The position numbers and the translations under genes were made by a program. This document shows, piece after piece, positions 1-64,000 of a stretch of 64,000 nucleotides of DNA (position 1 is its first letter; every line of letters starts with the position of its first letter). The stretch covers positions 1 through 64,000 of the forward strand of contig JADGNZ010000028.1 of NCBI GenBank assembly GCA_017883205.1, in the 5' to 3' direction. Source of the DNA: Thermoanaerobaculia bacterium (GTDB lineage Bacteria; Acidobacteriota; Thermoanaerobaculia; Gp7-AA8). The notes under the pieces were generated by a model that saw only the letters and a program-made list of their open reading frames with translations, did not search any database and was not told where the DNA came from.

Positions 1-5
1 AGGGC

Positions 6-2303
6 TTGACGCCGGTCCACTTCCACCAAATCACATTCATGCGCCGGTCGAACGGTTACTTTATCCCGTCAAGCCACCCACCTGACGTAGCGAGGAGCCT
101 AAAAGACTCTGATCCCGATGCTTATGAGATTCTAGTTGACTACGAGCACTCAGGCGCGGGCACCGGGGCGAACGTTCTTCGTTTTATGGAGCGGGTGGAT
201 CTAGCTGACGCAATTATCATAATTCTTACACCCGGCTACAAGGCGCGAGTCGCGGCGCGCGGTGACAGCGGTGTATACACAGAGTTTCGCCGAATCTATG
301 ATCGCGTGCTCAAAGCGGACTCGCGGGGTACTTACGACAAAGACTTTCTGGTGCTACCGATAATCCTCAGTGGCAGTTTCGATGAATCGTGCCCGACGGA
401 ACTCAGATCTCTGCGCTGCGCCGATGCATCATGGATGTATCTTAACACTACGGCTCCCAGAGCCACTATCCATCCGTCGTTGAAGAACCGCCTGATCTCT
501 ACGGTCGCCGAGGTGGCGGCGCGCATCCGAGCGATTGCTGCAACAAAGGACCATGCATTTCGCGAACAGCAGGAGGATCTTTTCCAAAGCTTTCTGTTCC
601 ATGACACGAAGTCGCGTTGGGACAAGCCGGAAAACTACCCCTACCTCGAAACCGCCTTCGTGAAGACATGGACATTCCTGCGGGTGCGCAACCACGAGGT
701 AAAGTTTGTGGTCGGACGCAAGGGATCCGGGAAGTCGACAATTACCCATGTTCTTCCCTTGCTGTCCGAGCCTCGGCCAGCGGTCGTGATGCGTATAGAC
801 TTTGAGCAGTTACCGTTTGAAATGTGTTTTAACGTCCTGAAGGGACATCCCGCGGAGGCCTCTGACCTACGGCATGCGTTCTCACCGATATATAGTTACG
901 AACTGTTATGGGACGGGTTCTTGCATCTGTTCCTCGCGTGGCAGGTTCGGCGCGAGCTGCCGTCGAAGTGTCAAGTGCGCACTGGATTGTTCAAAACACT
1001 CGAACGAAGTACAGCGGGCGCAACCGACGCGGAGAAGGACGCAACCGCGACGCGGGTCCTATTTGTGCACACGTTCGCGCAGCTCATCACCTTTGTTGAC
1101 TCCGTGATGCGCCAGAAAGAACGCGACTTTGTCGTTCGGTCGGTGGCAGAATTCACGCAGACTCGCTTTCGCTCGTACCTGTTTGGGAACACTTGGCCAG
1201 GGCTGCAGAAAGTCTTGAGGCGCTATCGCCAAGGCGGCGCACGGATTTTGGCGACGATCGACGGATTCGACGTGCGCACCGATTATTTTACAAGAGAAGC
1301 GGACGAGCGCTCCGCTGCCGTCCGCTTTGAGAATGAGCTTCTGTTGGGATTGTTTCAGATTATTCTCAAAACGCACACGTCCGCGGCGGCGCACAGTATG
1401 TTCTATGAGTTTACTGACATCTGCGCCGCGATTCCCCACGATCGGTTCTTGCAGGTTCGCGCTCTTGATAGAGACCGGTATCAATATCGACACTTTTTCG
1501 CGCCCGTGTGGTGGTCCGGGCTGGAATTGTCCGCACTGGTGCGTAAACGATTGGTATTGTTGCGAAAAGCGGGCGATCCCAAAGGCGGGTCATTGGAGGA
1601 ACGCCTCGCGGCGGTCATTACCGCGAAGTACCCAGAGTTACCGGACGAGCTAAGCTTTCAATTCGGGTCGGCGCCCTACAGGATTCCACTGTTCCTATAC
1701 GTGCTCCGGCATACGTTTTGGAGGCCGCGCGACGTATTGTTCTACTATTCAGCGTTATTGGCGGCCTGCACGCAGGCGAAGAAGCGACAACTGAAGGTTT
1801 CTACGGCGTTTGTTAGACAGGTGATTGCTGGTGCGACTAGAGCAATCGTTGAAGATGAGTTTTTGAGCGAGTACTCGAATACGTTTCGGAATCTGCGGGA
1901 TGTGTTATTTGCCTTCCGGCAGGGGAAGCAGGTAATGAACTGGAACGAGTTCTGTGAGTGCGTTGCAAAGATTAGATTCGATGCGCCGTTACAGGAAGAT
2001 GAAGTGGCCTCGAACGAGTGGAAGGCGGAGTCGCTTTATGAGGTTGGCGCTTTGGGTGTCGTCCTAGACCGTGCGACAGCGGATCGGTTTTCTTCGTTTC
2101 GACATGCGTTCATCTTCAACGAGGGGGATCTGTTAACGAAGCAGCTGGGCCGCGATTTGTACTCGAAGTTTCAGTTTGTTCTGCATCCCGTATTGGTGGA
2201 GTACCTTCATCTCGACACGACAGGCAACCCAGAGCTTATTCTGCCACTTGACTGGGATTACCTCAGAAAGAATGAGGACTTGAGGCGAGCGATGCCATCG
2301 TGA
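6..2303 (+). CDS. SEFIR/TIR-like domain fused to Sll1717-type P-loop ATPase (5' end probably outside window)
   Basis: The frame is open to the window edge and the first usable codon is TTG, so the true N-terminus is probably missing. Residues ~40-105 look like the second half of a SEFIR/TIR-type domain: a strand ending in VDYEH, then ADAIIIILTPGYKA and a GVYTEFRRI segment, the usual SEFIR signature. A linker leads to a P-loop NTPase with Walker A GRKGSGKST at ~237-245, the form typical of the Sll1717 ATPase family, and a Walker-B-like ATIDGFD near residue 415. The C-terminal ~300 residues are helical and unrecognised. Fusions of this sort are typical of bacterial immune or STAND-like sensors; an anti-phage role is inference. 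It runs convergently into the membrane-protein gene at 2671-3843, and base composition is less GC-rich than most of the window, suggesting acquired DNA. Confidence 0.75.
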   Translation: MTPVHFHQITFMRRSNGYFIPSSHPPDVARSLKDSDPDAYEILVDYEHSGAGTGANVLRFMERVDLADAIIIILTPGYKARVAARGDSGVYTEFRRIYDRVLKADSRGTYDKDFLVLPIILSGSFDESCPTELRSLRCADASWMYLNTTAPRATIHPSLKNRLISTVAEVAARIRAIAATKDHAFREQQEDLFQSFLFHDTKSRWDKPENYPYLETAFVKTWTFLRVRNHEVKFVVGRKGSGKSTITHVLPLLSEPRPAVVMRIDFEQLPFEMCFNVLKGHPAEASDLRHAFSPIYSYELLWDGFLHLFLAWQVRRELPSKCQVRTGLFKTLERSTAGATDAEKDATATRVLFVHTFAQLITFVDSVMRQKERDFVVRSVAEFTQTRFRSYLFGNTWPGLQKVLRRYRQGGARILATIDGFDVRTDYFTREADERSAAVRFENELLLGLFQIILKTHTSAAAHSMFYEFTDICAAIPHDRFLQVRALDRDRYQYRHFFAPVWWSGLELSALVRKRLVLLRKAGDPKGGSLEERLAAVITAKYPELPDELSFQFGSAPYRIPLFLYVLRHTFWRPRDVLFYYSALLAACTQAKKRQLKVSTAFVRQVIAGATRAIVEDEFLSEYSNTFRNLRDVLFAFRQGKQVMNWNEFCECVAKIRFDAPLQEDEVASNEWKAESLYEVGALGVVLDRATADRFSSFRHAFIFNEGDLLTKQLGRDLYSKFQFVLHPVLVEYLHLDTTGNPELILPLDWDYLRKNEDLRRAMPS

Positions 2304-2670
2304 TGAGGGTTACTTCCGAGGAGTCGGGGCGATATTGGGGTTGAGTACTCGTGCGGGACATCGTGACTAGTCGCTCAGGCTGTCTGGTGCGATACCCGCT
2401 GGCGAGGTCCAGCAAGCGAATATGCGTCTCGGGACGGTGGAGACCTTCTGGAAGCGGACGAATTGACGGCGACGCGATCCTGCGCAAACGATAACTCATC
2501 CCGAGGCACGAGGAGTCTGCGCGGCAGAAGACGCGTGGAAACTTGGTGAAAATGGCGCATGCCGACCGCGTATGCGAACGTATCAGCCAGTGCAAAGCTA
2601 CCTGTACCTGACCCGCCCGTATCCCTTCTGTTGCACGAGCCGGAAGGCCATTGCGGATACCGTTGTGCGC
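2304..2670. other. Convergent intergenic spacer
   Basis: 367 bp between two converging genes. Short minus-strand frames exist here but none has a convincing ribosome binding site or family resemblance. No clear terminator with a T-tract was seen. Confidence 0.4.
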
Positions 2671-3843
2671 TCACTCGTCATTCATAAGCGCTTCAATACT
2701 TACCTGGTTCAGCGATAGCCACTTAGAGAAGGGCTGGCTCGCCAGCCACGGTCGATTGAAAGGCTCCTTGAGCGCGATTTGAAGATCGCTAACAATTTGG
2801 GTTCGCGCCTCTTGGGTCGATGGCTTGCTCTGGTTGAAATTTGTATCGCGTAGTATGCGGCATTCTGCGCGGTTGGCCTCATATATAACCCAACCAGAGC
2901 GGCGCCAGTCGCCTCGGATCTCAATCGCTTTGGTAAGGATCTCCTCAGCTTTTGGGAGATCCGCAGTACGCTTATCTTTCAGTGCAAACCCCAGCTGGCC
3001 GAAGTTCTGATGAAATTGCTGTTCGACATCACTTTCGATCAGCGCTTCAAAAATGGGGATCGTCCTCTCCATCACGGCCTTGTTAGACTCCCAGTTTTCG
3101 CGTCGAAGCTTTTGTGCTTGATAGAAGATTTGGACCTTAACCGGAGGCGATGCTTTGCGAATCGACTCCTTGACCGCCGTTGGGGAAATCCGAGCTTGCG
3201 CTTGGGGTGCCAAGTATTGCTGCACGATAGCGAGAGCAGCGGCATCATTCTGTTGCTGTTCATCTTGCTTTTGCGCGGCGGCCGCGAGTACGGCATCCAA
3301 ATCTGCGCGGGCGAGAGCGGCGCCGAGGAAAAGGCGAGTCCACAGGAATCCGAATAGAAAACCGGCTGTAGGAAAGTACACGAGGATACCAACAGAGAGT
3401 GCCTTGCCACCCGAGGTTCCGAGGGCGGTACCTATGTACGCTGCCGCCGAGTCGAGCGCGCTGGGCAGTTGGCGGATCTGTGTTAGACCCACACCCACTA
3501 GAATCTTTGTCAGCCAGTCTGAGATCTGTTCTAGATTCGTGTTGGGGCGGTAACGTCCCTGACGTTTAGCGTCGTTATTTGGTACTTCTGCTGCGCGATC
3601 GTTGATCGAGTCGTCCTCGCCCGGCGAGTTGGCGCGCGGTATCCCAAAGAGAAAGCCTGCAAGCGCGCCGATGAGTAAGCAGGCGCCCGCGAGCAGGTAT
3701 GCAACACCACCAACCACCGCCGGGTTACTGGCAGTTAGCGAGAAGGCGAAAATGGTTACCACGCCTAAGGCAATGATCACACCTAAGGCAGTCATCCAGC
3801 CGCGGTCGATAGGTCGAATTGCTGCAGTTGGGTCGTTGGCCAT
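2671..3843 (-). CDS. Multi-pass membrane protein with NTNLEQISDW motif and C-terminal helical (TPR-like) domain
   Basis: 390 aa. Hydrophobic segments at ~18-37, ~42-68, ~112-125 and ~150-176 give a membrane-embedded N-terminal half. It contains GFLFGIPR (63-70) and NTNLEQISDWLTK (101-113), a motif pair I recognise from a widespread family of uncharacterised bacterial membrane proteins often found near immune or signalling genes. From ~190 on the protein is soluble, charged and helical; a stretch around AEEILTKAIEIRG looks like a TPR-type repeat. It may sense or transmit a signal at the membrane, but this is not shown. The ATG at 3843 directly follows a copy of the bipartite GGGTAGGGAA/CTCCT motif, so a leaderless transcript is possible. 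Together with the convergent SEFIR-ATPase it forms an accessory block. Confidence 0.7.
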   Translation of the reverse strand: MANDPTAAIRPIDRGWMTALGVIIALGVVTIFAFSLTASNPAVVGGVAYLLAGACLLIGALAGFLFGIPRANSPGEDDSINDRAAEVPNNDAKRQGRYRPNTNLEQISDWLTKILVGVGLTQIRQLPSALDSAAAYIGTALGTSGGKALSVGILVYFPTAGFLFGFLWTRLFLGAALARADLDAVLAAAAQKQDEQQQNDAAALAIVQQYLAPQAQARISPTAVKESIRKASPPVKVQIFYQAQKLRRENWESNKAVMERTIPIFEALIESDVEQQFHQNFGQLGFALKDKRTADLPKAEEILTKAIEIRGDWRRSGWVIYEANRAECRILRDTNFNQSKPSTQEARTQIVSDLQIALKEPFNRPWLASQPFSKWLSLNQVSIEALMNDE

Positions 3844-3847
3844 ATCT

Positions 3848-3879
3848 AGGAGTGTCGCTGGCAGCTAGATTCCCTACCC
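3848..3879 (-). promoter_or_regulatory. Bipartite motif GGGTAGGGAA-N16-ACTCCT
   Basis: On the minus strand GGGTAGGGAA (3879-3870) is followed after 16 nt by ACTCCT (3853-3848), immediately before the ATG at 3843. Three other copies are listed separately. Candidate promoter for an alternative sigma factor. Confidence 0.4.
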
Positions 3880-3929
3880 CAGGGGTGGCCGAGGGAACGA
3901 AACGTGGGAGCAAGATCGACGCGGTTAGA

Positions 3930-3999
3930 TCTGAAGTGTGAAGTAAAGAGAGTTCGCGATTCCCTGACATAGGTTAGATTCGTTACTTCGCACTTCAGA
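3930..3999. repeat. Inverted repeat upstream of the phosphoesterase gene
   Basis: Arms 3930-3946 and 3983-3999 (TCTGAAGTG...AAGTAA against its complement with one mismatch) enclose a 36-bp loop. It lies between divergent genes. It may be a palindromic intergenic repeat or a regulatory structure. Confidence 0.5.
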
Positions 4000-4061
4000 C
4001 GTGAGCCCACGCCGATCCCACCCCACTTCGGTGCGAAGATAGCCCTTTCCCGAGGAATGCA

Positions 4062-4967
4062 ATGACGATTCGAAAGCTATTCGCCCTCTTCGCTCTCCTC
4101 TGCATCCCGTGCGCCTGCGCCGAACTCACGCCGTTGAAGGTGAAGAGGATGCCGGTGCCGGCGCTGGCTGTCACCGGCGTCAAGCACGTCGTCCTCGTCA
4201 TCCTTGAGAACGGGAGTCCGAAGACTGCGGCGAAACAGCCGTTCATGAAGATGCTGGAGAAAAATGGTACGCGGCTCGACCAATACTTCGCGGTGGCTCA
4301 TCCCAGCCAGCCGAACTACGTTGCTCTGATCTCCGGCAGTACAAAGGACGCCCTCACCGACGATCCCATCACACTCGACCGTCCGCACCTCGGCCGCATC
4401 CTCGGCAAGCGCTGGAAGGTCTACGCCGACGGCTATCCGGCAGTCGCTGGCAAGTGCTTTCTGGGGAAGGAGAGCGGCGTGCACCGTAAGGGATATGTCC
4501 GCCGGCACGTCCCGTTCCTCAGCTTCGTTGACGTCCAGAAGAGCGACTGCGCGCAAATCGTCCGGCTCGATACTCCGAACGACCCGGTGGCGGCGTTGCG
4601 CGCCGACATCGCCGGCGGCACGCTTCCCGACTTCGCCCTTCTGATCCCCGACTTGACGCACGACGGCCACGAGCCCTCGGACATCCCGACCGCGAACACG
4701 TGGCTGATGGACAACATCGCGCCGCTGCTGCGTGACCCGAAGTTCACCACCGGTCTCGTCTTCATCCTCACCTTCGACGAGGACGACTCGCACTTTGGGA
4801 CCGACAATCGGGTCTACACCGTGATCTCCGGCGATCGCGTCAAAACCGGCGTCAGCACCGACGTCTACGACCACTACGATCTGCTGGCCACGATCGCCGC
4901 GCTTCTCAACGTCACCCCGCCGCCGCTCGATGAGGCCGCGCGGCCCATCGGCGGGATCTGGAAGTAG
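4062..4967 (+). CDS. Secreted phosphoesterase (acid phosphatase / phospholipase C-like)
   Basis: 301 aa with an N-terminal signal sequence (hydrophobic ~6-20, Ala-rich end near ACAEL). The body matches the bacterial phosphoesterase family within the alkaline-phosphatase fold: HVVLVILENGS near the start supplies the metal-binding Glu-Asn pair, AHPSQPNYVALISGS carries the nucleophile region with the SQPNY signature, and FILTFDEDDSH and DHYDLLATIAALL hold the later metal ligands. It probably hydrolyses phosphomonoesters or phospholipid head groups outside the cytoplasm, helping phosphate supply. It stands alone, read away from the accessory block. The exact substrate cannot be told from sequence. 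Confidence 0.85.
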   Translation: MTIRKLFALFALLCIPCACAELTPLKVKRMPVPALAVTGVKHVVLVILENGSPKTAAKQPFMKMLEKNGTRLDQYFAVAHPSQPNYVALISGSTKDALTDDPITLDRPHLGRILGKRWKVYADGYPAVAGKCFLGKESGVHRKGYVRRHVPFLSFVDVQKSDCAQIVRLDTPNDPVAALRADIAGGTLPDFALLIPDLTHDGHEPSDIPTANTWLMDNIAPLLRDPKFTTGLVFILTFDEDDSHFGTDNRVYTVISGDRVKTGVSTDVYDHYDLLATIAALLNVTPPPLDEAARPIGGIWK

Positions 4968-5092
4968 ACGCCGGGCAACGGCGTCACCCCATCGCGGCAC
5001 CTTCTGCGTACAGTTCGGACCGGCTCGCTTCCGCAGCGAATCCACACGTTCACTGGCACCGCTGTTGCTGGACATACGTCGGAGGTTACCCA

Positions 5093-5248
5093 ATGGCTGA
5101 CGAGAAACGCGTTACTGAGACCGAGACGAAGACCAAGAACGACATGTTCGGCGATCCGAAGCAAACGAAGACCACCTCGAAGGAAACGAAGACCGATTCG
5201 TCGGGGAACAAGCAGGAAACCAAGACCGAGTTCAAAGAGAAACGCTAG
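5093..5248 (+). CDS. Small Lys/Thr-rich hydrophilic protein (51 aa)
   Basis: ATG at 5093 follows a good Shine-Dalgarno (GGAGGT at 5081-5086); stop TAG at 5246-5248. The product is 51 aa, highly charged and built from repeats of ETKT/KETKT, with no hydrophobic segment or cysteine. Such composition suggests an intrinsically disordered protein, perhaps stress- or nucleic-acid-related, but I do not recognise a family. A strong hairpin lies ~45 bp downstream, consistent with a monocistronic transcript. Confidence 0.65.
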   Translation: MADEKRVTETETKTKNDMFGDPKQTKTTSKETKTDSSGNKQETKTEFKEKR

Positions 5249-5292
5249 TCCCTGACGCAGTCGTGTTGAGCACGGTTGTGACTGCATCACGC

Positions 5293-5320
5293 CCTGCGCC
5301 CGGCATTCGCCGGGCGCAGG
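5293..5320 (+). terminator. Hairpin after the 51-aa gene
   Basis: Perfect 12-bp GC-rich stem (5293-5304 with 5309-5320) and 4-nt loop ATTC. There is no T-tract after it, so it may be an imperfect terminator or an mRNA-stabilising hairpin. Confidence 0.5.
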
Positions 5321-5631
5321 TGTGTCGGAGCACCACGCGGGACGTGATCAACGCATCCGAACCTCAATTGGTGTCGTTTGCGTACTTCCAGGCGCTTCTG
5401 CTGCGGATCTGACCCCATCCATTCGACCCCCTGAGGCGTTCATGCCGAGGTGGAGATTCTCCGGCTCTTCAGGCTCAAACTGATCCATCTGCGTCCGACT
5501 GCATGGATTGCCGAGGCCGAGCCTCTTGTGCGACTGGCCTACCGTTCGGAGTTACTTCGGAAGGTAACTACACAAAAGATTACTCTTGGCGTAGGCTGGG
5601 CTGAACAGCAATCCTTTATCTGGAGCCGTCG
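5321..5631. other. Intergenic region before the Ig-like protein
   Basis: About 310 bp. A plus-strand frame exists (from ~5450) but it lacks a convincing ribosome binding site and overlaps the next gene; nothing else was recognised. Confidence 0.35.
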
Positions 5632-6792
5632 ATGCCAACGAAGGAAGACGAAAACAACAGCGGAGAGTCCGGGCTACCGGGAAACATCGGCAAAATCACT
5701 GCGGTCGTTGTTGCGCTCACGGCACTGATCACGGCGCTCGTCCATTTTCGTGATTCGATTCCGTGGCTGACGCCGGTTGCCACCATCGAGGTCGCGCCAA
5801 ACCCCTTAAACCTGGCGATCGGCGACAAGTTCCAGGTCGTCGCCACGGTAAGAGACTCGAACAAGAATCCCCTCGAAAAGAAGGTGACATGGTCGAGCGC
5901 CAACCCCGGCCTTGTGGACATCGATAGCAAGGGTATCGTGACCGGTAACGCCGCCGGCGACACCACCATCACCGCCTCCACCGGTTACATCAGTAGTCTG
6001 ATCCCCGTGCATGTGCGTCACATCAACGTGGCGGCGGTCGAGGTGTTCCCTCCCGCGGCGACACTGCAAGTAGACGATCACCTGAAGTTCGATGCTACCC
6101 CTTACGACAGCGAAGACAATTCTCTGATCGGCAGACAGATTCTGTGGGCCAGTGAGAATCCTCGTGTGGCCTCCGTGGATCCGTCCTCCGGCGACACCAC
6201 GGGAAAGTCTGCCGGTACGGTGAAGGTGACGGTGAAGAGCGAAGGAAAGCTCAACGCTGCAATGGTGACCGTCGACCCAAAACCAGCGCCGCCTCCAGTG
6301 GAGCAAACTCCCGCCACGACGACAACCACGGCCCCCGCGCCAGCGTCAACGACCGCTTTCTCCCGCCGTTCCGTCCGCCTGGAACGGGCTCCAACCGGTG
6401 CCGAGTTTGGCAGAGTCGCCGCCGCCGCTCCCCAGATTGCTACCATGGCGCGCATCTCTCCGGTCATGCCCTCTGCTTCTCGAGCAATGACTCTTGCGGT
6501 TGCAGAAAAAATTACCATCGTGAATGGCGTCCGGAACGGCGGCTGTCCGGCGAGCATTCGCATTCTCATCGGGGAGACGCTGATCGATGTGAGATCGGAC
6601 CCCCAGGAAGCGGTCCACATTCCCCTCGGTGACCAACCCTACAACCTCCACGGCACCGTTTCCTGTCCCAATCAAAATGTTGCCGGCGTGAACGGCCACG
6701 GGACCATCAGCATCATCAACGGAAAAATCTACCGTTGCGCATGGCGCCAAAAAGGTCCAAAGGATTTCGAGATCGCCCTGCTACCGCAATAA
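5632..6792 (+). CDS. Membrane-anchored protein with two BIG2 Ig-like domains
   Basis: 386 aa. A short acidic N-terminus precedes one membrane segment (~19-38), so the rest is likely outside the cytoplasm. Two bacterial Ig-like (BIG2) domains follow at ~50-128 and ~132-212, each with the usual pattern (IGDKFQVVATV... VTWSSANPG... ITASTG; then LQVDDHLKFDATP ... ILWASENPRVASVD). A Pro/Thr-rich linker (~215-245) leads to a C-terminal module (~290-386) with conserved Cys near ~304, ~343 and ~372. BIG2 domains usually serve adhesion or surface display; the C-terminal module is unrecognised. Confidence 0.75.
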   Translation: MPTKEDENNSGESGLPGNIGKITAVVVALTALITALVHFRDSIPWLTPVATIEVAPNPLNLAIGDKFQVVATVRDSNKNPLEKKVTWSSANPGLVDIDSKGIVTGNAAGDTTITASTGYISSLIPVHVRHINVAAVEVFPPAATLQVDDHLKFDATPYDSEDNSLIGRQILWASENPRVASVDPSSGDTTGKSAGTVKVTVKSEGKLNAAMVTVDPKPAPPPVEQTPATTTTTAPAPASTTAFSRRSVRLERAPTGAEFGRVAAAAPQIATMARISPVMPSASRAMTLAVAEKITIVNGVRNGGCPASIRILIGETLIDVRSDPQEAVHIPLGDQPYNLHGTVSCPNQNVAGVNGHGTISIINGKIYRCAWRQKGPKDFEIALLPQ

Positions 6793-7004
6793 GCCTGTTC
6801 GCGAGTGAAATGGAGCCGCACGACGTGTGGCATCTCATCCGGTTCGAAGTGGCAACGCACGGCATCATCGCGCACGTTGCCTTCCAGAGCAGCGAAGTCG
6901 TCCGCTGCCGTGAAGATCGATTTGCCAAGCGCTCGTGGCGGTGAATCCGCCTTCACGACCGCCTTGCGAGCGGCCACCTTTGCTCCGATAGCGGGAGCGG
7001 CTCC
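6793..7004. other. Non-coding lead-in to the palindrome array
   Basis: No credible gene. Several imperfect inverted repeats are centred about every 20-23 bp (near 6823, 6845, 6866, 6889), which may be a decayed extension of the array that follows. In GC-rich DNA such short palindromes also arise by chance, so this part is tentative. Confidence 0.35.
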
Positions 7005-7400
7005 ATCGATGCCTTCGCTCAATGGCATCGATGACTTTGGACCATGCCGTCGACGGCTGGGATGAAGAAGCCGATGCCTCTGCCTGACCCGGTTCACGCG
7101 TGCGCTACACGCCATTCATGGCCATGCTCGATGCCATCGATGGCATCACCCATGTCATCGATGGCAATGCTCAATACCGTCGAAGGCAACGACCCATGCC
7201 ATCGACGTCATCCCTCATGCCATCGATGGCAACCACCCATGCCATCGATGTCATCCCTCATGCCATCGATGACAACCCCCCATGCCATCGATGGCATCAC
7301 TCATGGCATCGATGGCAACCCCCCATGCCATCGATGCCATCGCTCATGCCATCGATGGCATCGGCCATGGCCTGCGATGGCTTCCCCGGATGCCGCTGAT
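7005..7400. repeat. Phased palindrome array, ATGCCATCGATGGCAT core, 21/22-bp period
   Basis: ATCGAT-centred palindromes start at 7005, 7027 and 7049 (GTCGAC). After a degenerate gap the run continues at 7136, 7157, 7179, 7201, 7222, 7244, 7265, 7287, 7308, 7330, 7351, 7373 and 7395 (the last two degenerate). Steps alternate 21 and 22, a mean of 21.5 bp. Consensus is ATGCCATCGATGGCAT plus a short variable spacer. Open frames across it arise because the repeat lacks stop codons and are not credible genes. Two other arrays in the window keep the same spacing with different cores. Confidence 0.85.
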
Positions 7401-7568
7401 GGTCTGCTCGATTGCGGTTCACGCAGCAACCCAACCCCGTAGAAACCAGCAACCAAGCAGAGGTCTGTGACCTTTTCCGGCGTCTTGCGTCTAAGTAATC
7501 AACGAGGCATCGTTTTGGGAAAGGCAGACACCCGGTTCCGCCCCCGTAGGAACGCCACGCAGTCGCGG

Positions 7569-8216
7569 ATGGCCGGAGTGTCTTCATGCGGCACGGAACG
7601 GGAGCGCCGCCGCTTCTGGGGCCGGCCGTTCCGCCGCACGCTCCGGGCCATCGACCGTTCGCTGCGGCTGATCGAGGCTTCATGGCGCGCCGTCGACGCC
7701 GCGGAGGGATTCGCGGCGGAGCGTCCCCTCCGGGCCGCCCGCAATTTTGAGCTCGCTTCGGATTGGCTGCGCGAGATCACGACGCACTTGTCTTACGCGG
7801 CACGCGGTCTGAGCGTGATGGCCGGCAGGATTGCCTCAACGCCATCGCTTCCCTCGAGTGCTCCCGAGCAACTGGCCGCTGCCACATCAAGCTGGATCGA
7901 TGCGGTCAGAAAGATGGAGTCCCTATCCAGCCGGTGCGATGACAGCTACATCGCGCTCCTGGAGGCGATGGCGGGAGGCGCTCTGCTCGATCTCGACGAA
8001 CTGCTGGGGGACCAGCGCGTCCCCGCTCCGCAGCGCATCGCCATGCACCGCCCTCCGGAGCGTCGTTCGCCGCGCAACAGCAGTTGCACCCGATTCCTGC
8101 ATGAGCGGCGTCAACGGTCTGCCGGCTCGACGGTTGCCGAGGGTGCAAGACGGATCTGCCGAGGCCGTGCTCCTCCGTTCCTTGCAACGTGCACCCTCCT
8201 AACCACTGCAAGTTGA
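7569..8216 (+). CDS. Uncharacterised protein
   Basis: The frame is open from a GTG at 7467; the ATG at 7569 is a more plausible start because the upstream part is compositionally odd, giving 215 aa. The central part (about 90 residues from RRFWGRPFRRTLRAIDRSL) is an Arg/Ala/Leu-rich helical stretch that looks like genuine protein. The C-terminal ~50 residues are Arg/Ser/Cys-rich and may be less conserved. No family recognised. It sits 21 bp upstream of another unknown gene and may form a two-gene unit with it. Confidence 0.45.
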   Translation: MAGVSSCGTERERRRFWGRPFRRTLRAIDRSLRLIEASWRAVDAAEGFAAERPLRAARNFELASDWLREITTHLSYAARGLSVMAGRIASTPSLPSSAPEQLAAATSSWIDAVRKMESLSSRCDDSYIALLEAMAGGALLDLDELLGDQRVPAPQRIAMHRPPERRSPRNSSCTRFLHERRQRSAGSTVAEGARRICRGRAPPFLATCTLLTTAS

Positions 8217-8237
8217 ATCGAGAGAGTAAAGGAGTCC

Positions 8238-8792
8238 ATGATGTCTACCCCCAAAGAAGTATCCAACACCGATCCCCCGGTGTCACACACCGCTGCAGCG
8301 CAGGCGCTGGTCCAGGAGGTTCGCGCGATGCGGGAGAGGATCCCGCATTTCGTGTTCCCTGAGTCCAAACGCGCCAGGCGGCAGATTGCCAGTGTGGCAT
8401 CGCTTCCCGCGCCGTTCATCGAACTGTCCGCTGTGGCAGTCGCCAACAGCAACAGCCTTGTTCGTGGAGGGGCCGCGGATCCTGAAAAGGTTCGCGACAT
8501 GATGAGTTTCGCGGAAGCCTACCTGCCGTTCGCCGATGAGCTGGATGCCATGTCCAGCTTCGTCCGCCATACCGTGGCGAGTGCGAAGAATGAGGCAGGG
8601 AGGGAGGCGCTGACGACCTACGCTCTGGCGCAGCGTCTGGCCAAACAACCCGAGACGGCCGATCTCGCTCCTCATGTCGCAGACATGCGGAACGCCCTCG
8701 GCAAGCGGGCGCGCAAGGCCAAAGCGCGGAAAACGACACCGCCGAAAGCAACGGCGACGGTTGAGCCGCCGTCCGAGCCTGACCGGAAGTGA
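8238..8792 (+). CDS. Uncharacterised helical protein
   Basis: 184 aa; ATGATG at 8238-8243 preceded by AAAGGAG, so either Met could be used. Mainly alpha-helical, with a conserved-looking block FADELDAMSSFVRHTVASAKNE split by Ala-rich helices, and a Lys/Ala/Pro-rich basic tail (~150-184) that could bind nucleic acid or be disordered. No signal peptide or membrane segment. Not recognised as a known family. A strong hairpin follows the gene. Confidence 0.65.
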   Translation: MMSTPKEVSNTDPPVSHTAAAQALVQEVRAMRERIPHFVFPESKRARRQIASVASLPAPFIELSAVAVANSNSLVRGGAADPEKVRDMMSFAEAYLPFADELDAMSSFVRHTVASAKNEAGREALTTYALAQRLAKQPETADLAPHVADMRNALGKRARKAKARKTTPPKATATVEPPSEPDRK

Positions 8793-8819
8793 CGTGATCG
8801 GTAGCGTTCAGTAATCGCC

Positions 8820-8848
8820 GCGCGGGCGCGTCCCAGTCGCGCCCGCGC
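8820..8848 (+). terminator. GC-rich hairpin downstream of the 184-aa gene
   Basis: Perfect 11-bp stem (8820-8830 with 8838-8848), 7-nt loop, followed by ATTTG. Likely terminator or 3' stabiliser. Confidence 0.5.
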
Positions 8849-8867
8849 ATTTGCATTGTGGACGAGT

Positions 8868-8955
8868 GGGGTCAGGTCTAAAGTCTAAAGTGCCCACGCC
8901 CGAGCACCGCGAACCAGGCACCTCATTCGGCACTTTAGACTTTAGACCTGACCCC
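8868..8955. repeat. GGGGTCAGGTC palindromic element, copy 1
   Basis: 88 bp. The outer arms GGGGTCAGGTCTAAAGTCTA and its complement form a ~26-bp stem, with a unique central loop. Same arms as the copies at 42446-42534 and 51169-51256. It lies between convergent genes, where it could act as a two-way terminator. Confidence 0.85.
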
Positions 8956-8965
8956 AGATAGCCCG

Positions 8966-9829
8966 TTACTTTCTTCCCGGAACGTTCCAGGCGTCGCCGC
9001 TGATGTTATCGACCGAGGAACCGTACGCGTAGTACAAGCCGCCACCATCCCGAGGCGAAAAGTAGAGCTCGAAAGAGCCGTAGGGGCCGCCGGGTACAGC
9101 CTGTTGGATCAGCGAACAGGGAGGAATGTTGACGCTCATCGTTGCGTATCCGCGAAGGCCGTTGAATATGAGATCGAAGGTTCGCGTGACGCTGTCGTAA
9201 TTGAAGATGCCCCAGTTGGTGCGGTAGAACTCGTCCTTGCGCAGTCCGAATGCGCTTTGATCTCCGCCCGGAACGGCGATGGACATCGCGGGGAAATTCT
9301 GCGACGTGGTTCCTCCGCCGAGGTCGACGCTCCAGATGCGCGCGTTTCCGTCGATCCTGGCCGACGAATCGGCGGCACCGGTCGAGGTCACTCCGAACGC
9401 AACAACCGATCCGAAGGTCGCCTGACCGAACACATCGGACACGAAATTCGAGTAGAAATACCAGGTATTGGCATCGAGCCGGAGCCGGACCGCCCCGACG
9501 TTGCAGTTGCCGGCGCCCAGCGGGAGGAAGTAGACGTCTACGAGCTGCGTGCGGCTGAGACGGTTGAAGATCACGGCTTCGGTACGAAACGCGCCTGCGC
9601 TGCCGGCGACAGGGAAAATGAAGGCCGATTCCGCTCCTTCAAGGACAACGTTCGGAGTGGGCTTCATCGATAGCATCGACGACGTTGTTCCCTGCGCGGA
9701 TACACCCTGGAGAGCCTTCAGGAATGGTGTGCTCACCTTCCCGACGACTTCCGCCTTGCGCTCCTCGGCAGCGAACGCACCGTGAGAAGCCGCGGCAAGA
9801 AGCAGAAACATGACGAACGTTCTTTTCAT
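8966..9829 (-). CDS. Secreted protein of unknown function
   Basis: 287 aa from the ATG at 9829, chosen because a signal peptide (MKRTFVMFLLLAAAS, cleavage near AFAAE) begins there and a purine-rich ribosome site (AAAGGGGGA) precedes it; a longer frame upstream lacks both. The mature part is rich in beta-strand patterns, Gly, Ser and aromatic residues (e.g. TWYFYSNFVSDVFG, FYRTNWGIFNYDS), like extracellular beta-sandwich proteins. I do not recognise a family. It is convergent with the 184-aa gene across a palindromic element. Confidence 0.7.
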   Translation of the reverse strand: MKRTFVMFLLLAAASHGAFAAEERKAEVVGKVSTPFLKALQGVSAQGTTSSMLSMKPTPNVVLEGAESAFIFPVAGSAGAFRTEAVIFNRLSRTQLVDVYFLPLGAGNCNVGAVRLRLDANTWYFYSNFVSDVFGQATFGSVVAFGVTSTGAADSSARIDGNARIWSVDLGGGTTSQNFPAMSIAVPGGDQSAFGLRKDEFYRTNWGIFNYDSVTRTFDLIFNGLRGYATMSVNIPPCSLIQQAVPGGPYGSFELYFSPRDGGGLYYAYGSSVDNISGDAWNVPGRK

Positions 9830-9968
9830 GAGAAATCCCCCTTTTCTTTGATCGTTCCTGACGGGATGCGGGCGATCCACGACAGGGCTCCCCAACGATA
9901 TCGATTCGCGGCCGGTAGGGGATACGACCTGCGTCACACGGTGCGGTGAGTTGGGATCGCATGCTCGG

Positions 9969-10049
9969 GTGTCGGGTGTCGGGTGTCGGGGGTCGGAGTC
10001 AGAACCACAAGGCTTCGACTCCCGACTCCCGACTCCCGAGCCCCGACAC
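9969..10049. repeat. GTCGGGT heptamer palindromic element
   Basis: Tandem GTGTCGGG heptamer-like units on the left (9969-9999) are answered by CCCGACT/CCCGACAC units on the right (10017-10049), so the whole folds into a hairpin. A related element is at 50052-50138. It lies just upstream of the RiPP-like operon. Confidence 0.75.
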
Positions 10050-10094
10050 GGCTACGACACCCGCGCGATTACCCAGGAAATCTTCAGAGCCACC

Positions 10095-10125
10095 GGGTAG
10101 GGAAAATCGCTGTGACGGCACTCCT
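10095..10125 (+). promoter_or_regulatory. Bipartite motif GGGTAGGGAA-N15-ACTCCT before the RiPP precursor
   Basis: GGGTAGGGAA at 10095-10104, then 15 nt, then ACTCCT at 10120-10125. It matches the copies at 20468-20498 (+), 27544-27574 (-) and 3848-3879 (-). The spacing fits a -35/-10 pair of an alternative (ECF-like) sigma factor. ACTCCT is also complementary to the downstream AGGAGG ribosome site at ~10169, so an RNA-level role is a second option. Confidence 0.45.
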
Positions 10126-10179
10126 CATATGGGGCCAGTGCGGAACGACGGCTGGCCCACGCTACGAAAGGAGGGTCCC

Positions 10180-10254
10180 ATGCGGAAATACGTCAAGCCA
10201 CGCGCTGTCTCGACGAAGTCCGGCGTCGCCTGCTCGACTCAGAGCAAGAAGTAG
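10180..10254 (+). CDS. Candidate RiPP precursor peptide (24 aa)
   Basis: ATG at 10180 follows a strong Shine-Dalgarno (AAAGGAGGG, 10168-10176); stop TAG at 10252-10254. The peptide begins MRKYVKPRAV and ends GVACSTQSKK, with a single Cys at 18. Tyr4-x-x-Pro7 resembles the YxxP leader motif that lasso-peptide and other RRE (PqqD-like) domains recognise, and the short Ser/Thr/Gly/Cys stretch after it could be the modified core. It lies 100 bp before a gene whose N-terminus is a PqqD-like domain, which supports a leader/RRE pairing. An in-frame ATG at 10129 would give 41 aa but lacks a comparable ribosome site. The function is inference; no homologue was checked. Confidence 0.65.
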   Translation: MRKYVKPRAVSTKSGVACSTQSKK

Positions 10255-10274
10255 CGGACGAGTCACGCATGACA

Positions 10275-10308
10275 ACCGGAGGTGCGGCGACCGCGCCGCG
10301 CTTCCGGT
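10275..10308 (+). promoter_or_regulatory. Hairpin between precursor and modification genes
   Basis: Imperfect GC-rich stem (ACCGGA...CGGCG against CGCCG...TTCCGGT) just after the peptide stop. Such hairpins between a RiPP precursor and its enzymes often attenuate downstream transcription so the peptide is made in excess; here this is inferred from position. Confidence 0.4.
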
Positions 10309-10354
10309 ACTCCTGCCCACACTACCAACTCGAACCTCGCGAGGATGTCTGATC

Positions 10355-11716
10355 ATGAATGCCTTCGTCGATACCTTCGTGCAAGAACAGGAGCTCTCGG
10401 TGCGCCTCATCGGTGACGAGGCCGTCATCGTGAATCGTGCCACCAACTCACTGCACCGCCTGAATGATGTCGGAGCGGCTGTCTTCGAGACCTTTGCGCA
10501 GCGTGGTATGGCGGCGGACGCCGTGCGCATGTTGACGTCGAGATTCGATCTCTCCGACGTGCCGCAGGATGAGGTCGAGAGCGACGTTGAGGCGTTCATT
10601 GCCGATCTCCTCGAGCGCCGTCTCATCCGCAACACGGAGTTTGCGCCGCTCCCGCGAGCGCCGATCCACCTCCCGGATTGGCGCGAGGAGCTGGAGCGGA
10701 TCGGAGTCGACCTCATCGCGCCGGTCTGGTCGAAGATCGAAATATCCACTCGATGCCATCTCGACTGCGTTCACTGCTACATCCCCTACGACGACCGCCG
10801 CCGTCCGATTCCTTCCGAAAAGCGGCATCTCGATAACGATGAGATCTGCCGAGTCATCGATGAACTGGCCGCGGCTGGGGCGATGCTTCTGACGGTGACC
10901 GGAGGAGAGATCTTCATCCGCCAGGGCATATTCGACGTGCTCGAGCATGCGAACCGCCGCGGCTTCATCCTGGAGCTGTTTACGACGGGAATGCCCCTGA
11001 ACGCCGAAAAAGTGGCGCGGCTGGCGGCGCTGAACGTAGGGAACGTTCAGATCAGTCTCTACAGCCACGAAGCCGGGACTCATGATGCCGTGACGCAGTC
11101 GCCGGGATCGTGGGAACGGTCCGTCTCCGCGGCGCGTCAGCTAATCGCCAGCGGCGTGAACGTCGAATTCGCCTGCACGCTGATGCAGTCGAATGTCGCA
11201 GACACGAAAGGGATGAAAGAGCTCGGAGAAAAGATCCGCGCCACCGTGAGCTTCGGTTATCCGATTACGTCTCGCACCGACGGCAACCGCGATACGCACG
11301 CGCTGCGCACCTCCGGTCCTGAACTGGAGCGAGCCATCCGCGATCTCCCCGAGTTTTTTGCCAAACCGGCACCGAAGCCTGCCGATCAGCCAATCTGTCC
11401 CGCGGCAGTGAACATGTGCGCAATCTCGGCGAGCGGCGATGTTCTGCCGTGCAGTCAGTTTCATCTGCCGCTCGGCAATGTCCGGGAGCAATCGCTGAAG
11501 GAGATCTGGGAATCATCGCCGGTGGCGCGCCGCGTGCGCGCGATCCGAACCGGCGATCTGAAACCCTCAGTGGCTGGCGCATTGGATTCTTATGTCGGAC
11601 TCTGCCCGGGGCTGAACCTGCTGGAAGAGGGCGACGCGCTCATTCCCGCGCGAGTGACCGCAGAGACTACGCTGGCAGTCGATCGGGTATTGGGGAGCAG
11701 CACGCACGCGCGATGA
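10355..11716 (+). CDS. PqqD-like (RRE) domain fused to radical SAM/SPASM peptide maturase
   Basis: 453 aa from the ATG at 10355 (MNAFVDTF); the frame extends upstream but that part is not protein-like. Residues ~14-92 form a PqqD-like RiPP recognition element (NRATNSLHRLNDVGAAVFE... DVEAFIADLLERRLI). The radical SAM core follows: Cys134-x3-Cys138-x2-Cys141 for the 4Fe-4S cluster, TVTGGE at ~180-185 for SAM binding, and a C-terminal SPASM-like region with C(x6)C, PCSQF and LCPG cysteines. It probably modifies the peptide at 10180 by radical chemistry. The final SPASM cysteine set is shorter than usual, so auxiliary cluster content is uncertain. Its stop overlaps the next ATG (ATGA). Confidence 0.85.
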   Translation: MNAFVDTFVQEQELSVRLIGDEAVIVNRATNSLHRLNDVGAAVFETFAQRGMAADAVRMLTSRFDLSDVPQDEVESDVEAFIADLLERRLIRNTEFAPLPRAPIHLPDWREELERIGVDLIAPVWSKIEISTRCHLDCVHCYIPYDDRRRPIPSEKRHLDNDEICRVIDELAAAGAMLLTVTGGEIFIRQGIFDVLEHANRRGFILELFTTGMPLNAEKVARLAALNVGNVQISLYSHEAGTHDAVTQSPGSWERSVSAARQLIASGVNVEFACTLMQSNVADTKGMKELGEKIRATVSFGYPITSRTDGNRDTHALRTSGPELERAIRDLPEFFAKPAPKPADQPICPAAVNMCAISASGDVLPCSQFHLPLGNVREQSLKEIWESSPVARRVRAIRTGDLKPSVAGALDSYVGLCPGLNLLEEGDALIPARVTAETTLAVDRVLGSSTHAR

Positions 11717-12750
11717 CACTGCGCGCTTGCCTCCTCGGACAGGCACACACGCGCGAGTCGATCGGCTGGTCACTTCCGGTCAACGACTCGCGCGAGTGGC
11801 TGCGCATCCTCGGCGGGGGAGATGTGCTGAGCTATCAACGCGTCGTCGCAACGCCGCAAGCCATCAGCGACTACGACCTGGTCATCGTGGAGCTCACGCC
11901 TGCGACCCACGCTCTACCCCGATTTCTGAAACGCCGGGTGCCGCACGTGCCCTGCGTTGCGTTGATCGAAGGACGCGTGGAGTACGTCGTCCGGTCGAGC
12001 GGGGAAATGGAAGGGCTCTTCCAGTTCGCGCAATGCCTCGACGACGCAGATCTTGTGGGCGTTCTCGTAGAACGGACGTTGCCCTATTACCGCCTTTACG
12101 CGCGCAATCAGGAACGCGTGCAGTGGCTCGGGATCCCTTATCCGCTTGACTGGACGGATTCGATTGCGAGCACCCCCGGGCCAGGACCGATCATCATCGA
12201 GCTCGCGTCCGGCCTCGACTCGCGGAATGGAATTGCCAACGTTCTCGTACTTCGAGCGCTGCAGCGTCGTTTCCCGGGAGTCATCGGGCGGATTTTCCCC
12301 TGCTCCGAGCGCGAGCGGTCGATGATCGAGGCGCTCGGCGTCCGCGCCCAGATGCTGCAGCCGCGCCGCTGGCGCGACTACTACCGGCTCCTGCGTCAGG
12401 ACGTCTTCGCCATTCTCTGCCTTGATGACCGGCGAACCTGGGGCCGGTATGCGCTCGATGCCGCCTCCGCGCGCGTGCCGTTCGTTGGCAGCCATCTCAG
12501 TCACGGAGGAGAACATGTCGGATTGCTGACGTGCGATCCGTTCGACGTCACAACCGCGCTCGATTTCCTTACCGACCTCGTGGAAGAGCGGCTCAGCGGC
12601 CGCGACTACCTCTATCGTGATGTTGCCGAAAGACAATATGCGGCCTTGCAAAGCTATGGCGGCGAAGCCGCGCGCGAGCGAATGCGCGTTGCGCTCGCTG
12701 CAGCAGGCCTCGCTGATGCCGCGGCAAAGCTCCAACCCGTACACGCATGA
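11713..12750 (+). CDS. Glycosyltransferase-like protein in the RiPP-like operon
   Basis: 345 aa; the start ATG at 11713 overlaps the previous stop by 4 bp, so translation is coupled. The layout is that of a GT-B-type two-domain protein: an N-terminal Rossmann-like half (~1-150) and a second half beginning GPGPIIIELASGLDSRNGI, with RIFPCSERER, then DVFAILCLDDRRTWGRYALDAASARVPFVGS, similar to the nucleotide-sugar side of GT4 enzymes. Catalytic residues cannot be assigned confidently. It may glycosylate the modified peptide or a carrier; alternatively it is an uncharacterised scaffold. The weak family match limits confidence. Confidence 0.6.
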   Translation: MTLRACLLGQAHTRESIGWSLPVNDSREWLRILGGGDVLSYQRVVATPQAISDYDLVIVELTPATHALPRFLKRRVPHVPCVALIEGRVEYVVRSSGEMEGLFQFAQCLDDADLVGVLVERTLPYYRLYARNQERVQWLGIPYPLDWTDSIASTPGPGPIIIELASGLDSRNGIANVLVLRALQRRFPGVIGRIFPCSERERSMIEALGVRAQMLQPRRWRDYYRLLRQDVFAILCLDDRRTWGRYALDAASARVPFVGSHLSHGGEHVGLLTCDPFDVTTALDFLTDLVEERLSGRDYLYRDVAERQYAALQSYGGEAARERMRVALAAAGLADAAAKLQPVHA

Positions 12751-13607
12751 CCCCTTTGCGATATGTGAACCTCTATTGCAACACTGCGTGTGATTCGCGG
12801 TGTACGACATGCACGTTCTGGAAGATGCACCCGCGGCACTGGCTCGATGCCGAGGTGCTTGCGAGCGTGGCGAGCTCGCGCTTCGTGAGCGAAGAGACGT
12901 GGTTTGCTCTGCAGGGTGGTGAGTTCACGCTGCACTCCGGCGCCGATGCAATTCTCGATCTCTTCGCTGACCGAAACTACATTCTCTTCACCAACATGCT
13001 GAACCCGCGGCGCGTGAAGGAGCTGGTCGACCGCCACGACGTGCAATATGTGACGGTATCGCTCGACGGCGGGCGCGAAGGGTATGCACGCATCCGCGGC
13101 GTGGATGCCTTCGACCGCGTCACCGCAGGCATCCGGCAGCTTTCGGAGAGGGCAAGCGTCTCGGTCGGAATCACGATCACTCCCTGGTCGACGTATGAAG
13201 ACGTCCGCGAAGCAATGGATTGGTGCAATGCGGCGAACGTACCGTTTGGACTCAACGTCTATACGGAGAGCAGAATCTACGGGTCGGAGCGGCGAGCGGA
13301 GCCGATCGCACCGTTGCAGCGGATCGTCGACGAGACGGGTGATGCGTACTGCGCGGCGCACATTCTCTGGAGCCGGGGAGAGCTCAACCTGCCATGCCGG
13401 AGCATTCGCCGCGTGGCCAGCATTTCGCCGGATGGTGATCTCCACCTCTGCCACAATCTCGACATCGTCCTCGGCAACATTCACGAGGCACGCTTCGACG
13501 ATATCTGGAGCAGTGAGCGCACCAACCAGCTCCATCAGCAATACGAGTCATGCAGCGCATGCTGGACGAGCTGCTATCGCGAGCTCGATCTGGAGGAGGC
13601 TCGGTGA
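12747..13607 (+). CDS. Second radical SAM/SPASM enzyme
   Basis: 286 aa; ATG at 12747 overlaps the preceding stop (ATGA). Radical SAM cluster motif Cys15-x3-Cys19-x2-Cys22 near the N-terminus, LQGGEFTL as the SAM-binding GGE, and a complete C-terminal SPASM ending in CSACWTSC (CxxCxxxC), with further cysteines in LPCRS and LCHNLD. Unlike the first enzyme it has no PqqD domain, so it may depend on that protein's RRE for substrate docking. Two radical SAM enzymes in one short operon imply two different modifications, or one modification plus a second activity. Confidence 0.85.
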   Translation: MTPLRYVNLYCNTACDSRCTTCTFWKMHPRHWLDAEVLASVASSRFVSEETWFALQGGEFTLHSGADAILDLFADRNYILFTNMLNPRRVKELVDRHDVQYVTVSLDGGREGYARIRGVDAFDRVTAGIRQLSERASVSVGITITPWSTYEDVREAMDWCNAANVPFGLNVYTESRIYGSERRAEPIAPLQRIVDETGDAYCAAHILWSRGELNLPCRSIRRVASISPDGDLHLCHNLDIVLGNIHEARFDDIWSSERTNQLHQQYESCSACWTSCYRELDLEEAR

Positions 13608-14644
13608 GAGCCTGCGTCATCCCGGAAGGGAGTGAGCACGACCCGAACGCATTTGCCGGCAGGATTCGTCTTTTTGATCCGCTCGATGCCGTCGCTGGTT
13701 CTTATCCACTCCAGTGGAGGGTGGGATCGCCAGCCACAGACGATCCCCTCGACGACGACGTCATCATCCTTCAGCGCACGCCCTTTGCGTCGGTGGCTGC
13801 GATCGATCACGCCGCGGAACGGCTATCGTCGGCTCGACGGCGCGGCGCCCGTGTGCTGTGGGAAATCGATGACGCCATCTTTTGTGAGACGTTGCCGGAA
13901 TTGATCGCGTCCAGCGCGGTCGACGAGATCGACGAGGATGCCGTGGCGATCGTGCAGGCACATCGGACGCTGCTCCCCATCGTCAGCGCGTTCGTCTGTT
14001 CCACCGCGCCTCTCGCCGATGAGTTGCGCCGCCTTGCCCCCCGCACGCCCATTCACGTGATTCCCAACGCCCTGAACTTCGCACACCCGCGATGGATTAC
14101 GACAAGGAATCGCCGCGAGTGCTTCACCATCGGCTGGTCCGGCGGTAGCCGCGTCGGCCGCGATCTGGAATTGATCGTCCCCGTCATCAGCGCCGCGATC
14201 GAGGAGTTTGCTCCACGAATGAAGTTCCTTCTCGCGGGAGCAACGAAATATGCGCGGTTGTTCGACGGGCTCCCCCCCGATCGTGTGGAATTCGTTGACT
14301 GGGTTCCATACGATGACTACCCGGCTCTCCTTGCGCGCTACGACATCGCCCTCGTGCCGATGGAGGATCACATCTACAATCGTTGCAAGAGCGCGCTGAA
14401 GGTGATCGATTACGCTGCCGTTGGAGCTCCTTCGATCTGCAGCCCGACCCAGCCATTTATCGATTCGTTCGATGAGGTCGCGGCATTTGCACGTGACACA
14501 GACGAATGGATGGATGCAATTGAGGCGCTTCTTATCATGAGCACAAGAGAGCGTTGTGCGCTTCAGGCACACGCAAGAATGAGGCACGGCGTGGCCGGCA
14601 TAGTCGACCCCTGGTGGCGCGCCCTGAGCGGTCATGACGATTGA
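13604..14644 (+). CDS. GT4-like glycosyltransferase
   Basis: 346 aa from a GTG at 13604, chosen because it overlaps the previous stop (GTGA) like the other junctions and follows GGAGGAGG; an ATG 18 codons upstream lies inside the previous gene. GT-B family 4 features: HVIPNALNF at the domain junction, FTIGWSGGSRVGRDLELI opening the C-terminal Rossmann domain, FVDWVPYDDYPALLARYDIALVPM, and a CKSALKVIDYAAVGAP helix where the E-x7-E motif normally sits. It probably transfers a sugar from a nucleotide donor. In this operon the acceptor could be the processed peptide. Confidence 0.75.
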   Translation: MRACVIPEGSEHDPNAFAGRIRLFDPLDAVAGSYPLQWRVGSPATDDPLDDDVIILQRTPFASVAAIDHAAERLSSARRRGARVLWEIDDAIFCETLPELIASSAVDEIDEDAVAIVQAHRTLLPIVSAFVCSTAPLADELRRLAPRTPIHVIPNALNFAHPRWITTRNRRECFTIGWSGGSRVGRDLELIVPVISAAIEEFAPRMKFLLAGATKYARLFDGLPPDRVEFVDWVPYDDYPALLARYDIALVPMEDHIYNRCKSALKVIDYAAVGAPSICSPTQPFIDSFDEVAAFARDTDEWMDAIEALLIMSTRERCALQAHARMRHGVAGIVDPWWRALSGHDD

Positions 14645-15533
14645 AACGCCACTGGAAGATTTACGCGCGTTGAGCGCCTACCTGGAGGGACCCCGCCTTC
14701 TGGTCAAACGCGACGACAAGCTGCCATTCGGAGGCAGCAAGTTCCGAAAGGCGCTCGCTCTCGTGGATCACGCGCTCCGGCGCGGCGCCAATGTCGTCAT
14801 CACCGAGGGGTCGATCGAGTCCCAGCATGCCAGGACGCTGGCCATCGCATCGCAAGAGCGGGGACTATCATGCGTTCTCGTCCTCTCTCCCGAGGCGTCG
14901 GGAAGTGAGCCGAATCTGCTCGATGACGCCCTCGGTGCAGAGATCATCATCGCTTCAAGCGAAGGGGAACGACCCGCGCTGGTGGCCGCCGCCGCTGAGA
15001 AGCACGCTGGCCGAGGGGAAGTCGTCGAGGTGGTCCCGTTCAGCGGAACGAACGGCATCACCACGGTCGCCTACATGAATGCGTTCCTGGAACTGTTGTC
15101 CCAGGCAGAAACCGCCGGCGTCACCATCGACGCGATCTATCTCTCGTCAGCGACAGGCGGTATTCATGCTGGACTCGAGCTCGGCAAGCGCGTGGCTGGC
15201 GCGAACGTCGAGATCGTCGGTGTTACGCCCGGCCTGGCGGTGGGCGAGCTTCGCCAGCGCGTGGCCAGTCTCGTTCATGCCGGCGCAGAGCTGGCCGGTA
15301 AAGAGATCGAGGTGTCACCGGCAGAGATTACGATCTTCGACGCGTACGTCGGCGATGGCTATCTGAAGCCGACCGTGGAGTCGCAGTCGGCCCAGCGGAT
15401 CGTCCGTGACCTCGAAGGCCTCGAGCTCGACTCCGTGTATACGGCCAAAGTCATGGCGGCGCTGATCGACCAGATACGTTGCGGCGCGATCGATTCCTCG
15501 AAGACAGTTGTTTACTGGCACTCTTCGGGGTAG
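14634..15533 (+). CDS. PLP-dependent D-cysteine desulfhydrase / ACC deaminase-like enzyme
   Basis: 299 aa; overlaps the preceding gene by 11 bp. It belongs to the fold-type II PLP family: LVKRDDKLPFGGSKFRK holds the probable PLP lysine (~Lys36), ITEGSIESQHARTLA matches the substrate/cofactor loop, and YLSSATGGIHAGL is the phosphate-binding Gly-rich loop. It ends at VVYWHSSG, slightly short of the usual HTGG-x-PALF tail. Known family members deaminate ACC or desulfhydrate D-cysteine. Its place at the end of a RiPP-like operon whose peptide carries one cysteine is suggestive, but a link is speculation. Confidence 0.75.
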   Translation: MTIETPLEDLRALSAYLEGPRLLVKRDDKLPFGGSKFRKALALVDHALRRGANVVITEGSIESQHARTLAIASQERGLSCVLVLSPEASGSEPNLLDDALGAEIIIASSEGERPALVAAAAEKHAGRGEVVEVVPFSGTNGITTVAYMNAFLELLSQAETAGVTIDAIYLSSATGGIHAGLELGKRVAGANVEIVGVTPGLAVGELRQRVASLVHAGAELAGKEIEVSPAEITIFDAYVGDGYLKPTVESQSAQRIVRDLEGLELDSVYTAKVMAALIDQIRCGAIDSSKTVVYWHSSG

Positions 15534-15674
15534 CCCATGGTTGGGTGCATCAAGAACCTGATCGACGAGCGGGGAATGAAGAATCTCTCCAAGGCCAGGC
15601 TCCATGCATCTCCGGTGCGCACGTCGCGTGAACCGGAGTGGACACATCGCGCTGCAGCTTCGTACCTTTGTGCG

Positions 15675-16325
15675 ATGCGTACGATCGTGTTCATCCTTCT
15701 CACCACAGCCGTGGCCTTTCGGTTGGCGGGGCAGTCGGGGCCCTCTGTTTCTCCGAAAGAAGTAACGATGCAGGTTGGTCAGACCGCCGCTCTTGCGGGC
15801 TCTGACCACCCAGGCGGTCTCACCTGTGGATTCCCTTACCATTTCAATTTCATCAGTGACATGCCGGCGGTGGCCATCGTTCACGGGTTTGCCTCAGGCA
15901 GTTCTGTCTGCTATCCGGATCAAGTTCCTGACAACGGCGTCGTGAGTGTGACTGCCGTGGCCCCGGGCATCGCGCACGTCCGCGTGGAGGGGTGCTGTGG
16001 CGATCTATCGACGATTACCGTTCTGCCTCAACTCCATCCAGTCGCACTCTACGCGCAGCCGGCGCGGGTGCTGCTCGGGCAGCCCGTGGTCGTCACGGCT
16101 CTCCTTACCGGCTCCGACCAGACGCCGGTCTTTGTCTGGTATCGCGGCCGTATCGGCGATTACTCCCTTCGCCTCCAGCAATCGTCTGATCCTCACCTGA
16201 CGTTCCTCGGCAGTGACCCCGGCGTGTCGTACATCTGGGTGCAGGCGTTTGAAGGTTCCGTGACCAGCTACGCGGAGATCGGCATCGAATTCTTCATCCA
16301 GCCGCGCAAGCGTGCGGCGCACTGA
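15675..16325 (+). CDS. Secreted Ig-like (BIG2-type) protein
   Basis: 216 aa from ATG 15675, where a signal peptide starts (MRTIVFILLTTAVAF, cleavage near LAGQ); the longer upstream frame is not signal-like. The mature protein opens with a BIG2-style segment (VSPKEVTMQVGQTAALAGS) and contains paired cysteines (Cys near TCGF and VCYP, then GCCGD), probably disulfides outside the cytoplasm. Function unknown; adhesion or surface structure is possible. Confidence 0.65.
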   Translation: MRTIVFILLTTAVAFRLAGQSGPSVSPKEVTMQVGQTAALAGSDHPGGLTCGFPYHFNFISDMPAVAIVHGFASGSSVCYPDQVPDNGVVSVTAVAPGIAHVRVEGCCGDLSTITVLPQLHPVALYAQPARVLLGQPVVVTALLTGSDQTPVFVWYRGRIGDYSLRLQQSSDPHLTFLGSDPGVSYIWVQAFEGSVTSYAEIGIEFFIQPRKRAAH

Positions 16326-16403
16326 GCCGGTGGTTGAGGCTCGTCGTTTGCACGCATGGGGTCGTGACCATGCGTGCCTCCATCGGTGTGATTTGACAGG
16401 GAG

Positions 16404-16477
16404 AAGCATTTCACGCGGAGACGCGGAGAGCACGGAGAAACCCCTCTGCGTTCTCCGCGTCTCCGCGTGAGATGCTT
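16404..16477. repeat. CACGCGGAGACGCGGAG palindromic element
   Basis: Arms AAGCATTTCACGCGGAGACG and the near-complement at 16450-16477 fold into a long hairpin. Same family as 49261-49323, 58818-58889 and 31952-32029. Confidence 0.8.
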
Positions 16478-16543
16478 TTAGAAGACGCGTGTCGATTCGG
16501 CCGCCTCTCGTTCGTCGTATCTGTGAAGACAAAGGAGATCGAC

Positions 16544-16939
16544 ATGCAATATTCGACTGTGAGCCGAGGCCGGAACTACGCGCTGTGGACGATTCAAATC
16601 CTGCTGGCGCTGGTGTTTCTCTTCTCCGGATCGATGAAGTTCGTCATGCCGGTGGCGAAGATGAACGAAGGGGCGGTCAAGTTCCCCGGTCTGTTCTATC
16701 ACTTCATCGGCACCTGTGAAGTCCTCGGCGCGCTTGGCCTGATTCTCCCCGGACTAACCGGCATCCGCCGCGGACTCACACCGCTTGCCGCCGCCGGGCT
16801 GCTGATCATCATGATCGGCGCAACGACGGTGACGCTGATGGACGGACTCGGGATGGTCGCGCTACTCCCGTTCGTCGTCGGAGTGCTGGTGGCGATCGTT
16901 GCGTATGGAAGATGGGGCTGGCTGCGCGGGGTCGTCTGA
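16544..16939 (+). CDS. DoxX-family membrane protein
   Basis: 131 aa from ATG 16544, preceded by AAAGGAGATC. Four predicted membrane helices (~14-33, ~52-72, ~77-97, ~105-125), with FLFSGSMKF in helix 1 and the GTCEVLGALGLILPG segment typical of DoxX/DoxD-like proteins. Members of this family sit in the inner membrane and have been linked to quinone or thiol redox processes; the precise role here is unknown. It is flanked by two different palindromic repeats and appears monocistronic. Confidence 0.8.
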   Translation: MQYSTVSRGRNYALWTIQILLALVFLFSGSMKFVMPVAKMNEGAVKFPGLFYHFIGTCEVLGALGLILPGLTGIRRGLTPLAAAGLLIIMIGATTVTLMDGLGMVALLPFVVGVLVAIVAYGRWGWLRGVV

Positions 16940-16949
16940 GAAAGCTTAA

Positions 16950-17003
16950 CCACCGAGACACAGAGGACACAGAGATTTCTCTGTGACCTCTGTGTCTCGG
17001 TGG
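16950..17003. repeat. CACCGAGACACAGAGG palindromic element
   Basis: Near-perfect inverted repeat, CCACCGAGACACAGAGG against CCTCTGTGTCTCGGTGG, just after the doxX-like gene; probable transcription-stopping hairpin. Confidence 0.8.
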
Positions 17004-17088
17004 TGATCGCCTTCTGTCAACCTTCGCCCTCTTCCATCGTTTGAATGCAGCGCAACTCCTATACTTCCCATTCACGAAAAGAGGGTCC

Positions 17089-20000
17089 ATGAAAAAGCTT
17101 GTTGGTGCGTTCGTACTCCTCGTTGCTACCTCGGCGTTCGCTGCCGGGCACACGCTCTACCAGAATCCTTCGCTGAGCCGGACGCGGATTGCGTTTGCGT
17201 ATGCGGGGGACATCTGGACGGTCTCTCGCGACGGCGGCGTTGCGGAGCGGCTCACGACGTATGCGGGGGTGGAGAGCGATCCGCGGTTCTCGCCGGATGG
17301 GACGCGCGTCGCCTTCACGGGCGAGTACGACGGCAACACGGATGTCTATGTCGTGCCGGCGGAAGGTGGGGAGCCGAAGCGGCTGACGTTTCATCCCGGC
17401 GCCGATCAGGTCGTGGGGTGGACGAGTGACGGGACGAAGGTGCTCTTTCGTTCGTCGCGCCAGAGCGCACGCAGCTACGGTCAGCTCTTCACCGTCGGAC
17501 TCGATGGCGGGCTGCCGGAGTTGGTGCCGCTGCCGCATGCGGATGAGGGCTCGTTCTCGCCCGACAACTCACGCATCGCCTATCAGCCGATCTCGCAGTG
17601 GCAGCCGGACTGGAAGCGTATGCACGGCGGACAGACCGGGCAGATCTGGATCGCGCGCATGTCCGACTCGTCGATCGAGCGCGTTCCGCATCCCGGCTCG
17701 AACGATCACGCGCCGGCGTGGATGGGCGACACCGTCTACTTCATCTCCGACCGCGGCAGCCGCACGGGGACGACGTCGATCTTCGCGTACGACACGCGCA
17801 GCAAGGCGGTGTCCGAGGTGGTGAAGAATGAGGGGCTGGACATCAAGTCGATGTCTGCGGGGCCCGACGCGCTCGTGTACGAGAAATTCGGAACGATCTT
17901 TCTCTTCGATCCGAAGACGCGCGTTTCGAAGGAAGTGCCCATCCAGGTGCGAGGCGACTTCCTCGGGCTGCGCGCGCGCTACGCGCCGGCAGCCGACTCG
18001 ATCCGCAGCGGACGCATCTCGCCGAGCGGAGCGCGCGCGGTGTTCGAGGCGCGCGGCGAGATCATCACGGTGCCCGTCGAGAAGGGAGACGCGCGCAACC
18101 TGACGAACACCGTCGGGGTCATGGAGCGCGATCCTGCCTGGTCGCCGGACGGCAAGTCGATCGCGTATTTCTCCGAGGAGTCGGGGGAGTACGCGCTGGT
18201 GATCCGTGACCAGAAAGGGGATCGTCCCGGCAAGAAACTCGACCTCGGCGAGCCTGCCAGCTTCTACTACAGGCCGGTCTGGTCGCCCGACAACACGAAG
18301 GTCGCGTACACCGACCGCCGGCTGAACCTCTGGTATGTCGATGTGGCGACGGGAGCGCGCGTGAAGGTCGACACCAATCCGGTCGGCTTCAACGGCGACG
18401 TGCTCGATCCGCGGTGGTCGCCCGATAGCCGATGGATCGCCTATGCCCGCTACCTTCCGAACCTCGTCCGCGCGGTCTTCGTCTTTTCCATCGAGTCGCA
18501 GAAATCGTCGCAGGTCACAGACGGCCTCAGCGATGTCATCTATCCGGTATTCGACCGCGGCGGCAAGTATCTCTACTTCGCGGCCAGCACTGACATCGGG
18601 CGCGGTATCAGTTGGGCCGATCTCTCCGGAATCGACAGCGTGGCCACGCGCAACGTCTACGCGGCCGTTCTTCGCAACGATCTCCCATCGCCGCTCGCGC
18701 CGGAAAGCGACGAGGAGAAGGCGGACAGCGACAAGAGCAAGGATGCGAAGAAAGACGACAAAGAGGTGAAGAAGGACGACAAGGAGCCCGAGAAGAAGGA
18801 CGGGAAAGAGGCGGAGAAGAAAGACGACAAAGAGAAGAAGGACTCGGCTGACAAACCGAAGGTCGCGCCAGTCCGCATCGACCTCGACGGCATCGGCCAG
18901 CGAATCATCGCTTTGCCGATCCCGAACGGAAACATCCAGGGACTCGCAGCCGGCAAAGAAGGAATCCTCTTCGTCTCGATCGCTCCTCCCTCATTCTTCG
19001 GAAGCGAAGACGAAGGAATGAACGTCCGGCGGTTCGATCTCGAGAAGCGGAAAGTGAAGGATTTTCTCTCCGGCGTGAATGCCTTCGATGTGTCGGCGAA
19101 CGGCGAGAAGGTTCTCTATCAGAAAAAGAAAGATTGGGCGATCGCGTCATCGGCCGACGAGCCGAAGGCAGGCGAGGGATCGCTCAAGCTCGGAGGCATC
19201 CAGATCCGCGTCGATCCACGCGCGGAATGGCGGCAGATGTTCCGCGACATCTGGCTTGGCGAGCGCGATCATTTCTACGACGAGAATCATCACGGGCTGA
19301 ATCTCGAAGCGGCGAAGAAGCTGTACGAGCCGTACCTCGACGCGGTCGCGAACCGCGCCGATCTGAACTACCTCTTCCGCGAGATGCTCAACCAGTTGAC
19401 GATCGGCCACATGTTCATCCGCGGCGGCGACATGCTCGAAACGAAATCCGTTCCGGGCGGCCTCCTCGGCTGCGACTACACCGTCGACAACGGGCGTTAC
19501 CGCTTCTCACGCGTCTACAGCGGAGAGAACTGGAATCCGGAGATGCAGGCGCCTCTCACGCAGCCAGGTGTGAACGTGAAGGCGGGCGAGTACCTCATCT
19601 CGGTCGCGGGCCGCGATCTCCGCGTCGGCGACGATGTCTACGCGCGCTTCGAGAACACGGCCGGCAAACAGGTGGCCATCCGCGTAGGCGCGAAGCCCGA
19701 CGGATCGGACGCGAGGGAGGTCGTCGTCGTTCCGGTGGCGAGCGAGTCGGCACTGCGCGGGCGCGCCTGGATCGAGGACAACCGCCGCAAGGTCGATCAG
19801 CTCAGCGGCGGACGCCTGGCCTACATCTACATTCCGAACACCGGCGGCGCCGGCTACAAGAGTTTCAATCGCGACTTCTTCGTGCAGACAGGGAAGGAAG
19901 GGGCGGTCATCGACGAGCGCTTCAATCAGGGAGGACTGCTCGCCGACTACGTGGTGAACATGCTCACGCGCCCGCAGCTCAGCGCCATCCGATTCCGCTA

Positions 20001-20442
20001 CGCCGAGAAGGACGTTGCCGTTCCGGGCGGCGCGATCTACGGCCCGAAGGCGATGCTCATCAACAGCATGTCGGGCAGCGGCGGCGATGCCATGCCGTGG
20101 TACTTCAAGAAGATGAAGGTCGGGCCGCTGGTCGGCACGCGCACATGGGGCGGCCTCGTCTCGTCGCAAACCGGACCCCGGCTGATGGACGGAGGCACGT
20201 ACACCGCTCCCGACGCGGCGGTCTATGGGCTGAGCGGCAATTGGGAAGTCGAGAACGCCGGCGTTTCCCCCGACATCGAGGTGGAGCTCGACCCGGCCGA
20301 ATGGCGGAAAGGACACGACACGCAGCTGGAGATGGCGGTGAAGACGCTCATGGAGCAAGTGACGCAGCATCACCGCACCGAGCCGGTCCGTCCGGCGTTC
20401 CCGGTTTACGAGAGGTGCTGCGGACTGGACACGAAGCACTGA
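17089..20442 (+). CDS. Tricorn-like protease (TolB propeller, PDZ, S41 peptidase)
   Basis: 1117 aa from ATG 17089, where a signal peptide begins (MKKLVGAFVLLVATSAFAAG). Order: a TolB/WD40-like beta-propeller with repeated DPRFSPDGTRVAF/DPAWSPDGKSIAY blades (~20-520), a Lys/Glu/Asp-rich linker encoded by about 18700-18860, then a Tricorn core with helical C1 domain (EWRQMFRDIWLGERDHFYDENHHG), a PDZ-like stretch (NVKAGEYLISVAGRDL), and an S41-type catalytic domain with NSMSGSGGDAMPWYF holding the nucleophile Ser. Tricorn-type peptidases degrade peptides in an oligomer; the signal peptide places this one in the periplasm. The charged linker (KKDDKE-type repeats) is unusual. Confidence 0.9.
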   Translation: MKKLVGAFVLLVATSAFAAGHTLYQNPSLSRTRIAFAYAGDIWTVSRDGGVAERLTTYAGVESDPRFSPDGTRVAFTGEYDGNTDVYVVPAEGGEPKRLTFHPGADQVVGWTSDGTKVLFRSSRQSARSYGQLFTVGLDGGLPELVPLPHADEGSFSPDNSRIAYQPISQWQPDWKRMHGGQTGQIWIARMSDSSIERVPHPGSNDHAPAWMGDTVYFISDRGSRTGTTSIFAYDTRSKAVSEVVKNEGLDIKSMSAGPDALVYEKFGTIFLFDPKTRVSKEVPIQVRGDFLGLRARYAPAADSIRSGRISPSGARAVFEARGEIITVPVEKGDARNLTNTVGVMERDPAWSPDGKSIAYFSEESGEYALVIRDQKGDRPGKKLDLGEPASFYYRPVWSPDNTKVAYTDRRLNLWYVDVATGARVKVDTNPVGFNGDVLDPRWSPDSRWIAYARYLPNLVRAVFVFSIESQKSSQVTDGLSDVIYPVFDRGGKYLYFAASTDIGRGISWADLSGIDSVATRNVYAAVLRNDLPSPLAPESDEEKADSDKSKDAKKDDKEVKKDDKEPEKKDGKEAEKKDDKEKKDSADKPKVAPVRIDLDGIGQRIIALPIPNGNIQGLAAGKEGILFVSIAPPSFFGSEDEGMNVRRFDLEKRKVKDFLSGVNAFDVSANGEKVLYQKKKDWAIASSADEPKAGEGSLKLGGIQIRVDPRAEWRQMFRDIWLGERDHFYDENHHGLNLEAAKKLYEPYLDAVANRADLNYLFREMLNQLTIGHMFIRGGDMLETKSVPGGLLGCDYTVDNGRYRFSRVYSGENWNPEMQAPLTQPGVNVKAGEYLISVAGRDLRVGDDVYARFENTAGKQVAIRVGAKPDGSDAREVVVVPVASESALRGRAWIEDNRRKVDQLSGGRLAYIYIPNTGGAGYKSFNRDFFVQTGKEGAVIDERFNQGGLLADYVVNMLTRPQLSAIRFRYAEKDVAVPGGAIYGPKAMLINSMSGSGGDAMPWYFKKMKVGPLVGTRTWGGLVSSQTGPRLMDGGTYTAPDAAVYGLSGNWEVENAGVSPDIEVELDPAEWRKGHDTQLEMAVKTLMEQVTQHHRTEPVRPAFPVYERCCGLDTKH

Positions 20443-20467
20443 TATCGCTTGAAAACTTGGTGGCAGG

Positions 20468-20498
20468 GGGTAGGGAAAAGAGGCGGGGTGTCCCTCCT
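20468..20498 (+). promoter_or_regulatory. Bipartite motif GGGTAGGGAA-N15-CCTCCT
   Basis: GGGTAGGGAA at 20468-20477 and CCTCCT at 20493-20498, 18 nt before the ATG of a 44-aa gene. Same architecture as 10095-10125. Confidence 0.45.
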
Positions 20499-20515
20499 AT
20501 AGAAAGGAGATTGCT

Positions 20516-20650
20516 ATGACCTTCCTCGAAATGCTCTTCGGAATCAATCTGGACGGCGGCAACGGCTTCTTCGAGCTCGTGCTGCTGCTCATTCCCCTGA
20601 CCGGCATCCTGCTGCTGCGCGTGAGGCAGCTCCGCCGTCGCCGGGCCTGA
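20516..20650 (+). CDS. Small single-span membrane protein (44 aa)
   Basis: ATG at 20516 after AGAAAGGAGA; stop TGA at 20648-20650. After a short N-terminal stretch (MTFLEMLFGINLDGGNG) one hydrophobic helix runs (FFELVLLLIPLTGILLL), then a strongly basic tail (RVRQLRRRRA). This layout suits a small inner-membrane regulator or a toxin-like peptide. The bipartite GGGTAGGGAA/CCTCCT motif directly upstream links it to the RiPP-like operon by shared control, if the motif is a promoter. No family recognised. Confidence 0.6.
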   Translation: MTFLEMLFGINLDGGNGFFELVLLLIPLTGILLLRVRQLRRRRA

Positions 20651-20690
20651 ACGAGCGTCCCGAAACGGGAAAGCACGCTCATCCGCAGAT

Positions 20691-20742
20691 GTCGCAGATG
20701 TTCGCAGATCCCATCTGCGTCTCATCTGCGCCATCTGCGGAT
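20691..20742. repeat. ATCCGCAGATG palindromic element
   Basis: ATCCGCAGATGTCGCAGATG on the left and CATCTGCGCCATCTGCGGAT on the right form an inverted repeat. A half-copy of the motif is seen near 35247-35278. Confidence 0.65.
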
Positions 20743-20895
20743 CGGGCTCCGACACCCGACACCCGCAGGGAATCTGACGGCCACTCGTCATTGATTGCGG
20801 CTCGTGGAAAAACGATACGGCACCGCCGTCTCTCCCATTAACGAGCCGCTCGACGAGCTCGCAAATCCAGTCTCACGACAGCGAAAGGATCCGTC

Positions 20896-21189
20896 ATGCA
20901 ACAGTCAGGGATAGCATTTGTCGGCCCGTCGGGCGCCGCTGCGCGCTCGAAGCAGGTAACCATTCCTTTCACGCAGCAGTTCGATACGACGCCGGTAGTC
21001 GTAGTCGCCAACGCCCTCCATGATCCATCGGATCACAACGTTGGGGACGCGTTCGCCGTGACGATTGCGTTTGTGGGGGACAACAGTTTCGACGCAAACA
21101 TCTGCCGCCTCGACTCTCCGGCGAACGGCTGGAGCCAGAACCTGTATCTGAGCTGGTTCGCGACGAACGTTGGGGGTTCTACCTTCTAA
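20896..21189 (+). CDS. H-type-lectin-like small protein
   Basis: 97 aa; ATG 20896 follows GAAAGGAT. The pattern QVTIPFTQQFDTTPVVVV ... FAVTIAFVGDNSFDANIC ... LYLSWFAT fits the H-type lectin domain, a six-stranded beta-sandwich that binds N-acetylgalactosamine-type sugars in invertebrate and slime-mould proteins. There is no signal peptide. In bacteria such domains are sometimes found alone or at the ends of secreted proteins. Sugar binding is inferred from fold resemblance only. Confidence 0.55.
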   Translation: MQQSGIAFVGPSGAAARSKQVTIPFTQQFDTTPVVVVANALHDPSDHNVGDAFAVTIAFVGDNSFDANICRLDSPANGWSQNLYLSWFATNVGGSTF

Positions 21190-21565
21190 CTGGAGGTCGA
21201 GGCGCTGATCCGCGGCGTAGACACGTCCCTTGCGGTCTCCGCGCGCTCGGCGCGCAACCGCACGTGATGCGAATCGACGATGACCCAGTCGGGAGACGCC
21301 CGACGTTAGGCAAAGGCGCCTACTCTCCCGTGCACCGGCCGTTCCCAGATTATCTCGGTCCCGGAAGCGTCGAATACCGCCCATGACCTTGTCACTGCCT
21401 TCCACGCTGACCGTCGGATTTGCCACGAGCGTTTCGTAGGTCAAGGAACCAGTAGGTCATGCTCTCGTGATGAGACCGTCATGACAGTCCAATCCCGGGC
21501 GGCCACTCCTCGCGGCAGGCCGCCCCCTTCTCGAACCGCCCCGCTGATCATGCGGGCGACTCTCG
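21190..21565. other. Intergenic region, possible gene remnant
   Basis: 376 bp between convergent genes. A minus-strand frame of up to 179 codons (from ~21444) overlaps the lectin-like gene and is not recognised. No terminal inverted repeats or target duplications were seen. I see nothing certain here. Confidence 0.3.
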
Positions 21566-23656
21566 CTACCGCACCCCTGATCGCAACATTTGCTCGGCGG
21601 ACTTGAATGTCTCTTCTACGTGCGCTCGTGCACGCATGAGATTTCCCGGAACTGTAAGCTTCAAAAGCGAAATACGATCTGACGCCTTTTGCAAAACCTC
21701 GCGCCACGCCTGACACTCCGCGGCGGTGTCTGAGGCCGTCACGGAATCGCGTATACCTACGCGCATTGATTCGACTGACGCCTCTGCCAGGGTTGCCACG
21801 ATCGGCGGGGAAATCGGTTGGAAACGAAATGCGGGCAAATGAGACGATCGACTTGTAAAAGTGAGTAGTCGTTGATGCTGTTCGCAATCCTCCACCACTA
21901 AGATGTCGCAAAGGGCTCGCGTACCCCTTGACCGACCAACGCTCGTGCGGCAATCGACATCCCGGGGCGCTGCACGGCCCGGCCACGCAACTGCGAATAG
22001 GCACTCTTGCAGATACACGCTATCGAGGATTAGCTTTCGTATATAAGCGCGGCCCGCCTGTGTTGCATGGAAAACGTCGTTCCTGGCGAGGAGCTCGCCG
22101 TACGTGCTATATGAGTACGCACCGTCAACCCAAAGGAGTGGTCGCGTATCTTTCAACAGGTGATTCACCGCAGCAAGTATCTCGTCTTCTCCATCTTCAC
22201 CAAGCATTGCGTGCAGCAGCGTGCATAGAGTGGTCGCGTTCCGCGCTGAGCGTACCATATAGAGCGCGGTAGTTAGCTGGAGCAAGCGAAGGGGTGCCCA
22301 CCGGAAGCTTGCCTGGCGCTGGTCCGCAAAGATATTTGTCACATACCTGTCGTCCGTAGCTACATGTTGATCTTCGGTATCGCCTAGCAAAATGGCACGA
22401 AGCCAGTCTTGCTTGTGAGGGGGCTCGGTCGCGTCGAAAGGTATCGTGTTATTGACGGCGAGACGCCCCAGCAATGTAAGGCCGCTCCTAATGCTGGCGC
22501 CGGACAAGGCCGCGAGGCGAGACCTGTGTATCGATCTAACCTCCAGTAGAGCCGCAATTGCTCCTAGCCGATCTCGCAAACATGTGCGTTCGAAGACGGT
22601 AAGGCGTGAGTCTGCGAGCCAAGTCTCTTGGGCCAGGAAGTGCTGTATTCGCTTTAGGCCGATAGTGAGTGGTTCTGGGCCAGCATGCTGAATATATGAA
22701 AACGAGAAGGCAGCATTCGACTCTAGCCCTTCGAAGGTCGTGGGGCGCATCGAGAGCAAGACGCGGATCCCGGTGCTTTGGAGACCAAAGATCAGCCGTA
22801 GGATCGACAGCTGCTTGCTTGGCTCAAAATGGCGATCAATGTTATCCAGTAAAATGACAAAACAAGCATGATCCTGCCGCACTGTACTTTTGATATACGA
22901 AGCAATGGCCATCAGCGAGTCGAGCTGCGCCTCAGCCGAACCGCTATTGCGTACATAATCGAGGAGGAGATCCGTTTTCTGTGTGTCGTCGAGTGTCGTC
23001 CAGGCTTGGCCCTGGCGGAGTTGAGTCACGGTACGCTGGGTGAGGAATCGAGCGAACCGATGAAATTTTTGATCAGTGGATATGACCGTGAAATTCACAA
23101 AGGGATCCGTGAGGGAATCCGTTATCAGCAGCCGGCGCAGCTCTTTATGAAGCGCGTCGATCAGCTCGTCACGAACGGCGGCCACTACGTCGCTGGTCGG
23201 TGATGTATAGCGCGTGCCCGCATCGAGACTCAGAAAAACGATCACGGGTTTGCAGTCCGCGCAAGTTGCCATGCAGGGCGCGAGGCGAGAGCGAGTGAGT
23301 ACGTCACGGATAAATGTGACCGTGGCTGTCTTCCCACTGCCCATCTCGCCGCCTAAAACAAACGTGTTGCTTGTCGCCCAGGCCAGAGCCGAAAACAGAA
23401 TGTGCTCGTAATCACCAAGATCGTCAATTGCGAATCGCCTCGGCGTTGTCGGGTCAGATGGCGAGACGTCTGCGGATATGATTTCGGCCTTGCCGTCGGC
23501 GATGTCTTTCGGGGTACGAGGATGGTAGCGCTTCGGGGAAACGTAGCCGAGCGGCCCGGGCCTTTCGGTCTGGAAGACCTCATCCACATAGGCCGCTACC
23601 CGGCCGTTATATGCTGCATTTCGCTCTAGATAGTTGGGGTGGTTGACTTTCTGCAT
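21566..23656 (-). CDS. Large P-loop ATPase (STAND/AAA-like)
   Basis: 696 aa from the ATG at 23656 (MQKVNHPNYLERNAAYNG); the frame extends ~110 codons further upstream but that part overlaps the divergent gene and is not protein-like. A P-loop lies at FVLGGEMGSGKTATV (~residue 107), with a Walker B strand CFVILLDNIDRH and an arginine-sensor-like VLLSMRPTTFE. N-terminal ~100 residues and the C-terminal ~350 residues (helical, winged-helix-like around RWAPLRLLQLTTALYMV) are unrecognised. The architecture is that of STAND or AAA immune/regulatory ATPases. Composition is less GC-rich than the surroundings. It is divergent from a small coiled-coil/TM gene with a shared 144-bp spacer. Confidence 0.7.
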   Translation of the reverse strand: MQKVNHPNYLERNAAYNGRVAAYVDEVFQTERPGPLGYVSPKRYHPRTPKDIADGKAEIISADVSPSDPTTPRRFAIDDLGDYEHILFSALAWATSNTFVLGGEMGSGKTATVTFIRDVLTRSRLAPCMATCADCKPVIVFLSLDAGTRYTSPTSDVVAAVRDELIDALHKELRRLLITDSLTDPFVNFTVISTDQKFHRFARFLTQRTVTQLRQGQAWTTLDDTQKTDLLLDYVRNSGSAEAQLDSLMAIASYIKSTVRQDHACFVILLDNIDRHFEPSKQLSILRLIFGLQSTGIRVLLSMRPTTFEGLESNAAFSFSYIQHAGPEPLTIGLKRIQHFLAQETWLADSRLTVFERTCLRDRLGAIAALLEVRSIHRSRLAALSGASIRSGLTLLGRLAVNNTIPFDATEPPHKQDWLRAILLGDTEDQHVATDDRYVTNIFADQRQASFRWAPLRLLQLTTALYMVRSARNATTLCTLLHAMLGEDGEDEILAAVNHLLKDTRPLLWVDGAYSYSTYGELLARNDVFHATQAGRAYIRKLILDSVYLQECLFAVAWPGRAAPRDVDCRTSVGRSRGTRALCDILVVEDCEQHQRLLTFTSRSSHLPAFRFQPISPPIVATLAEASVESMRVGIRDSVTASDTAAECQAWREVLQKASDRISLLKLTVPGNLMRARAHVEETFKSAEQMLRSGVR

Positions 23657-23800
23657 TGACCTGAGCTCCCGAGTCCAGCGGCGATTGTAGGTGCAAATAA
23701 TAGTTACGCGACGAACTCCGACGAGGTGCAGAGAGTAGGAGTGACGCGCAGGGCAAGTCGCTGCCGTGCTCTTTTCGTCGACACAATGTAGCATTTCCGC

Positions 23801-24094
23801 ATGAAAAACGATCAATTGCTTCGCGCGACCGAGGAAGAGCTGATCCATGAGTACGAGACAAATATTGCTCCTCATGTGGGGCTCGCTGTCGCGAGTATTG
23901 AAATGGAGTTGCAACGAAGAGCGACATCCAGGCTTCTTCATGCCACCGAGCGATTGACCGAGGTAACGACGGTGCTCACGCGGTCTTCGCAACGGTTGGA
24001 GGTCTACACAAAGTGGCTAATCGCACTTACACTCCTTCTTCTCGCAGCTGCGGTCGTGCCCGCTGCGGAGGGTGTGGTGAGGCTATTCAAATAG
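23801..24094 (+). CDS. Small coiled-coil protein with C-terminal membrane anchor
   Basis: 97 aa. A charged helical region (~1-68, with IEMELQRRATSRLLHATERLTEV heptad-like spacing) precedes one membrane segment (KWLIALTLLLLAAAVVPA, ~71-88). No family recognised. It is transcribed divergently from the P-loop ATPase; the shared spacer (23657-23800) suggests co-regulation, and the small protein could tether or sense for the ATPase. That link is inferred from position only. Confidence 0.6.
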   Translation: MKNDQLLRATEEELIHEYETNIAPHVGLAVASIEMELQRRATSRLLHATERLTEVTTVLTRSSQRLEVYTKWLIALTLLLLAAAVVPAAEGVVRLFK

Positions 24095-24397
24095 GTGCCA
24101 CGGAAATCGTGTGCTCAGTCGCCGCATGCTCAATCGGTGGCTGTACTCGACTGAGCCGCAGGTCTGAGGCAGACTCTGCGCCCGTTCTCCGGGCGCCTTC
24201 GTGAGGGGTTAACTCCCACGGGGTCCGCAGGGCATGTCCAACTAATCGCCGCTTGTGGTGGTCTGAGAAACTCTCCTGGAGGCGGAGTCGTCGTGGGTCA
24301 TTCTCTTTCTCTTTTCCTCACAGGGGCCGACGACTGCCGAAGTCGTCCGATCGATTGCATCCGCCTTCCCGCTGGCCAGCCGTGAGAAGATTTCCCA
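24095..24397. other. Intergenic region
   Basis: 303 bp. It contains a short GC hairpin (GCGCCC at 24178-24183 with GGGCGC at 24191-24196). No credible gene. Confidence 0.35.
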
Positions 24398-24683
24398 ATG
24401 CCTGCCCTGATCATCGTCGACATCGAAGTGCTGAATCCGGTCCGCTACGAGGACTACAAGCGCCTGGCATCGGCTGCGATCGCGGCGTACGGCGGGCGGT
24501 ACCTCGTGCGCGGCGGGAAAAGCGAGGTGCTGGACGGCGAATGGCAGCCGCGGCGGCGTCGTGCTGGAGTTTGATTCGATGGAGCGGGCGAAAGCGTGGC
24601 GCGATTCGCCGGAGTATGCCGAGGCGAAGAAGGCGCGCGACGGTTGCGCGCGGGCGAATATGATCGTCGTCAAAGGGGTGTAG
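24398..24683 (+). pseudogene. DUF1330-family gene with a frameshift
   Basis: Starts ATG 24398 as a typical DUF1330 protein (MPALIIVDIEVLNPVRYEDY ... AAYGGRYLVRGG ... LDGEWQP) and stops early in frame. From ~24546 the family continues in a second frame (GGVVLEFDSMERAKAW ... SPEYAEAKKARDGCARANMI, ending VVKGV at 24683). The total of 286 nt is one base over a multiple of three, so a single indel in the CCGCGGCGGCG run explains it. This is either a recent inactivation or a sequencing error in a GC repeat. The intact family is a ~95-aa ferredoxin-like dimer of unknown role. Confidence 0.85.
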
Positions 24684-24785
24684 CAGCAGCGGACTCCGCT
24701 GGTTCCAACTGCTTTTCGAACGAAGGACTTCAAAGCAACGACGAGGGTACTGCGCGGCCGTCTGCGACAGTGCCCTCCCGGATTC

Positions 24786-27218
24786 TTACAGCCATTCGAT
24801 TTTCAGGATCGGATGCAGCTCGATTCCGTTCGCCTGGGACACCCCCGCCTGGCCGTGTACTTTGTCGAAGAATCCCACACCTGTGATCCGTACCGCTGTC
24901 GGTTTGATCCGTGTCTTGAACGCCGGGACTCCGCTGTTCTCGGCGCTCCGGGGCAAAAACGAAGCCGGCATACTCATTCGAGACAGCACCGTCTGGAGCT
25001 CCGGAGAAACGGCGTCGCGCGGCACGAGCGTCCTGCCGAGCGGAACGAAGTCGGCGGGCGACAGCTTGCTGACCAGCTTGTCGTCGATCGCCTGGCGCGC
25101 CGCCTGGATGTTGGTGAACCATGGACAACTTCCAATGAATGCCGCAGCCGGCGTCGGGACTTCGGCGATCATCGTCTCGCCGCTCGGGCCCTGGATGACC
25201 AGGTGATAGTCACCGTCCGCTTCCAGCTTCAGTACCGTGACCGTTCCTTCGATTCTCCAGATCGTGGTTTCAACGGGCTGCGCCCGCTTCCGCAGGAATC
25301 CGGGAGGGTCCTGCGAGACATTCGACATACCCGGCAGTCGTGGCGCGGTGATCAGTTCCTCGACTGTCGTCGCCACGATCCCTGGTCCCAGGCTCTTCCC
25401 GGCGATGATGTTCTTGCCGACCAGCGCCACATCGTCATCCTGCCCCGTCTTGACCGGCCATCGCTCTTTGCCGGGAGCGGTCACCAGCTCCGGAGCAGGT
25501 AGCTGGAACAGTGCCGGAGCCACGGCAGCTGGCGCGCTAACGATGCCCGCCGCCACTTTGATCTGCAACGCTGTCTGCGCATCGACCGTGGGCAACGTAT
25601 TGACGTCCGTGATTGGCCCACCGGCGTTCAAAACAGACCCACCTGACGACGGTTCACCGCCGGTAGTGCTGCCGCCTCCCCCAGTGGTACCTCCGGCGCT
25701 CGTGCCTCCATCCGTGATGTCTCCTGCTCCGGGCAAGCCTGGGGTGCCCGGCACGGGCACGTCTTTCGCGCGACCGAACACGACGAAGCGCGGCGTGGCG
25801 TCGTTGATCCCGTCGATATGTCCCATCAGCGTATAACCGGCCGCTACGAAGAGATTGCCGCCCGGGACGGGGCGGACGGTGAGGTAGTCGCCCCACTGGA
25901 ACTTGTTATCCGAATCAGCAAGCGGTCCGCGTGCTCCGGCGGCGGCTTGGAGGTCGCGCCTCGATCCGGTGAGAATACCCACGACGTGCGACGGGAAGAC
26001 CGCGCCGCCGATCATGTATGAAATGCCCACTTCGCCGTGGGGATTAGTGGCCAGGGCTCCATAAGCCGTTGCGGAGTCGCTGTCGAACACATTGATGTTG
26101 TCGATCAACGTCGAGTTATGCGCGGCGATCCTGGCGATCTGCACGAACGGCTTGGCGCGGTGGTTTGACCCGCCATCGACCGACCAGGCGAACCATAGCT
26201 CGCCGCCGGCGATCGTCGCGCCGGTAATGCGAGGGTCGGCGCGATCGAGCCAGCGGCGCCCATCTGGAGTTCGCGACGCATATCCATCGCTGCCGATCCA
26301 GCGCGCTACACCGACCAGGTTGGACGCCGGCGCGGCAGCACTTTCCGGCCACGAAAAAACGCGAAGTGTGCTCGTGTCCTCATGAGCGGCGAAGTAAGCC
26401 GTCGTCCCGCAGTTCTGCGCGACACGGAAGCTCGTGTGCTTCATGGAGACGAATTTCTCGGTGGTGAAGGTCCCCGACTCGATGCTGGCGATCGAGATGC
26501 GGAAGACGGCGCTGCCGACCGAATTGTCGGGCATGAAAAGATTCGTGGTGACGTAGATGTAGTTGGCGCCGACCGCTATGTCCGGAAAGTCCATGAAGGC
26601 TCCCGGCGCGCCGGCGATATCCGTCGTCAGATCGAAGAACTTCCAGTGGCTTTGGTCGGTGCCCACCTTGGCCGTTTTTGCGAAGCCGAGCCGCTGAATG
26701 TTGTTTCCTGTGTCAGGCCCGTACTGGAGGAGCCAGACGAACGTATCGATCTGTGGGATGTAGTGGACGACCTGATCGCAGCAGAACGTCCCCCCATCGC
26801 CCGTTTTCTGTGTGCCGACCGGATCGATGAAACCAAAAGTCCTGCCGCCGTCGAACGACACCGCTGCGTACCAGTTGCCAGTGAAGAACACGACGTTCCC
26901 GTTCATCGCCACGCTCGGTTCGCCAACGTTGCCCGCCGTCTGCCGTTGCCCCGGCTCGGTGAGCGCCGTATTGACGATCAGGCGCAGATCGTCGCCTGTG
27001 GCCTGCGCAGCCGGCGTCATCATCGCGCGAGGGGTCGTGCTGTGAAACTCCCTTTCCGTTCCTTCCCGGACAAAAGGAAGCTCGCGCCGAGGATGGATTC
27101 TCTTCGGCTTGTTGAACTGCGGCGGCATTTTGAGGTGAGGCAGCGTCACCTCGTGCGCTACCGTTCTGGATTTCGATCCCCGTTGGGCTTTGCCTGTCGG
27201 ATCCTGATTATCAGCCAC
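24786..27218 (-). CDS. BNR/sialidase-type propeller protein with C-terminal unknown domain
   Basis: 810 aa, no classical signal peptide. An N-terminal region (~1-60) is basic and Pro-rich with PKRIHPRRELPFV. Residues ~75-480 look like a six-bladed propeller of the BNR/exo-alpha-sialidase sort (AAVSFDGGRTFGF, LWFAWSVDGG). A Gly/Ser/Thr-rich linker (~490-530) follows, then a C-terminal part that includes VETTIWRIEGTVTVLKLEAD...DYHLVIQGPSGETMIAEVP, a small domain I have seen at the end of several bacterial secreted proteins but cannot name. No catalytic claim is made. Its N-terminal motif recurs in the small divergent gene at 27302. Confidence 0.7.
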   Translation of the reverse strand: MADNQDPTGKAQRGSKSRTVAHEVTLPHLKMPPQFNKPKRIHPRRELPFVREGTEREFHSTTPRAMMTPAAQATGDDLRLIVNTALTEPGQRQTAGNVGEPSVAMNGNVVFFTGNWYAAVSFDGGRTFGFIDPVGTQKTGDGGTFCCDQVVHYIPQIDTFVWLLQYGPDTGNNIQRLGFAKTAKVGTDQSHWKFFDLTTDIAGAPGAFMDFPDIAVGANYIYVTTNLFMPDNSVGSAVFRISIASIESGTFTTEKFVSMKHTSFRVAQNCGTTAYFAAHEDTSTLRVFSWPESAAAPASNLVGVARWIGSDGYASRTPDGRRWLDRADPRITGATIAGGELWFAWSVDGGSNHRAKPFVQIARIAAHNSTLIDNINVFDSDSATAYGALATNPHGEVGISYMIGGAVFPSHVVGILTGSRRDLQAAAGARGPLADSDNKFQWGDYLTVRPVPGGNLFVAAGYTLMGHIDGINDATPRFVVFGRAKDVPVPGTPGLPGAGDITDGGTSAGGTTGGGGSTTGGEPSSGGSVLNAGGPITDVNTLPTVDAQTALQIKVAAGIVSAPAAVAPALFQLPAPELVTAPGKERWPVKTGQDDDVALVGKNIIAGKSLGPGIVATTVEELITAPRLPGMSNVSQDPPGFLRKRAQPVETTIWRIEGTVTVLKLEADGDYHLVIQGPSGETMIAEVPTPAAAFIGSCPWFTNIQAARQAIDDKLVSKLSPADFVPLGRTLVPRDAVSPELQTVLSRMSMPASFLPRSAENSGVPAFKTRIKPTAVRITGVGFFDKVHGQAGVSQANGIELHPILKIEWL

Positions 27219-27301
27219 AGTGCGCTCCTTTCATCGCCGCGACGGAGCGTGGCGTGTTTTCTGCTAGAAAAATCCTGCCGTACACTAGGAAGAGGTGTTC
27301 C

Positions 27302-27529
27302 ATGAACCGAAACGATTCGAACGAAGAAGCAAGCTCCCCATCCCGCGGCATCCCGCTCGAACCGGCGGGTGAGCGGTCACTCGATATCGAAGACCTCCCG
27401 CCGCGAAATGAGGGGCCGAGGCAGATCCACCAGCGCCGGCCTCTTCCGATGGTTCCTGATCGTAGGACGGACTTACCCCACTCATTTCCCGATTCATCAG
27501 ACACCAATCCGAAACTGACGGATCCATGA
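27302..27529 (+). CDS. Small hydrophilic protein sharing the IHxRRxLP motif with its divergent neighbour
   Basis: 75 aa; ATG 27302 after AGGAAGAGG. It is Pro/Asp/Glu/Arg-rich, with no hydrophobic segment. Its middle, LPPRNEGPRQIHQRRPLPMV, aligns with MPPQFNKPKRIHPRRELPFV near the N-terminus of the divergent 810-aa protein. That shared block across different genes supports it being translated. The motif might be an export, anchoring or processing signal, or mark a common partner. The opposite-strand frame (27285-27527) is less likely. Confidence 0.55.
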   Translation: MNRNDSNEEASSPSRGIPLEPAGERSLDIEDLPPRNEGPRQIHQRRPLPMVPDRRTDLPHSFPDSSDTNPKLTDP

Positions 27530-27543
27530 CGTTTCCTCGTTAA

Positions 27544-27574
27544 GGGAGTGTTGCGTGGACGGTTTTCCCTACCC
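27544..27574 (-). promoter_or_regulatory. Bipartite motif GGGTAGGGAA-N15-ACTCCC
   Basis: On the minus strand GGGTAGGGAA (27574-27565), 15 nt, ACTCCC (27549-27544). It lies ~330 bp upstream of the 810-aa gene and downstream of the small plus-strand gene, so its target is unclear. Confidence 0.35.
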
Positions 27575-27750
27575 CCAGATTCGCGATACTCCCGCTGTGT
27601 GGTTCAGGCCGCAGGTAAATCGAGCTTCACGCGCCAGTAAAGACTCCCCCAACGAGTGCTTGATCCCTCCCACCCGAAGCGAATTCAGCAATTGACGCGG
27701 CGAGCTGGCGAAGGGTAGGGTGTCGGAACTTCGTCTGGAGAGGTCCTTTC

Positions 27751-28830
27751 ATGAAAAACAGGTGCGCCGCGGCGCTGGTTCTCGCATTGTCTCTGTTCGT
27801 CGTCCCCGTGCTGACTGCTCAGGACAAGTCCGCTAGCGGAGAGAAGCCCGCAACAACTGCAACGACCACCACGACACCGACGACAGTACCGGCGACGACA
27901 TCGACTGCATCAGAGCAGAAAGCGCCCGGCGAAAAGGCTGCGGCCGACAAGGAGCCGGTCCGTGTCGAGGTTGGCACCTACGTCAACCAGATCCTCGCGC
28001 TCGACCTCAAAGGGAACCAGTTCACGGCCGATTTCTACATCTGGTTTCGCTGGAAGGGCGACGCCAAAGTGTTCGACACGTTCGACCTGGCCAACGGGCG
28101 GATCACGTCGCGCACCGGCATCGTGAAGAAGGATCTCGATGGCGGCGTGCATTACGCGTCCGCACGCATCCTCGCCACGATCACGAAGTTCTGGGACTTG
28201 CGGCGTTACCCGCTCGACGATCATCAATTGACGATCGAGATCGAGGACAACGAGAACGAAGACAACCTGCTCGTTTATGTACCGGACAAGCTCAATAGCA
28301 GCGCCAGTCCCACGGTCGAAGTGCCCGGATGGCGCGTCGCCGGAACCTCGGTCTCCGTGACTTCGCACAAGTACGCCACGAACTACGGCGACACGTCGGT
28401 GCCCACGGGGAATGCGTCGTCGTACTCGCGATTCGTGTCGGCGGTGGACATCAAACGGCCGGGACATGTGGGTCGCTTCTTCAAGGTTTTCTTCACGTTG
28501 TTCATCGCGACGATCATCTCGTGGCTCGCGTTCTGGGTGCGGGCAAAAGAGACGGGTCCGCGCATCAGCTTGTGCGTCGGCTCCCTGTTCGCGGCGGCTG
28601 CGGCAACGTTCGCCATCAACAACATGCTGCCCGATACCAACTCGACCACGATGTCGGACCGCCTGGTCGTCGTAAGCCTGAGCTGCATTTTCATCGCAAC
28701 GTTGCAGACGATCGTAGCGATCAACCTCAGCTACGCGGGCAAAGAAAACGCGCAGCGGCTGCTCGATCGCGTTTGCGCGTGGCTGTTCCCGCTGCTCTAC
28801 ATTGTGTTGCTGCTGACGTATGTGATTTAG
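27751..28830 (+). CDS. Pentameric ligand-gated ion channel homologue
   Basis: 359 aa. A signal peptide (~1-23) and a Thr/Ala/Pro-rich linker (~28-68) precede an extracellular beta-sandwich (~70-240) with the family's YPLDDHQLTIEIED loop (~153-166), and then four membrane helices: M1 ~243-263, M2 ~272-292 (ISLCVGSLFAAAAATFAINN), M3 ~304-326, M4 ~341-359. This is the Cys-loop/pLGIC layout, lacking the Cys-loop disulfide, as in the prokaryotic GLIC and ELIC. It should assemble as a pentamer in the inner membrane and open to a ligand or pH change. Two departures: no clear proline in M1 and a Ser/Ala-rich M2, so ion selectivity cannot be predicted. Confidence 0.85.
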   Translation: MKNRCAAALVLALSLFVVPVLTAQDKSASGEKPATTATTTTTPTTVPATTSTASEQKAPGEKAAADKEPVRVEVGTYVNQILALDLKGNQFTADFYIWFRWKGDAKVFDTFDLANGRITSRTGIVKKDLDGGVHYASARILATITKFWDLRRYPLDDHQLTIEIEDNENEDNLLVYVPDKLNSSASPTVEVPGWRVAGTSVSVTSHKYATNYGDTSVPTGNASSYSRFVSAVDIKRPGHVGRFFKVFFTLFIATIISWLAFWVRAKETGPRISLCVGSLFAAAAATFAINNMLPDTNSTTMSDRLVVVSLSCIFIATLQTIVAINLSYAGKENAQRLLDRVCAWLFPLLYIVLLLTYVI

Positions 28831-28841
28831 CTGAAGAATGA

Positions 28842-28904
28842 ACCACAGAGACATTGAGTACGCAGAGTTGAACCCGCACTCTGCGACCTCTGCGTCTCCG
28901 TGGT
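28842..28904. repeat. CCACAGAGAC palindromic element
   Basis: ACCACAGAGAC...CGCAGAG on the left and CTCTGCG...GTCTCCGTGGT on the right, between convergent genes; probable bidirectional terminator. Confidence 0.75.
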
Positions 28905-28916
28905 GAGAAGCGGTCG

Positions 28917-29465
28917 CTAGGTCGCCTGTGCCACAGTGGGTACCGACGCCGGAATCCGCCTGCGCAGAATCGCCGCTGAAACCAGCGTCATGATCAGGCC
29001 GACGGGGAATGGCTCGATGAAGGTCATGGCGGCGTTGAGCAGCGGGTTGTCCAACATCGCCTTCATCTTCACCATCTCGACCTTCTTCGCGGCGATGTCG
29101 GCGTCGGTGGCGCCTTTCTCGCGCATTGTGCTGATGACGTGGGCAGCGTACTTGTCGGCGAAGTTCGGCATGAACTTGAAGTAGATGACCTCCCATGACG
29201 CCACATAGAAGACGCACGAGATCAGCGTGATGAGGATGCCGACGCTGAAGGCGCGGCCGAAGGTGATCGTGCCGCCGGCGTTCTCGCGGTACGAGCGGAT
29301 GCCGAAGAAAACCAGCAGGAGCGACAGGAAGATCGCGGTGTAGCCGATGATCTCGCCGTTGTCGAAGGTGACCTTACCGCTGTGGAGGAGTGGGAGGGTG
29401 AGAAACATCAAGGCCGAGGAGATGACGCCGGAGATGAGACCGAAGATGATGACGATTCTTTTCAT
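28917..29465 (-). CDS. DUF4199-like membrane protein
   Basis: 182 aa. Four hydrophobic segments (~5-25, ~40-60, ~73-95, ~150-172), with GYTAIFLSLLLVFFGIRSYR and NAGGTITFGRAFSVG, the pattern of DUF4199 proteins common in Bacteroidetes and Acidobacteria. Role unknown. Downstream of the LuxR-type gene at 29556, same strand, 90 bp apart; the regulator may control it or act on the same membrane. Confidence 0.7.
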   Translation of the reverse strand: MKRIVIIFGLISGVISSALMFLTLPLLHSGKVTFDNGEIIGYTAIFLSLLLVFFGIRSYRENAGGTITFGRAFSVGILITLISCVFYVASWEVIYFKFMPNFADKYAAHVISTMREKGATDADIAAKKVEMVKMKAMLDNPLLNAAMTFIEPFPVGLIMTLVSAAILRRRIPASVPTVAQAT

Positions 29466-29555
29466 GTGAGTTTCCTTTCGCGGCGCAAGGTACGGCCGGG
29501 CGAGGCATCGCGGAGTCGCCCGTTCAGGTGATTTTCGGGTAAACGAAAGTATGAA

Positions 29556-30008
29556 TCAGGGGATCAGGCCGAATTCTTTGCCTTTCTGCACCGCCTGGAC
29601 GCGGCGATTGACCTGCATCTTCTCGAACAGGCGCGACGAATGCGTCTTCACCGTGTTCTCGGAGACGAAAAGCTTCTCGCCTATCTCGCGGTTGCTCAGC
29701 CCCTGGGCGATGTGAGCGAGGATCTCGTGCTCGCGCGGGGTGAGGCCGATCTCTTTCAGCCTCTCGGCGTTGAGGACGAACGGTCCGTCCGTGCGCACCG
29801 GCACCGGCACTTCCCGGATGACCACGACCTGCTTGGCGCGCGTCCATCGCAGGCCGAAGTAGATGCCGAGGGCCGTGAAGATGAGGGCGACGAGCCCGCC
29901 GTAGATCTCGGACGGATACTCATTGACGAAGTGCTTGTACTCGATGACCTTCAGCAGCGCAATGAGGACGCCGCCAACGGCTCCGTAGAGCGCGACTCGT
30001 CTGATCAT
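29556..30008 (-). CDS. Membrane-anchored LuxR-family transcriptional regulator
   Basis: 150 aa. Two hydrophobic segments at ~5-22 and ~38-56 are followed by a LuxR-type helix-turn-helix (LTPREHEILAHIAQGLSNREIGEKLFVSENTVKTHSSRLFEKM, ~89-131). There is no receiver domain, so a membrane event rather than phosphorylation probably triggers it. This membrane-HTH form is familiar from Bacteroidetes/Acidobacteria-type genomes. It lies directly upstream of the DUF4199 gene. Confidence 0.85.
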   Translation of the reverse strand: MIRRVALYGAVGGVLIALLKVIEYKHFVNEYPSEIYGGLVALIFTALGIYFGLRWTRAKQVVVIREVPVPVRTDGPFVLNAERLKEIGLTPREHEILAHIAQGLSNREIGEKLFVSENTVKTHSSRLFEKMQVNRRVQAVQKGKEFGLIP

Positions 30009-30065
30009 GGATGAGGAGAAGTGTACAAGCGTCGCGCCGCCATGAGCGATCGTCTTAACCCCTGA

Positions 30066-30614
30066 TCACCCAAAATCCTCGAACGCCATCTCCCGGAGGA
30101 TTCCCCGGCACATCTCCCGCCGTGCCTCGTATCGCACCGCCAGCCATTTCCGTCCCGCCTCCGGCATCCACTCCGGCACGATCGCATCGGCCAGCGCATC
30201 GCGGACGACGTCCATCACGGAGCTACCCTCGCGCCGCGCGCGCGAGAGCCGTTCCGCAAGTCCGCGCACGCCGGCGGAATCGATCACGATCGCGGCAGCA
30301 AGAGCACGCTCGCCATCGCTCGACGGAGCATCAAGCCTGCGGATCGACCCGGCGAGAGCGCGAAGCTCATCATCGGAAAGGCCGGTCACCAGCACCGCAC
30401 GCGAGCGATTGCCGATCTTCTCGATCCATTTGCCCAAGCCGTGAAACAACAGCAGCAGTTCGAACGCATGGGTTTCGTTTGATGACGGCGTGTAGAGCCG
30501 CCGCGCGATGGCCGCGACGCGCTCGATCTCGTCGAAGCGCGACACACCATCGAGATCCTGATAGAGCGGCTGTAGAAATGCGACGAGCCGCTTTCGCAGC
30601 GCCTCGTCGATCAT
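30066..30614 (-). CDS. HD-like hydrolase-fold protein with altered HD motif
   Basis: 182 aa, helical. FELLLLFHGLGKWIEKIG resembles the H-D pair of HD phosphohydrolases but reads H-G-L-G-K, so the metal-binding Asp is missing; the enzyme may be inactive or use another residue. No membrane segment. Its start overlaps the stop of the RNA methyltransferase gene upstream (ATGA at 30611-30614), so the two are translationally coupled and may work on the same RNA or signalling pathway. Confidence 0.55.
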   Translation of the reverse strand: MIDEALRKRLVAFLQPLYQDLDGVSRFDEIERVAAIARRLYTPSSNETHAFELLLLFHGLGKWIEKIGNRSRAVLVTGLSDDELRALAGSIRRLDAPSSDGERALAAAIVIDSAGVRGLAERLSRARREGSSVMDVVRDALADAIVPEWMPEAGRKWLAVRYEARREMCRGILREMAFEDFG

Positions 30615-31918
30615 CGCCGGTCCGACGCTTTCACGAGGAGCCAGAGTCCGACCTGCAGTCCGCCGCTCTCCACGCGCCGCTCTTCGCGCACGGCAAGCTG
30701 CGGCGTGCGCCGGAGAAGTGCGATCAGCGTCTTGGTGTGTGCGGTGTAGAGCAGCGCGCGTCCACCCGGCGCGAGCGTGCGCCCGATGTTGCCGACGACG
30801 CGGCGGTAGAGTCCATCGAGATTGCGATCCTCGGTGCGGTTACCGAACGGGAGATTGGCGAGCACTTCATCGCAGCGCCCGGGCCACGCGGCCGAGTCGC
30901 CGCCATCCGCCTGCCGTATCGCAATCCGCGAAGCCAGCTTTGCGGCGATGACATTGCCGGTGGCCGCGCGGATCGCCGTCGGACTGATGTCGATCCCTGA
31001 AAGGATCACATCGGAATCGAGCAGCGCCCGCTCGATCAACAGCGTCCCGCTCCCGCAGGTCGGATCGACGACGACGTGCGACGCCTTGCCGCGAACGAGC
31101 CGCGCCAGGCACGCACCGACGACAGGGTTGATCGAAGCGCCGACGTCGGCGAGCCGGTAAGCAAAGCGCTCGTCGGGCTCGAATGTCGGCACGAACCAGA
31201 TGCGCGTGGCGTCCGCATCGGCTTCCACGCGAAGCATCGCCGCGTAGTTCGACGGCGAGTCGATTAGACCGAGCGGCGCGAAGGTCTCGCGCGCCAATCG
31301 CAGCACGTCGCTGAACTGCTGCCTCGTGACGCGCACGTTCTCTAATGAGAATCGATAGGGGAGTGCATCCGACTCGCTGCGGATCCATTCGCGCCACGGT
31401 ACACGCGCCTTGGCGATCGTTTCGGAAAACGCCCCCGGCGCCCCCTCGGCGATCAGAAAGCGCACGTCGTACGCGCAGCGAAGCGCATTGCGAAGTCCCG
31501 GCAACGGAGCGCGCAGCGCGATCACTCCTCGCCGCACCAGGGTGGCCTCAATCTGTCGTTCCGCCGCCTCGGCGATGGCAACGTCTTCGAGTCCGAACGG
31601 AACGCTGGCGAACAGACGCTCGACCGTCGCGTCGCTGCGCCATGCGAAGCCGGTCGCTGGCGCGCTCACCCGATCCCGTGCTTTGCGCAACGCCTCCGAC
31701 TCCGCCTCGGAACGCGGCTCGACATCCGCAAGCGCCGCGCGCGCGTCGTCGTCACCGATCTTGCCCAAGGCAAGGATCATCGACGGACGAACCCACAGCA
31801 CTTCCTCGCGCGCCAGCGCCGCGCGCAACGCCGCCACCGCGCCCGGCCCTCCGCGCTTGCCCAACGCGATGGCCGCGATGCGCCGCCCCTGAGGCGATTC
31901 GTCAGTCAGTCCCGGCAT
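30611..31918 (-). CDS. HEAT-repeat/THUMP-type RNA methyltransferase (RlmL/Trm-like)
   Basis: 435 aa from ATG 31918 (MPGLTDESPQG); the frame runs 21 codons further into a palindromic repeat and that start is unlikely. An N-terminal HEAT-like repeat (IAAIALGKRGGPGAVAAL, SMILALGKIGDDDARAAL, ~12-65) is followed by a THUMP-like/linker region and a Rossmann methyltransferase: DPTCGSGTLLIERAL (SAM loop), GIDISPTAI, and the catalytic NLPFG (an N/D-PP-F/Y variant), as in rRNA/tRNA guanosine N2-methyltransferases. The HEAT fusion is unusual. Coupled to the HD-like gene. Confidence 0.8.
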   Translation of the reverse strand: MPGLTDESPQGRRIAAIALGKRGGPGAVAALRAALAREEVLWVRPSMILALGKIGDDDARAALADVEPRSEAESEALRKARDRVSAPATGFAWRSDATVERLFASVPFGLEDVAIAEAAERQIEATLVRRGVIALRAPLPGLRNALRCAYDVRFLIAEGAPGAFSETIAKARVPWREWIRSESDALPYRFSLENVRVTRQQFSDVLRLARETFAPLGLIDSPSNYAAMLRVEADADATRIWFVPTFEPDERFAYRLADVGASINPVVGACLARLVRGKASHVVVDPTCGSGTLLIERALLDSDVILSGIDISPTAIRAATGNVIAAKLASRIAIRQADGGDSAAWPGRCDEVLANLPFGNRTEDRNLDGLYRRVVGNIGRTLAPGGRALLYTAHTKTLIALLRRTPQLAVREERRVESGGLQVGLWLLVKASDRR

Positions 31919-31951
31919 CGCCGCGCAGTGTAGTTTGCCGGGCCGTTTTTC

Positions 31952-32029
31952 GTCACGCGAAGCCGCCAAGTCGCGAAGCATCCAGAGTCATGCTGAAGGC
32001 CCCTTCGCCCCTTCGCGTCTTCGCGTGAT
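31952..32029. repeat. TCACGCGAAG palindromic element
   Basis: GTCACGCGAAG...CGCGAAG on the left answers CTTCGCG...CTTCGCGTGAT on the right, between divergent genes. Same repeat class as 16404-16477. Confidence 0.75.
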
Positions 32030-32041
32030 AAGACTGTCCCC

Positions 32042-33466
32042 GTGACTGAATTCGATGCCGTTGTTGTCGGCTCCGGACCGAACGGGCTCTCGGCCGCGAT
32101 CGTGCTGGCGCGCGCGGGGCTCTCCGTCCTCGTGCTCGAGGCTCACGAAAGCATCGGAGGCGGCACGCGCACCGAGGAGCTGACGCTGCCGGGGTTTCGC
32201 CACGATGTCTGCTCGGCGATTCATCCGATGGCGCTCGTCTCGCCGTTCTTTCGGACGCTGCCGCTGAAAGATCATGGGCTGGAGTGGCGCGACTCTCCCT
32301 ACGCGATCGCGCATCCGCTCGACGACGGATCGGCTGCGGTGATGGAGCTGTCGATTGAAAAGACCGCGGCCACGCTTGGCGACGATGGCGATTCGTATCG
32401 GCGGCTCATGGCACCGCTCGCTGACAACGCCGAGGAGCTCTTCGCAGAGATTCTGCGTCCGATGCCGCTCGTGCCGCGGCATCCGCTGCTCATGGCACGC
32501 TTCGGACTGGCCGGACTTCGTTCCGCGCTCGCCATCGCCAAGCGGTTTCGCAGCGACCGCGCTCGAGCTCTTTTCGGCGGATGCGCAGCGCATTCGTTTC
32601 TGCCGCTCGAAGCCGCCGGCTCCGCATCGTTCGGACTCGTCCTGGCGGTGGCCGGTCACGCCCTCGGCTGGCCATGCGCGAAAGGGGGCTCGAACGCCAT
32701 CACCGATGCGCTCTCCAGCTACCTCCGCTCCCTCGGCGGCGCGATCCGGACATCGTCGCCGGTACGCACGATGAGCGACCTTCCGAAGTCGCGCGTGGTT
32801 CTCTTCGATGTCACACCGCGCCAGCTCGCTGCGATCGCCGGCGATGACCTGCCGCCGTCGTACGCAAGACGTCTGCGCCGTTTTCGCTACGGCCCCGGCG
32901 TCTTCAAAGTGGACTGGGCGCTCGACGGGCCGATCCCGTGGCGCGCCGAGGAGTGCGGACGAGCGGCGACGGTGCATGTAGGCGGGACGATCGAGGAGAT
33001 CGCCGTTCACGAGCGCACGATCTGGCAGGGACGCAGCACCAGCCGGCCGTTCGTTCTCGTCGCGCAGCAGAGCCTATTCGACGACACGCGCGCCCCGGAG
33101 GGGAAGCACACCGGATGGGCTTATTGCCACGTGCCTCATGGCTCGACCGAAGACATGACCGAGGCGATCGAGACACAGATCGAACGATTTGCTCCCGGAT
33201 TTCGCGAACGGATACTGGCCCGTCACACGATGAACACGGCCGCCTTCGAGTCGTACAACGCCAACCTCGTCGGCGGCGACATCTCCGGCGGCGCGAACAA
33301 CCTCATGCAGATTCTGGCGCGGCCGTTTCCGCGGCGCGATCCGTACACCACGCCGAACAAGCGAATCTACCTCGCCTCGAGCTCGACCCCGCCGGGCGGG
33401 GGAGTGCACGGCATGTGCGGCTACTGGGCCGCGCGCTCGGTGCTGCGCCACGCGTTCGGCAGATGA
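32042..33466 (+). CDS. Phytoene-desaturase-type FAD-dependent oxidoreductase
   Basis: 474 aa with a GTG start at 32042. The N-terminal dinucleotide motif is VVVGSGPNGLSAAIVLARAG, followed by LVLEAHESIGGGTRTEE, the GR/GG extension of the carotenoid desaturase/amine oxidase group. It ends with a C-terminal FAD-binding stretch (IYLASSSTPPGGGVHGMCG). Members act on carotenoids, retinol or other hydrophobic polyenes; no carotenoid genes are nearby, so the substrate is unknown. Confidence 0.85.
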   Translation: MTEFDAVVVGSGPNGLSAAIVLARAGLSVLVLEAHESIGGGTRTEELTLPGFRHDVCSAIHPMALVSPFFRTLPLKDHGLEWRDSPYAIAHPLDDGSAAVMELSIEKTAATLGDDGDSYRRLMAPLADNAEELFAEILRPMPLVPRHPLLMARFGLAGLRSALAIAKRFRSDRARALFGGCAAHSFLPLEAAGSASFGLVLAVAGHALGWPCAKGGSNAITDALSSYLRSLGGAIRTSSPVRTMSDLPKSRVVLFDVTPRQLAAIAGDDLPPSYARRLRRFRYGPGVFKVDWALDGPIPWRAEECGRAATVHVGGTIEEIAVHERTIWQGRSTSRPFVLVAQQSLFDDTRAPEGKHTGWAYCHVPHGSTEDMTEAIETQIERFAPGFRERILARHTMNTAAFESYNANLVGGDISGGANNLMQILARPFPRRDPYTTPNKRIYLASSSTPPGGGVHGMCGYWAARSVLRHAFGR

Positions 33467-33574
33467 AGCGGTAGCGAAGACCCGACGACGTAGCGCCGGC
33501 GGCCCGCCGGCTGGACCGCCGCCGGCCCGGCGGCGACCCACCAACCCGAACTTCCCTCCCATATCCTTACCCCC

Positions 33575-35242
33575 ATGCGAACCGCCATCGCCATCCCACT
33601 CCTCTTCCTCGCCGCCTGCGCCACGACGCCAAAGACCGACTACGACATCGTCCTCCGCCACGCCACGCTCTACGACGGAAGCGGCAAGCCCGCTGCGCAA
33701 GGCGATCTCGCCATCCGCGCCGATCGCATCGCCGCAATCGGCGACGTACCAGGCCGCGGCGCGAAAGAGATCGATGTCCACGGTCTCGCCGTCGCGCCGG
33801 GCTTCATCAACATCATGAGTCAGGCCCAGGAGTCGCTCATCGCTGACGGCCGCGGGCTCTCCGACACCAAGCAGGGCGTGACCACCGAGATCTTCGGCGA
33901 AGGGGAGTCGATGGGACCGCTCTCGCCGGCGATGAAGAAGGAATTCGTCGATTCCGAGGCCGACATCACCTATCCGGTCGAATGGACGACGCTTCGCGAA
34001 TACCTCGACTGGCTGCAGCATCGCGGCGTCACGCCGAACATCGGCTCATTCCTCGGCGCCGCCACGCCGCGCATCAACGTCTTCGGGCGCGAGAACCGCG
34101 ATCCATCGCCCGCCGAGTTGAAGCAAATGGAGAACATCACGCGCAAAGCCATGGACGACGGCGCGTTCGGCGTCGCCTCGGCGCTCATCTACGCGCCCGG
34201 CACCTACGCAAAGACCAGCGAGCTGATCGCGCTGGCGAAAGTCGCCGGCGAGCACGGCGGCATCTACATCTCGCACATGCGCAGCGAAGGCAACCGTCTC
34301 ATCGAAGCCGTCGATGAATTGATCACGATCGCGCGCGAGGCCCACGTTCCCGCCGAGATCTACCACCTCAAAGCGGCCGGTCAGGCGAACTGGCCGAAGA
34401 TGGATGAGCTGATCCGCCACGTCGACGCCGCGCGCGCCGCGGGGCTGCAAGTCTCCGCCGACATGTACACCTATACCGCCGGCATGACCGGCCTCGATGC
34501 GGCGATGCCGACATGGGTGCAGGCAGGCGGCTACGAAGCGTGGCGCAAGCGCCTGCAGGATCCGGCCACGCGCCAGCGCGTCATCGCGGAGATGCGCGCG
34601 CAGAGCGACACGTGGGAGAACCTGATGATGCTCGCCGGCGGCGCCGACCGCGTCCTATTAGTCGGTTTCAAAAGTGATGCTCTCAAACCGCTCACCGGCA
34701 AAACGCTGGCCGAGGTGGCCAAGATGCGCGGCGTGTCGCCGGAGGATGCGGCCATCGACCTGGTCATCGAAGACGGTACCCGCATCAGCACCATCTACTT
34801 CCTGATGTCCGAGGACAACCTGCGCAAACAGATCGCGCTGCCGTACGTCTCCTTCGGCTCCGACGCCGACTCGTCCGCTCCGGAGGGAGTCTTCCTGAAA
34901 TCGTCGAACCACCCGCGCGCCTACGGCAACTTCACGAACCTCCTCGGCAAGTACGTCCGCGAGGAGCACGTGATCCCGCTCGCCGAGGCCGTCCGTCGCC
35001 TGACCTCCCTCCCAGCCCAAACCCTCGGCATCGCCAACCGCGGCCTCCTCGCCCCCGGCAACTTCGCCGACGTGGTGGTCTTCGACGCCAACACGATCGG
35101 CGCCCAATCCACCTACGAAAAGCCGATGCAGTTCGCGAGCGGCGTCGTCGACGTCTTCATCAATGGCAAGCAGGTGCTGAAAGACGGCGAGCACACGGGC
35201 GCGAAAGCGGGGAGGGTGGTTGTGCGGGAGCGGGTGCGGTAG
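33575..35242 (+). CDS. N-acyl-D-amino-acid deacylase-like lipoprotein with altered metal site
   Basis: 555 aa. A lipobox (LFLAAC, Cys at ~15) marks a lipoprotein. The rest matches D-aminoacylase/dihydroorotase-type amidohydrolases: DGSGKPAAQGDLAIRADRIAAIG, IYISHMRSEG and EIYHLKAAG with the usual His, and C-terminal GLLAPGNFADVVVFD. The N-terminal metal motif that normally reads PGFIDxHxH is PGFINIMSQ here, so both first-site His residues are gone. A later KR-type/carboxylated Lys cannot be assigned. The protein may use one zinc, as D-aminoacylase can, or may be a binding protein. Confidence 0.8.
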   Translation: MRTAIAIPLLFLAACATTPKTDYDIVLRHATLYDGSGKPAAQGDLAIRADRIAAIGDVPGRGAKEIDVHGLAVAPGFINIMSQAQESLIADGRGLSDTKQGVTTEIFGEGESMGPLSPAMKKEFVDSEADITYPVEWTTLREYLDWLQHRGVTPNIGSFLGAATPRINVFGRENRDPSPAELKQMENITRKAMDDGAFGVASALIYAPGTYAKTSELIALAKVAGEHGGIYISHMRSEGNRLIEAVDELITIAREAHVPAEIYHLKAAGQANWPKMDELIRHVDAARAAGLQVSADMYTYTAGMTGLDAAMPTWVQAGGYEAWRKRLQDPATRQRVIAEMRAQSDTWENLMMLAGGADRVLLVGFKSDALKPLTGKTLAEVAKMRGVSPEDAAIDLVIEDGTRISTIYFLMSEDNLRKQIALPYVSFGSDADSSAPEGVFLKSSNHPRAYGNFTNLLGKYVREEHVIPLAEAVRRLTSLPAQTLGIANRGLLAPGNFADVVVFDANTIGAQSTYEKPMQFASGVVDVFINGKQVLKDGEHTGAKAGRVVVRERVR

Positions 35243-35316
35243 AAGTATCTGCGAACATCTGCGCTCAATCTGCGGATCAAAGACTTTTCCGCAGACGAAT
35301 GACAGCAATTAAATGT
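35243..35316. repeat. Half-copy of ATCTGCGGATC element
   Basis: Contains ATCTGCGAACATCTGCG and ATCTGCGGATC, matching half of the 20691-20742 element; no gene seen. Confidence 0.45.
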
Positions 35317-35692
35317 CCATGGATACATAGAGTTCAGTGATCTGACACCCGAATCTGTCCATGGATGGGCCGAAATTACAATTCGGCTGGTCGAAGAAGG
35401 CCATGGCAAATTTCAAGATCTGGCAGCCAGATCTTTAAAATGTCCATGGACACTTTTACGAGTGCCATGGACAAATACGGTAGGGCTTGGTGACTACCGT
35501 ATTTGTCCATGGATCGATTCAGCGAGTCGAAGTGACTCGTGAAATATGGCCATGGGTATTTTCGGTAGCCGATTTCACAATTTCCGTAGAGCCAAGGATA
35601 TATTTGACTGGTGCGGAAGGCTCTTTCGCGGCGGATCTTGGCTGCGATATCTGTCCATGGACATCGTTCGCGAACCTCGGCGGCTGCTCAGC
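35317..35692. repeat. Phased palindrome array with CCATGG cores, ~21-bp period
   Basis: CCATGG sites begin at 35317, 35359, 35401, 35444, 35465, 35507, 35550 and 35655; steps are 42, 42, 43, 21, 42, 43 and 105 bp, i.e. near-multiples of 21. Other palindromes fill the gaps: TCAG...CTGA centred 35339.5, AAGATCTGGC-A-GCCAGATCTT centred 35425, CGAGTC...GACTCG centred 35531, and a 19-bp perfect inverted repeat (35465-35483 with 35494-35512) centred 35488.5. No gene. One of three arrays sharing the spacing. Confidence 0.8.
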
Positions 35693-35838
35693 GTGCGAGC
35701 AGGCTGGATATTTGAGCGCCGGAGGCAGAAATAATTGGCCGAAGCCCTTCTCGACGTGCTTGAACCCGCAGCGCGGCTGCGGCACCGGCAGTTTCACGAG
35801 GCTTGTCGACAAATACGTCCGCGAACGCACGAAACGCG
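35693..35838. other. Intergenic tail before the 64-aa gene
   Basis: About 146 bp with no credible gene. A minus-strand frame reading FADVFVDKPRETAGAA weakly resembles the start of the TIR/NDT-like fragment at 36614, so a decayed copy is possible but not supported. Confidence 0.25.
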
Positions 35839-36033
35839 CTACTTCCTCCGTGAGATCACCGCGTCGATGGCTCGATCGATCTCTTCGCGAGGGATCGACG
35901 TCGGCTCGGTGGGAAAGAGGATTTTGCGGCGTTCTTTTGGCGGCTTCTTGTCGCCGCCCTGAGACTTTCCGCTCGTACGGTCAGGAATGACTTTGGTGCG
36001 GTTCGCGCTGTCAGTGCGTTGAATCTTTGCCAT
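35839..36033 (-). CDS. Small basic protein, KKPPK family, copy A (64 aa)
   Basis: ATG at 36033 (MAKIQRTDS). It shares the C-terminal block KKPPK.RR.ILFP.EP..I...I.RAIDAV.SR.K with the 69-aa protein at 36859-37068. The first ~30 residues are Ser/Thr/Arg-rich and disordered-looking. Two paralogs with a strict C-terminal block 800 bp apart imply a real, conserved family. Function unknown; the second copy precedes a TIR/NDT-like gene, which hints at an immune or regulatory partner role. Confidence 0.7.
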   Translation of the reverse strand: MAKIQRTDSANRTKVIPDRTSGKSQGGDKKPPKERRKILFPTEPTSIPREEIDRAIDAVISRRK

Positions 36034-36069
36034 CAGCTTTGTATCCTCAGGTCGAGAATGGGAGCGCCC

Positions 36070-36264
36070 ATGACTGATCGAGATTCTAACTCGGGTACTC
36101 TGGACGAGCCCAACGACGCGAACGATGAATCTGCGTCGCTCCTCTGCCAATCGCTTGTCGAGCTGGGCGAGAGTCTACCGCGTGAAGAATGGGATCGCGT
36201 TCCGACGGATCTTGCGGAGAATCTCCATCACTACCTCTACGAGGTCCCAGACGAGGATTGGTGA
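36070..36264 (+). CDS. Small acidic protein (64 aa)
   Basis: ATG 36070 (MTDRDSNSG); divergent from copy A, 36 bp away. Highly acidic (pattern LPREEWDRVPTDLAENLHHYLYEVPDEDW in two halves), with no hydrophobic span. Its acid/base complementarity with the basic KKPPK protein next door is notable and would suit an antitoxin or partner, but no family is recognised. Confidence 0.55.
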   Translation: MTDRDSNSGTLDEPNDANDESASLLCQSLVELGESLPREEWDRVPTDLAENLHHYLYEVPDEDW

Positions 36265-36613
36265 TCCGTTCGCGCGATCGGAAGGCTGGACAGGCCATCG
36301 ACCGGTTCGCAGCAATCTAGAGAAAAGAAGACTCGGTGGGGGCCGGACCTTCGTTTTCTAGGCCGCGGGTCCGTCGCTCATGACTAGGAGTTTGCGCGGT
36401 AGAAAATCCGCGGCCGTGTTTCACGCATGGGAGAGCGGTTGACGGAACTCGGCCGCCGCCCGACAGCACTCAGGCGAGGACGCCCGAGTGCCCGCGGTCG
36501 AGACGACCGCACTCCTTGCGACGGAGCATCGAGGAGTGTGGGCGTCTCGCCAGGCGTCTCGCCCGCGGCCATCGGGGCGTCCCGCCGCGGTGGTTGGACC
36601 CGGGGTGATAGCT
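36265..36613. other. Repeat-rich intergenic DNA
   Basis: 349 bp, G+C-rich, with GCGAGACGCC and CGGGCGTCTCGCC-type direct and inverted units around 36540-36580. It adjoins the truncated end of the TIR/NDT-like gene and may mark the point where its 3' part was lost. No gene seen. Confidence 0.4.
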
Positions 36614-36853
36614 CTATGAGTTTGAAAGAGCCAGAGCCGTGCGGGAGAGGTCGTGGATCGAGTAACGCGACTCGGAGATCAGCTCGACGATCTTGTTCAG
36701 GCGGACCTGACTCGAGTCGAGACGTTCCCGAGCACACCTTGGGCGGAAGCCAGCGTCGTTGATGGCGAAGACGATTGCCTCGAACAGCGGCGCATAGTCA
36801 TCGTCGAAAGGGCAGTTGATGAATACGTTTCTATCGTATTCGTCAGGACGCAT
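36614..36853 (-). pseudogene. Truncated TIR/nucleoside-deoxyribosyltransferase-like gene
   Basis: 79 codons. NVFINCPFDDDYAPLFEAIV, then GFRPRCARE and KIVELISESRYSIHDLSRT match the N-terminal half of a ~170-aa bacterial family resembling TIR/NDT-type nucleotide-handling proteins. The family normally continues past HDISRTEL with a conserved RFNMPxELGL block; here the frame reads only nine more residues and stops, and the remainder is not found downstream. It starts 5 bp after the small KKPPK copy B (36859), so the two formed an operon. The gene is probably inactive. Confidence 0.65.
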
Positions 36854-36858
36854 CGCGA

Positions 36859-37068
36859 CTACCGCTGCTTCTTGCGCGACATCACGGCGTCGATGGCTCG
36901 CTCGATCCTCTCGTCGCCGATCGTGCTCGGTTCCAGGGGGAAGAGGATTTCGCGGCGGACTTTGGGTGGTTTCTTCGTACCGCGCTCGGTGAACGTTCCG
37001 GTCACACTGGAGCGGTCACGAATGACACTCTTGCCGGGTGCGGTAGCGGTTGCCTGATTCTTCGCCAT
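36859..37068 (-). CDS. Small basic protein, KKPPK family, copy B (69 aa)
   Basis: Starts ATG 37068 (MAKNQATATAPGK), ends MSRKKQR. Same C-terminal block as copy A. It is immediately upstream of the truncated TIR/NDT-like gene on the same strand, suggesting it is a partner protein. Family not recognised. Very basic, likely to bind nucleic acid or a partner. Confidence 0.7.
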   Translation of the reverse strand: MAKNQATATAPGKSVIRDRSSVTGTFTERGTKKPPKVRREILFPLEPSTIGDERIERAIDAVMSRKKQR

Positions 37069-37184
37069 CAGCTTTTCCTCTCTACGTCAAAAACTCCTAA
37101 TCGCCGAAAGACATTCTACCTCGGAGGGTGAGTGGGTAACTCACATCTTTGCGGCGCCGACAGCCCCCTCATCCGCCTTCGGCA

Positions 37185-37217
37185 CCTTCTCCCCCACAAG
37201 AAGCGTGGGGGAGAAGG
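37185..37217. repeat. CCTTCTCCCCCAC inverted repeat
   Basis: Perfect 13-bp arms (37185-37197 and 37205-37217) with a 7-nt loop. This is a widespread CTTCTCCCCC-type intergenic palindrome. Confidence 0.65.
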
Positions 37218-37333
37218 ACGCTCGATTGGTGGGTGCCGTGTAGTCGTGGAAAGGGTTGATTGCGCGGGGAGAGCTCGATCCTTGCGCTGTGTGCGCTGGC
37301 CTGCTATTTGTGTTCCCGGCTGGAGGACGACAG

Positions 37334-37558
37334 ATGGCCAAATGGCACCTTTATGTTCCTGATGATGTTGCGACGTTGGCGAAGGCGAGGGCGAAGGCCG
37401 CTGGCAAGTCGCTCTCTTCCTATCTCGCCGATCTCGTCGTCCGGGACATTGCGGGCGAGTGGCCCGAGGGGTTCTTCGAGGAGGTCGTCGGTGGGTGGAA
37501 AGGCGCGCCGCTGCGGCGACCGAAGCAGGGGCGGGTTGAGCGGCGTGAGCGGTTGTAG
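37334..37558 (+). CDS. Ribbon-helix-helix antitoxin-like protein, orphan
   Basis: 74 aa; ATG 37334 after GGAGGA. MAKWHLYVPDDVATLAKARAKAAGKSLSSYLADLV fits the N-terminal RHH fold of VapB/CopG-type antitoxins; the C-terminus (WPEGFFEEVVGGWKG) would contact a toxin. The next gene is on the opposite strand, so no toxin (PIN domain or other) is adjacent. Either an orphan antitoxin or a stand-alone regulator. Confidence 0.65.
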   Translation: MAKWHLYVPDDVATLAKARAKAAGKSLSSYLADLVVRDIAGEWPEGFFEEVVGGWKGAPLRRPKQGRVERRERL

Positions 37559-37613
37559 ATGAAGTGTGCGTTCGGCGGCGGGGACGCCGCCGGGACGGCA
37601 GCGTTCCAAAACA

Positions 37614-37639
37614 AAAGGGCCGCCTTTCGGCGGCCCTTT
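37614..37639 (-). terminator. Rho-independent terminator of the M16 operon
   Basis: Perfect 11-bp stem (37614-37624 with 37629-37639), loop TTTC. On the minus strand it is followed by TTTTGTTTT, a good T-tract, placing it at the end of the M16 peptidase genes. Confidence 0.8.
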
Positions 37640-37662
37640 GCGTGGTGCTTGCGAACTGCGGA

Positions 37663-39813
37663 CTAATTCACCGGTTTCTCGAACAGCTTGGGTTCGATGG
37701 TGGGGTTGATCTCCATCGACTTCAGGGTGCCTTTGCCGTTGGGCTGGCCGGCGGTGGTGGTGGTGAAGGAGATGGGGAGGGTGATGCCGTCGAAGGTTTT
37801 CCACTCGGTGTAGTCGGTGACTGCTTCGCCCCGAGGGGATTGGGAGATGCGGCGGAGGATCTTGCCGGAGGTGGGGTCGACGAGCCATTTGATGGTGGGG
37901 CCGTCGGCGTCGACCGTGAGGGCTTGGGCGTCGGCCGTTCCGACTTTCTCCGTGCCGGCGACGGTGAAGATGTACTTCGGGTTATCGATGTTCTTGAGGA
38001 CGGAGATGATGTCGGCGCGCGACTCGTTGCGCATCGTGGTGCGCTGCGAGGCGGGCATGTCCTGCGCGCCCATCGGGCCGGACATGTATGCCCCGTCGGG
38101 CGTGGTAATCATCTTGATCTCGCCCATCGGTGTCTTGACGATGCGGTGGCTGTAGTCGGGGTACTTCACGATACTGTCGATTTCGACTTCCATCGGACCC
38201 GAAGGACCCGGCGCCTGCATGGAGCCGATGGAGTGCGTTGCCACGACGGCATCGATCTTCGCTTTGCCGCCGACGAAGCTCTGCACCTTTTTGATCAACG
38301 CCAGTCCTTCGGGGCTGCTGGACGTTGGCTTCACTGCGGCTGCGGCCGCCGCTCCGGCTGTCGCAACTGCCGGCTTGGCGCCGGGCTCGGGGATCGTGAT
38401 GTCGACCGCAGTTACGGCCCCCAGGCTGGAGAGAGGTTTGTCGAAGTCTTTCTCTTTGCCGACGACGAGGACGGAGACCTGATTCGGCTGGACGTACTTT
38501 TTCGCTACGCGCGCGACATCGTCCGCGGTGACGGCCTGAAGCTTCGCCGGATACGTCTGGTAGAAGTCGGGGGGATAGCCGTAGAACTCGAGGTTGGCCC
38601 GCTGATCGAGGACCTTCGCTTTCGAATCGGCGGTGAACACATAGGCGTTGAGGATCGCCTCCTTCGCCTGCGCCAGCTCGTCGGCGGTGAACGGCTTCGT
38701 TTGAAGATCGCTCAGATCGGTGCGCAGGGCGTTGACGGCTTCGACCGTCGATCCGCTCTTCGTTCCCATCCAGATGTGGAACAGTCCCGACCGGTCCCAC
38801 GTCGTGTCGACGCCGCCGCCGACGCCGTAGGCGAGGCCGCGCTGCGTGCGGATGTCGTTCATCAGGCGTCCGGAGAAGCCTCCGCTGAGAATCTCGTTCA
38901 TCACCTGCATGGCGTAGAAATCGGGGCTGCTTCTGAGCACGCCTGTGCCGCCGTGGACGACGTAGATGTTGCTCTGCGTCACGTCATCTTTGGCCACGAG
39001 GTACACGCCTGGTTTTGCGGGAGCTCCGCCGGTCGGCGCGGCCGTGGGAGCCTGCGGACCTTTTGCCCACGCTCCGAAGGCAGCGCGAAGTTTCTTTTCC
39101 ATCGCAGCGCTGTCGAAGTCACCGGTGATGCTGAGGATGATGTTGTTCGGATAGACGAACCTCTTGTGGAAGGCTGCGAGATCGTCGCGGGTGACGCTGT
39201 TGATGGTCGTGTACTCGGGCACACGCGCGTAGGGCGAGTCGGCGCCGAATCCGAGCTTGGACATCTCGCGGTCCGCAATCCCTTTGGCGTCGTCATTGCG
39301 GCGCGAGATCGCGGTCGTTGCAGACGTCTTAGCCAGATCCACTTTTTCCTGGCGGAAGGTGGGATGCTCGAGGACATCGACAACGATCGGGAAGACCGTG
39401 TCGAAGTCGCCCTTGAGCATGTGAAAGCGGACGCTGGAGGCATCTTCATTCGCGTTCGTTTCGACGGCAGCGGCGCGGGCTTCGAGAAAGTCGTCGAGCT
39501 CATCGCCGGTCTTTGAAGCAGTGCCGCCGGTACGCCATGCCGCACTGTAGATTCCGGCCAGGCCGGTCTTGCCGGCAGGCAGATCACGCGCGCCTCCGCG
39601 GATGCGGGCATTGCCGCGGATCAGCGGAAGCTCGTGATCCTCCATCAGGAAAATCACCATGCCGTTGGCGAGCTGCACGCGCTTTGGCTGCGGCTGCTGG
39701 ATCTGGTGCAATGGCGGTGTCTTGATCTCGCGGTAATCGGAAACCTGAGCCATCAGCGGCAGGGACAGAAGTGCTGTCGCCGCCGCGATCGCATGGATGC
39801 GAAGCGATTTCAT
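37663..39813 (-). CDS. M16-family zinc peptidase-like subunit, catalytically degenerate
   Basis: 716 aa with a signal peptide (~1-22, ending MAQ). Two M16 domains (~40-260 and ~270-480) carry the usual GLAGIYSAAWRTGG and NNIILSITGDFD patterns, but the HxxEH zinc motif is absent. A C-terminal region (~490-716) resembles a second, lipid/carrier-binding type domain (KYPDYSHRIVKTPMGEIKM). Paired with an active M16 partner upstream, ATGA-coupled (39810-39813). In such pairs the inactive subunit completes the peptide-binding chamber; the extra C-terminal domain is unusual. Confidence 0.85.
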   Translation of the reverse strand: MKSLRIHAIAAATALLSLPLMAQVSDYREIKTPPLHQIQQPQPKRVQLANGMVIFLMEDHELPLIRGNARIRGGARDLPAGKTGLAGIYSAAWRTGGTASKTGDELDDFLEARAAAVETNANEDASSVRFHMLKGDFDTVFPIVVDVLEHPTFRQEKVDLAKTSATTAISRRNDDAKGIADREMSKLGFGADSPYARVPEYTTINSVTRDDLAAFHKRFVYPNNIILSITGDFDSAAMEKKLRAAFGAWAKGPQAPTAAPTGGAPAKPGVYLVAKDDVTQSNIYVVHGGTGVLRSSPDFYAMQVMNEILSGGFSGRLMNDIRTQRGLAYGVGGGVDTTWDRSGLFHIWMGTKSGSTVEAVNALRTDLSDLQTKPFTADELAQAKEAILNAYVFTADSKAKVLDQRANLEFYGYPPDFYQTYPAKLQAVTADDVARVAKKYVQPNQVSVLVVGKEKDFDKPLSSLGAVTAVDITIPEPGAKPAVATAGAAAAAAVKPTSSSPEGLALIKKVQSFVGGKAKIDAVVATHSIGSMQAPGPSGPMEVEIDSIVKYPDYSHRIVKTPMGEIKMITTPDGAYMSGPMGAQDMPASQRTTMRNESRADIISVLKNIDNPKYIFTVAGTEKVGTADAQALTVDADGPTIKWLVDPTSGKILRRISQSPRGEAVTDYTEWKTFDGITLPISFTTTTAGQPNGKGTLKSMEINPTIEPKLFEKPVN

Positions 39814-41342
39814 TTCGTGTCTCCCTTCGATGCCGGAGTGGCTTTCTTCACGGACTCGATCATCGCCGTGGTCCGGTTGGTCGGAGTGAACGTGGCGTTG
39901 GCGACGCGCCTGATGTCGGCAGCGGTCACCTTGTCGATCTTGTCCACCTCGCGGAAAAGCTCGCGCCAGTCGCCGAACACGGTCTGGTAGGTAGCCAGTT
40001 GAATGGCAAGCCCGGAGTTGCTGTCGAGCTGCATCAAAAGCCTGGCCTTCGTGCGCGTCTTGATCGATTGCAGGTCGTCGGCGGAGACGTCCTCCGTCTT
40101 GAGCCGCTCGATCTCCGCGTGGATCGGATCCGCCAGCTCGCTGGCCGTGTGACCGGCCGTCGGGATGCCGAAGAATGCGAAGAGATTCGGGTACTTCTGA
40201 CCGGGGAAGCCGTTGAATCCGGCGGCAACCGCCGCCAGCTTCTTGTCGCGGACGAGCGAACGGTACAAGCGCGAGGTCCGTCCCTCGGACAGCAGCATCT
40301 CGATGGCATCAAACGTCGCGGCATCAGGATCGGTCGCTGCCGGACGATGGTAGGCCTCGAAGTAGACCGGCTGTGCCTGTTCGTGAAGAATCACGCTTCG
40401 CTCCGCGGTCTGCTTCGGCTCGATCGTGCGGAGCGGATCGGGAGCGGGCGCTTTCGGCAGCCGCCCGAAGTACTTGTCCATGATCGGCATGACCTCGGAC
40501 GCTTTCACATCGCCGACGACGGCCACGACCATGTTGGCCGGAACGTAGTACTTGGCGAAGAAGGCCTTGGCGTCGGTGGCCGAGAAACTCTCCAGATCCG
40601 ACGGCCAGCCGACGACGGGCTGCCCATAGGGATGTGCCGTAAACGCCGCGGCCAGCGCCTGCTCGATCATGCGTCCGATGGGTGTGCTCTCCGTCCGCAT
40701 GCGGCGCTCTTCGTGAACGACATCGCGCTCCTTGTAGAACTCGCGGAACACGGGATGAAGGAAACGCTCGGAATCGAGGTACGCCCAGAGCTCCACGCGA
40801 TTCGACGGCATCGAGTAGAAGTAGGTCGTCTCGTCGTCGTTCGTGAACGCGTTCACGCCGACGGCGCCGGCGCGGTCGACGATCTTGCTGAACTCGTTCG
40901 GCACGACGAACTTCTGCGCGTCGTCGATGGCGGCCTTCCACGCTTTGTCGAGCGCGGCGATCTTCGCCTCGTCGTGGCTGACCGGATCGCGGCGGGCGTG
41001 GTCGTAGGCGGCGTAGGCCTCTTCCACTTTCGCCAGCGCGGCCGACTCCGCGGTGTAGTTCGAGGTTCCGACCTTGTCGGTGCCTTTGAACGCCATGTGC
41101 TCAAACATGTGTGCAAGGCCGGTGATCCCCGGGACTTCCTGTGCCGATCCCGTGTTCACGATCGTCGTGAACGAAAAGACCGGTGCCTCGGGGCGCTCCA
41201 TGACGATCACGGTCAGGCCGTTGTCGAGCTTGCGCACGGTGGTGCGCTTCTCGAACGAGGCGAGATCCTGCGCGTGCAGGGTCGCCGTGATCGTCAGAAG
41301 CAGGAAGATTGATGTGGACAGTCTTCGAGCTGCTTCCTTCAA
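39810..41342 (-). CDS. Active M16 zinc peptidase
   Basis: 510 aa with a TTG start at 41342: the only start near the signal sequence (LKEAARRLSTSIFLLL), with GGAGG 4-9 nt upstream; no ATG is close. HMFEH (HxxEH) supplies the zinc site with a Glu ~70 residues on. Pitrilysin-type, periplasmic after signal cleavage (ATLHAQ). The next gene overlaps by 4 bp, giving a heterodimeric active/inactive pair; such proteases degrade short peptides or process secreted ones. Confidence 0.88.
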   Translation of the reverse strand: MKEAARRLSTSIFLLLTITATLHAQDLASFEKRTTVRKLDNGLTVIVMERPEAPVFSFTTIVNTGSAQEVPGITGLAHMFEHMAFKGTDKVGTSNYTAESAALAKVEEAYAAYDHARRDPVSHDEAKIAALDKAWKAAIDDAQKFVVPNEFSKIVDRAGAVGVNAFTNDDETTYFYSMPSNRVELWAYLDSERFLHPVFREFYKERDVVHEERRMRTESTPIGRMIEQALAAAFTAHPYGQPVVGWPSDLESFSATDAKAFFAKYYVPANMVVAVVGDVKASEVMPIMDKYFGRLPKAPAPDPLRTIEPKQTAERSVILHEQAQPVYFEAYHRPAATDPDAATFDAIEMLLSEGRTSRLYRSLVRDKKLAAVAAGFNGFPGQKYPNLFAFFGIPTAGHTASELADPIHAEIERLKTEDVSADDLQSIKTRTKARLLMQLDSNSGLAIQLATYQTVFGDWRELFREVDKIDKVTAADIRRVANATFTPTNRTTAMIESVKKATPASKGDTK

Positions 41343-41439
41343 ATGATGCCTCCAGTGGTTTGATGGTTGTTGATTTTGCCGCGCGCACCGGACAAACATG
41401 TCCCGGGACGCGAGGATCGAGCGGTTTTCGTGATACGTC

Positions 41440-42438
41440 TTGACGCGGAGAGGGTTTCCTTTATTGCAAAACGACGACGAATCTCAGTACCGAGGCTGGC
41501 GACGGCCGGGTCCGGTTCCCCCGCAGGGCATTGATCCTGAGCCGGGGGAGTCGCTTGACTATCTCTGCGGCCATTTTCGCATCTTCCAGTACGAAAAGGG
41601 GCATCGCTACTCAACCGATGATGCTCTGACCGCCTGGTACGCGACGCAATGGGCTCCGCGCGTCGATCGCGCCGCCGACCTCGGCTCCGGCATCGGCTCC
41701 GTGGCGATCCTCTCCGCGTGGCGCCTTCCCGGTGCGACATTCTGCACTGTGGAAGCGCAGGAGATGTCACTTGGTCTGGCGCGCAAGAGCATCCGCTACA
41801 ACGGCCTCGACGCCCGTTTCACCACCTACCTCGGCGACCTTCGCGACGAGGCGCTCCTCGCCAATGAAGCCCCCTTCGACCTCGTCACCGGCTCGCCCCC
41901 GTACTGGCCGTCGACCGATGCGACCGGGGCGGCGCATCCGCAAGCGGTGCCCGCGCGGATCGAAGTGCGCGGAACCGTCGCCGACTACGCCGCCGCGGCA
42001 GCAAGAATCCTTGCCCCAGGCGGCACCTTCGTCTTCGTCTTCGCGAACAAGCGCAATCAACGCAAAGGGGTCAGGTCGAAAGTTGAAAGTGACCCACCGC
42101 TTTTGGCGACTTCTCCCACCTCTAATGTCGGGTCACTTTCAACTTTCGACCTGACCCCACGCCAACCAGGCGAAGACGCCGGCGTCGCCTTCGCCGAGGA
42201 GGCCCTGCGATCCAACGGCATGGTCCTCCTCCGCCGCCGCGACGTCATCTTCAAAGAAGGCAACCCTCCGATGATCTCCCTCTTCGCCGCCATGCGCGCC
42301 ACCGACCTCCCCCCCAACCGCCGCGAAGCGTGGATCGAACCACCGCTCATCATCCGCACCCGCACCGGTGCCGTCCACCCCGAGTACGCCGCCATCCGCA
42401 TCAGCTTCGGCTTTCCGCCGGGCGATGTGGGGCCGTGA
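41440..42438 (+). CDS. TrmN6-like SAM methyltransferase with an in-frame palindromic insertion
   Basis: 332 aa; a TTG at 41440 opens the frame, but the true start is uncertain. FQYEKGHRYSTDDALTAW, ADLGSGIGSVAI and VTGSPPYW (NPPY-type) are hallmarks of tRNA1(Val) adenine-N6 methyltransferases. Between the strand TFVFVFANKRNQ and the next conserved part (AFAEEALRSNGMVLLRR) lies a 92-bp GGGGTCAGGTC palindromic element (42067-42158) translated in frame as VRSKVESDPP...LSTFDLTP. The stop codon precedes a second copy of the same family at 42446. The insertion is at a position where related proteins have a loop; whether the enzyme still works is unknown. Confidence 0.8.
   Translation: MTRRGFPLLQNDDESQYRGWRRPGPVPPQGIDPEPGESLDYLCGHFRIFQYEKGHRYSTDDALTAWYATQWAPRVDRAADLGSGIGSVAILSAWRLPGATFCTVEAQEMSLGLARKSIRYNGLDARFTTYLGDLRDEALLANEAPFDLVTGSPPYWPSTDATGAAHPQAVPARIEVRGTVADYAAAAARILAPGGTFVFVFANKRNQRKGVRSKVESDPPLLATSPTSNVGSLSTFDLTPRQPGEDAGVAFAEEALRSNGMVLLRRRDVIFKEGNPPMISLFAAMRATDLPPNRREAWIEPPLIIRTRTGAVHPEYAAIRISFGFPPGDVGP
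42067..42158. repeat. GGGGTCAGGTC palindromic element inside a coding region
   Basis: 92 bp. Arms GGGGTCAGGTCGAAAGTTGA and complement form a long hairpin; the frame of the methyltransferase passes through without a stop. Confidence 0.85.
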
Positions 42439-42445
42439 AGTGCAT

Positions 42446-42534
42446 GGGGTCAGGTCTAAAGTCTAAAGTGCCGAATTGGCCTGATCGCCTTACCGACGAT
42501 CGTCTTCGGCACTTTAGACTTTAGACCTGACCCC
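42446..42534. repeat. GGGGTCAGGTC palindromic element, copy 2
   Basis: 89 bp immediately after the methyltransferase stop. Its central loop is nearly the reverse complement of the loop of the copy at 51169-51256, so the two are inverted copies of one element. Confidence 0.85.
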
Positions 42535-42583
42535 ATGCACGACATCACGACAGATGAGGTTCCGGCGCGATGGACTGGGCGGA

Positions 42584-43186
42584 TCACTTCCGAGGAATCT
42601 GTTCCTTCCGCCGCGCCGCTTCGTCGCGAGAGAACTTGACGGGCACGATTTCATTGCCGCGGCGGTCAATGTAGCCCCAGAGTCCGCCGGTCATCGGGTG
42701 GTGCTCCCCCTCGGATACTTCCTTGCAACCCGAACAGACCTGGGCCAACCCACCTTCAAGGGGCCACGCGAAGTCGTACGTGGGCGGGATCAGCATTCGG
42801 AACGAACGATCGAAGAAGGCGATCTTCCCGTTGCGGCGACCGCGGACGAGGCCCTCGGCGAAGTTGTCCCCTCCGTTGTCGAAGGGAAGGACCTCGAGCG
42901 ACCGGCCATTGCGTTTCACGTAGAACCAGCGCCCTTTCTCGATCACGAGCGTGGCCAGTCCATCCGAACCGAAGTCGAGAGCGCGGAGATGCCTCGGCAG
43001 GATGCGGATGCTGCCGTCTGGTTGCACGGCCGCGCAGCGCTGATGACGCGTGATCTCGCCTTGCGAGTCCTTTTTCGTCGCGCGCGCCGCGTAGAAGCAA
43101 TCAACCGGTTCGGAAGCGAGCGCGCATGTGGCAATCGCGGCAACGAGCGCAGTCAGCAAGAGGTTGCGGCGGGTGATCATGTTCAT
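42584..43186 (-). CDS. Secreted WG-repeat protein
   Basis: 200 aa with a signal peptide (~1-25). The body carries WG-type repeats: GRWFYVKRNGRSLEVLPFDN..NFAEGLV, NGKIAFFDRSFRMLIPPTYD, GLWGYIDRRGNEIVPVKFS. Such repeats form beta-structured solenoids or propellers of unknown partner binding. Conserved Cys in SGC and RCAAV suggest a disulfide. Confidence 0.75.
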   Translation of the reverse strand: MNMITRRNLLLTALVAAIATCALASEPVDCFYAARATKKDSQGEITRHQRCAAVQPDGSIRILPRHLRALDFGSDGLATLVIEKGRWFYVKRNGRSLEVLPFDNGGDNFAEGLVRGRRNGKIAFFDRSFRMLIPPTYDFAWPLEGGLAQVCSGCKEVSEGEHHPMTGGLWGYIDRRGNEIVPVKFSRDEAARRKEQIPRK

Positions 43187-43298
43187 GTGGACTCATGGTA
43201 CGCGCACGGGGTGACCCCGTGCACCACCTGCGAACTTCTTCGCAACATTCGCGATTGCCTTTTGCTCTCGGCGACCAAACCTCCCGTAAGATCACCCC

Positions 43299-44660
43299 AT
43301 GCCCGCTCAAATCGTCTTCCTGACGCTCTACCTCGGACTGATCGGAGGCCAGAACCCGGTCCAGGTGCAGGTTGGGGCGAACGTGACGTCGGTCCGTTTT
43401 CTCCTCGATGGCCGCGACATCGGAGTGCTGAAGTCGTCGCCCTGGACGCTCATCGTCGACCTCGGGCCGCCGTTCGAGCCGCATGAGCTGGTTGCCGTCG
43501 CCTACGATCGTGACGGCGACGAGGCCGGCCGCGTCTCGCAACTGATCAATCTTCCCCGGCCCGCTGCCGAGCTCACGATGGACTTGCAGAGCGATAAGAA
43601 CGGCACACCAGTCGGCGTTTCGCTTCGATGGGAACAGGCGTATGGCGCGAAGCCCGTGCTGACGACGATCACCGTCGACGGCAAACCGATTCACGTCGAG
43701 ACTGGGTTTCGCGCGCAGTTGCCAAAGCTCGATTCTGCGAATCCGCACGTGATCTCCGCGCAGATGCGATTCAGCGATCTGACCCTGGCCCGGCAGGAGA
43801 TGGTGATCACCGGTGGTGCGGTAAGCGACTCGATCAGCAGCGAATTGACGCCCATCGTGATCACCGGCGACCTGCGCGGAAAGAACCCCACGCTGGAGCG
43901 ATGCCTCTCGGCGAATGGCGTGCCGTTGCAGACGCGCGCTGTCGAAACGCCCGAGGCGCAGGTGTTCCTCATCCGAGAGCCGAACGCCCGCGAGTTCATT
44001 GCCGCGATCGATCCCGACCACGTTACGGGCCGCAGTTGGCAGGCGACGCTCAAGGCGAGGAAGGAGACGCCACTCGATCCGGGAGCGAGGCTGCGCTTCA
44101 CCTGGCCGATCATGCGGCGTTACCAGTCGCCCGGCCATGTCACATCGAACATCTTCGACATCTCTGAAGAGCTGTTTTCCAAAGACGTGGGAATGACCGG
44201 CGTGCTCACGCTTTCGTACAACGCCATGGCCGCAAACTTTCCGCTTCGTCCGGTGGAGCCCCGCAGTCAGCGCCGTTTTGCGGATGCCGTAGCGGTGGCC
44301 GCCTTGCGCGCCGTCACCGACGGACGCCGCCGCGCCATCGTGCTGGTCGTCGACTGCACGTTTGACCTCGCCAACGATCGCAGCCTCGCCGAGCCCGAGG
44401 CTGTACGGCGCTATCTGGAATCGGTGGGCGTGCCGTTCTTCGTATGGTCGGTCAACGGCCCGCGTCCTGACCTCGAGCCGGCGTGGGGCGACATCGAAGA
44501 CATCGGAACGCCGAGACAGTTTCAGATGGCGGTGCAGCGGCTGCGCGCGTCACTTGCGTCGCAACATGTCGCCTGGGTGGCTACCGATCCGTTTACGGCG
44601 TTGCGAGCCGAGGCCGATCCGCGGTGCGGCATCACGACGCTGGCGCACCTCGGGCGGTGA
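43299..44660 (+). CDS. VWFA-related-type secreted/periplasmic protein
   Basis: 453 aa. A short hydrophobic N-terminus (~3-16) may be a signal anchor. The C-terminal half has a VWA-like fold pattern (RRAIVLVVDCTFDLANDRS ... VRRYLESVGVPFFVWSVNG), of the Acidobacteria VWFA-related domain type, without a clear MIDAS DxSxS. The N-terminal half looks like a beta-sandwich. Role unknown. Confidence 0.6.
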   Translation: MPAQIVFLTLYLGLIGGQNPVQVQVGANVTSVRFLLDGRDIGVLKSSPWTLIVDLGPPFEPHELVAVAYDRDGDEAGRVSQLINLPRPAAELTMDLQSDKNGTPVGVSLRWEQAYGAKPVLTTITVDGKPIHVETGFRAQLPKLDSANPHVISAQMRFSDLTLARQEMVITGGAVSDSISSELTPIVITGDLRGKNPTLERCLSANGVPLQTRAVETPEAQVFLIREPNAREFIAAIDPDHVTGRSWQATLKARKETPLDPGARLRFTWPIMRRYQSPGHVTSNIFDISEELFSKDVGMTGVLTLSYNAMAANFPLRPVEPRSQRRFADAVAVAALRAVTDGRRRAIVLVVDCTFDLANDRSLAEPEAVRRYLESVGVPFFVWSVNGPRPDLEPAWGDIEDIGTPRQFQMAVQRLRASLASQHVAWVATDPFTALRAEADPRCGITTLAHLGR

Positions 44661-44664
44661 GGCG

Positions 44665-45117
44665 TCATTCACCTGCTTCGCAGTGCTCGCGCGTTACGGC
44701 ATGGCGGTAGGCGAAGAGGCGGCGTAGGCGGCGTTCGATGATGAACTTGCCGAAGATGCGGCCGAGGATGCCGAGGGGAGGGGCGTATTCGATGTCGTCG
44801 ATGAGCAGCGCACCGTCGGGATGGGGCTCGATGATGTGGCGATGGCGCCAGCTCCGAAACGGCCCGCGCATCTGCTGGTCTTCGAATGTATGGGGCGGAT
44901 CGTAGGCGGTGTGCATCGATTCCCAGCGGATGGAGATGCCGGGCGCGATATGGGCATCGACGACGGCGCGGCTGCCGATGTGCAGGTTCGGCGCACTCTC
45001 GATCACCCGCGATTTCTCCCACGGAGGCATCAAGAGTGCGAAGGCGTCCGGATGCTCGTGAAAGGCGAAGAGCTGCTCGGGTGTGGTGTGAATTACGGTT
45101 TGGGCTTTGAATCTCAT
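44665..45117 (-). CDS. SRPBCC-family protein
   Basis: 150 aa from ATG 45117. The open frame extends ~34 codons upstream, but that part is translated from the palindromic repeat at 45141-45199 and should be discarded. START/SRPBCC pattern: AQTVIHTTPEQLFAFHEHPD, WRHRHIIEPHPDGALLIDDIEY, FIIERRLRRLFAYR. Probably binds a small hydrophobic ligand. Confidence 0.75.
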   Translation of the reverse strand: MRFKAQTVIHTTPEQLFAFHEHPDAFALLMPPWEKSRVIESAPNLHIGSRAVVDAHIAPGISIRWESMHTAYDPPHTFEDQQMRGPFRSWRHRHIIEPHPDGALLIDDIEYAPPLGILGRIFGKFIIERRLRRLFAYRHAVTREHCEAGE

Positions 45118-45140
45118 CAATCGCTGGAAACAGAAGCTTC

Positions 45141-45199
45141 CACCACAGAGACACAGAGGACACAGAGGTTTTCTCTGTGTCCTCTGTGTCTCTGTGGTG
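45141..45199. repeat. CACAGAGACACAGAGG palindromic element
   Basis: CACCACAGAGACACAGAGGA and its complement form a near-perfect hairpin. Read in frame it gives the artefactual TTETQRTQRKP peptide. Confidence 0.85.
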
Positions 45200-45209
45200 A
45201 GTCGCTTTT

Positions 45210-45722
45210 TTATCCCCAATCAGGCGCAGGCTTCCCAGCCCAGACCCAGGCAATGAAATCGACCAGCGGCGGCGTCGCGCCGAGCTCCCGCAGACGGATG
45301 TTGACCTGGCCGCGGTGATACGTCGAATGCGAAGGGAGCTGCAGCAGCGTTTCGCCGAGGGTGGATGGGGCCGCGGCGAAGCCAGCGCGTTTCGCGAAGT
45401 AGCTTGACCACGGCAGCACCAACTCTGCATCGACAGCCTCGGGAGCCAGCGCCGCGACGTACGCGGGAGCGACTGCGTAGAACGAGCGCGCGTATCGGAG
45501 AACGGCATCAAGGCCCGGAAACTCATCAGCCTTCTTGAAGATCACTTCCTCGCCACGCCACGCCTGCAGGAATGCGTGCTGCGTCGCGTGGATGTGGTAC
45601 AGCCGCGCGTGAAGGATCTCGTCATCCGCCGCGGATGGAGTCGCAAGAGCGGCGCGCCACACCGTCGCATCCGCCCACTCCATGTGGACGAAGAGCGGAC
45701 GGACGGCGTCGAGCATGCTCAT
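45210..45722 (-). CDS. DinB-family putative metalloprotein
   Basis: 170 aa, four-helix DinB/YfiT fold: HIHATQHAFLQAW and SHSTYHRGQVNIRLRELG supply the three metal-binding His. Family members are thiol transferases or unknown metalloenzymes. Its ATG overlaps the stop of the upstream gene (45719-45722), so they are coupled. Confidence 0.8.
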   Translation of the reverse strand: MSMLDAVRPLFVHMEWADATVWRAALATPSAADDEILHARLYHIHATQHAFLQAWRGEEVIFKKADEFPGLDAVLRYARSFYAVAPAYVAALAPEAVDAELVLPWSSYFAKRAGFAAAPSTLGETLLQLPSHSTYHRGQVNIRLRELGATPPLVDFIAWVWAGKPAPDWG

Positions 45723-46276
45723 GCGATCGGCTGGGAGCGCAGCGGCGTCTCCAGTTGCACGAGCCCATCGAGGAGATGCTCGTCGACGTTGCGGTCGATC
45801 GTCCGGATCAGCGTCAGTACGCGGTCGATGTGCTGGATGACCGCGAGCAGCGAACCGTAGATCGGCTCGGCCCTGGAGCGCTCGCCGGTGTGGAACGGAT
45901 AACGGCGTCCGATGAGGTGTGGATCGAGTGAATTGAGGCTCGACACAGCCTGATTGAGGCCCCAGGCGATGCGGTCGGCGAGGTCGTGCGGCGGGTGGGT
46001 GTTGCGGGCGTGGCGGGCGGAGTCGGCGAGGCGGTCAATGGAGCGGCAAAGCGCCCGAAACTCGTTCTCGATCGTCTGCCGGCGCGGGTCGTCGAAGGGG
46101 AGTCCATCGAAGGAACTGAAGAGAATGTCGATGCGGCGGCGGAGATCCTGATCGACTTTCCACGACATCCATTCGGCTGAGGGTACGTGCCGCATGTGCT
46201 CGTTTTTGGCCCAGGTTTCGAGTGAGGAGCGCCCTGCGGCGGCCTCTTCGGCGTCAGTTGCGAGCATGCTGTTCAT
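45719..46276 (-). CDS. Uncharacterised helical protein
   Basis: 185 aa, soluble, alpha-helical, with FRALCRSIDRLADSARHARN and LLAVIQHIDRVLTLIRTIDRN. No family recognised. Coupled to the DinB gene downstream by a 4-bp overlap. The 19-bp spacer to the divergent accA limits its promoter to that region. Confidence 0.6.
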   Translation of the reverse strand: MNSMLATDAEEAAAGRSSLETWAKNEHMRHVPSAEWMSWKVDQDLRRRIDILFSSFDGLPFDDPRRQTIENEFRALCRSIDRLADSARHARNTHPPHDLADRIAWGLNQAVSSLNSLDPHLIGRRYPFHTGERSRAEPIYGSLLAVIQHIDRVLTLIRTIDRNVDEHLLDGLVQLETPLRSQPIA

Positions 46277-46295
46277 CTGTTAGGGTCACGCACCT

Positions 46296-47240
46296 ATGAG
46301 TCTAGATCCGGCGCAGTTCGAGGAGCCAATCAACCAGCTCAGGCGTCAGATCGAGGAAGCGACGGCGGCTGAGAAAGATCCGGCCCAACTCGTCGCGCTT
46401 CAGGCGGAGCTTACCAAAGTCGCCGACGAAATCTTCGGCAATCTGACGCCGTGGCAGAAGACCCTCGTGGCCCGGCACCCGCAGCGGCCGTACACACTCG
46501 ACTTCATCAGCTACCTTTTCGAGGAGTGGACGGAGATCCACGGCGACCGCAAGTTCTCCGACGATCCCGCCATCGTTGCTGGTTTTGCACGCTTTCGCGG
46601 CGCCCCCTGCGCCATCATCGGCCACCAGAAAGGGCGCAACACGAAGGAAAAGATCTACCGCAACTTCGGCCAGCCGCGCCCCGAGGGATTCCGCAAGGCG
46701 CTGCGGGTGATGAAGCTGGCGGAGAAGTTCAATCTCCCGATCTTCACCTTCATCGACACCCAGGGCGCCTACCCCGGCCTCGGCGCCGAAGAGCGCGGCC
46801 AGGCCGAAGCGATCGCCGTCAATCTGCGCGAGATGGCGATGCTGAGCGTGCCGGTGATCGTGATCGTGATCGGCGAAGGCGGCAGCGGGGGAGCGCTGGC
46901 GCTGGGAGTCGGCGACCGCGTCTTCATGCTCGAGCACGCCGTCTACTCGGTCATTTCCCCCGAAGGCTGCGCCGCGATCCTCTGGAAGAACCCCTCCGCC
47001 GCCGCCGAAGCCGCCGCCGCCATGCGCATCACCGCCATCGACCTCAAACGCCTCAACATCATCGACGACATCGTCCCCGAGCCCAACGGCGGCGCCCACG
47101 CCGACCCCGCCCGCGCCGCCGAGCTCCTCGCGCCGTATCTGGAAAAGGCGCTGAAAGAGCTACAGAAGCTCAAACCCGCCGCGCTTCCGGAGGAGAGGTA
47201 CAAGAAGTTCCGGAAGATGGGGGTTTTCGAGAAGGGTTGA
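46296..47240 (+). CDS. accA: Acetyl-CoA carboxylase carboxyltransferase alpha subunit
   Basis: 314 aa, normal length. It transfers CO2 from carboxybiotin to acetyl-CoA with AccD, the first step of fatty acid synthesis. The N-terminal helical part (QLRRQIEEAT) and crotonase-fold core are complete: GDRKFSDDPAIVAGFARF, NFGQPRPEGFRKALR, TFIDTQGAYPGLGAEERGQ and GEGGSGGALALGVGDRVFM (oxyanion/biotin site), then ILWKNPSAAAEAAAAM. Its 3' end runs into the 43-bp repeat array. accD is not in the window. Confidence 0.95.
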   Translation: MSLDPAQFEEPINQLRRQIEEATAAEKDPAQLVALQAELTKVADEIFGNLTPWQKTLVARHPQRPYTLDFISYLFEEWTEIHGDRKFSDDPAIVAGFARFRGAPCAIIGHQKGRNTKEKIYRNFGQPRPEGFRKALRVMKLAEKFNLPIFTFIDTQGAYPGLGAEERGQAEAIAVNLREMAMLSVPVIVIVIGEGGSGGALALGVGDRVFMLEHAVYSVISPEGCAAILWKNPSAAAEAAAAMRITAIDLKRLNIIDDIVPEPNGGAHADPARAAELLAPYLEKALKELQKLKPAALPEERYKKFRKMGVFEKG

Positions 47241-47282
47241 GGGGTGCGGTAAGCCGCGTCGCAGCGTTGCGCCCCGCTGCGC

Positions 47283-47710
47283 ACGTGCGCACCCACCGTG
47301 CCCCAACGTTACATCCTCGGTGCGCATGTGCGCACCCACCGTGGCGCAACGTTGCACCCTCGGTGCACACGTGCGCATCCACCGTGTCACAGCGTTACAC
47401 CCTCGGTGCACACGTGTGCACCACCGTGTCACAGCGTTGCACCCTCGGTGCACACGCGCGCACCCACCGTGTCACAACGTTACACCCTCGGTGCACACGT
47501 GCGCACCCGCCGTGTCACAGCGTTACACGCTCGGTGCACACGTGCGCACCGACCGCGTCACAGCGTTACACCCTCCGTGCACACGTTCGCACTCACCGTG
47601 TCGCAACGTTGCACCTTGGGTGTACACGTGCACACCGGCCATGCCGCATCGTCGCACGCGCGGTGCACAGGTGTGTGTGTATCGTGTTCACAGCGTTACA
47701 CTTCGGCGTG
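47283..47710. repeat. Tandem 43-bp repeat, palindromes CACGTG/AACGTT phased at ~21.5 bp
   Basis: About ten contiguous degenerate copies of a 43-bp unit (CACACGTGCGCACCCACCGT followed by GTCACAACGTTACACCCTCG then GTG). Each unit holds two palindromes, CACGTG-centred and AACGTT-centred, with centres spaced alternately 23 and 20 bp (47284.5, 47307.5, 47327.5, 47350.5, 47370.5, 47393.5, 47413.5). The mean is 21.5 bp, as in the other arrays. Contiguous copies without spacers rule out CRISPR. It lies between convergent accA and the MATE gene. Confidence 0.85.
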
Positions 47711-47733
47711 TCCACGGCTCCTGGCGCGTTCTG

Positions 47734-47842
47734 GCACTTTCAAAATGGGGTCAGGTCTGCTTTTGAAAGTGACAACCCATTCCTTCGAGTGGTAGAGGTG
47801 TCGTCACTTTCAAAAGTAGACCTGACCCCATTTTGAAAGTGC
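47734..47842. repeat. GGGGTCAGGTC palindromic element, variant with CTTTCAAAA flanks
   Basis: Nested inverted repeats: outer GCACTTTCAAAATGGGGTCA and inner CTTTTGAAAGTGAC arms both find complements around a short loop. Member of the 8868/42067/42446/51169 family. Confidence 0.8.
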
Positions 47843-47852
47843 GCCTTCGTTG

Positions 47853-49265
47853 TCAAGCCGCCGGCGCCCTCTCCAGATCCACTTCGATGTTCTGCCACTT
47901 GCCTTGCCGGAAGCGCAGCACGCTGAGGATGGCGCGGGTGAGGTGGCCGAGGACGATGGCGAGCCAGATGTCGGCGGGGTGGAGCGGGCGCATCGTTTGG
48001 ATGATGGCGCACATGCCGATCGGGATGGCGATCTGCGACACGATCGAGATGAAGAGCGGGCTGCGCGTGTCGCCGGTGCCTTGCAGTCCGCCGGTGTAAC
48101 TGAGCGCGACGGTGATGAAGAAGCCGGAGACGCTGAGGTAGCGAAGGAGCTGCGTGCCGATCGAGGTGACGAGCGGATCCTTCATCCCGAATACGCCCAG
48201 CAGCACGTTCGGGATCAGCAAGAACATGAGGCCGATCACGCCTGCGACGCCGAGTCCGATGCGGGAGGCGACGGCGACTCCGTGGCGGGTGCGGTCGGGC
48301 CTGTGTGCGCCGAGGTTCTGGCCGGCGATGGTGGCGGAAGCGCCGAGGAGACCGACGGACGTCCACGTGATCAGTGAGAACAGCTCGGTGTAGCAAACCG
48401 CGTACGCCGCTTGGGCCGCTGCACTGTGCTGGAGCGAGCCGATGAATCGCAGCATCAGCACGCCGCCGATGTTCATCGCGATGCCTTGCACTCCGGTCGG
48501 CAGTCCGAATCGGAAGAGCGAGCGGATGACGCTGAAGTCGGGCGAGAGGTCCATTCCTTTGCGGAAGCGAATGACGGAGTGGGGAGCAAACAAGCGCCAC
48601 AAGCCGTAGCCCGACACGAGCGTGCTGCTGGCGATCGTCCCGTACGCCGCGCCGATCGTGCCCAGTCGGGGAATGAGAAGAACGTTGAAGACGATCGTGA
48701 GGACGGTCATCGCCGCGCCGAGCCGCAGCGGGGTCTTGGCGTCGCCTGCGGCGCGAAACGCGCCACTGAGCATGAAGAACATCATCATGCCGAAGATGCC
48801 GGCGAACATGGCGCGCAGGAACGGGAGCGCCTGATGCTGCACCTCCGGCGCGGCTTTGATGAGGTCGAGCAGCGCAGGCGCGGCGAAGTAGCCGATCACG
48901 CCCATGATGGCGGACATCAGAATCGCGGTGAGGAAGGCCTGGTAGACGACGCGATTCACTTTCTCCGGCTCGTTCGCGCCGGCGAAACGGGCCACCAGCA
49001 CGGCCATCCCGGTGAACAACGAGCTGATGAAGACGATGACGACGAGAATGACCTGCCAACTGACGCCGATGGCCGCGTTGCCGGTGTAGCCGACGTAGTG
49101 ACCGACCATCACGTGGTCGATGATCCCCTGCACGCCGGCGATGACGTTCTGCAGCATGGTCGGCCAGGCGAGCCGCCAGACCGCGGGAACGAGGGGACCT
49201 TCGACGATGGATCGATCGAATTGCTGTGGGGGTTTCTGCAAGCGTGTTTTGTTAGAAGCGTTCAC
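47853..49265 (-). CDS. MATE-family efflux transporter
   Basis: About 470 aa. The frame opens at 49412, but the first ~50 codons cover a palindromic repeat; likely starts are GTG 49265 or TTG 49241, with no clear ribosome site, so the N-terminus is uncertain. Twelve membrane helices in two repeats; typical features are PTMLQNVIAGVQGIIDHVMVG, VARFAGANEPEKVNRVV and the second half SLFRFGLPTGVQGIAMNIGG and GQNLGAHRPDRTR. Exports cationic drugs or toxins by Na+ or H+ antiport in homologues. Confidence 0.85.
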   Translation of the reverse strand: MNASNKTRLQKPPQQFDRSIVEGPLVPAVWRLAWPTMLQNVIAGVQGIIDHVMVGHYVGYTGNAAIGVSWQVILVVIVFISSLFTGMAVLVARFAGANEPEKVNRVVYQAFLTAILMSAIMGVIGYFAAPALLDLIKAAPEVQHQALPFLRAMFAGIFGMMMFFMLSGAFRAAGDAKTPLRLGAAMTVLTIVFNVLLIPRLGTIGAAYGTIASSTLVSGYGLWRLFAPHSVIRFRKGMDLSPDFSVIRSLFRFGLPTGVQGIAMNIGGVLMLRFIGSLQHSAAAQAAYAVCYTELFSLITWTSVGLLGASATIAGQNLGAHRPDRTRHGVAVASRIGLGVAGVIGLMFLLIPNVLLGVFGMKDPLVTSIGTQLLRYLSVSGFFITVALSYTGGLQGTGDTRSPLFISIVSQIAIPIGMCAIIQTMRPLHPADIWLAIVLGHLTRAILSVLRFRQGKWQNIEVDLERAPAA

Positions 49266-49323
49266 GCGAAGTCGCGAAGGCGCGAAGTTAGAAACCCTCC
49301 GCGACTCCGCGTCTCCGCGTGAC
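49261..49323. repeat. CACGCGAAGTCGCG / CGCGACTCCGC palindromic element
   Basis: TTCACGCGAAGTCGCGAAGG on the left, CGCGACTCCGCGTCTCCGCG TGA on the right, imperfect. It underlies the artefactual N-terminus of the MATE frame. Confidence 0.65.
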
Positions 49324-49359
49324 CGTTCTCTTCCCCGAAGAATAGTAGTCTGAGAGTCA

Positions 49360-50094
49360 ATGGACACCGCACCGTTCCTCACCGCCGCCTGGCACAACCT
49401 CGCGATGATCAACTACGAGGTTGATGCGAGCGTGCTTCAGGCGTACGTTCCGGCCGGGACGACACTCGATTCGTGGCAGGGACGGTACTTCGCCAGTCTG
49501 GTCGGCTTTCAATTTCTGCATACGAAGGTCCTCGGCATCCCGATTCCCTTTCATCGCAACTTCGAAGAGGTCAACCTGCGCTTCTACGTTCGCCGCGAGG
49601 TCGGAGGAGAGCTACGTCGCGGCGTCGTGTTCATTCGCGAGCTCGTTCCGCGGCAGGCGATCGCGCTCGTGGCGCGTGCGATGTACAACGAGCCGTATCT
49701 TGCGCTGCCGATGCGGCACACGGTCGCGTTGGAACCATTGACCGCTTCCTATTCGTGGCGACTCCGCGGCCGGTGGCATTCCTTTGCGGTTGCGGCGGAT
49801 CGTCCCGCGGCGCTGCCGGATGCAGGATCACTCGAAGAGTTCATTACCGAGCACTACTGGGGCTACACACGCCAGCGCGACGGATCGACGATCGAATATC
49901 AGGTTACGCATCCGCAGTGGCCGGTGTCTGGCGGTGTGGCGGACGTCGACGCAGATCTCGCGGCCTTGTACGGGCCGGAAATCGCGGGGCACCTTCACAC
50001 ACCGGCATCATGTTTCATTGCGCAGGGATCGGAGATATCAGTTATGAGGCCGGGTGTCGTTTGTCGGGGGTCGGGAGTCGGAGAAAACCAGTAA
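49360..50094 (+). CDS. DUF2071 (YqjF-like) protein with repeat-derived C-terminus
   Basis: 244 aa. FLTAAWHNLAMINYEVD...VPAGTTLDSWQGRYFASLVGFQF, NFEEVNLRFYVRRE and SCFIAQGSEISVM are the DUF2071 hallmarks; acetoacetate-decarboxylase-like fold, function unknown. The last ~12 residues (GVVCRGSGVGENQ) are encoded by the 50052-50138 GTCGGG palindromic element, which evidently inserted at the gene's end and supplied a new stop. Confidence 0.8.
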   Translation: MDTAPFLTAAWHNLAMINYEVDASVLQAYVPAGTTLDSWQGRYFASLVGFQFLHTKVLGIPIPFHRNFEEVNLRFYVRREVGGELRRGVVFIRELVPRQAIALVARAMYNEPYLALPMRHTVALEPLTASYSWRLRGRWHSFAVAADRPAALPDAGSLEEFITEHYWGYTRQRDGSTIEYQVTHPQWPVSGGVADVDADLAALYGPEIAGHLHTPASCFIAQGSEISVMRPGVVCRGSGVGENQ

Positions 50095-50138
50095 CCACGC
50101 CGGCTCTTCGACTCCCGACACCCGACAAACGACCACCC
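50052..50138. repeat. GTCGGGAGTCGG palindromic element
   Basis: GGGTGTCGTTTGTCGGGGGT and complementary CCCGACACCCGACAAACGAC fold into a hairpin; related to 9969-10049. Confidence 0.8.
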
Positions 50139-50164
50139 GGCACTACAATCACATTCACAGTCTC

Positions 50165-50694
50165 ATGGCGAACCACCCACTCACTCTCATCACCTGCGCG
50201 TACTTTGTGGAACTGGTCATCGTCGCCTACCTCACGCGGGCGACATCACGCCGCGTTCTTGGGGCACTGGTGGGAGGGGTCGCCGTTGCCTTTGTGACGC
50301 TGGCCATGGTCGCCTTCTGCGTGAAGGTCGGGTGGTGGCTGATGCCAATCGCATCGACACCGTTCCTGGCTACGATGCTTGGGATCGGCGTCGTCATTTC
50401 GTGCTCCCCGATCTACCTGGTGACCTGGCGGGTGGCACGGCGCTTCGGGTTGAAAGGACTCGTCATCTCGACGGCGATCGCGACCATCATCGGACCGCCG
50501 CGCGACTACTTCATCGCTGCGAAGTTTCCAGAGTGGATGGTCTTTTTGCCGGGAGTCGCTCCGATCGTCGCAGACGGCGTGGCCTACGCCGTGATCATGA
50601 TTGTGGGACACGCGGTGATGTATCTCGTTGCCGGGTCGTCGGGTGCAGATCCTCTAGCGCGGAAACCTCTGAGCAACGTACCAGCCAGCACGTA
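50165..50694 (+). CDS. Multi-pass membrane protein
   Basis: 176 aa from ATG 50165; the frame starts earlier in the palindromic repeat but that part is discarded. Five hydrophobic segments (~5-21, ~28-50, ~57-81, ~92-110 and ~130-160). No family recognised. The stop (TAA, 50693-50695) overlaps the next ATG (TAATG). Confidence 0.65.
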
Positions 50695-51153
50695 ATGGAT
50701 ATCGAAGTCGACGACCTCTCCAGACCGGATATCGTTTCGTTGATCCGCGAGCATCTGCGAAGTGCAGCGCAACACTCTCCGCCGGAGAGTATTCATGCGC
50801 TCGATCTCGACGGCCTGCGCGATCCGGCCATTACGTTCTGGAGCGCCCGCCAGGATGGTGAGCTGATGGGCTGTTGCGCTCTCAAGGAACTGAGCAAAAC
50901 GCATGGCGAGATCAAGTCGATGCGGACTGCAGCGGCGCATCAGCGCAAAGGCGTCGCATCCAGGCTTCTGGAACACATCCTCGAGGAGGCGGTGCGGCGA
51001 GGCTACGAGCGGGTGAGCCTCGAGACCGGCTCGATGGAGGCATTCGCTCCAGCCCGCGAGCTTTACCGCCGCTTCGGGTTCGAGCCTTGCCCGCCCTTCG
51101 CCCAGTATTTCAAGGATCCGTACAGCGTCTGCATGACCAAAGTCTTGCGGTAA
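50695..51153 (+). CDS. GNAT-family N-acetyltransferase
   Basis: 152 aa from ATG 50695; starts with LSRPDIVSLIREHL. GNAT fold: GELMGCCALKEL, EIKSMRTAAAHQRKGVASRLLEHIL (acetyl-CoA loop QRKGVA) and YERVSLETG...FAPARELYRRFGFE. PanZ/YafP-type acetyltransferase for an unknown small amine. Overlaps the membrane gene upstream, coupled. Confidence 0.85.
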   Translation: MDIEVDDLSRPDIVSLIREHLRSAAQHSPPESIHALDLDGLRDPAITFWSARQDGELMGCCALKELSKTHGEIKSMRTAAAHQRKGVASRLLEHILEEAVRRGYERVSLETGSMEAFAPARELYRRFGFEPCPPFAQYFKDPYSVCMTKVLR

Positions 51154-51168
51154 ACCTACAGCGTCGAC

Positions 51169-51256
51169 GGGTCAGGTCTAAAGTCTAAAGTGCCGAAGAC
51201 GATCGTCGCTAGGGCGATCGGGCCAATTCGGCACTTTAGACTTTAGACCTGACCCC
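51169..51256. repeat. GGGGTCAGGTC palindromic element, copy 3
   Basis: Inverted copy of the 42446-42534 element, loop included. It lies between convergent genes. Confidence 0.85.
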
Positions 51257-51269
51257 ATGCGCGGCAAAC

Positions 51270-52778
51270 CTACTTCATCGTCATCTGCGGGATCGACGTA
51301 TAGAACCCTGCCGGATACTGAACGTAGCCGTCGATGTTCTTGCGCATGATGGCAACGTTTGACTGCATGTAGAGCGAAATGTAGGGAAGATCGGTGGCAA
51401 CGATCTTCTGAATCTCTTCGTAGACCGGCTTTCTCTTCGCCCGGTCAAACGTGGAGTGGCCCTCGATCAGCAACTGGTCCACACGCGGATTGGCGTATGA
51501 CCCGCGATTCTGGCCATTGGGCGGCGTGTTCTTCGAATAAAAGACCACGTAATAGAAATCGGGATCGCTGATTCCGTTACGCGAGAGCGAGTACATCTGG
51601 AAGTTGCCCTTGCCGATGTCGGCGAAGAACGTCGACATCTCGTTCGATTGGATCGTCACGTTGAAGCCGGCTTGCTTCATCATGTCCTGGATCACCTGCG
51701 CCCGTGAGTTGGCCTCCGCATCGGTTGAGGTCTTGAAAACCAGGTTGAGCCCGTTCGGATAGCCGGCCTGGGCCAGGAGCTGTTTCGCCTTCACCGGGTC
51801 GTAATCATAGGAAGGAAGGTTGGCGGCGCGGGCCCAGTGACCTTCAGCCAGCATGCTCTCCGTTTTTTGGGCGTAGCCGCGCTGGATGTCGCGGATGATC
51901 CGCTCGCGGTCGATGGCGTGCGCGATGGCCTGCCGCACCAGTGGTTTCGCTAAGGCCGGATCGTTCATGTTGAAAGCGAGGTATTGGTAGACCGAGCCAT
52001 TGCTTTTGACGACTTTGAAGTCGGGGTTCTTCTCGAACTCCGGGACGTTCTCGAACGGGATGATATTGACCTCGAAATTCACCGTGCCGCGGCGCATTTC
52101 CAGGATGCACGTCGTGGCGTCGGGGATGATGCGCACGGTGATGTGCTTGATCTTTGGCGCGCCGCCGTGCCACTGATCGAAAGCTTCGAACTCCAGCCGG
52201 TCGTCGGGACGATGCTCGACCAGTTTGTACGGCCCGCAACCGATCGGTCTCGTCTTGTAGACATTCGTATCGGCGCCGGTGGGGAGGATGCCGACGGTGA
52301 GATTGTCGAAGATGCCGGCGTTCGCTTCCTTCAGCTTGAAGATGACCGTCTGCTCGTCGGGCGTCTCGATGTGATCGACCGTGCTGTAGCCGGATCGCTT
52401 CGACGTCACGAACGTCGGATTCATCAGCGACTCGTACGTCCACTTCACGTCCGCCGCCGTAACCGGCTGCCCGTTATGAAACTTCGCCTTCGGATTGAGG
52501 TGGAAGACGATCGTCTTGTCGTCCGGCGTCTCCCACTTCGTGGCCAGATCGGGAGCGTAGTTGAAGTCCGGCGTCACCTTGATCAGGCCGCTGTAGACCA
52601 GGTCGAACATCCTGCTGGAGGCGTTGTCCGCGCCGACGCGGCTGTCCAGATTCGTCGGTCCCGACTTCAGGGCGATCACGAGCGTGTTTTGGGCGCCCGA
52701 GGAACCTTTTTTCTCGCCGCCGCCACAGGCGACGAGCAGCACAACTGCCAATGAAGCAAAGAGTTGACGCGTTCTCAT
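51270..52778 (-). CDS. ABC-type peptide/nickel substrate-binding lipoprotein (family 5)
   Basis: 502 aa from ATG 52778 (ribosome site GAGG ~9 nt upstream; a Met four codons earlier is possible). The lipobox LLVACGGG anchors it to the membrane. Family-5 pattern: NTLVIALKSGPTNLDSRVG, RMFDLVYSGLIKVTPDF, TKWETPDDKTIVFHLNPKAKFHNG. Binds di/oligopeptides or similar; no permease genes are adjacent, so it may serve a transporter encoded elsewhere. Confidence 0.88.
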   Translation of the reverse strand: MRTRQLFASLAVVLLVACGGGEKKGSSGAQNTLVIALKSGPTNLDSRVGADNASSRMFDLVYSGLIKVTPDFNYAPDLATKWETPDDKTIVFHLNPKAKFHNGQPVTAADVKWTYESLMNPTFVTSKRSGYSTVDHIETPDEQTVIFKLKEANAGIFDNLTVGILPTGADTNVYKTRPIGCGPYKLVEHRPDDRLEFEAFDQWHGGAPKIKHITVRIIPDATTCILEMRRGTVNFEVNIIPFENVPEFEKNPDFKVVKSNGSVYQYLAFNMNDPALAKPLVRQAIAHAIDRERIIRDIQRGYAQKTESMLAEGHWARAANLPSYDYDPVKAKQLLAQAGYPNGLNLVFKTSTDAEANSRAQVIQDMMKQAGFNVTIQSNEMSTFFADIGKGNFQMYSLSRNGISDPDFYYVVFYSKNTPPNGQNRGSYANPRVDQLLIEGHSTFDRAKRKPVYEEIQKIVATDLPYISLYMQSNVAIMRKNIDGYVQYPAGFYTSIPQMTMK

Positions 52779-52826
52779 GCAGCACCTCAATTTCCGCTCG
52801 ACGGATTACAAGTATGATGCCGTTCG

Positions 52827-54947
52827 ATGCGATTGATACGAATTCTCACCATCCTGGCGGTGCTCCTTTCGCTCGTTTTGCCTTCGTCGGCCTTCGCCAA
52901 AGAGAAGGTCATCGTCCTCGGGTTTGACGGCGTCGACGCGCGCTACACCGAGCTGTGGATGAACGAAGGGAAGCTGCCGAATCTGGCGCGGCTGCGAACG
53001 CAGGGAACGTTCCGTCCGCTGCGTCCGACGATTCCCGCCCAGACGCCGGTGTCGTGGTCGACGTTCTCCACCGGCATCGATCCCGGACGCACCGGCATCT
53101 TCGATTTTCTGCGGCGCGATCCGAAGACCTACCTGCCGGTCTTCGCCGCCTTCGACGAGACGAAAGAGCCGTTTCTCCTCGGCGACAAGAATCCGATCGC
53201 CGCAGCTGCGATCGTCTTGGTCTTCCTCGCTCTGATCGCGCTGCTCTTCCGCCGCACCGCGCGGTACGTCGTGCTGGCCCTCGCGGTCATCGCTGGCGTC
53301 GGTGCGTTCCTGGCGACGAAGCAGTACATCCCGGTCAGCCGGCCGGGTGTCATCAACCGCCGGCAGGGCATTCCGTTCTGGGAAGCGGCAGCGAACGCAG
53401 GCCGGACGGCGCGCGTCGTCCATGTGCCGGTGACGTTTCCTGCAAACGAATTTCCCGCCGGCGAAATGCTGTCCGGACTGGGCGTCCCTGACATGTCCGG
53501 CCGTGTCGGCAAGCCGTTCTTCTTCACCTCGGAGCTCGATTTCCATCGCTCAGGCGCGAACGAGTTCTCGATCGAGGTCGTACAGCTCGAGGACAACAAG
53601 GGCCGCATCAACGCAAAGATCCAGGGCCCGCCCAACAAGCTTTTTGGCACGCCACCGTACATCTCGATTCCGATGGCGATCACGGTCGCGAACGACCGCA
53701 ACTCGATCACGATCGAAGAGAGTGGCCAGACGGTGACGCTGCGTCCCGGCGAATGGAGCGGCTGGACCGAGTTCGTCTTCCCGTTCAATCCGCTGATCAA
53801 ACTTCACGGAATCAGCCGGTTTCACCTCATCTCTTCGCAACCCGAGGTGAGGCTGTATCTGTCACCGATCAACTTCGATCCGCGCAATCTGCCGCCCGGC
53901 TTCAACATCTCCTCGCCGCCGAAATGGGCGCCGCAACTGGCGCACGACTACGGCCTGTACAAAACACTCGGATGGCAGATCGACACGTGGGCGATCTCCG
54001 AGGGGTTTGCGGATGAGCAGATGTTCTGGGATGACATGACGTTCACGGTCGCGCAGGACAGGAAGATGTTCGATGCCTTCCTGACCGGCGACCAGGAGCT
54101 AATGGTGCAGTGCTTCGAGTTTCCGGATCGCGTCGGCCATGTTTTCTGGCGACTCATGGATCTGAAGCATCCCGCGTACAACGCAGCGCTGGCGGCGAAG
54201 TGGGGCGATGCGCTTCTCCGTTCGTACCAACTGATGGATGCGATCGTCGGCGATGCCATGGCTGCTGCCGACAAGAACCACGCAGCGCTGATCGTGCTCT
54301 CCGATCACGGCTTCGCGTCGTTTCGCAAGTCGGTGAACTACAACACATGGCTGGTCATGAACGGCTACATGACGCTCAAGACGGGCGTGCAGGTGAAAGA
54401 CCGCAACGTGGAGATGCTCTTCGACTCCGGCCAGTTCTGGGAGAACGTCGACTGGTCGCACACGCGCGCCTACGCCATGGGCCTCGGCGAGATGTACATC
54501 AACACGAAAGGCCGCGAGGCGCAGGGGATCGTCAATCCAGGAGCCGAGGTCGACGCACTCAAAGCGGAGCTCAAAGCGCGCCTGGTGACGATGACCGATC
54601 CGGAGACGATGGAGAAGCCAGTGCGCCGCGTGCTGGCGCGCGAGGAGGTCTACCGCCAGTTTGATCCCAACATGATCCCCGACCTCTTCGTGACGAACAA
54701 CGACGGCTACCGCGTCTCCTGGCAAACGTCGCTGGGAGGCATCCCGAAAGCGCTCATCGAGCCGAACAAACAGCCGTGGAGCGGCGACCATTGTTCCGTG
54801 GACCCGGAGATTGTGAAGGGGATCTTCTTCTACAACCGGAAGATTGCGACGGATCGGGCGCCATACATTGCTGACATCTACCCAACAGTGCTTGGTTTGC
54901 TCGACGTGAAGGCGCCATATGAATTAGACGGCGTAGAATTAAAGTAA
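52827..54947 (+). CDS. Membrane-anchored type I phosphodiesterase/nucleotide pyrophosphatase
   Basis: 706 aa. A signal peptide is followed by VIVLGFDGVDARY (first metal Asp) and PTIPAQTPVSWSTFSTGIDPG (nucleophile Thr/Ser region). Two membrane helices are inserted at ~130-165 (AAAAIVLVFLALIALLF, YVVLALAVIAGVGAFLA), splitting the domain, then LIVLSDHGFASFRKSVN and WSGDHCSVDPEIVKG complete the metal ligands. Alkaline-phosphatase superfamily, cleaving phosphodiesters or phosphonate-type esters. The TM insertion is unusual. Stop precedes the next gene by 0 bp. Confidence 0.82.
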   Translation: MRLIRILTILAVLLSLVLPSSAFAKEKVIVLGFDGVDARYTELWMNEGKLPNLARLRTQGTFRPLRPTIPAQTPVSWSTFSTGIDPGRTGIFDFLRRDPKTYLPVFAAFDETKEPFLLGDKNPIAAAAIVLVFLALIALLFRRTARYVVLALAVIAGVGAFLATKQYIPVSRPGVINRRQGIPFWEAAANAGRTARVVHVPVTFPANEFPAGEMLSGLGVPDMSGRVGKPFFFTSELDFHRSGANEFSIEVVQLEDNKGRINAKIQGPPNKLFGTPPYISIPMAITVANDRNSITIEESGQTVTLRPGEWSGWTEFVFPFNPLIKLHGISRFHLISSQPEVRLYLSPINFDPRNLPPGFNISSPPKWAPQLAHDYGLYKTLGWQIDTWAISEGFADEQMFWDDMTFTVAQDRKMFDAFLTGDQELMVQCFEFPDRVGHVFWRLMDLKHPAYNAALAAKWGDALLRSYQLMDAIVGDAMAAADKNHAALIVLSDHGFASFRKSVNYNTWLVMNGYMTLKTGVQVKDRNVEMLFDSGQFWENVDWSHTRAYAMGLGEMYINTKGREAQGIVNPGAEVDALKAELKARLVTMTDPETMEKPVRRVLAREEVYRQFDPNMIPDLFVTNNDGYRVSWQTSLGGIPKALIEPNKQPWSGDHCSVDPEIVKGIFFYNRKIATDRAPYIADIYPTVLGLLDVKAPYELDGVELK

Positions 54948-55421
54948 ATGATCGACTTCAACAAGGTTCTGTCGATCGTCGAGGCGTTCAACCGCGAAGG
55001 CGTCGATTACATGGTCTTCGGCGGTGTCGCGGTGAATCTGCACGGTCTTCCACGCTCGACTGAAGACGTAGATTTTTTTGTCGCACCCTCGCCCGAGAAC
55101 GTGATCCGGATTAAGCGTGCTTTGCGCTCGATCTGGGACGATCCCAATCTCGATGAGATTCAGGATGACGACATGGTCGGTAACTATCCCAGTTTTGCTT
55201 ACGAGCCGCCGAACGAGCCTTTCCATGTCGACGTGGTTTCCCGCCTCGGAGAAGCGTTTAAGTATTCGGATCTCGCAGCCGAAGTTCATGAAATAAGCGG
55301 TGTTCCCGTGCGCCTTGTCACGGCAGAGACGTTGTATCGAATGAAGCGCGACACTGTTCGCGCGATCGATAAGATCGACGCATCGAACTTGCGACAGAGA
55401 TTTGATTTCGAGGAAGAGTGA
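54948..55421 (+). CDS. Nucleotidyltransferase-fold (AbiEii/MNT-like) protein
   Basis: 157 aa. GGVAVNLHGLPRSTEDVDFFV holds the GGxAxxxHGxxR and DVD catalytic signature of the MNT/AbiEii nucleotidyltransferases; VRLVTAETLYRMKRDTVRAIDKID is the C-terminal helix with a conserved DK pair. Such proteins are toxins or antitoxins in type II/IV modules. The next gene overlaps (TGATG, 55419-55423), so translation is coupled and the two form a candidate module. Confidence 0.8.
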   Translation: MIDFNKVLSIVEAFNREGVDYMVFGGVAVNLHGLPRSTEDVDFFVAPSPENVIRIKRALRSIWDDPNLDEIQDDDMVGNYPSFAYEPPNEPFHVDVVSRLGEAFKYSDLAAEVHEISGVPVRLVTAETLYRMKRDTVRAIDKIDASNLRQRFDFEEE

Positions 55422-55669
55422 TGCCGGTCCGAAAGTTCCGTTCGATCGAGGAGATGAACGCATTCGACAACCAGCAGATGCGCCGGGATGATCCGAATTT
55501 GATTAGGCGCATTCAGTCGCACTGGGACACCTGGCGCGATCTTCTTCCGCCGCTGAACATTCCGAAGGGTGTTCACAAGTTTCGAAACATCGAAGAGATG
55601 AACGCCTTCAAGGAACGATACGTGAACGAGCGCATCGCACGCATTCGCGCCGAGCGCGTGAAGCCATAG
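55421..55669 (+). CDS. Small partner protein with duplicated FRxIEEMNAF motif
   Basis: 82 aa. VRKFRSIEEMNAF at the N-terminus and VHKFRNIEEMNAF ~50 residues later are near copies, so the gene duplicated internally. The middle (RRIQSHWDTWRDLLPP) may contact the neighbour. FRSIEEM-type small proteins often sit beside nucleotidyltransferase genes; the antitoxin or specificity role is inference. Confidence 0.7.
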   Translation: MPVRKFRSIEEMNAFDNQQMRRDDPNLIRRIQSHWDTWRDLLPPLNIPKGVHKFRNIEEMNAFKERYVNERIARIRAERVKP

Positions 55670-55709
55670 CGTCTGATAAGCTTCGCCGCCGCGCTCGCGG
55701 CACCCAAAC

Positions 55710-56909
55710 ATGGACTACAAACGCCTCCTAACTCAAGTCGAGCGCACGCTCGAACAAATCGAAAACACGGAATCGACCCGGATCACGATCGAGCAGATCG
55801 GGCAGACCATCGCTACGAACTTTCGTGAGGAGCTCGGCATCACCGGCGGACGCATCTACGAGCTCACGGACGAAAACAACTACGAGCTCGTCGGGCGATT
55901 CGGCGTCTGTACCGACGGTCCGCTAGGGATCACCGTGCCGCGCGACTACAAGCCGATCGAGCTCGTGCTCGAGAACGGCGTCGTGGTCATGGAGCCGAAC
56001 GATCCCGGCGTCGATCCGGTGCTCGAAGCGCAGCTCGGCGCGCAGCGATTCGCCGCCGTCGCGGCCGGCGACAATCACACCCACATCCTCGGATTCGACG
56101 TCGCGCCGCATCTCAGCCGCGAAGACATCCTTTTCTCGCTCAATCTCATTCGCTACACCGTCAACCAACGCCTGCGCGCCGACCGCTATCAGTCGCTCAT
56201 CGTCGAAGCGCAGCGCATCCAGCAATCGATCCTCCCGCAGCGCGTGCCGCAGTACAAAGGATTCGATATCTGGGGGAAGACCGTGTCTGCCGATGTCGTC
56301 AGCGGCGACTTCTACGATTTCATCCCCATCTCCGACAACATCCTCGGGCTCGCCATCGCCGACGGTTCGGGCCACGGACTGCCGGCGGCGCTCGTCGTTC
56401 GCGACATCTACATGGGCCTGCGCATGGCCACCGACCGCGATTTTAAAATCATCCGCACGATGGAGAAGCTCAATCACATCATCCATCGCGGCCGGTTGAC
56501 GACGAAGTTCGTGTCGCTCTTCTACGGCGAGCTCGAGACGGGCGGCATCCTCATCTACTGCAACGCCGGTCACAACTTCCCGTTCGTCCTCCGCGCCGAC
56601 GGCGTCACCTACGAGATGCTCGAGAACGGCGGACCGGTGCTCGGCCCGACGCCCGACGCCACCTACATGCGCGGGTTCGCCAAGATGAAGGCGGGCGATC
56701 TGCTCTGCATGTACACGGACGGCGTCGTCGAAGCACACAACGCCGCCGACGAGGAGTTCAGTCTGGAGCGACTGCAGACGCTCGTGGCCGCGAATCGCGA
56801 GCGCCCCTCCAAAGAGATCGCCAAAGAAATCCTGGCCCGTGTGACCGAGTGGGGACCGGGCGAGCAGGACGACCGGACGGTCGTGATCGTGAAGGCTGTG
56901 GATCCGTGA
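55710..56909 (+). CDS. GAF-like sensor with SpoIIE/PP2C phosphatase domain
   Basis: 399 aa. N-terminal ~1-165 looks like a GAF domain (FREELGITGGRIYEL, VLENGVVVMEP). The C-terminal PP2C-type SpoIIE domain (~180-399) has QQSILPQRVPQYKGFD, ADVVSGDFYDF (metal Asp), LAIADGSGHGLPAA, GDLLCMYTDGVVEAHN and DDRTVVIVKA. It dephosphorylates an anti-sigma-factor antagonist (STAS) in homologues, a stress or sigma regulation switch. No STAS or kinase gene nearby. Confidence 0.88.
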   Translation: MDYKRLLTQVERTLEQIENTESTRITIEQIGQTIATNFREELGITGGRIYELTDENNYELVGRFGVCTDGPLGITVPRDYKPIELVLENGVVVMEPNDPGVDPVLEAQLGAQRFAAVAAGDNHTHILGFDVAPHLSREDILFSLNLIRYTVNQRLRADRYQSLIVEAQRIQQSILPQRVPQYKGFDIWGKTVSADVVSGDFYDFIPISDNILGLAIADGSGHGLPAALVVRDIYMGLRMATDRDFKIIRTMEKLNHIIHRGRLTTKFVSLFYGELETGGILIYCNAGHNFPFVLRADGVTYEMLENGGPVLGPTPDATYMRGFAKMKAGDLLCMYTDGVVEAHNAADEEFSLERLQTLVAANRERPSKEIAKEILARVTEWGPGEQDDRTVVIVKAVDP

Positions 56910-56922
56910 TCACCAGAATCAG

Positions 56923-56993
56923 ATCACCACAGAGACACAAAGATCACAGAGGTACGACTCATTTCTCTGTGACCTCTGTGACTCTGTGGTGAT
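56923..56993. repeat. CACAGAGACACAAAG palindromic element
   Basis: ATCACCACAGAGACACAAAG with complementary GTGACTCTGTGGTGAT. Lies between two plus-strand genes. Confidence 0.8.
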
Positions 56994-57015
56994 CGGTTTC
57001 GTTGCCGAAGAACCC

Positions 57016-57891
57016 ATGAACGACGTCCTCTACTTCAACGGCCGCTTCACCACGACTGCCGAGCGCGTGCTCGGCGTCGAGGATCGCGGCTTTCAGTTTG
57101 GCGACGCGCTTTACGAAGTGTTCAAGTTCAGCGGGCGGAAGGCGATCTTCCTCGCCGATCACTACCGGCGGCTGGAGCGCGGTCTTGCCGAGGTTGAGAT
57201 TCGCTCGCCGTGGGACGAGAGCCGCTTCTTTGCAGTCATGCGCGAACTGATCGAGCGCACGGCCTTCGATGACGGCATCGTCTACATTCAGATCTCGCGC
57301 GGGGAAGCGGAGCGCAAGCACTTCTTTCCCGAGAACCTCGAGCCGACGGTCGTCGCCTATTCACGCGCCTTCCAGTTTCCGGATGCGGCGAAGAAAGAGA
57401 ACGGCATCCGCCTAATCACCGCACCCGACCTTCGTTGGAAGCGCTGCGACGTCAAGTCCGTCAATCTTCTGGCGAATGCGTTGTCGAAAAAGAAAGCGCA
57501 GCGTGCCGGCGCCGACGAGGTGCTGCTGGTCGACGATGGCATCGTTCGCGAGGGAGGCAGCTCCAACTTCTTCGTGGTTCGCGACGGCGAGGTGATCACT
57601 CATCCCCTCGATGAGCACATCCTTCCCGGCGTCGTGCGCGGCCGCGCGATCGGCTTGGCCGAACAGGCAGGAATCCGGATCGATCAACGGCCGATCGCTG
57701 TCGATGAGTTGATCGAGATCGACGAAGCATTCATCACAAGCACGACTATGGGTGTGATGCCCGTGTCTGCGATCGACGGACATGTCATCGGCACAGGAGT
57801 CCGTGGCGCGGTGACCTCGCGATTGCAGCGTCTTCTCGATGCCGATGAGGTTGCGGACGCGGCTGTAACACAAGCCAGTTCAGCAGTTTAG
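57016..57891 (+). CDS. D-amino-acid transaminase / class IV aminotransferase
   Basis: 291 aa from ATG 57016 (frame opens upstream inside the palindrome). Fold type IV: NGRFTTTAERVLGVEDRGFQFGD, then SVNLLANALSKKKAQRAGADEVLLVDD with the PLP Lys at ~NALSKK, and TSTTMGVMPVSAIDG for the phosphate site. Catalyses transfer between D-alanine (or branched-chain) and 2-oxoglutarate, supplying D-Glu or similar for peptidoglycan. Confidence 0.85.
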   Translation: MNDVLYFNGRFTTTAERVLGVEDRGFQFGDALYEVFKFSGRKAIFLADHYRRLERGLAEVEIRSPWDESRFFAVMRELIERTAFDDGIVYIQISRGEAERKHFFPENLEPTVVAYSRAFQFPDAAKKENGIRLITAPDLRWKRCDVKSVNLLANALSKKKAQRAGADEVLLVDDGIVREGGSSNFFVVRDGEVITHPLDEHILPGVVRGRAIGLAEQAGIRIDQRPIAVDELIEIDEAFITSTTMGVMPVSAIDGHVIGTGVRGAVTSRLQRLLDADEVADAAVTQASSAV

Positions 57892-57959
57892 CGAGATAGC
57901 CCGGCATCTCCGTTGCAGTCTCCCATCTTGCGGGCAACGAGCCCGAAAGGAGACTCCCA

Positions 57960-58268
57960 ATGCAAAACCGTGAACGTGACCAGATGAGCAAGAACAATCA
58001 GTCGCCGGCCTCAGGTGGCGACGTGAACCGCAAAACCTCGCCGCAGATCGGGAAGGGCAAGAGCGACTCATCCGCAGACTTCGGCCAGAACAAGGGACGT
58101 TCCGACAATCTGAACGAGCCGAACAGCCGCGGCAGCAAGAGCGGCGGTTACGACAGTTCCAGCAAGCGCGATCGTGACCTCGACAGTTCCATCAAGAGCG
58201 GCTCCTCCGGCAATTCGGGGGTAGTCCTGCCTGGCACCAAGGACCACGCCGGCGGCAGCCGCCACTGA
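57960..58268 (+). CDS. Low-complexity hydrophilic protein
   Basis: 102 aa; ATG 57960 after AAAGGAGA. Ser/Gly/Asn/Lys-rich with no hydrophobic region (QSPASGGDVNRK, SDSSADFGQNKG), so disordered and soluble; possible stress/desiccation-type protein. A rho-independent terminator follows at 58293, supporting a transcribed, monocistronic gene. Confidence 0.65.
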   Translation: MQNRERDQMSKNNQSPASGGDVNRKTSPQIGKGKSDSSADFGQNKGRSDNLNEPNSRGSKSGGYDSSSKRDRDLDSSIKSGSSGNSGVVLPGTKDHAGGSRH

Positions 58269-58292
58269 CGCGTCCCGACAGGAACATCCGTG

Positions 58293-58319
58293 AAGGCCGC
58301 GCACCCGCGCGGCCTTTTT
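58293..58319 (+). terminator. Rho-independent terminator
   Basis: Perfect 10-bp stem (58293-58302 with 58307-58316), loop ACCC, then a T5 run. It ends the low-complexity gene's transcript. Confidence 0.9.
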
Positions 58320-58337
58320 GTTCTATCCTCGCCGCAC

Positions 58338-58787
58338 ATGAACGATGGCGAGATCATCATCACCGGCGCGACGGCGGCCGACGTTCCGGTCATCGAACAG
58401 CTTCTCGTCCGCAATCAGCTTCCCACCGCTGGCGTCGAGGATCACTGGAAGACCTTCATCGTGGCGCGTGACGGCGGAGTCATCGTCGGATGTGCCGGCT
58501 CCGAGGCGTACCAGTTCGTCGCGCTGATCCGCTCGGTCGCAGTCGCGGAGTCGCATCGCAGCAGAGGAGTGGGGCGAAGGATCGTGCGGCAACTGCTGGA
58601 CCGGCTCTCCTCCCGCGGCATCCGCGAGTTCTACCTCCTGACCACGACCGCGCAGGACTACTTTGCCAAGCGTGGATTCAAGCCCATCGAGCGCGACGAG
58701 ATCCATCCGCAGCTTCTCGCCTCCGCGGAGTTTCAGGGCGCATGCCCGGACACCGCGGTGTGCATGCGGCTCGTAATGATGGCCTGA
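58338..58787 (+). CDS. ArsN2-like GNAT acetyltransferase
   Basis: 149 aa from ATG 58338. ADVPVIEQLLVRNQLPTAGVEDH and VIVGCAGSEAYQFVALIRSVAV..HRSRGVGRRIV match ArsN2/GNAT proteins; YFAKRGFKPIERDEI ends the fold. ArsN2 acetylates organo-arsenic in some bacteria; no other ars gene is nearby, so the substrate is open. Confidence 0.75.
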   Translation: MNDGEIIITGATAADVPVIEQLLVRNQLPTAGVEDHWKTFIVARDGGVIVGCAGSEAYQFVALIRSVAVAESHRSRGVGRRIVRQLLDRLSSRGIREFYLLTTTAQDYFAKRGFKPIERDEIHPQLLASAEFQGACPDTAVCMRLVMMA

Positions 58788-58817
58788 TTGCGCCGGCCCA
58801 ACGCTTAAAAACCTCAA

Positions 58818-58889
58818 ACCGTTTCACGCGGAGCCGCGGAGGTCGCGGAGATACACCTCCGCATCTCCGCGGCTCCGCGTGAGACGGTT
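58818..58889. repeat. CACGCGGAGCCGCGG palindromic element
   Basis: ACCGTTTCACGCGGAGCCGC and its complement in CGGCTCCGCGTGAGACGGTT (one mismatch). Same class as 16404-16477. Confidence 0.8.
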
Positions 58890-58919
58890 TTCTTTGATCG
58901 GCGCGCCGCATAATGAGTC

Positions 58920-59759
58920 ATGAACATTTTCGATATCCACATCCACATCCAGCCGTGGGAGATGCTCAAGCCTGAAGTGATCTCGATGCTCTCCGATCCT
59001 TCGCATGCGAATGCGAAAGACATCCTCTCCTCGGCAGACAACGTCGTCCGCTTCCTCGATAGCGAGCGCGTCGAGCGCATCTGCTGCATCAACTACGTCT
59101 CGCCGGACGTCATGGGCTTCACGCGCGAGACGAACGACTGGATTGCGAACTTCACGCGCGATCATCGCGACCGTTTGCTGCCGGTCGGATCGGTGAATCC
59201 GCTGCACGAGATCAACGTCCGCGACGAGATCCGCCGCGTTCTCGACCTCGGCATCCGCATGATCAAGATCCATCCGCCGCACCAGCTCTTCTCGCCGAAC
59301 GCGTACAAAGATGGGGAGCTGTGGCAACTCGCGGAGATTTATCGCGAGTGCGAAGACCGCGGCGTGCCTGTCATGTTTCACACCGGCACTTCGATTTTTC
59401 CGCGGGCGCGCAACGTCTTCGCCGATCCGATGCCGATCGACGACGTCGCCAACGACTTCCCGCGGTTGCCGATCATCCTCGCGCACGCCGGGCGTCCGCT
59501 GTACGGTGAGACCGCGTTCTTCCTGGCGCGGCGGCACGCCAACGTCATGCTCGACATCTCCGGCATCCCGCCGAAAGCGCTGCTGCGCTACGTTCCTCGC
59601 GTCGCCGATCTCGCCGGCAAGATCGTTTGGGGCACCGACTGGCCATCGCCCGGCGTCGTCTCGCCGCGCAAGAACGTCGAAGACTTTCTCGCGCTCGGAC
59701 TCGGCGAAGACGTCGAGCGAAAGATCCTGTGGGACAACGCGGCGCGCCTCTTCGCCTGA
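58920..59759 (+). CDS. Amidohydrolase-related (COG2159-type) metal-dependent hydrolase
   Basis: 279 aa. FDIHIHIQPWEM gives the HxH site, IKIHPPHQLF and VMFHTGTS the later His, ILAHAGRP and GTDWPSP the final His/Asp. Amidohydrolase_2-type TIM barrel, typically decarboxylating or hydrolysing aromatic or lactone substrates. It heads a run of six closely spaced plus-strand genes. Confidence 0.88.
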   Translation: MNIFDIHIHIQPWEMLKPEVISMLSDPSHANAKDILSSADNVVRFLDSERVERICCINYVSPDVMGFTRETNDWIANFTRDHRDRLLPVGSVNPLHEINVRDEIRRVLDLGIRMIKIHPPHQLFSPNAYKDGELWQLAEIYRECEDRGVPVMFHTGTSIFPRARNVFADPMPIDDVANDFPRLPIILAHAGRPLYGETAFFLARRHANVMLDISGIPPKALLRYVPRVADLAGKIVWGTDWPSPGVVSPRKNVEDFLALGLGEDVERKILWDNAARLFA

Positions 59760-59780
59760 GCGCTGCTACCATACGTGGGC

Positions 59781-60041
59781 ATGCCGGAACCGCAGACGAT
59801 GCCGATGGGACGCCTCGACGCGTTCGATATCGGGCCAAAGAAACTCACCGTGCAGACCGAGTTCTTCTGGCGTCCTGAGTGGCGCATCGAGACGAAGGTC
59901 TACCTCGGCGGAGCCCTGAAGAAGGTCTACAACGTGGACCTCACCACCACGCCGGAGAGCGAGCTGCAGCGAACCATCGACCTCTTCCACAAGACGAAGA
60001 TTGATGAGATCGTGGCCGGCTTGCGCAAACTCCAGCAATGA
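59781..60041 (+). CDS. Small uncharacterised protein
   Basis: 86 aa from ATG 59781 (a GTG two codons earlier is possible). LTVQTEFFWRPEWRIETKVYLGG...LKKVYNVDL and IDEIVAGLRKLQQ suggest a small alpha/beta domain. Not recognised. Overlaps the ABC ATPase start (ATGA). Confidence 0.6.
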   Translation: MPEPQTMPMGRLDAFDIGPKKLTVQTEFFWRPEWRIETKVYLGGALKKVYNVDLTTTPESELQRTIDLFHKTKIDEIVAGLRKLQQ

Positions 60042-60931
60042 ACGGCATCCGAGTCGAAGGCTTGACGAAGACCTACCGCCCGTTCGGCGCGAAGCGTCCC
60101 GTGCTCAAAGGCGTCGACCTGACGATCGCGCCGGGCGAGGTGGTCGGCCTGATCGGCCCGAATGGCGCCGGCAAGACCACGCTCATGTCGTGCATCGTCG
60201 GCTTTCTGAATGCGGATGAAGGGACGATCACGATCGATGGACGGTCGAACGATGATCTCGATGTTCGCCGCCGCACGGGATTCGTGCCGGAGCGGATGAA
60301 CTTCGACCGCCGCGCCAGCGGAGGCGCGTTTCTGCGTTACATGGCGCGCCTCGCGGGTGTGCCGCGCAATCGCGTACGCGCGCGCGTCGACGAGTTGCTC
60401 GCGCGTCTTGGTCTTGCCGACGCCGAGGACAAGCGTCTTTCGCAATACTCGCGCGGCATGCTGCAACGGATCGGCATGGCTCAGGCGCTGATGCTCGATC
60501 CTGATTTTCTCTTTCTCGATGAGCCGACCTCGGGACTCGATCCCAACGGCGTCTTTCTCGTCCGCGATTTGATCGCCGAGGAGAAGGCGAGGGGCGCGGC
60601 GGTGCTTCTCAACTCGCATCAACTCGCTGAGATCGAGAAGGTTTGCGATCGCGTGCTCTTCCTCAGCGGAGGCGTGATCGCGCGCGACGAAGCGCTCCGC
60701 GAGATCGCGCGCATCACGATCGTCGTCACGATGTTGCCGGGGTCGTACGACGCTGGGGCGGTCGAAGCAGTGGCCGGCGTAGTGCCGGTGAACGATGTCG
60801 TAGCGACGAATGTGACGTCCGAGGCTGAGGTCGCCCAACTCGTGTCACGGATTGTCAGCACAGGTGCAGGCGTCATCGACGTTCGCCGTCGAACTGCCGA
60901 TCTCGAGTCGATCTTCCGAGGTGAAGCGTGA
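60038..60931 (+). CDS. ABC transporter ATP-binding protein
   Basis: 297 aa. Walker A GPNGAGKTT, signature LSQYSRGMLQR, Walker B FLFLDEPTSGLDPNG, H-switch LLNSHQLAEIE. The ABC-2 type ATPase with the permease downstream (overlap 60928-60931) exports a drug, lipid or unknown compound. The C-terminal ~70 residues form the family's accessory domain. Confidence 0.9.
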   Translation: MNGIRVEGLTKTYRPFGAKRPVLKGVDLTIAPGEVVGLIGPNGAGKTTLMSCIVGFLNADEGTITIDGRSNDDLDVRRRTGFVPERMNFDRRASGGAFLRYMARLAGVPRNRVRARVDELLARLGLADAEDKRLSQYSRGMLQRIGMAQALMLDPDFLFLDEPTSGLDPNGVFLVRDLIAEEKARGAAVLLNSHQLAEIEKVCDRVLFLSGGVIARDEALREIARITIVVTMLPGSYDAGAVEAVAGVVPVNDVVATNVTSEAEVAQLVSRIVSTGAGVIDVRRRTADLESIFRGEA

Positions 60932-61665
60932 GCCTGGTCGTCGTCATCGAATCGATCCGGCGCCACTTCGCGCACCTCGGCTACATCGCCGCGCTGCTCA
61001 TCCTCATCGTCATCGTCGTGATGATGACCGCGATCGGTGCCCCGGCGAGCGCGCCGTATGCGCTGATCGGTCTCTTCACGCTCGTCGCAGGCTGCCAGCT
61101 CATCGGCCCCGAGTTTTCGTCCGGCACGCTGCAGCTCATTCTCAGTAAGCCGGTCGGACGATCGTCGTATCTCACCGGCCGCGTGGCGGGCGTGGTGCTC
61201 TCGATCTGGGTCGCCGTCGCCATCATTCTCTGCAGCGATGTCATCGGGCGTCTGATCGCCGGAACGCCGATCATCTGGCGCACCGTTCTTTGGGCAGCGC
61301 TCGTGTCCGCGCTCAAGGTGCTGCTGACTTGTTCGCTGCTGGCGCTCTTCGGCAGCTTCACCCGCTCCTACGTCAACATCGGGATCTACCTCGGCGGACA
61401 GATCGTGCTCTCCGGAATCTACGGCCTCCTTTCGATCATGAAGAATGCCGTCAGCGGCGAGATGGCCGCGGTAGGCCGGTTGCTGCGCGCCCATCCCGGA
61501 ATTCTCGAGGGATACCGTGCTGTCGAAACGAATCTCTTTCCGGACGACCCGATGATTCCGTACGACCGCAACTGGATACTGCTGATGACGTGCAATGCGG
61601 TCGTCGCCGTGCTGCTGGCGTGCGTGATCTTCTCGCGGCGGGAGGTGCCGTATGGCGCGGACTAA
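60928..61665 (+). CDS. ABC-2 type permease
   Basis: 245 aa with six hydrophobic helices; ALLILIVIVVMMTAIG and ISVL-type spans, ESxxGT-like box (GPEFSSGTLQLILSKPVGR). Partner of the ATPase above; operon overlap 4 bp. Confidence 0.85.
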   Translation: MSLVVVIESIRRHFAHLGYIAALLILIVIVVMMTAIGAPASAPYALIGLFTLVAGCQLIGPEFSSGTLQLILSKPVGRSSYLTGRVAGVVLSIWVAVAIILCSDVIGRLIAGTPIIWRTVLWAALVSALKVLLTCSLLALFGSFTRSYVNIGIYLGGQIVLSGIYGLLSIMKNAVSGEMAAVGRLLRAHPGILEGYRAVETNLFPDDPMIPYDRNWILLMTCNAVVAVLLACVIFSRREVPYGAD

Positions 61666-62140
61666 GCTGACCTTCGACCGCACGAAACAGCGCGCGCTGC
61701 CCATATGGCTGCTGATCCTCGCCGTATTGCTGATCGTGGCGCGCATCGTTTCGAAGCAATATCCGGAGAAGGCGGAACACGATCTGGTGCGCTGGATGCC
61801 GATCAGTCAAGCGATTGGAATCGCAAGACAAACGCATCGGCCGGTGTTTTATGAATTCTCCGCCGCGTGGTGTGGTCCGTGCAAAACGTTGGAGCGCGAA
61901 GTGTTCATGGATGAGGACCTCGCGAAGAGAATCAATGACCGCTTCGTCGCTGTGAAAGTGATCGACACGCAGCAGGAGGAGGGCCGCAACTGGCCCGACG
62001 TGCAGGCGCTGATGGACCGCTACGGCGTCAAAGGCTTTCCGACGATTGTGATTGCTGGCCCCGATGGCAGCGTCCTCGACCGCGTCTTCGGCTATCCCGG
62101 CGTCGATAAAATGGCGGCCATGATCGATCGTCCCCGCTGA
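61652..62140 (+). CDS. Membrane-anchored thioredoxin-fold protein
   Basis: 162 aa. One N-terminal membrane helix (LPIWLLILAVLLIVARIV, ~16-33) then a periplasmic thioredoxin domain with SAAWCGPCKTLEREVF (CGPC) and GVKGFPTIVI (cis-Pro). DsbD-gamma/thioredoxin-like reductase or oxidase of cell-envelope thiols. It overlaps the permease end and the next gene (62138-62140). Confidence 0.88.
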   Translation: MARTKLTFDRTKQRALPIWLLILAVLLIVARIVSKQYPEKAEHDLVRWMPISQAIGIARQTHRPVFYEFSAAWCGPCKTLEREVFMDEDLAKRINDRFVAVKVIDTQQEEGRNWPDVQALMDRYGVKGFPTIVIAGPDGSVLDRVFGYPGVDKMAAMIDRPR

Positions 62141-62523
62141 TGCGTCTCGAACATCTAACGGCAGGAGAGGAAGATTTCTGGCGCGGCGAATTCGCCCAGC
62201 AGAACTGGATCTTCGGTGCATTGGGACTGAGCGTCACACTCCCTGAATTCTCCGGCGGCACACCCGCCCTCCGAAAAATGCACTTCGGCTACTACCTCCA
62301 ACCGCTCCACCTCAACGCCGACGACCGCGAAGACCTCCCCCGCAAACTCGTCCACGTCCTGGCCCGCCGCAAACCCCCCCTCGACTTCCTCGAACTAAGC
62401 GGCGCCGGCGTCCGCATCCCCCACTGCTTCCCCCAAGGCTTCACCCTCGGCAGCGTGCTGCGAATCACATTGCAGGAGATGCAGAGGCTGCCGTTGAAGG
62501 AGGATTTGGGGGGCGGGGAGTGA
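62140..62523 (+). CDS. Uncharacterised protein at the end of the ABC/thioredoxin operon
   Basis: 127 aa. Pattern GEFAQQNWIFGALGLSVTLPEFSGG and MHFGYYLQPLHLNADDREDLP; no hydrophobic helix, no family recognised. ATG overlaps the previous stop. Confidence 0.65.
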   Translation: MRLEHLTAGEEDFWRGEFAQQNWIFGALGLSVTLPEFSGGTPALRKMHFGYYLQPLHLNADDREDLPRKLVHVLARRKPPLDFLELSGAGVRIPHCFPQGFTLGSVLRITLQEMQRLPLKEDLGGGE

Positions 62524-62548
62524 TGCGCTTATCTGCGACCTCTTTTGA

Positions 62549-62611
62549 ACCACAGAGACACAGAGGTCACTGAGGCATCGTCTTACTCTGTGACCTCTGC
62601 GCCTCTGTGGT
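62549..62611. repeat. CACAGAGACACAGAGG palindromic element, copy a
   Basis: ACCACAGAGACACAGAGGTC with its complement around a CACTGAGGCATCGTCTTACT loop. The loop is nearly the reverse complement of copy b at 63255-63317. Confidence 0.85.
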
Positions 62612-62725
62612 GATGGTTTAATTAACTCTACGTCCGATAGTACGATTGTTGATGCCGAGCTACATTGGTTTGAGGCGCACGGCATCGGCAAACGGAACAT
62701 GAGATCAAGCGCCGCTTGAAATGAC

Positions 62726-62959
62726 ATGACTGAACCGGCAAAGCAGTTCGCAGTGTGCATCCGCAACGACGAGTACGAGGAATCGCTCCAGCTTCGGAAG
62801 ATCTACGAGGTTCTGGAAGACGCCTTCGCGGAGCAGCACAACATGATTCGCGTGATCGACGAAGAGGGCGAGGACTATCTCTATCCGAGGGATTGGTTTG
62901 TGCCGATCGAAGTACCGCAGCGTGTTGAAGAAGCGATTGGCGGGCTCACGCACTCCTGA
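62726..62959 (+). CDS. Small uncharacterised acidic protein
   Basis: 77 aa. MTEPAKQFAVCIRNDEYEE then LQLRKIYEVLEDAFAEQHN and VIDEEGEDYLYPRDWFVPIEVP. No family recognised; looks like a compact single-domain protein. Flanked by repeats on both sides. Confidence 0.65.
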   Translation: MTEPAKQFAVCIRNDEYEESLQLRKIYEVLEDAFAEQHNMIRVIDEEGEDYLYPRDWFVPIEVPQRVEEAIGGLTHS

Positions 62960-62983
62960 ATCGATTCTGCAATCTGATCGACG

Positions 62984-63199
62984 TCAGGTCTTGGCGTGGT
63001 TCTGGATGCGTTCGATTTCCGCGGTCAAGGCTTCGACTGTTTCATCCGGCAGAAGCGAGTGTCGCTCCTGAGTGTAGTTCCCTGATCCCGGATCGTACTG
63101 GCGAAGGAAACGGACTGCGTTTGCCCAGCCGAGCGTGTCGGCCAGAGCGCGAAAACCCCTTTCTCGAGGTTCGCTTGGATTTGCGATCGGCTGTTCCAC
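62984..63199 (-). CDS. Small uncharacterised protein with GTG start
   Basis: 71 aa from GTG 63199, chosen for GAGGAGGT ~6 nt upstream; the frame extends into the palindromic repeat to 63259 but that part is unlikely. GFRALADTLGWANAVRFLRQYDPGSGNYTQERHSLLP with C-terminal ETVEALTAEIERIQN. Looks like a helical regulator or toxin-antitoxin-type protein; unknown. Confidence 0.65.
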   Translation of the reverse strand: MEQPIANPSEPRERGFRALADTLGWANAVRFLRQYDPGSGNYTQERHSLLPDETVEALTAEIERIQNHAKT

Positions 63200-63254
63200 C
63201 GAATACCTCCTCGTCAGGCGAATTGGGTCAGTCACCTTGCTGCAAAACCACTTC

Positions 63255-63317
63255 ACCACAGAGGCACAGAGGTCACAGAGTAAGACGATGTCTCAGTGAC
63301 CTCTGTGTCTCTGTGGT
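63255..63317. repeat. CACAGAGGCACAGAGG palindromic element, copy b
   Basis: ACCACAGAGGCACAGAGGTC with complement; its loop is the inverse of copy a at 62549. Confidence 0.85.
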
Positions 63318-63350
63318 AGAGGTTTTTCAGTCGTCAGAGTGGCGTGAATC

Positions 63351-63986
63351 TCACCGCCACGTCAGCTCATACGTGCACACGTGATCGCCGCGGCAGTGGC
63401 ATTGCGTTTCCACCACGTCTGCCTCGGTGGCGCCGTGGCGGAGGATGGCTTCGAGCATGAAGCCGTTGCCGCTGATACAGAAGTAGGGGCTGTAGCAGGG
63501 GTAGTCGCGGTAGTGCATGCGGGCGCCGGTTGGTGTGCGCTCCACGGTGAGCTGGCCGTACTTCTGGTATTGCTCGTGGAACTTCGCGAGGTTCTCCAGA
63601 AACGCGTAGAGCTCGGCGGTGTCGAGTTGGTGAAAGACTCTTCCGATTCCGAGCTCGGCCGACGCGGCGCCGACCAGCTCGAGGATGTGCGGGTATTTCG
63701 CGTGGCAGGACTGGTAGATCGCTTTGTCGTATTCGACGATCGTGGAGAAGTCGTACCAGGCCGAGGCGACGGGATTCATCGCTTGCTGGAGCGTGGTCGG
63801 ACCGAGCGTAGTCAGGATCGAGTAGTAGGTCCGCTCGCTGATGTCCTTGATCAGAAACTCGCGCCGCGCGGCGAACATCACGCCGGTGACCTTGCAGATG
63901 TCGGGATCAGGGCCGACGAGAACCTCGCGCCCCACGACCGGCGCAGCGCCGCGGGAGGGTCCGCCCTGTTTCATGAGGAGTGACAT
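63351..63986 (-). CDS. V4R/heme-NO-binding-like sensor protein (near window end)
   Basis: 211 aa from ATG 63986; a further upstream start may lie outside the window. FLIKDISERTYYSILTTLGPTT, AIYQSCHAKYPHILELVGAAS and the C-terminal ETQCHCRGDHVCTYELTW match proteins of the V4R/DUF2378 type, with GDxxC Cys near the end that may bind a metal or nucleotide. Often fused or linked to regulators in delta-proteobacteria and Acidobacteria. Confidence 0.7.
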   Translation of the reverse strand: MSLLMKQGGPSRGAAPVVGREVLVGPDPDICKVTGVMFAARREFLIKDISERTYYSILTTLGPTTLQQAMNPVASAWYDFSTIVEYDKAIYQSCHAKYPHILELVGAASAELGIGRVFHQLDTAELYAFLENLAKFHEQYQKYGQLTVERTPTGARMHYRDYPCYSPYFCISGNGFMLEAILRHGATEADVVETQCHCRGDHVCTYELTWR

Positions 63987-64000
63987 GAGGCTGGGGTATC

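Follow-up and report, generated by a model that had tools for sequence, protein, structure and literature searches.

A rare candidate ribosomal-peptide operon shared by two distant Acidobacteriota

Organization of the locus

The window analysed here (64,000 nucleotides of contig JADGNZ010000028.1, from a Thermoanaerobaculia bacterium) contains a short ORF, a stem-loop and five enzyme genes, four of which have counterparts in a distant Acidobacteriota MAG, L022. The features, with the evidence for each, are as follows:

10180..10254, + strand: putative precursor peptide ORF, MRKYVKPRAVSTKSGVACSTQSKK (strong Shine-Dalgarno; ortholog MARVKKYEKPKVVETKKSAKCSTQSKK in L022; synonymous changes within an identical tail)
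10275..10308, + strand: 15-bp stem-loop in the peptide/rSAM1 gap (RNA fold z-scores versus shuffles)
10355..11716, + strand: rSAM1, PqqD/RRE and radical SAM domains with a SPASM-like C-terminus (Pfam, L022 identity, AF2 model, PDB matches)
11713..12750, + strand: GT1, putative GT-B glycosyltransferase of an orphan family (L022 identity; fold of residues 150-305)
12747..13607, + strand: rSAM2, short radical SAM/SPASM protein of 286 aa (Pfam PF04055, PF13186)
13604..14644, + strand: GT2, group-1 (GT4-like) glycosyltransferase with a GTG start (Pfam PF13524, PF13692; L022 identity)
14634..15533, + strand: PLP enzyme of the D-cysteine desulfhydrase/ACC deaminase branch (Pfam PALP; solved relatives; motifs)

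The five enzyme genes (10355-15533) overlapped successively by 4, 4, 4 and 11 bp. The peptide ORF was separated from rSAM1 by 100 bp, the sole non-overlapping step of the operon, so that an earlier sequence-only reading, in which all genes were joined by overlaps, holds for the enzyme genes but not for the peptide. No peptidase or transporter gene was encoded in the cluster, and neither a transporter nor a C39 peptidase was seen in the window or L022 clusters. Codon GC3 was 0.70-0.75 in the operon versus 0.69-0.83 in neighbouring genes; the operon is not clearly set apart, and recent transfer is therefore not supported.

A conserved short ORF precedes the enzyme genes

The peptide ORF comprises 24 codons plus a stop codon and is preceded by AAAGGAGGG, a strong Shine-Dalgarno sequence. 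Its product has a KYxKP (YxxP) leader and a CSTQSKK tail; the ribosome site, the 24 codons and the Tyr4-x-x-Pro7 motif described in the sequence-only reading were all confirmed. The ortholog in L022 (L022:7829-7912, 27 codons) lies ahead of the orthologous rSAM gene, and the two peptides have in common the KYxKP leader and an identical tail, which holds a single Cys. By sequence, both thus carry a leader motif of the W/Y/LxxP type, and YxxP is a documented RRE recognition motif (PMC12710340).

The two peptides aligned with a score of 77, compared with 57 for the best of 20,000 shuffles and 43 for the best among 12,322 reading frames from other loci. Among the aligned codons, 7 were identical, 7 synonymous and 10 non-synonymous, with identity at codon positions 1, 2 and 3 of 17, 15 and 9 out of 24, respectively; the last seven residues were identical, with three synonymous changes. 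These comparisons indicate purifying selection on the peptide at the codon level. They also indicate a genuine peptide that has been inherited together with the enzymes, since the L022 ORF occupies the same place and has the identical tail encoded by synonymously differing codons. Relatives that keep the enzymes without any short ORF would have spoken against the earlier proposal; in L022, the short ORF precedes the retained genes for rSAM1, GT1, GT2 and the PLP enzyme. An encoded precursor with an identical 7-residue tail is thus conserved beside the putative modifying enzymes at both loci. As only two loci are known, the limits of the core cannot be mapped by variation.

A second small ORF, MTTGGAATAPRFRYSCPHYQLEPREDV (10270-10353), was rejected as a precursor because it had no L022 counterpart and overlapped the stem-loop. 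The L022 peptide also matched the NCBIfam 'SSH motif' RiPP peptide weakly (E 0.26), which we took as chance.

Between peptide and rSAM1, the window hairpin (10275-10308), which the sequence-only reading had overlooked, has a 15-bp stem, and L022 has a stem-loop of different sequence at the equivalent place (7922-7950). The two intergenic gaps had RNA fold z-scores of -3.88 and -3.86, with 0 of 200 shuffles as stable in each case. No T-run was present at the stem-loop, which is therefore not a canonical terminator; it is a candidate attenuator or RNA-processing element.

Radical SAM and PLP-dependent enzymes

The first enzyme, rSAM1, is 49% identical to its L022 counterpart and matched PF05402 (PqqD), PF04055 (Radical_SAM) and PF13186 (SPASM), all above the Pfam cut-offs. 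PF05402 scored 43.5 bits versus a cut-off of 23.4, and PqqD was also present in the L022 rSAM. In the AF2 model, residues ~7-93 formed a complete RRE, with beta strands followed by three helices; the PqqD-like RRE previously proposed to open this enzyme, and expected of a RiPP pathway, is thus borne out by both the Pfam match and the modelled fold. Compared with the PDB, the model matched SkfB (Z 25.3) and SuiB (Z 23.9), and it superposed as a whole on SuiB, RRE region included. Its structural neighbours also included the sugar-acting enzymes BlsE, DesII and BtrN.

The radical SAM motif CxxxCxxC was found at positions 134, 138 and 141. The only cysteines of the SPASM region were C348, C355, C366 and C417, and the same was true of L022, so that rSAM1 does not show the 7-Cys SPASM arrangement (Cx9-15Gx4C, CxxCx5CxxxC and a last Cys). 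Because most of the usual auxiliary-cluster cysteines are missing, known maturases offer no guide to its chemistry.

The second radical SAM protein, rSAM2, matched PF04055 and PF13186. It was missing from the L022 cluster, with just a weak partial match elsewhere in that genome, and among 396 genomes of the phylum there was one remote match (30%) and none above 30% identity over its length; rSAM2 is accordingly placed, from these comparisons, outside the conserved core as a lineage-specific accessory enzyme. The five-enzyme set described earlier is thus kept in L022 for rSAM1, GT1, GT2 and the PLP enzyme, but not for rSAM2.

The last gene had been read as D-cysteine desulfhydrase-like, and this family assignment was upheld by the PALP match and by the D-cysteine desulfhydrases 4d8t and 7ysk as best solved relatives. 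The PLP-lysine motif GGxKxRK was retained, while the substrate loop QSNH was altered to ESQH/ESRH. With this changed loop, and a score of 144.5 bits versus a cut-off of 469 for the best D-cysteine desulfhydrase model, the protein did not qualify as a D-cysteine desulfhydrase itself.

Glycosyltransferase-like proteins

Of all the enzymes, GT1 was the best conserved (58-60% identical to L022), and it had no match in Pfam or NCBIfam. Residues 150-305 of its model matched GT4 C-domains with a Z of ~13, despite a mean pLDDT of 48, and with an rmsd of 2.8-3.8 over 136-150 residues versus BshA, SdgB and TarM; the N-terminal half of the model is unreliable (pLDDT under 50). In this model, the C-terminal half of GT1 adopts a GT-B/GT4 fold. 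Foldseek also listed GPCR structures, which we set aside as artefacts of fusion proteins, several of them carrying a glycogen-synthase domain. GT2 matched PF13524 and PF13692 above cut-off, was 44-46% identical to L022:10576-11670 and started at the same residue. Of the two genes called glycosyltransferase-like in the sequence-only reading, GT2 is therefore recognized by Pfam, whereas GT1 is GT-B/GT4-like only through its modelled C-terminal half.

Distribution of the gene set

The enzymes of L022 are 46-58% identical to those of the window, and the order rSAM1-GT1-GT2-PLP is the same, without the second rSAM. The peptide and four enzymes have thus been retained as a unit in two classes of Acidobacteriota. 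The gene order to be looked for in other Acidobacteriota, with a short YxxP ORF before the PqqD-rSAM gene, was accordingly found in one distant genome, L022, without rSAM2. Genes for a methyltransferase and a PhyH dioxygenase lie upstream of the L022 cluster.

A scan of 84,980 species genomes (exact peptide words, window protein) returned L022 as the one true relative, and more divergent members may exist, exact words having been used. With GT1 or its two-sequence profile as query, the window genome gave the sole match among 396 phylum genomes and among 149 of the window class, the L022 genome gave the sole match among 162 of the L022 class, and none came from 198 genomes of another phylum or from the plasmid collection. 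IMG/VR yielded only remote rSAM proteins. A degenerate DNA pattern, YxxP...CSTQSK, had three matches in 396 genomes; one was the window itself, and the remaining two were judged by eye to be chance.

Comparison with known systems

No NCBIfam RiPP model was satisfied and our literature search found no paper describing this gene set. The earlier reading knew of no described class with exactly these genes, and we likewise could not match the combination to any peptide class that we found described. Among the maturase equivalogs, rSAM1 scored 55 bits against a cut-off of 300 for skfB, 48 against 850 for AlbA, 72 against 625 for StsB and 83.5 against 400 for the GeoRSP rSAM.

Among the RRE-fused maturases, SkfB, SuiB and CteB share the RRE-rSAM-SPASM architecture and gave the best fold matches, SkfB being also the best rSAM1 sequence match in the PDB. 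However, identity was 13-22%, and rSAM1 has fewer SPASM cysteines. We know of no system of this type with two glycosyltransferases and a PLP lyase-like enzyme. A PqqD-rSAM fusion 29% identical to rSAM1 over 88% of the query is encoded on Thiodictyon plasmid pTs417, where the neighbours are a second rSAM, an amidohydrolase, YcaO and TfuA, with no glycosyltransferases and no PLP enzyme.

The PQQ system (PqqA/D/E) likewise combines a short precursor, a PqqD domain and a PqqE-superfamily radical SAM enzyme, but the window tail has no Glu or Tyr, PqqB, PqqC and PqqF are not in the cluster, and rSAM1 scored 88.9 bits versus a cut-off of 381 for PqqE. The PLP enzyme resembles D-cysteine desulfhydrase, D-cysteate sulfo-lyase (CuyA) and XcbE in its fold-type II, full-length alignment and GGxKxRK and YT motifs, while its scores against all equivalogs of the family were far below cut-off (CuyA, 191 bits versus 450).

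Mycofactocin (MftA/B/C/F) also relies on a short precursor, an RRE, a radical SAM/SPASM maturase and a glycosyltransferase, which decorates the product after the radical SAM step (PMC7491314). However, the RRE is separate there and fused in rSAM1 here, and the mycofactocin precursor ends in Val-Tyr, unlike the CSTQSKK tail. MftF is a GT2-family protein (PF00535), whereas the window GT2 gene carries PF13524/PF13692 and GT1 is GT-B/GT4-like. Neither MftD nor MftE is in the window cluster, and rSAM1 scored 84.8 bits versus a cut-off of 265 for MftC.

Proposed pathway and alternatives

We read the operon as a rare ribosomal-peptide (RiPP) pathway, with a probability of about 0.72, in which the leader would be bound by the RRE, the tail modified by radical chemistry and glycosylated by GT1 and GT2, and the PLP enzyme might act late. 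That the operon produces a small peptide with a radically remodelled CSTQSKK tail is very probable, and decoration of this tail with sugar is probable. We infer the following chemistry and order of steps. The 24-27-aa precursor would be made in excess over the enzymes, aided by the stem-loop 3' of its gene, and its KYxKP leader would dock onto the N-terminal PqqD/RRE domain of rSAM1, as fold and motif suggest. The radical SAM core of rSAM1 would then introduce a radical modification into the tail, with Cys, Thr, Gln and Lys as candidate sites, after which GT1 and then GT2 would attach and extend a sugar on Ser, Thr or Cys. The PLP enzyme might work at a late stage, on the product once modified or released, or might supply a small building block, and rSAM2 would be a lineage-specific tailoring enzyme. 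The earlier proposal of a new RiPP with radical modification and glycosylation is strengthened by the co-conservation of precursor and enzymes in L022; that the peptide, rather than another acceptor, is glycosylated is what we infer. A more specific version, a new class in which a Cys-poor RRE-rSAM modifies the tail, two GT-B enzymes glycosylate it and the PLP enzyme acts on a released N-terminal Cys, is unlikely; to our knowledge, no such reaction on a peptide N-terminal Cys is known for the D-cysteine-desulfhydrase-type family.

Alternatively, the peptide could be a sacrificial scaffold from which a small molecule resembling a redox or thiol cofactor is made, in the manner of PQQ and mycofactocin: after radical modification, a few residues of the tail would be excised, glycosylated and kept intracellular. 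The precursor is similar in length to PqqA, and the lack of a transporter or C39 peptidase in either cluster is consistent with such a product. It is also close in length to MftA (31 aa), and the mycofactocin glycosyltransferase acts after the radical SAM step, as this scheme would have it (PMC7491314). However, no partner oxidoreductase family lies nearby, all seven tail residues are conserved rather than two, and the extreme rarity of the genes is unlike a cofactor pathway, which leaves this alternative a minority possibility.

Less probable still, the glycosyltransferases and rSAM2 could act on a cell-surface or soluble glycan, with peptide and rSAM1 a separate system sharing the operon. 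Elsewhere, proteins resembling GT2 carry annotations as ordinary glycosyltransferases or methyltransferase-domain proteins, and both the genes upstream of the L022 cluster and the sugar-acting structural neighbours of rSAM1 fit this view. Yet GT1 lies immediately 3' of rSAM1 in both genomes, and the overlaps in the window, the order kept over ~50% protein divergence and the near-absence of other holders argue for one pathway. That the short ORF arose by chance or encodes a regulatory leader peptide, as its size and the attenuator-like 3' stem-loop might suggest, is very improbable given the identical tail with synonymous codon changes, the RRE motif in the leader with an RRE in the neighbouring protein, an alignment score far beyond shuffles, and a tail without the single-amino-acid run typical of attenuator peptides.

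If made as proposed for the RiPP pathway, the product would add a peptide built by radical SAM chemistry, a GT-B glycosylation pair and a desulfhydrase-like enzyme to the natural products of a phylum that has been little explored chemically. The pathway falls outside all curated RiPP models, and with a precursor of only 24-27 codons, gene callers may miss the peptide. The two diverged loci define a minimal, directly testable four-enzyme core.

Operon organisation and a relative in a distant Acidobacteriota genome

The sequence-only reading had placed a RiPP-like operon at 10180-15533; its coordinates and description are correct, except that the peptide gene is not joined to the first enzyme gene but lies 100 bp upstream.

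Features of the operon in the window and of the related L022 locus
10180-10254, +: peptide ORF MRKYVKPRAVSTKSGVACSTQSKK (KYxKP leader, CSTQSKK tail), with AAAGGAGGG immediately 5'
10275-10308, +: stem-loop of 15 bp, in the 100-bp gap between peptide and rSAM1
10355-11716, +: rSAM1, PqqD/RRE-fused radical SAM enzyme with PqqD, Radical_SAM and SPASM matches
11713-12750, +: GT1, glycosyltransferase-like, GT4 C-domain likeness in model residues 150-305
12747-13607, +: rSAM2, second radical SAM gene of the operon
13604-14644, +: GT2, GTG start, Pfam group-1 transferase
14634-15533, +: PLP enzyme, aligning end to end with D-cysteine desulfhydrases
L022, 73 bp before its rSAM1: peptide ORF MARVKKYEKPKVVETKKSAKCSTQSKK with its own GGAGG, at the expected place
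L022 7922-7950: stem-loop in the gap between peptide and rSAM1

The five enzyme genes (10355-15533) overlap successively by 4, 4, 4 and 11 bp, and GT2, from its GTG start, begins at the residue where the L022 ortholog begins. No peptidase or exporter gene was found within the cluster. A Tricorn-type protease (WD40-like propeller, PDZ, S41 peptidase) is encoded about 1.5 kb downstream (17086-20442), 3' of a DoxX-like gene; nothing links it to processing of the peptide. Upstream, the ORFs of dense short repeats at 7044-7442 (MPSM, AIDG and DGITH-like units in overlapping frames) are probably repetitive sequence rather than a gene.

Among 84,980 species genomes scanned for exact peptide words of rSAM1, the sole true relative was L022, from Acidobacteria bacterium 13_1_20CM_3_53_8 (49% identity, residues 6-447). 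The order rSAM1-GT1-GT2-PLP enzyme is the same in both, with identities of 49, 58, 46 and 49% over full alignments; rSAM2 is absent from the L022 cluster, and we infer that it is a lineage-specific tailoring enzyme in the window. Methyltransferase and PhyH-type dioxygenase genes immediately upstream of the L022 peptide (5973-7639) perhaps play such a part there.

Both peptides carry KYxKP, TK and the entire CSTQSKK tail. Their local alignment scored 77, versus a maximum of 57 among 20,000 shuffles and a best score of 43 among 12,322 reading frames of other loci. Of the 24 aligned codons, 7 were unchanged, 7 differed synonymously and 10 non-synonymously; identity by codon position was 17/15/9, lowest at the third, and the three of seven tail codons that differed were all synonymous. 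This codon pattern is the signature of a translated peptide under selection. Relatives keeping the enzymes without a conserved short ORF had been named as evidence against a RiPP; L022 is not such a case, because its peptide ORF is conserved before rSAM1 and bears that signature.

The strong stem-loops of the two gaps, which the sequence-only reading had not mentioned, are unrelated in sequence. Each gap had a fold z of about -3.9, with no shuffle equally stable, and the coding strand had no T-tract. The natural reading is that the stem-loop would act in partial termination or RNA stability and so hold the precursor above enzyme level.

Enzymes of the cluster

PqqD, Radical_SAM and SPASM all scored above cut-off in both rSAM1 proteins, and no NCBIfam maturase model approached its cut-off. 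In the AlphaFold2 model (12 sequences, mean pLDDT 73.9), strands 7-9, 14-19, 22-27 and 32-36 precede helices 38-48, 53-63 and 71-87; as modelled, the N-terminus is an RRE winged helix with an alpha3/beta3 groove. The closest structures were SkfB (Z 25.3) and SuiB (Z 23.9), the latter superposing over 372 residues (6 to 440); the match starts at residue 6 and therefore includes the RRE. The auxiliary clusters are probably reduced, since the SPASM region lacks the CxxCx5CxxxC set and has only C348, C355, C366 and C417, all conserved in L022.

GT1 had no match in Pfam, NCBIfam or PDB sequences; its model is weak overall (pLDDT 47.9), and the GT4-like residues fit onto GT4 C-domains with Z about 13. 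The PLP enzyme aligned over its whole length with desulfhydrases 4d8t and 7ysk, retaining the PLP-lysine motif and YT, and missed all equivalog cut-offs by a wide margin. The substrate loop, QSNH in desulfhydrases, reads ESQH or ESRH; the enzyme's substrate has probably changed.

Distribution and other peptide families

GT1 occurred in 1 of 396 sampled Acidobacteriota, 1 of 149 genomes of the window genome's class and 1 of 162 of that of L022 (overlapping samples); no copy turned up in 198 genomes of a different phylum or in 72,556 plasmids. Only one rSAM2 homologue, a remote one, was found among the 396 genomes, and the peptide pattern is single-copy in the window genome. The pattern of occurrence is that of a sporadic secondary-metabolite cluster.

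That KxYEKP-type leaders accompany radical SAM enzymes in this lineage is shown by another, different YxxP peptide, which is conserved beside a related rSAM gene in the window genome and in at least five further genomes of the same family. These peptides of about 56 aa (KKxYEKPxxxRFPLRPxEAVLGFCK...C...C...GS) directly flank a radical SAM/SPASM gene in six same-family genomes; no NCBIfam model matched two representatives.

Members of the second RiPP-like family
L067 4071-4256 (contig 46 of the window genome)
L068 5715-5894
L069 4480-4788
L070 3847-4374
L052 7652-7834
L017 1097-1294

Candidate YxxP/WxxP-leader peptides also adjoin rSAM genes at L016 978-1184 and L055 5070-5273 (KRAYEKPAISWQEMLEVRKTLAVACAKVAG...; RRPWQRPRILFREPLETLATVCAP...). 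On Thiodictyon plasmid pTs417 (L061 6917-12994), a tight operon of a PqqD-rSAM fusion, second rSAM, amidohydrolase, YcaO and TfuA, with an IS66 element 5' of it, is a possible uncharacterised thioamide-type RiPP cluster.

Proposed pathway

YxxP-type leaders form a motif class recognised by RREs (PMC12710340); from this class and the modelled fold, the RRE of rSAM1 is predicted to bind the precursor through KYxKP. Its architecture suggests that rSAM1 would then place a radical modification on the peptide tail. GT1, then GT2, would glycosylate, as their co-conservation and the precedent of mycofactocin, a radical-SAM peptide pathway with glycosylation (PMC7491314), suggest. The role of the PLP enzyme is the weakest link. 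Because the cluster encodes neither peptidase nor exporter, processing would fall to enzymes encoded elsewhere, or the product would stay inside the cell.

The operon fits none of the models tested for mycofactocin, PQQ, GeoRSP and known sactipeptide systems. In its workings it resembles an RRE-radical SAM RiPP pathway, whose testable features it shows; a 'new RiPP class' label would require the product, and the operon is better described as a variant of such pathways.
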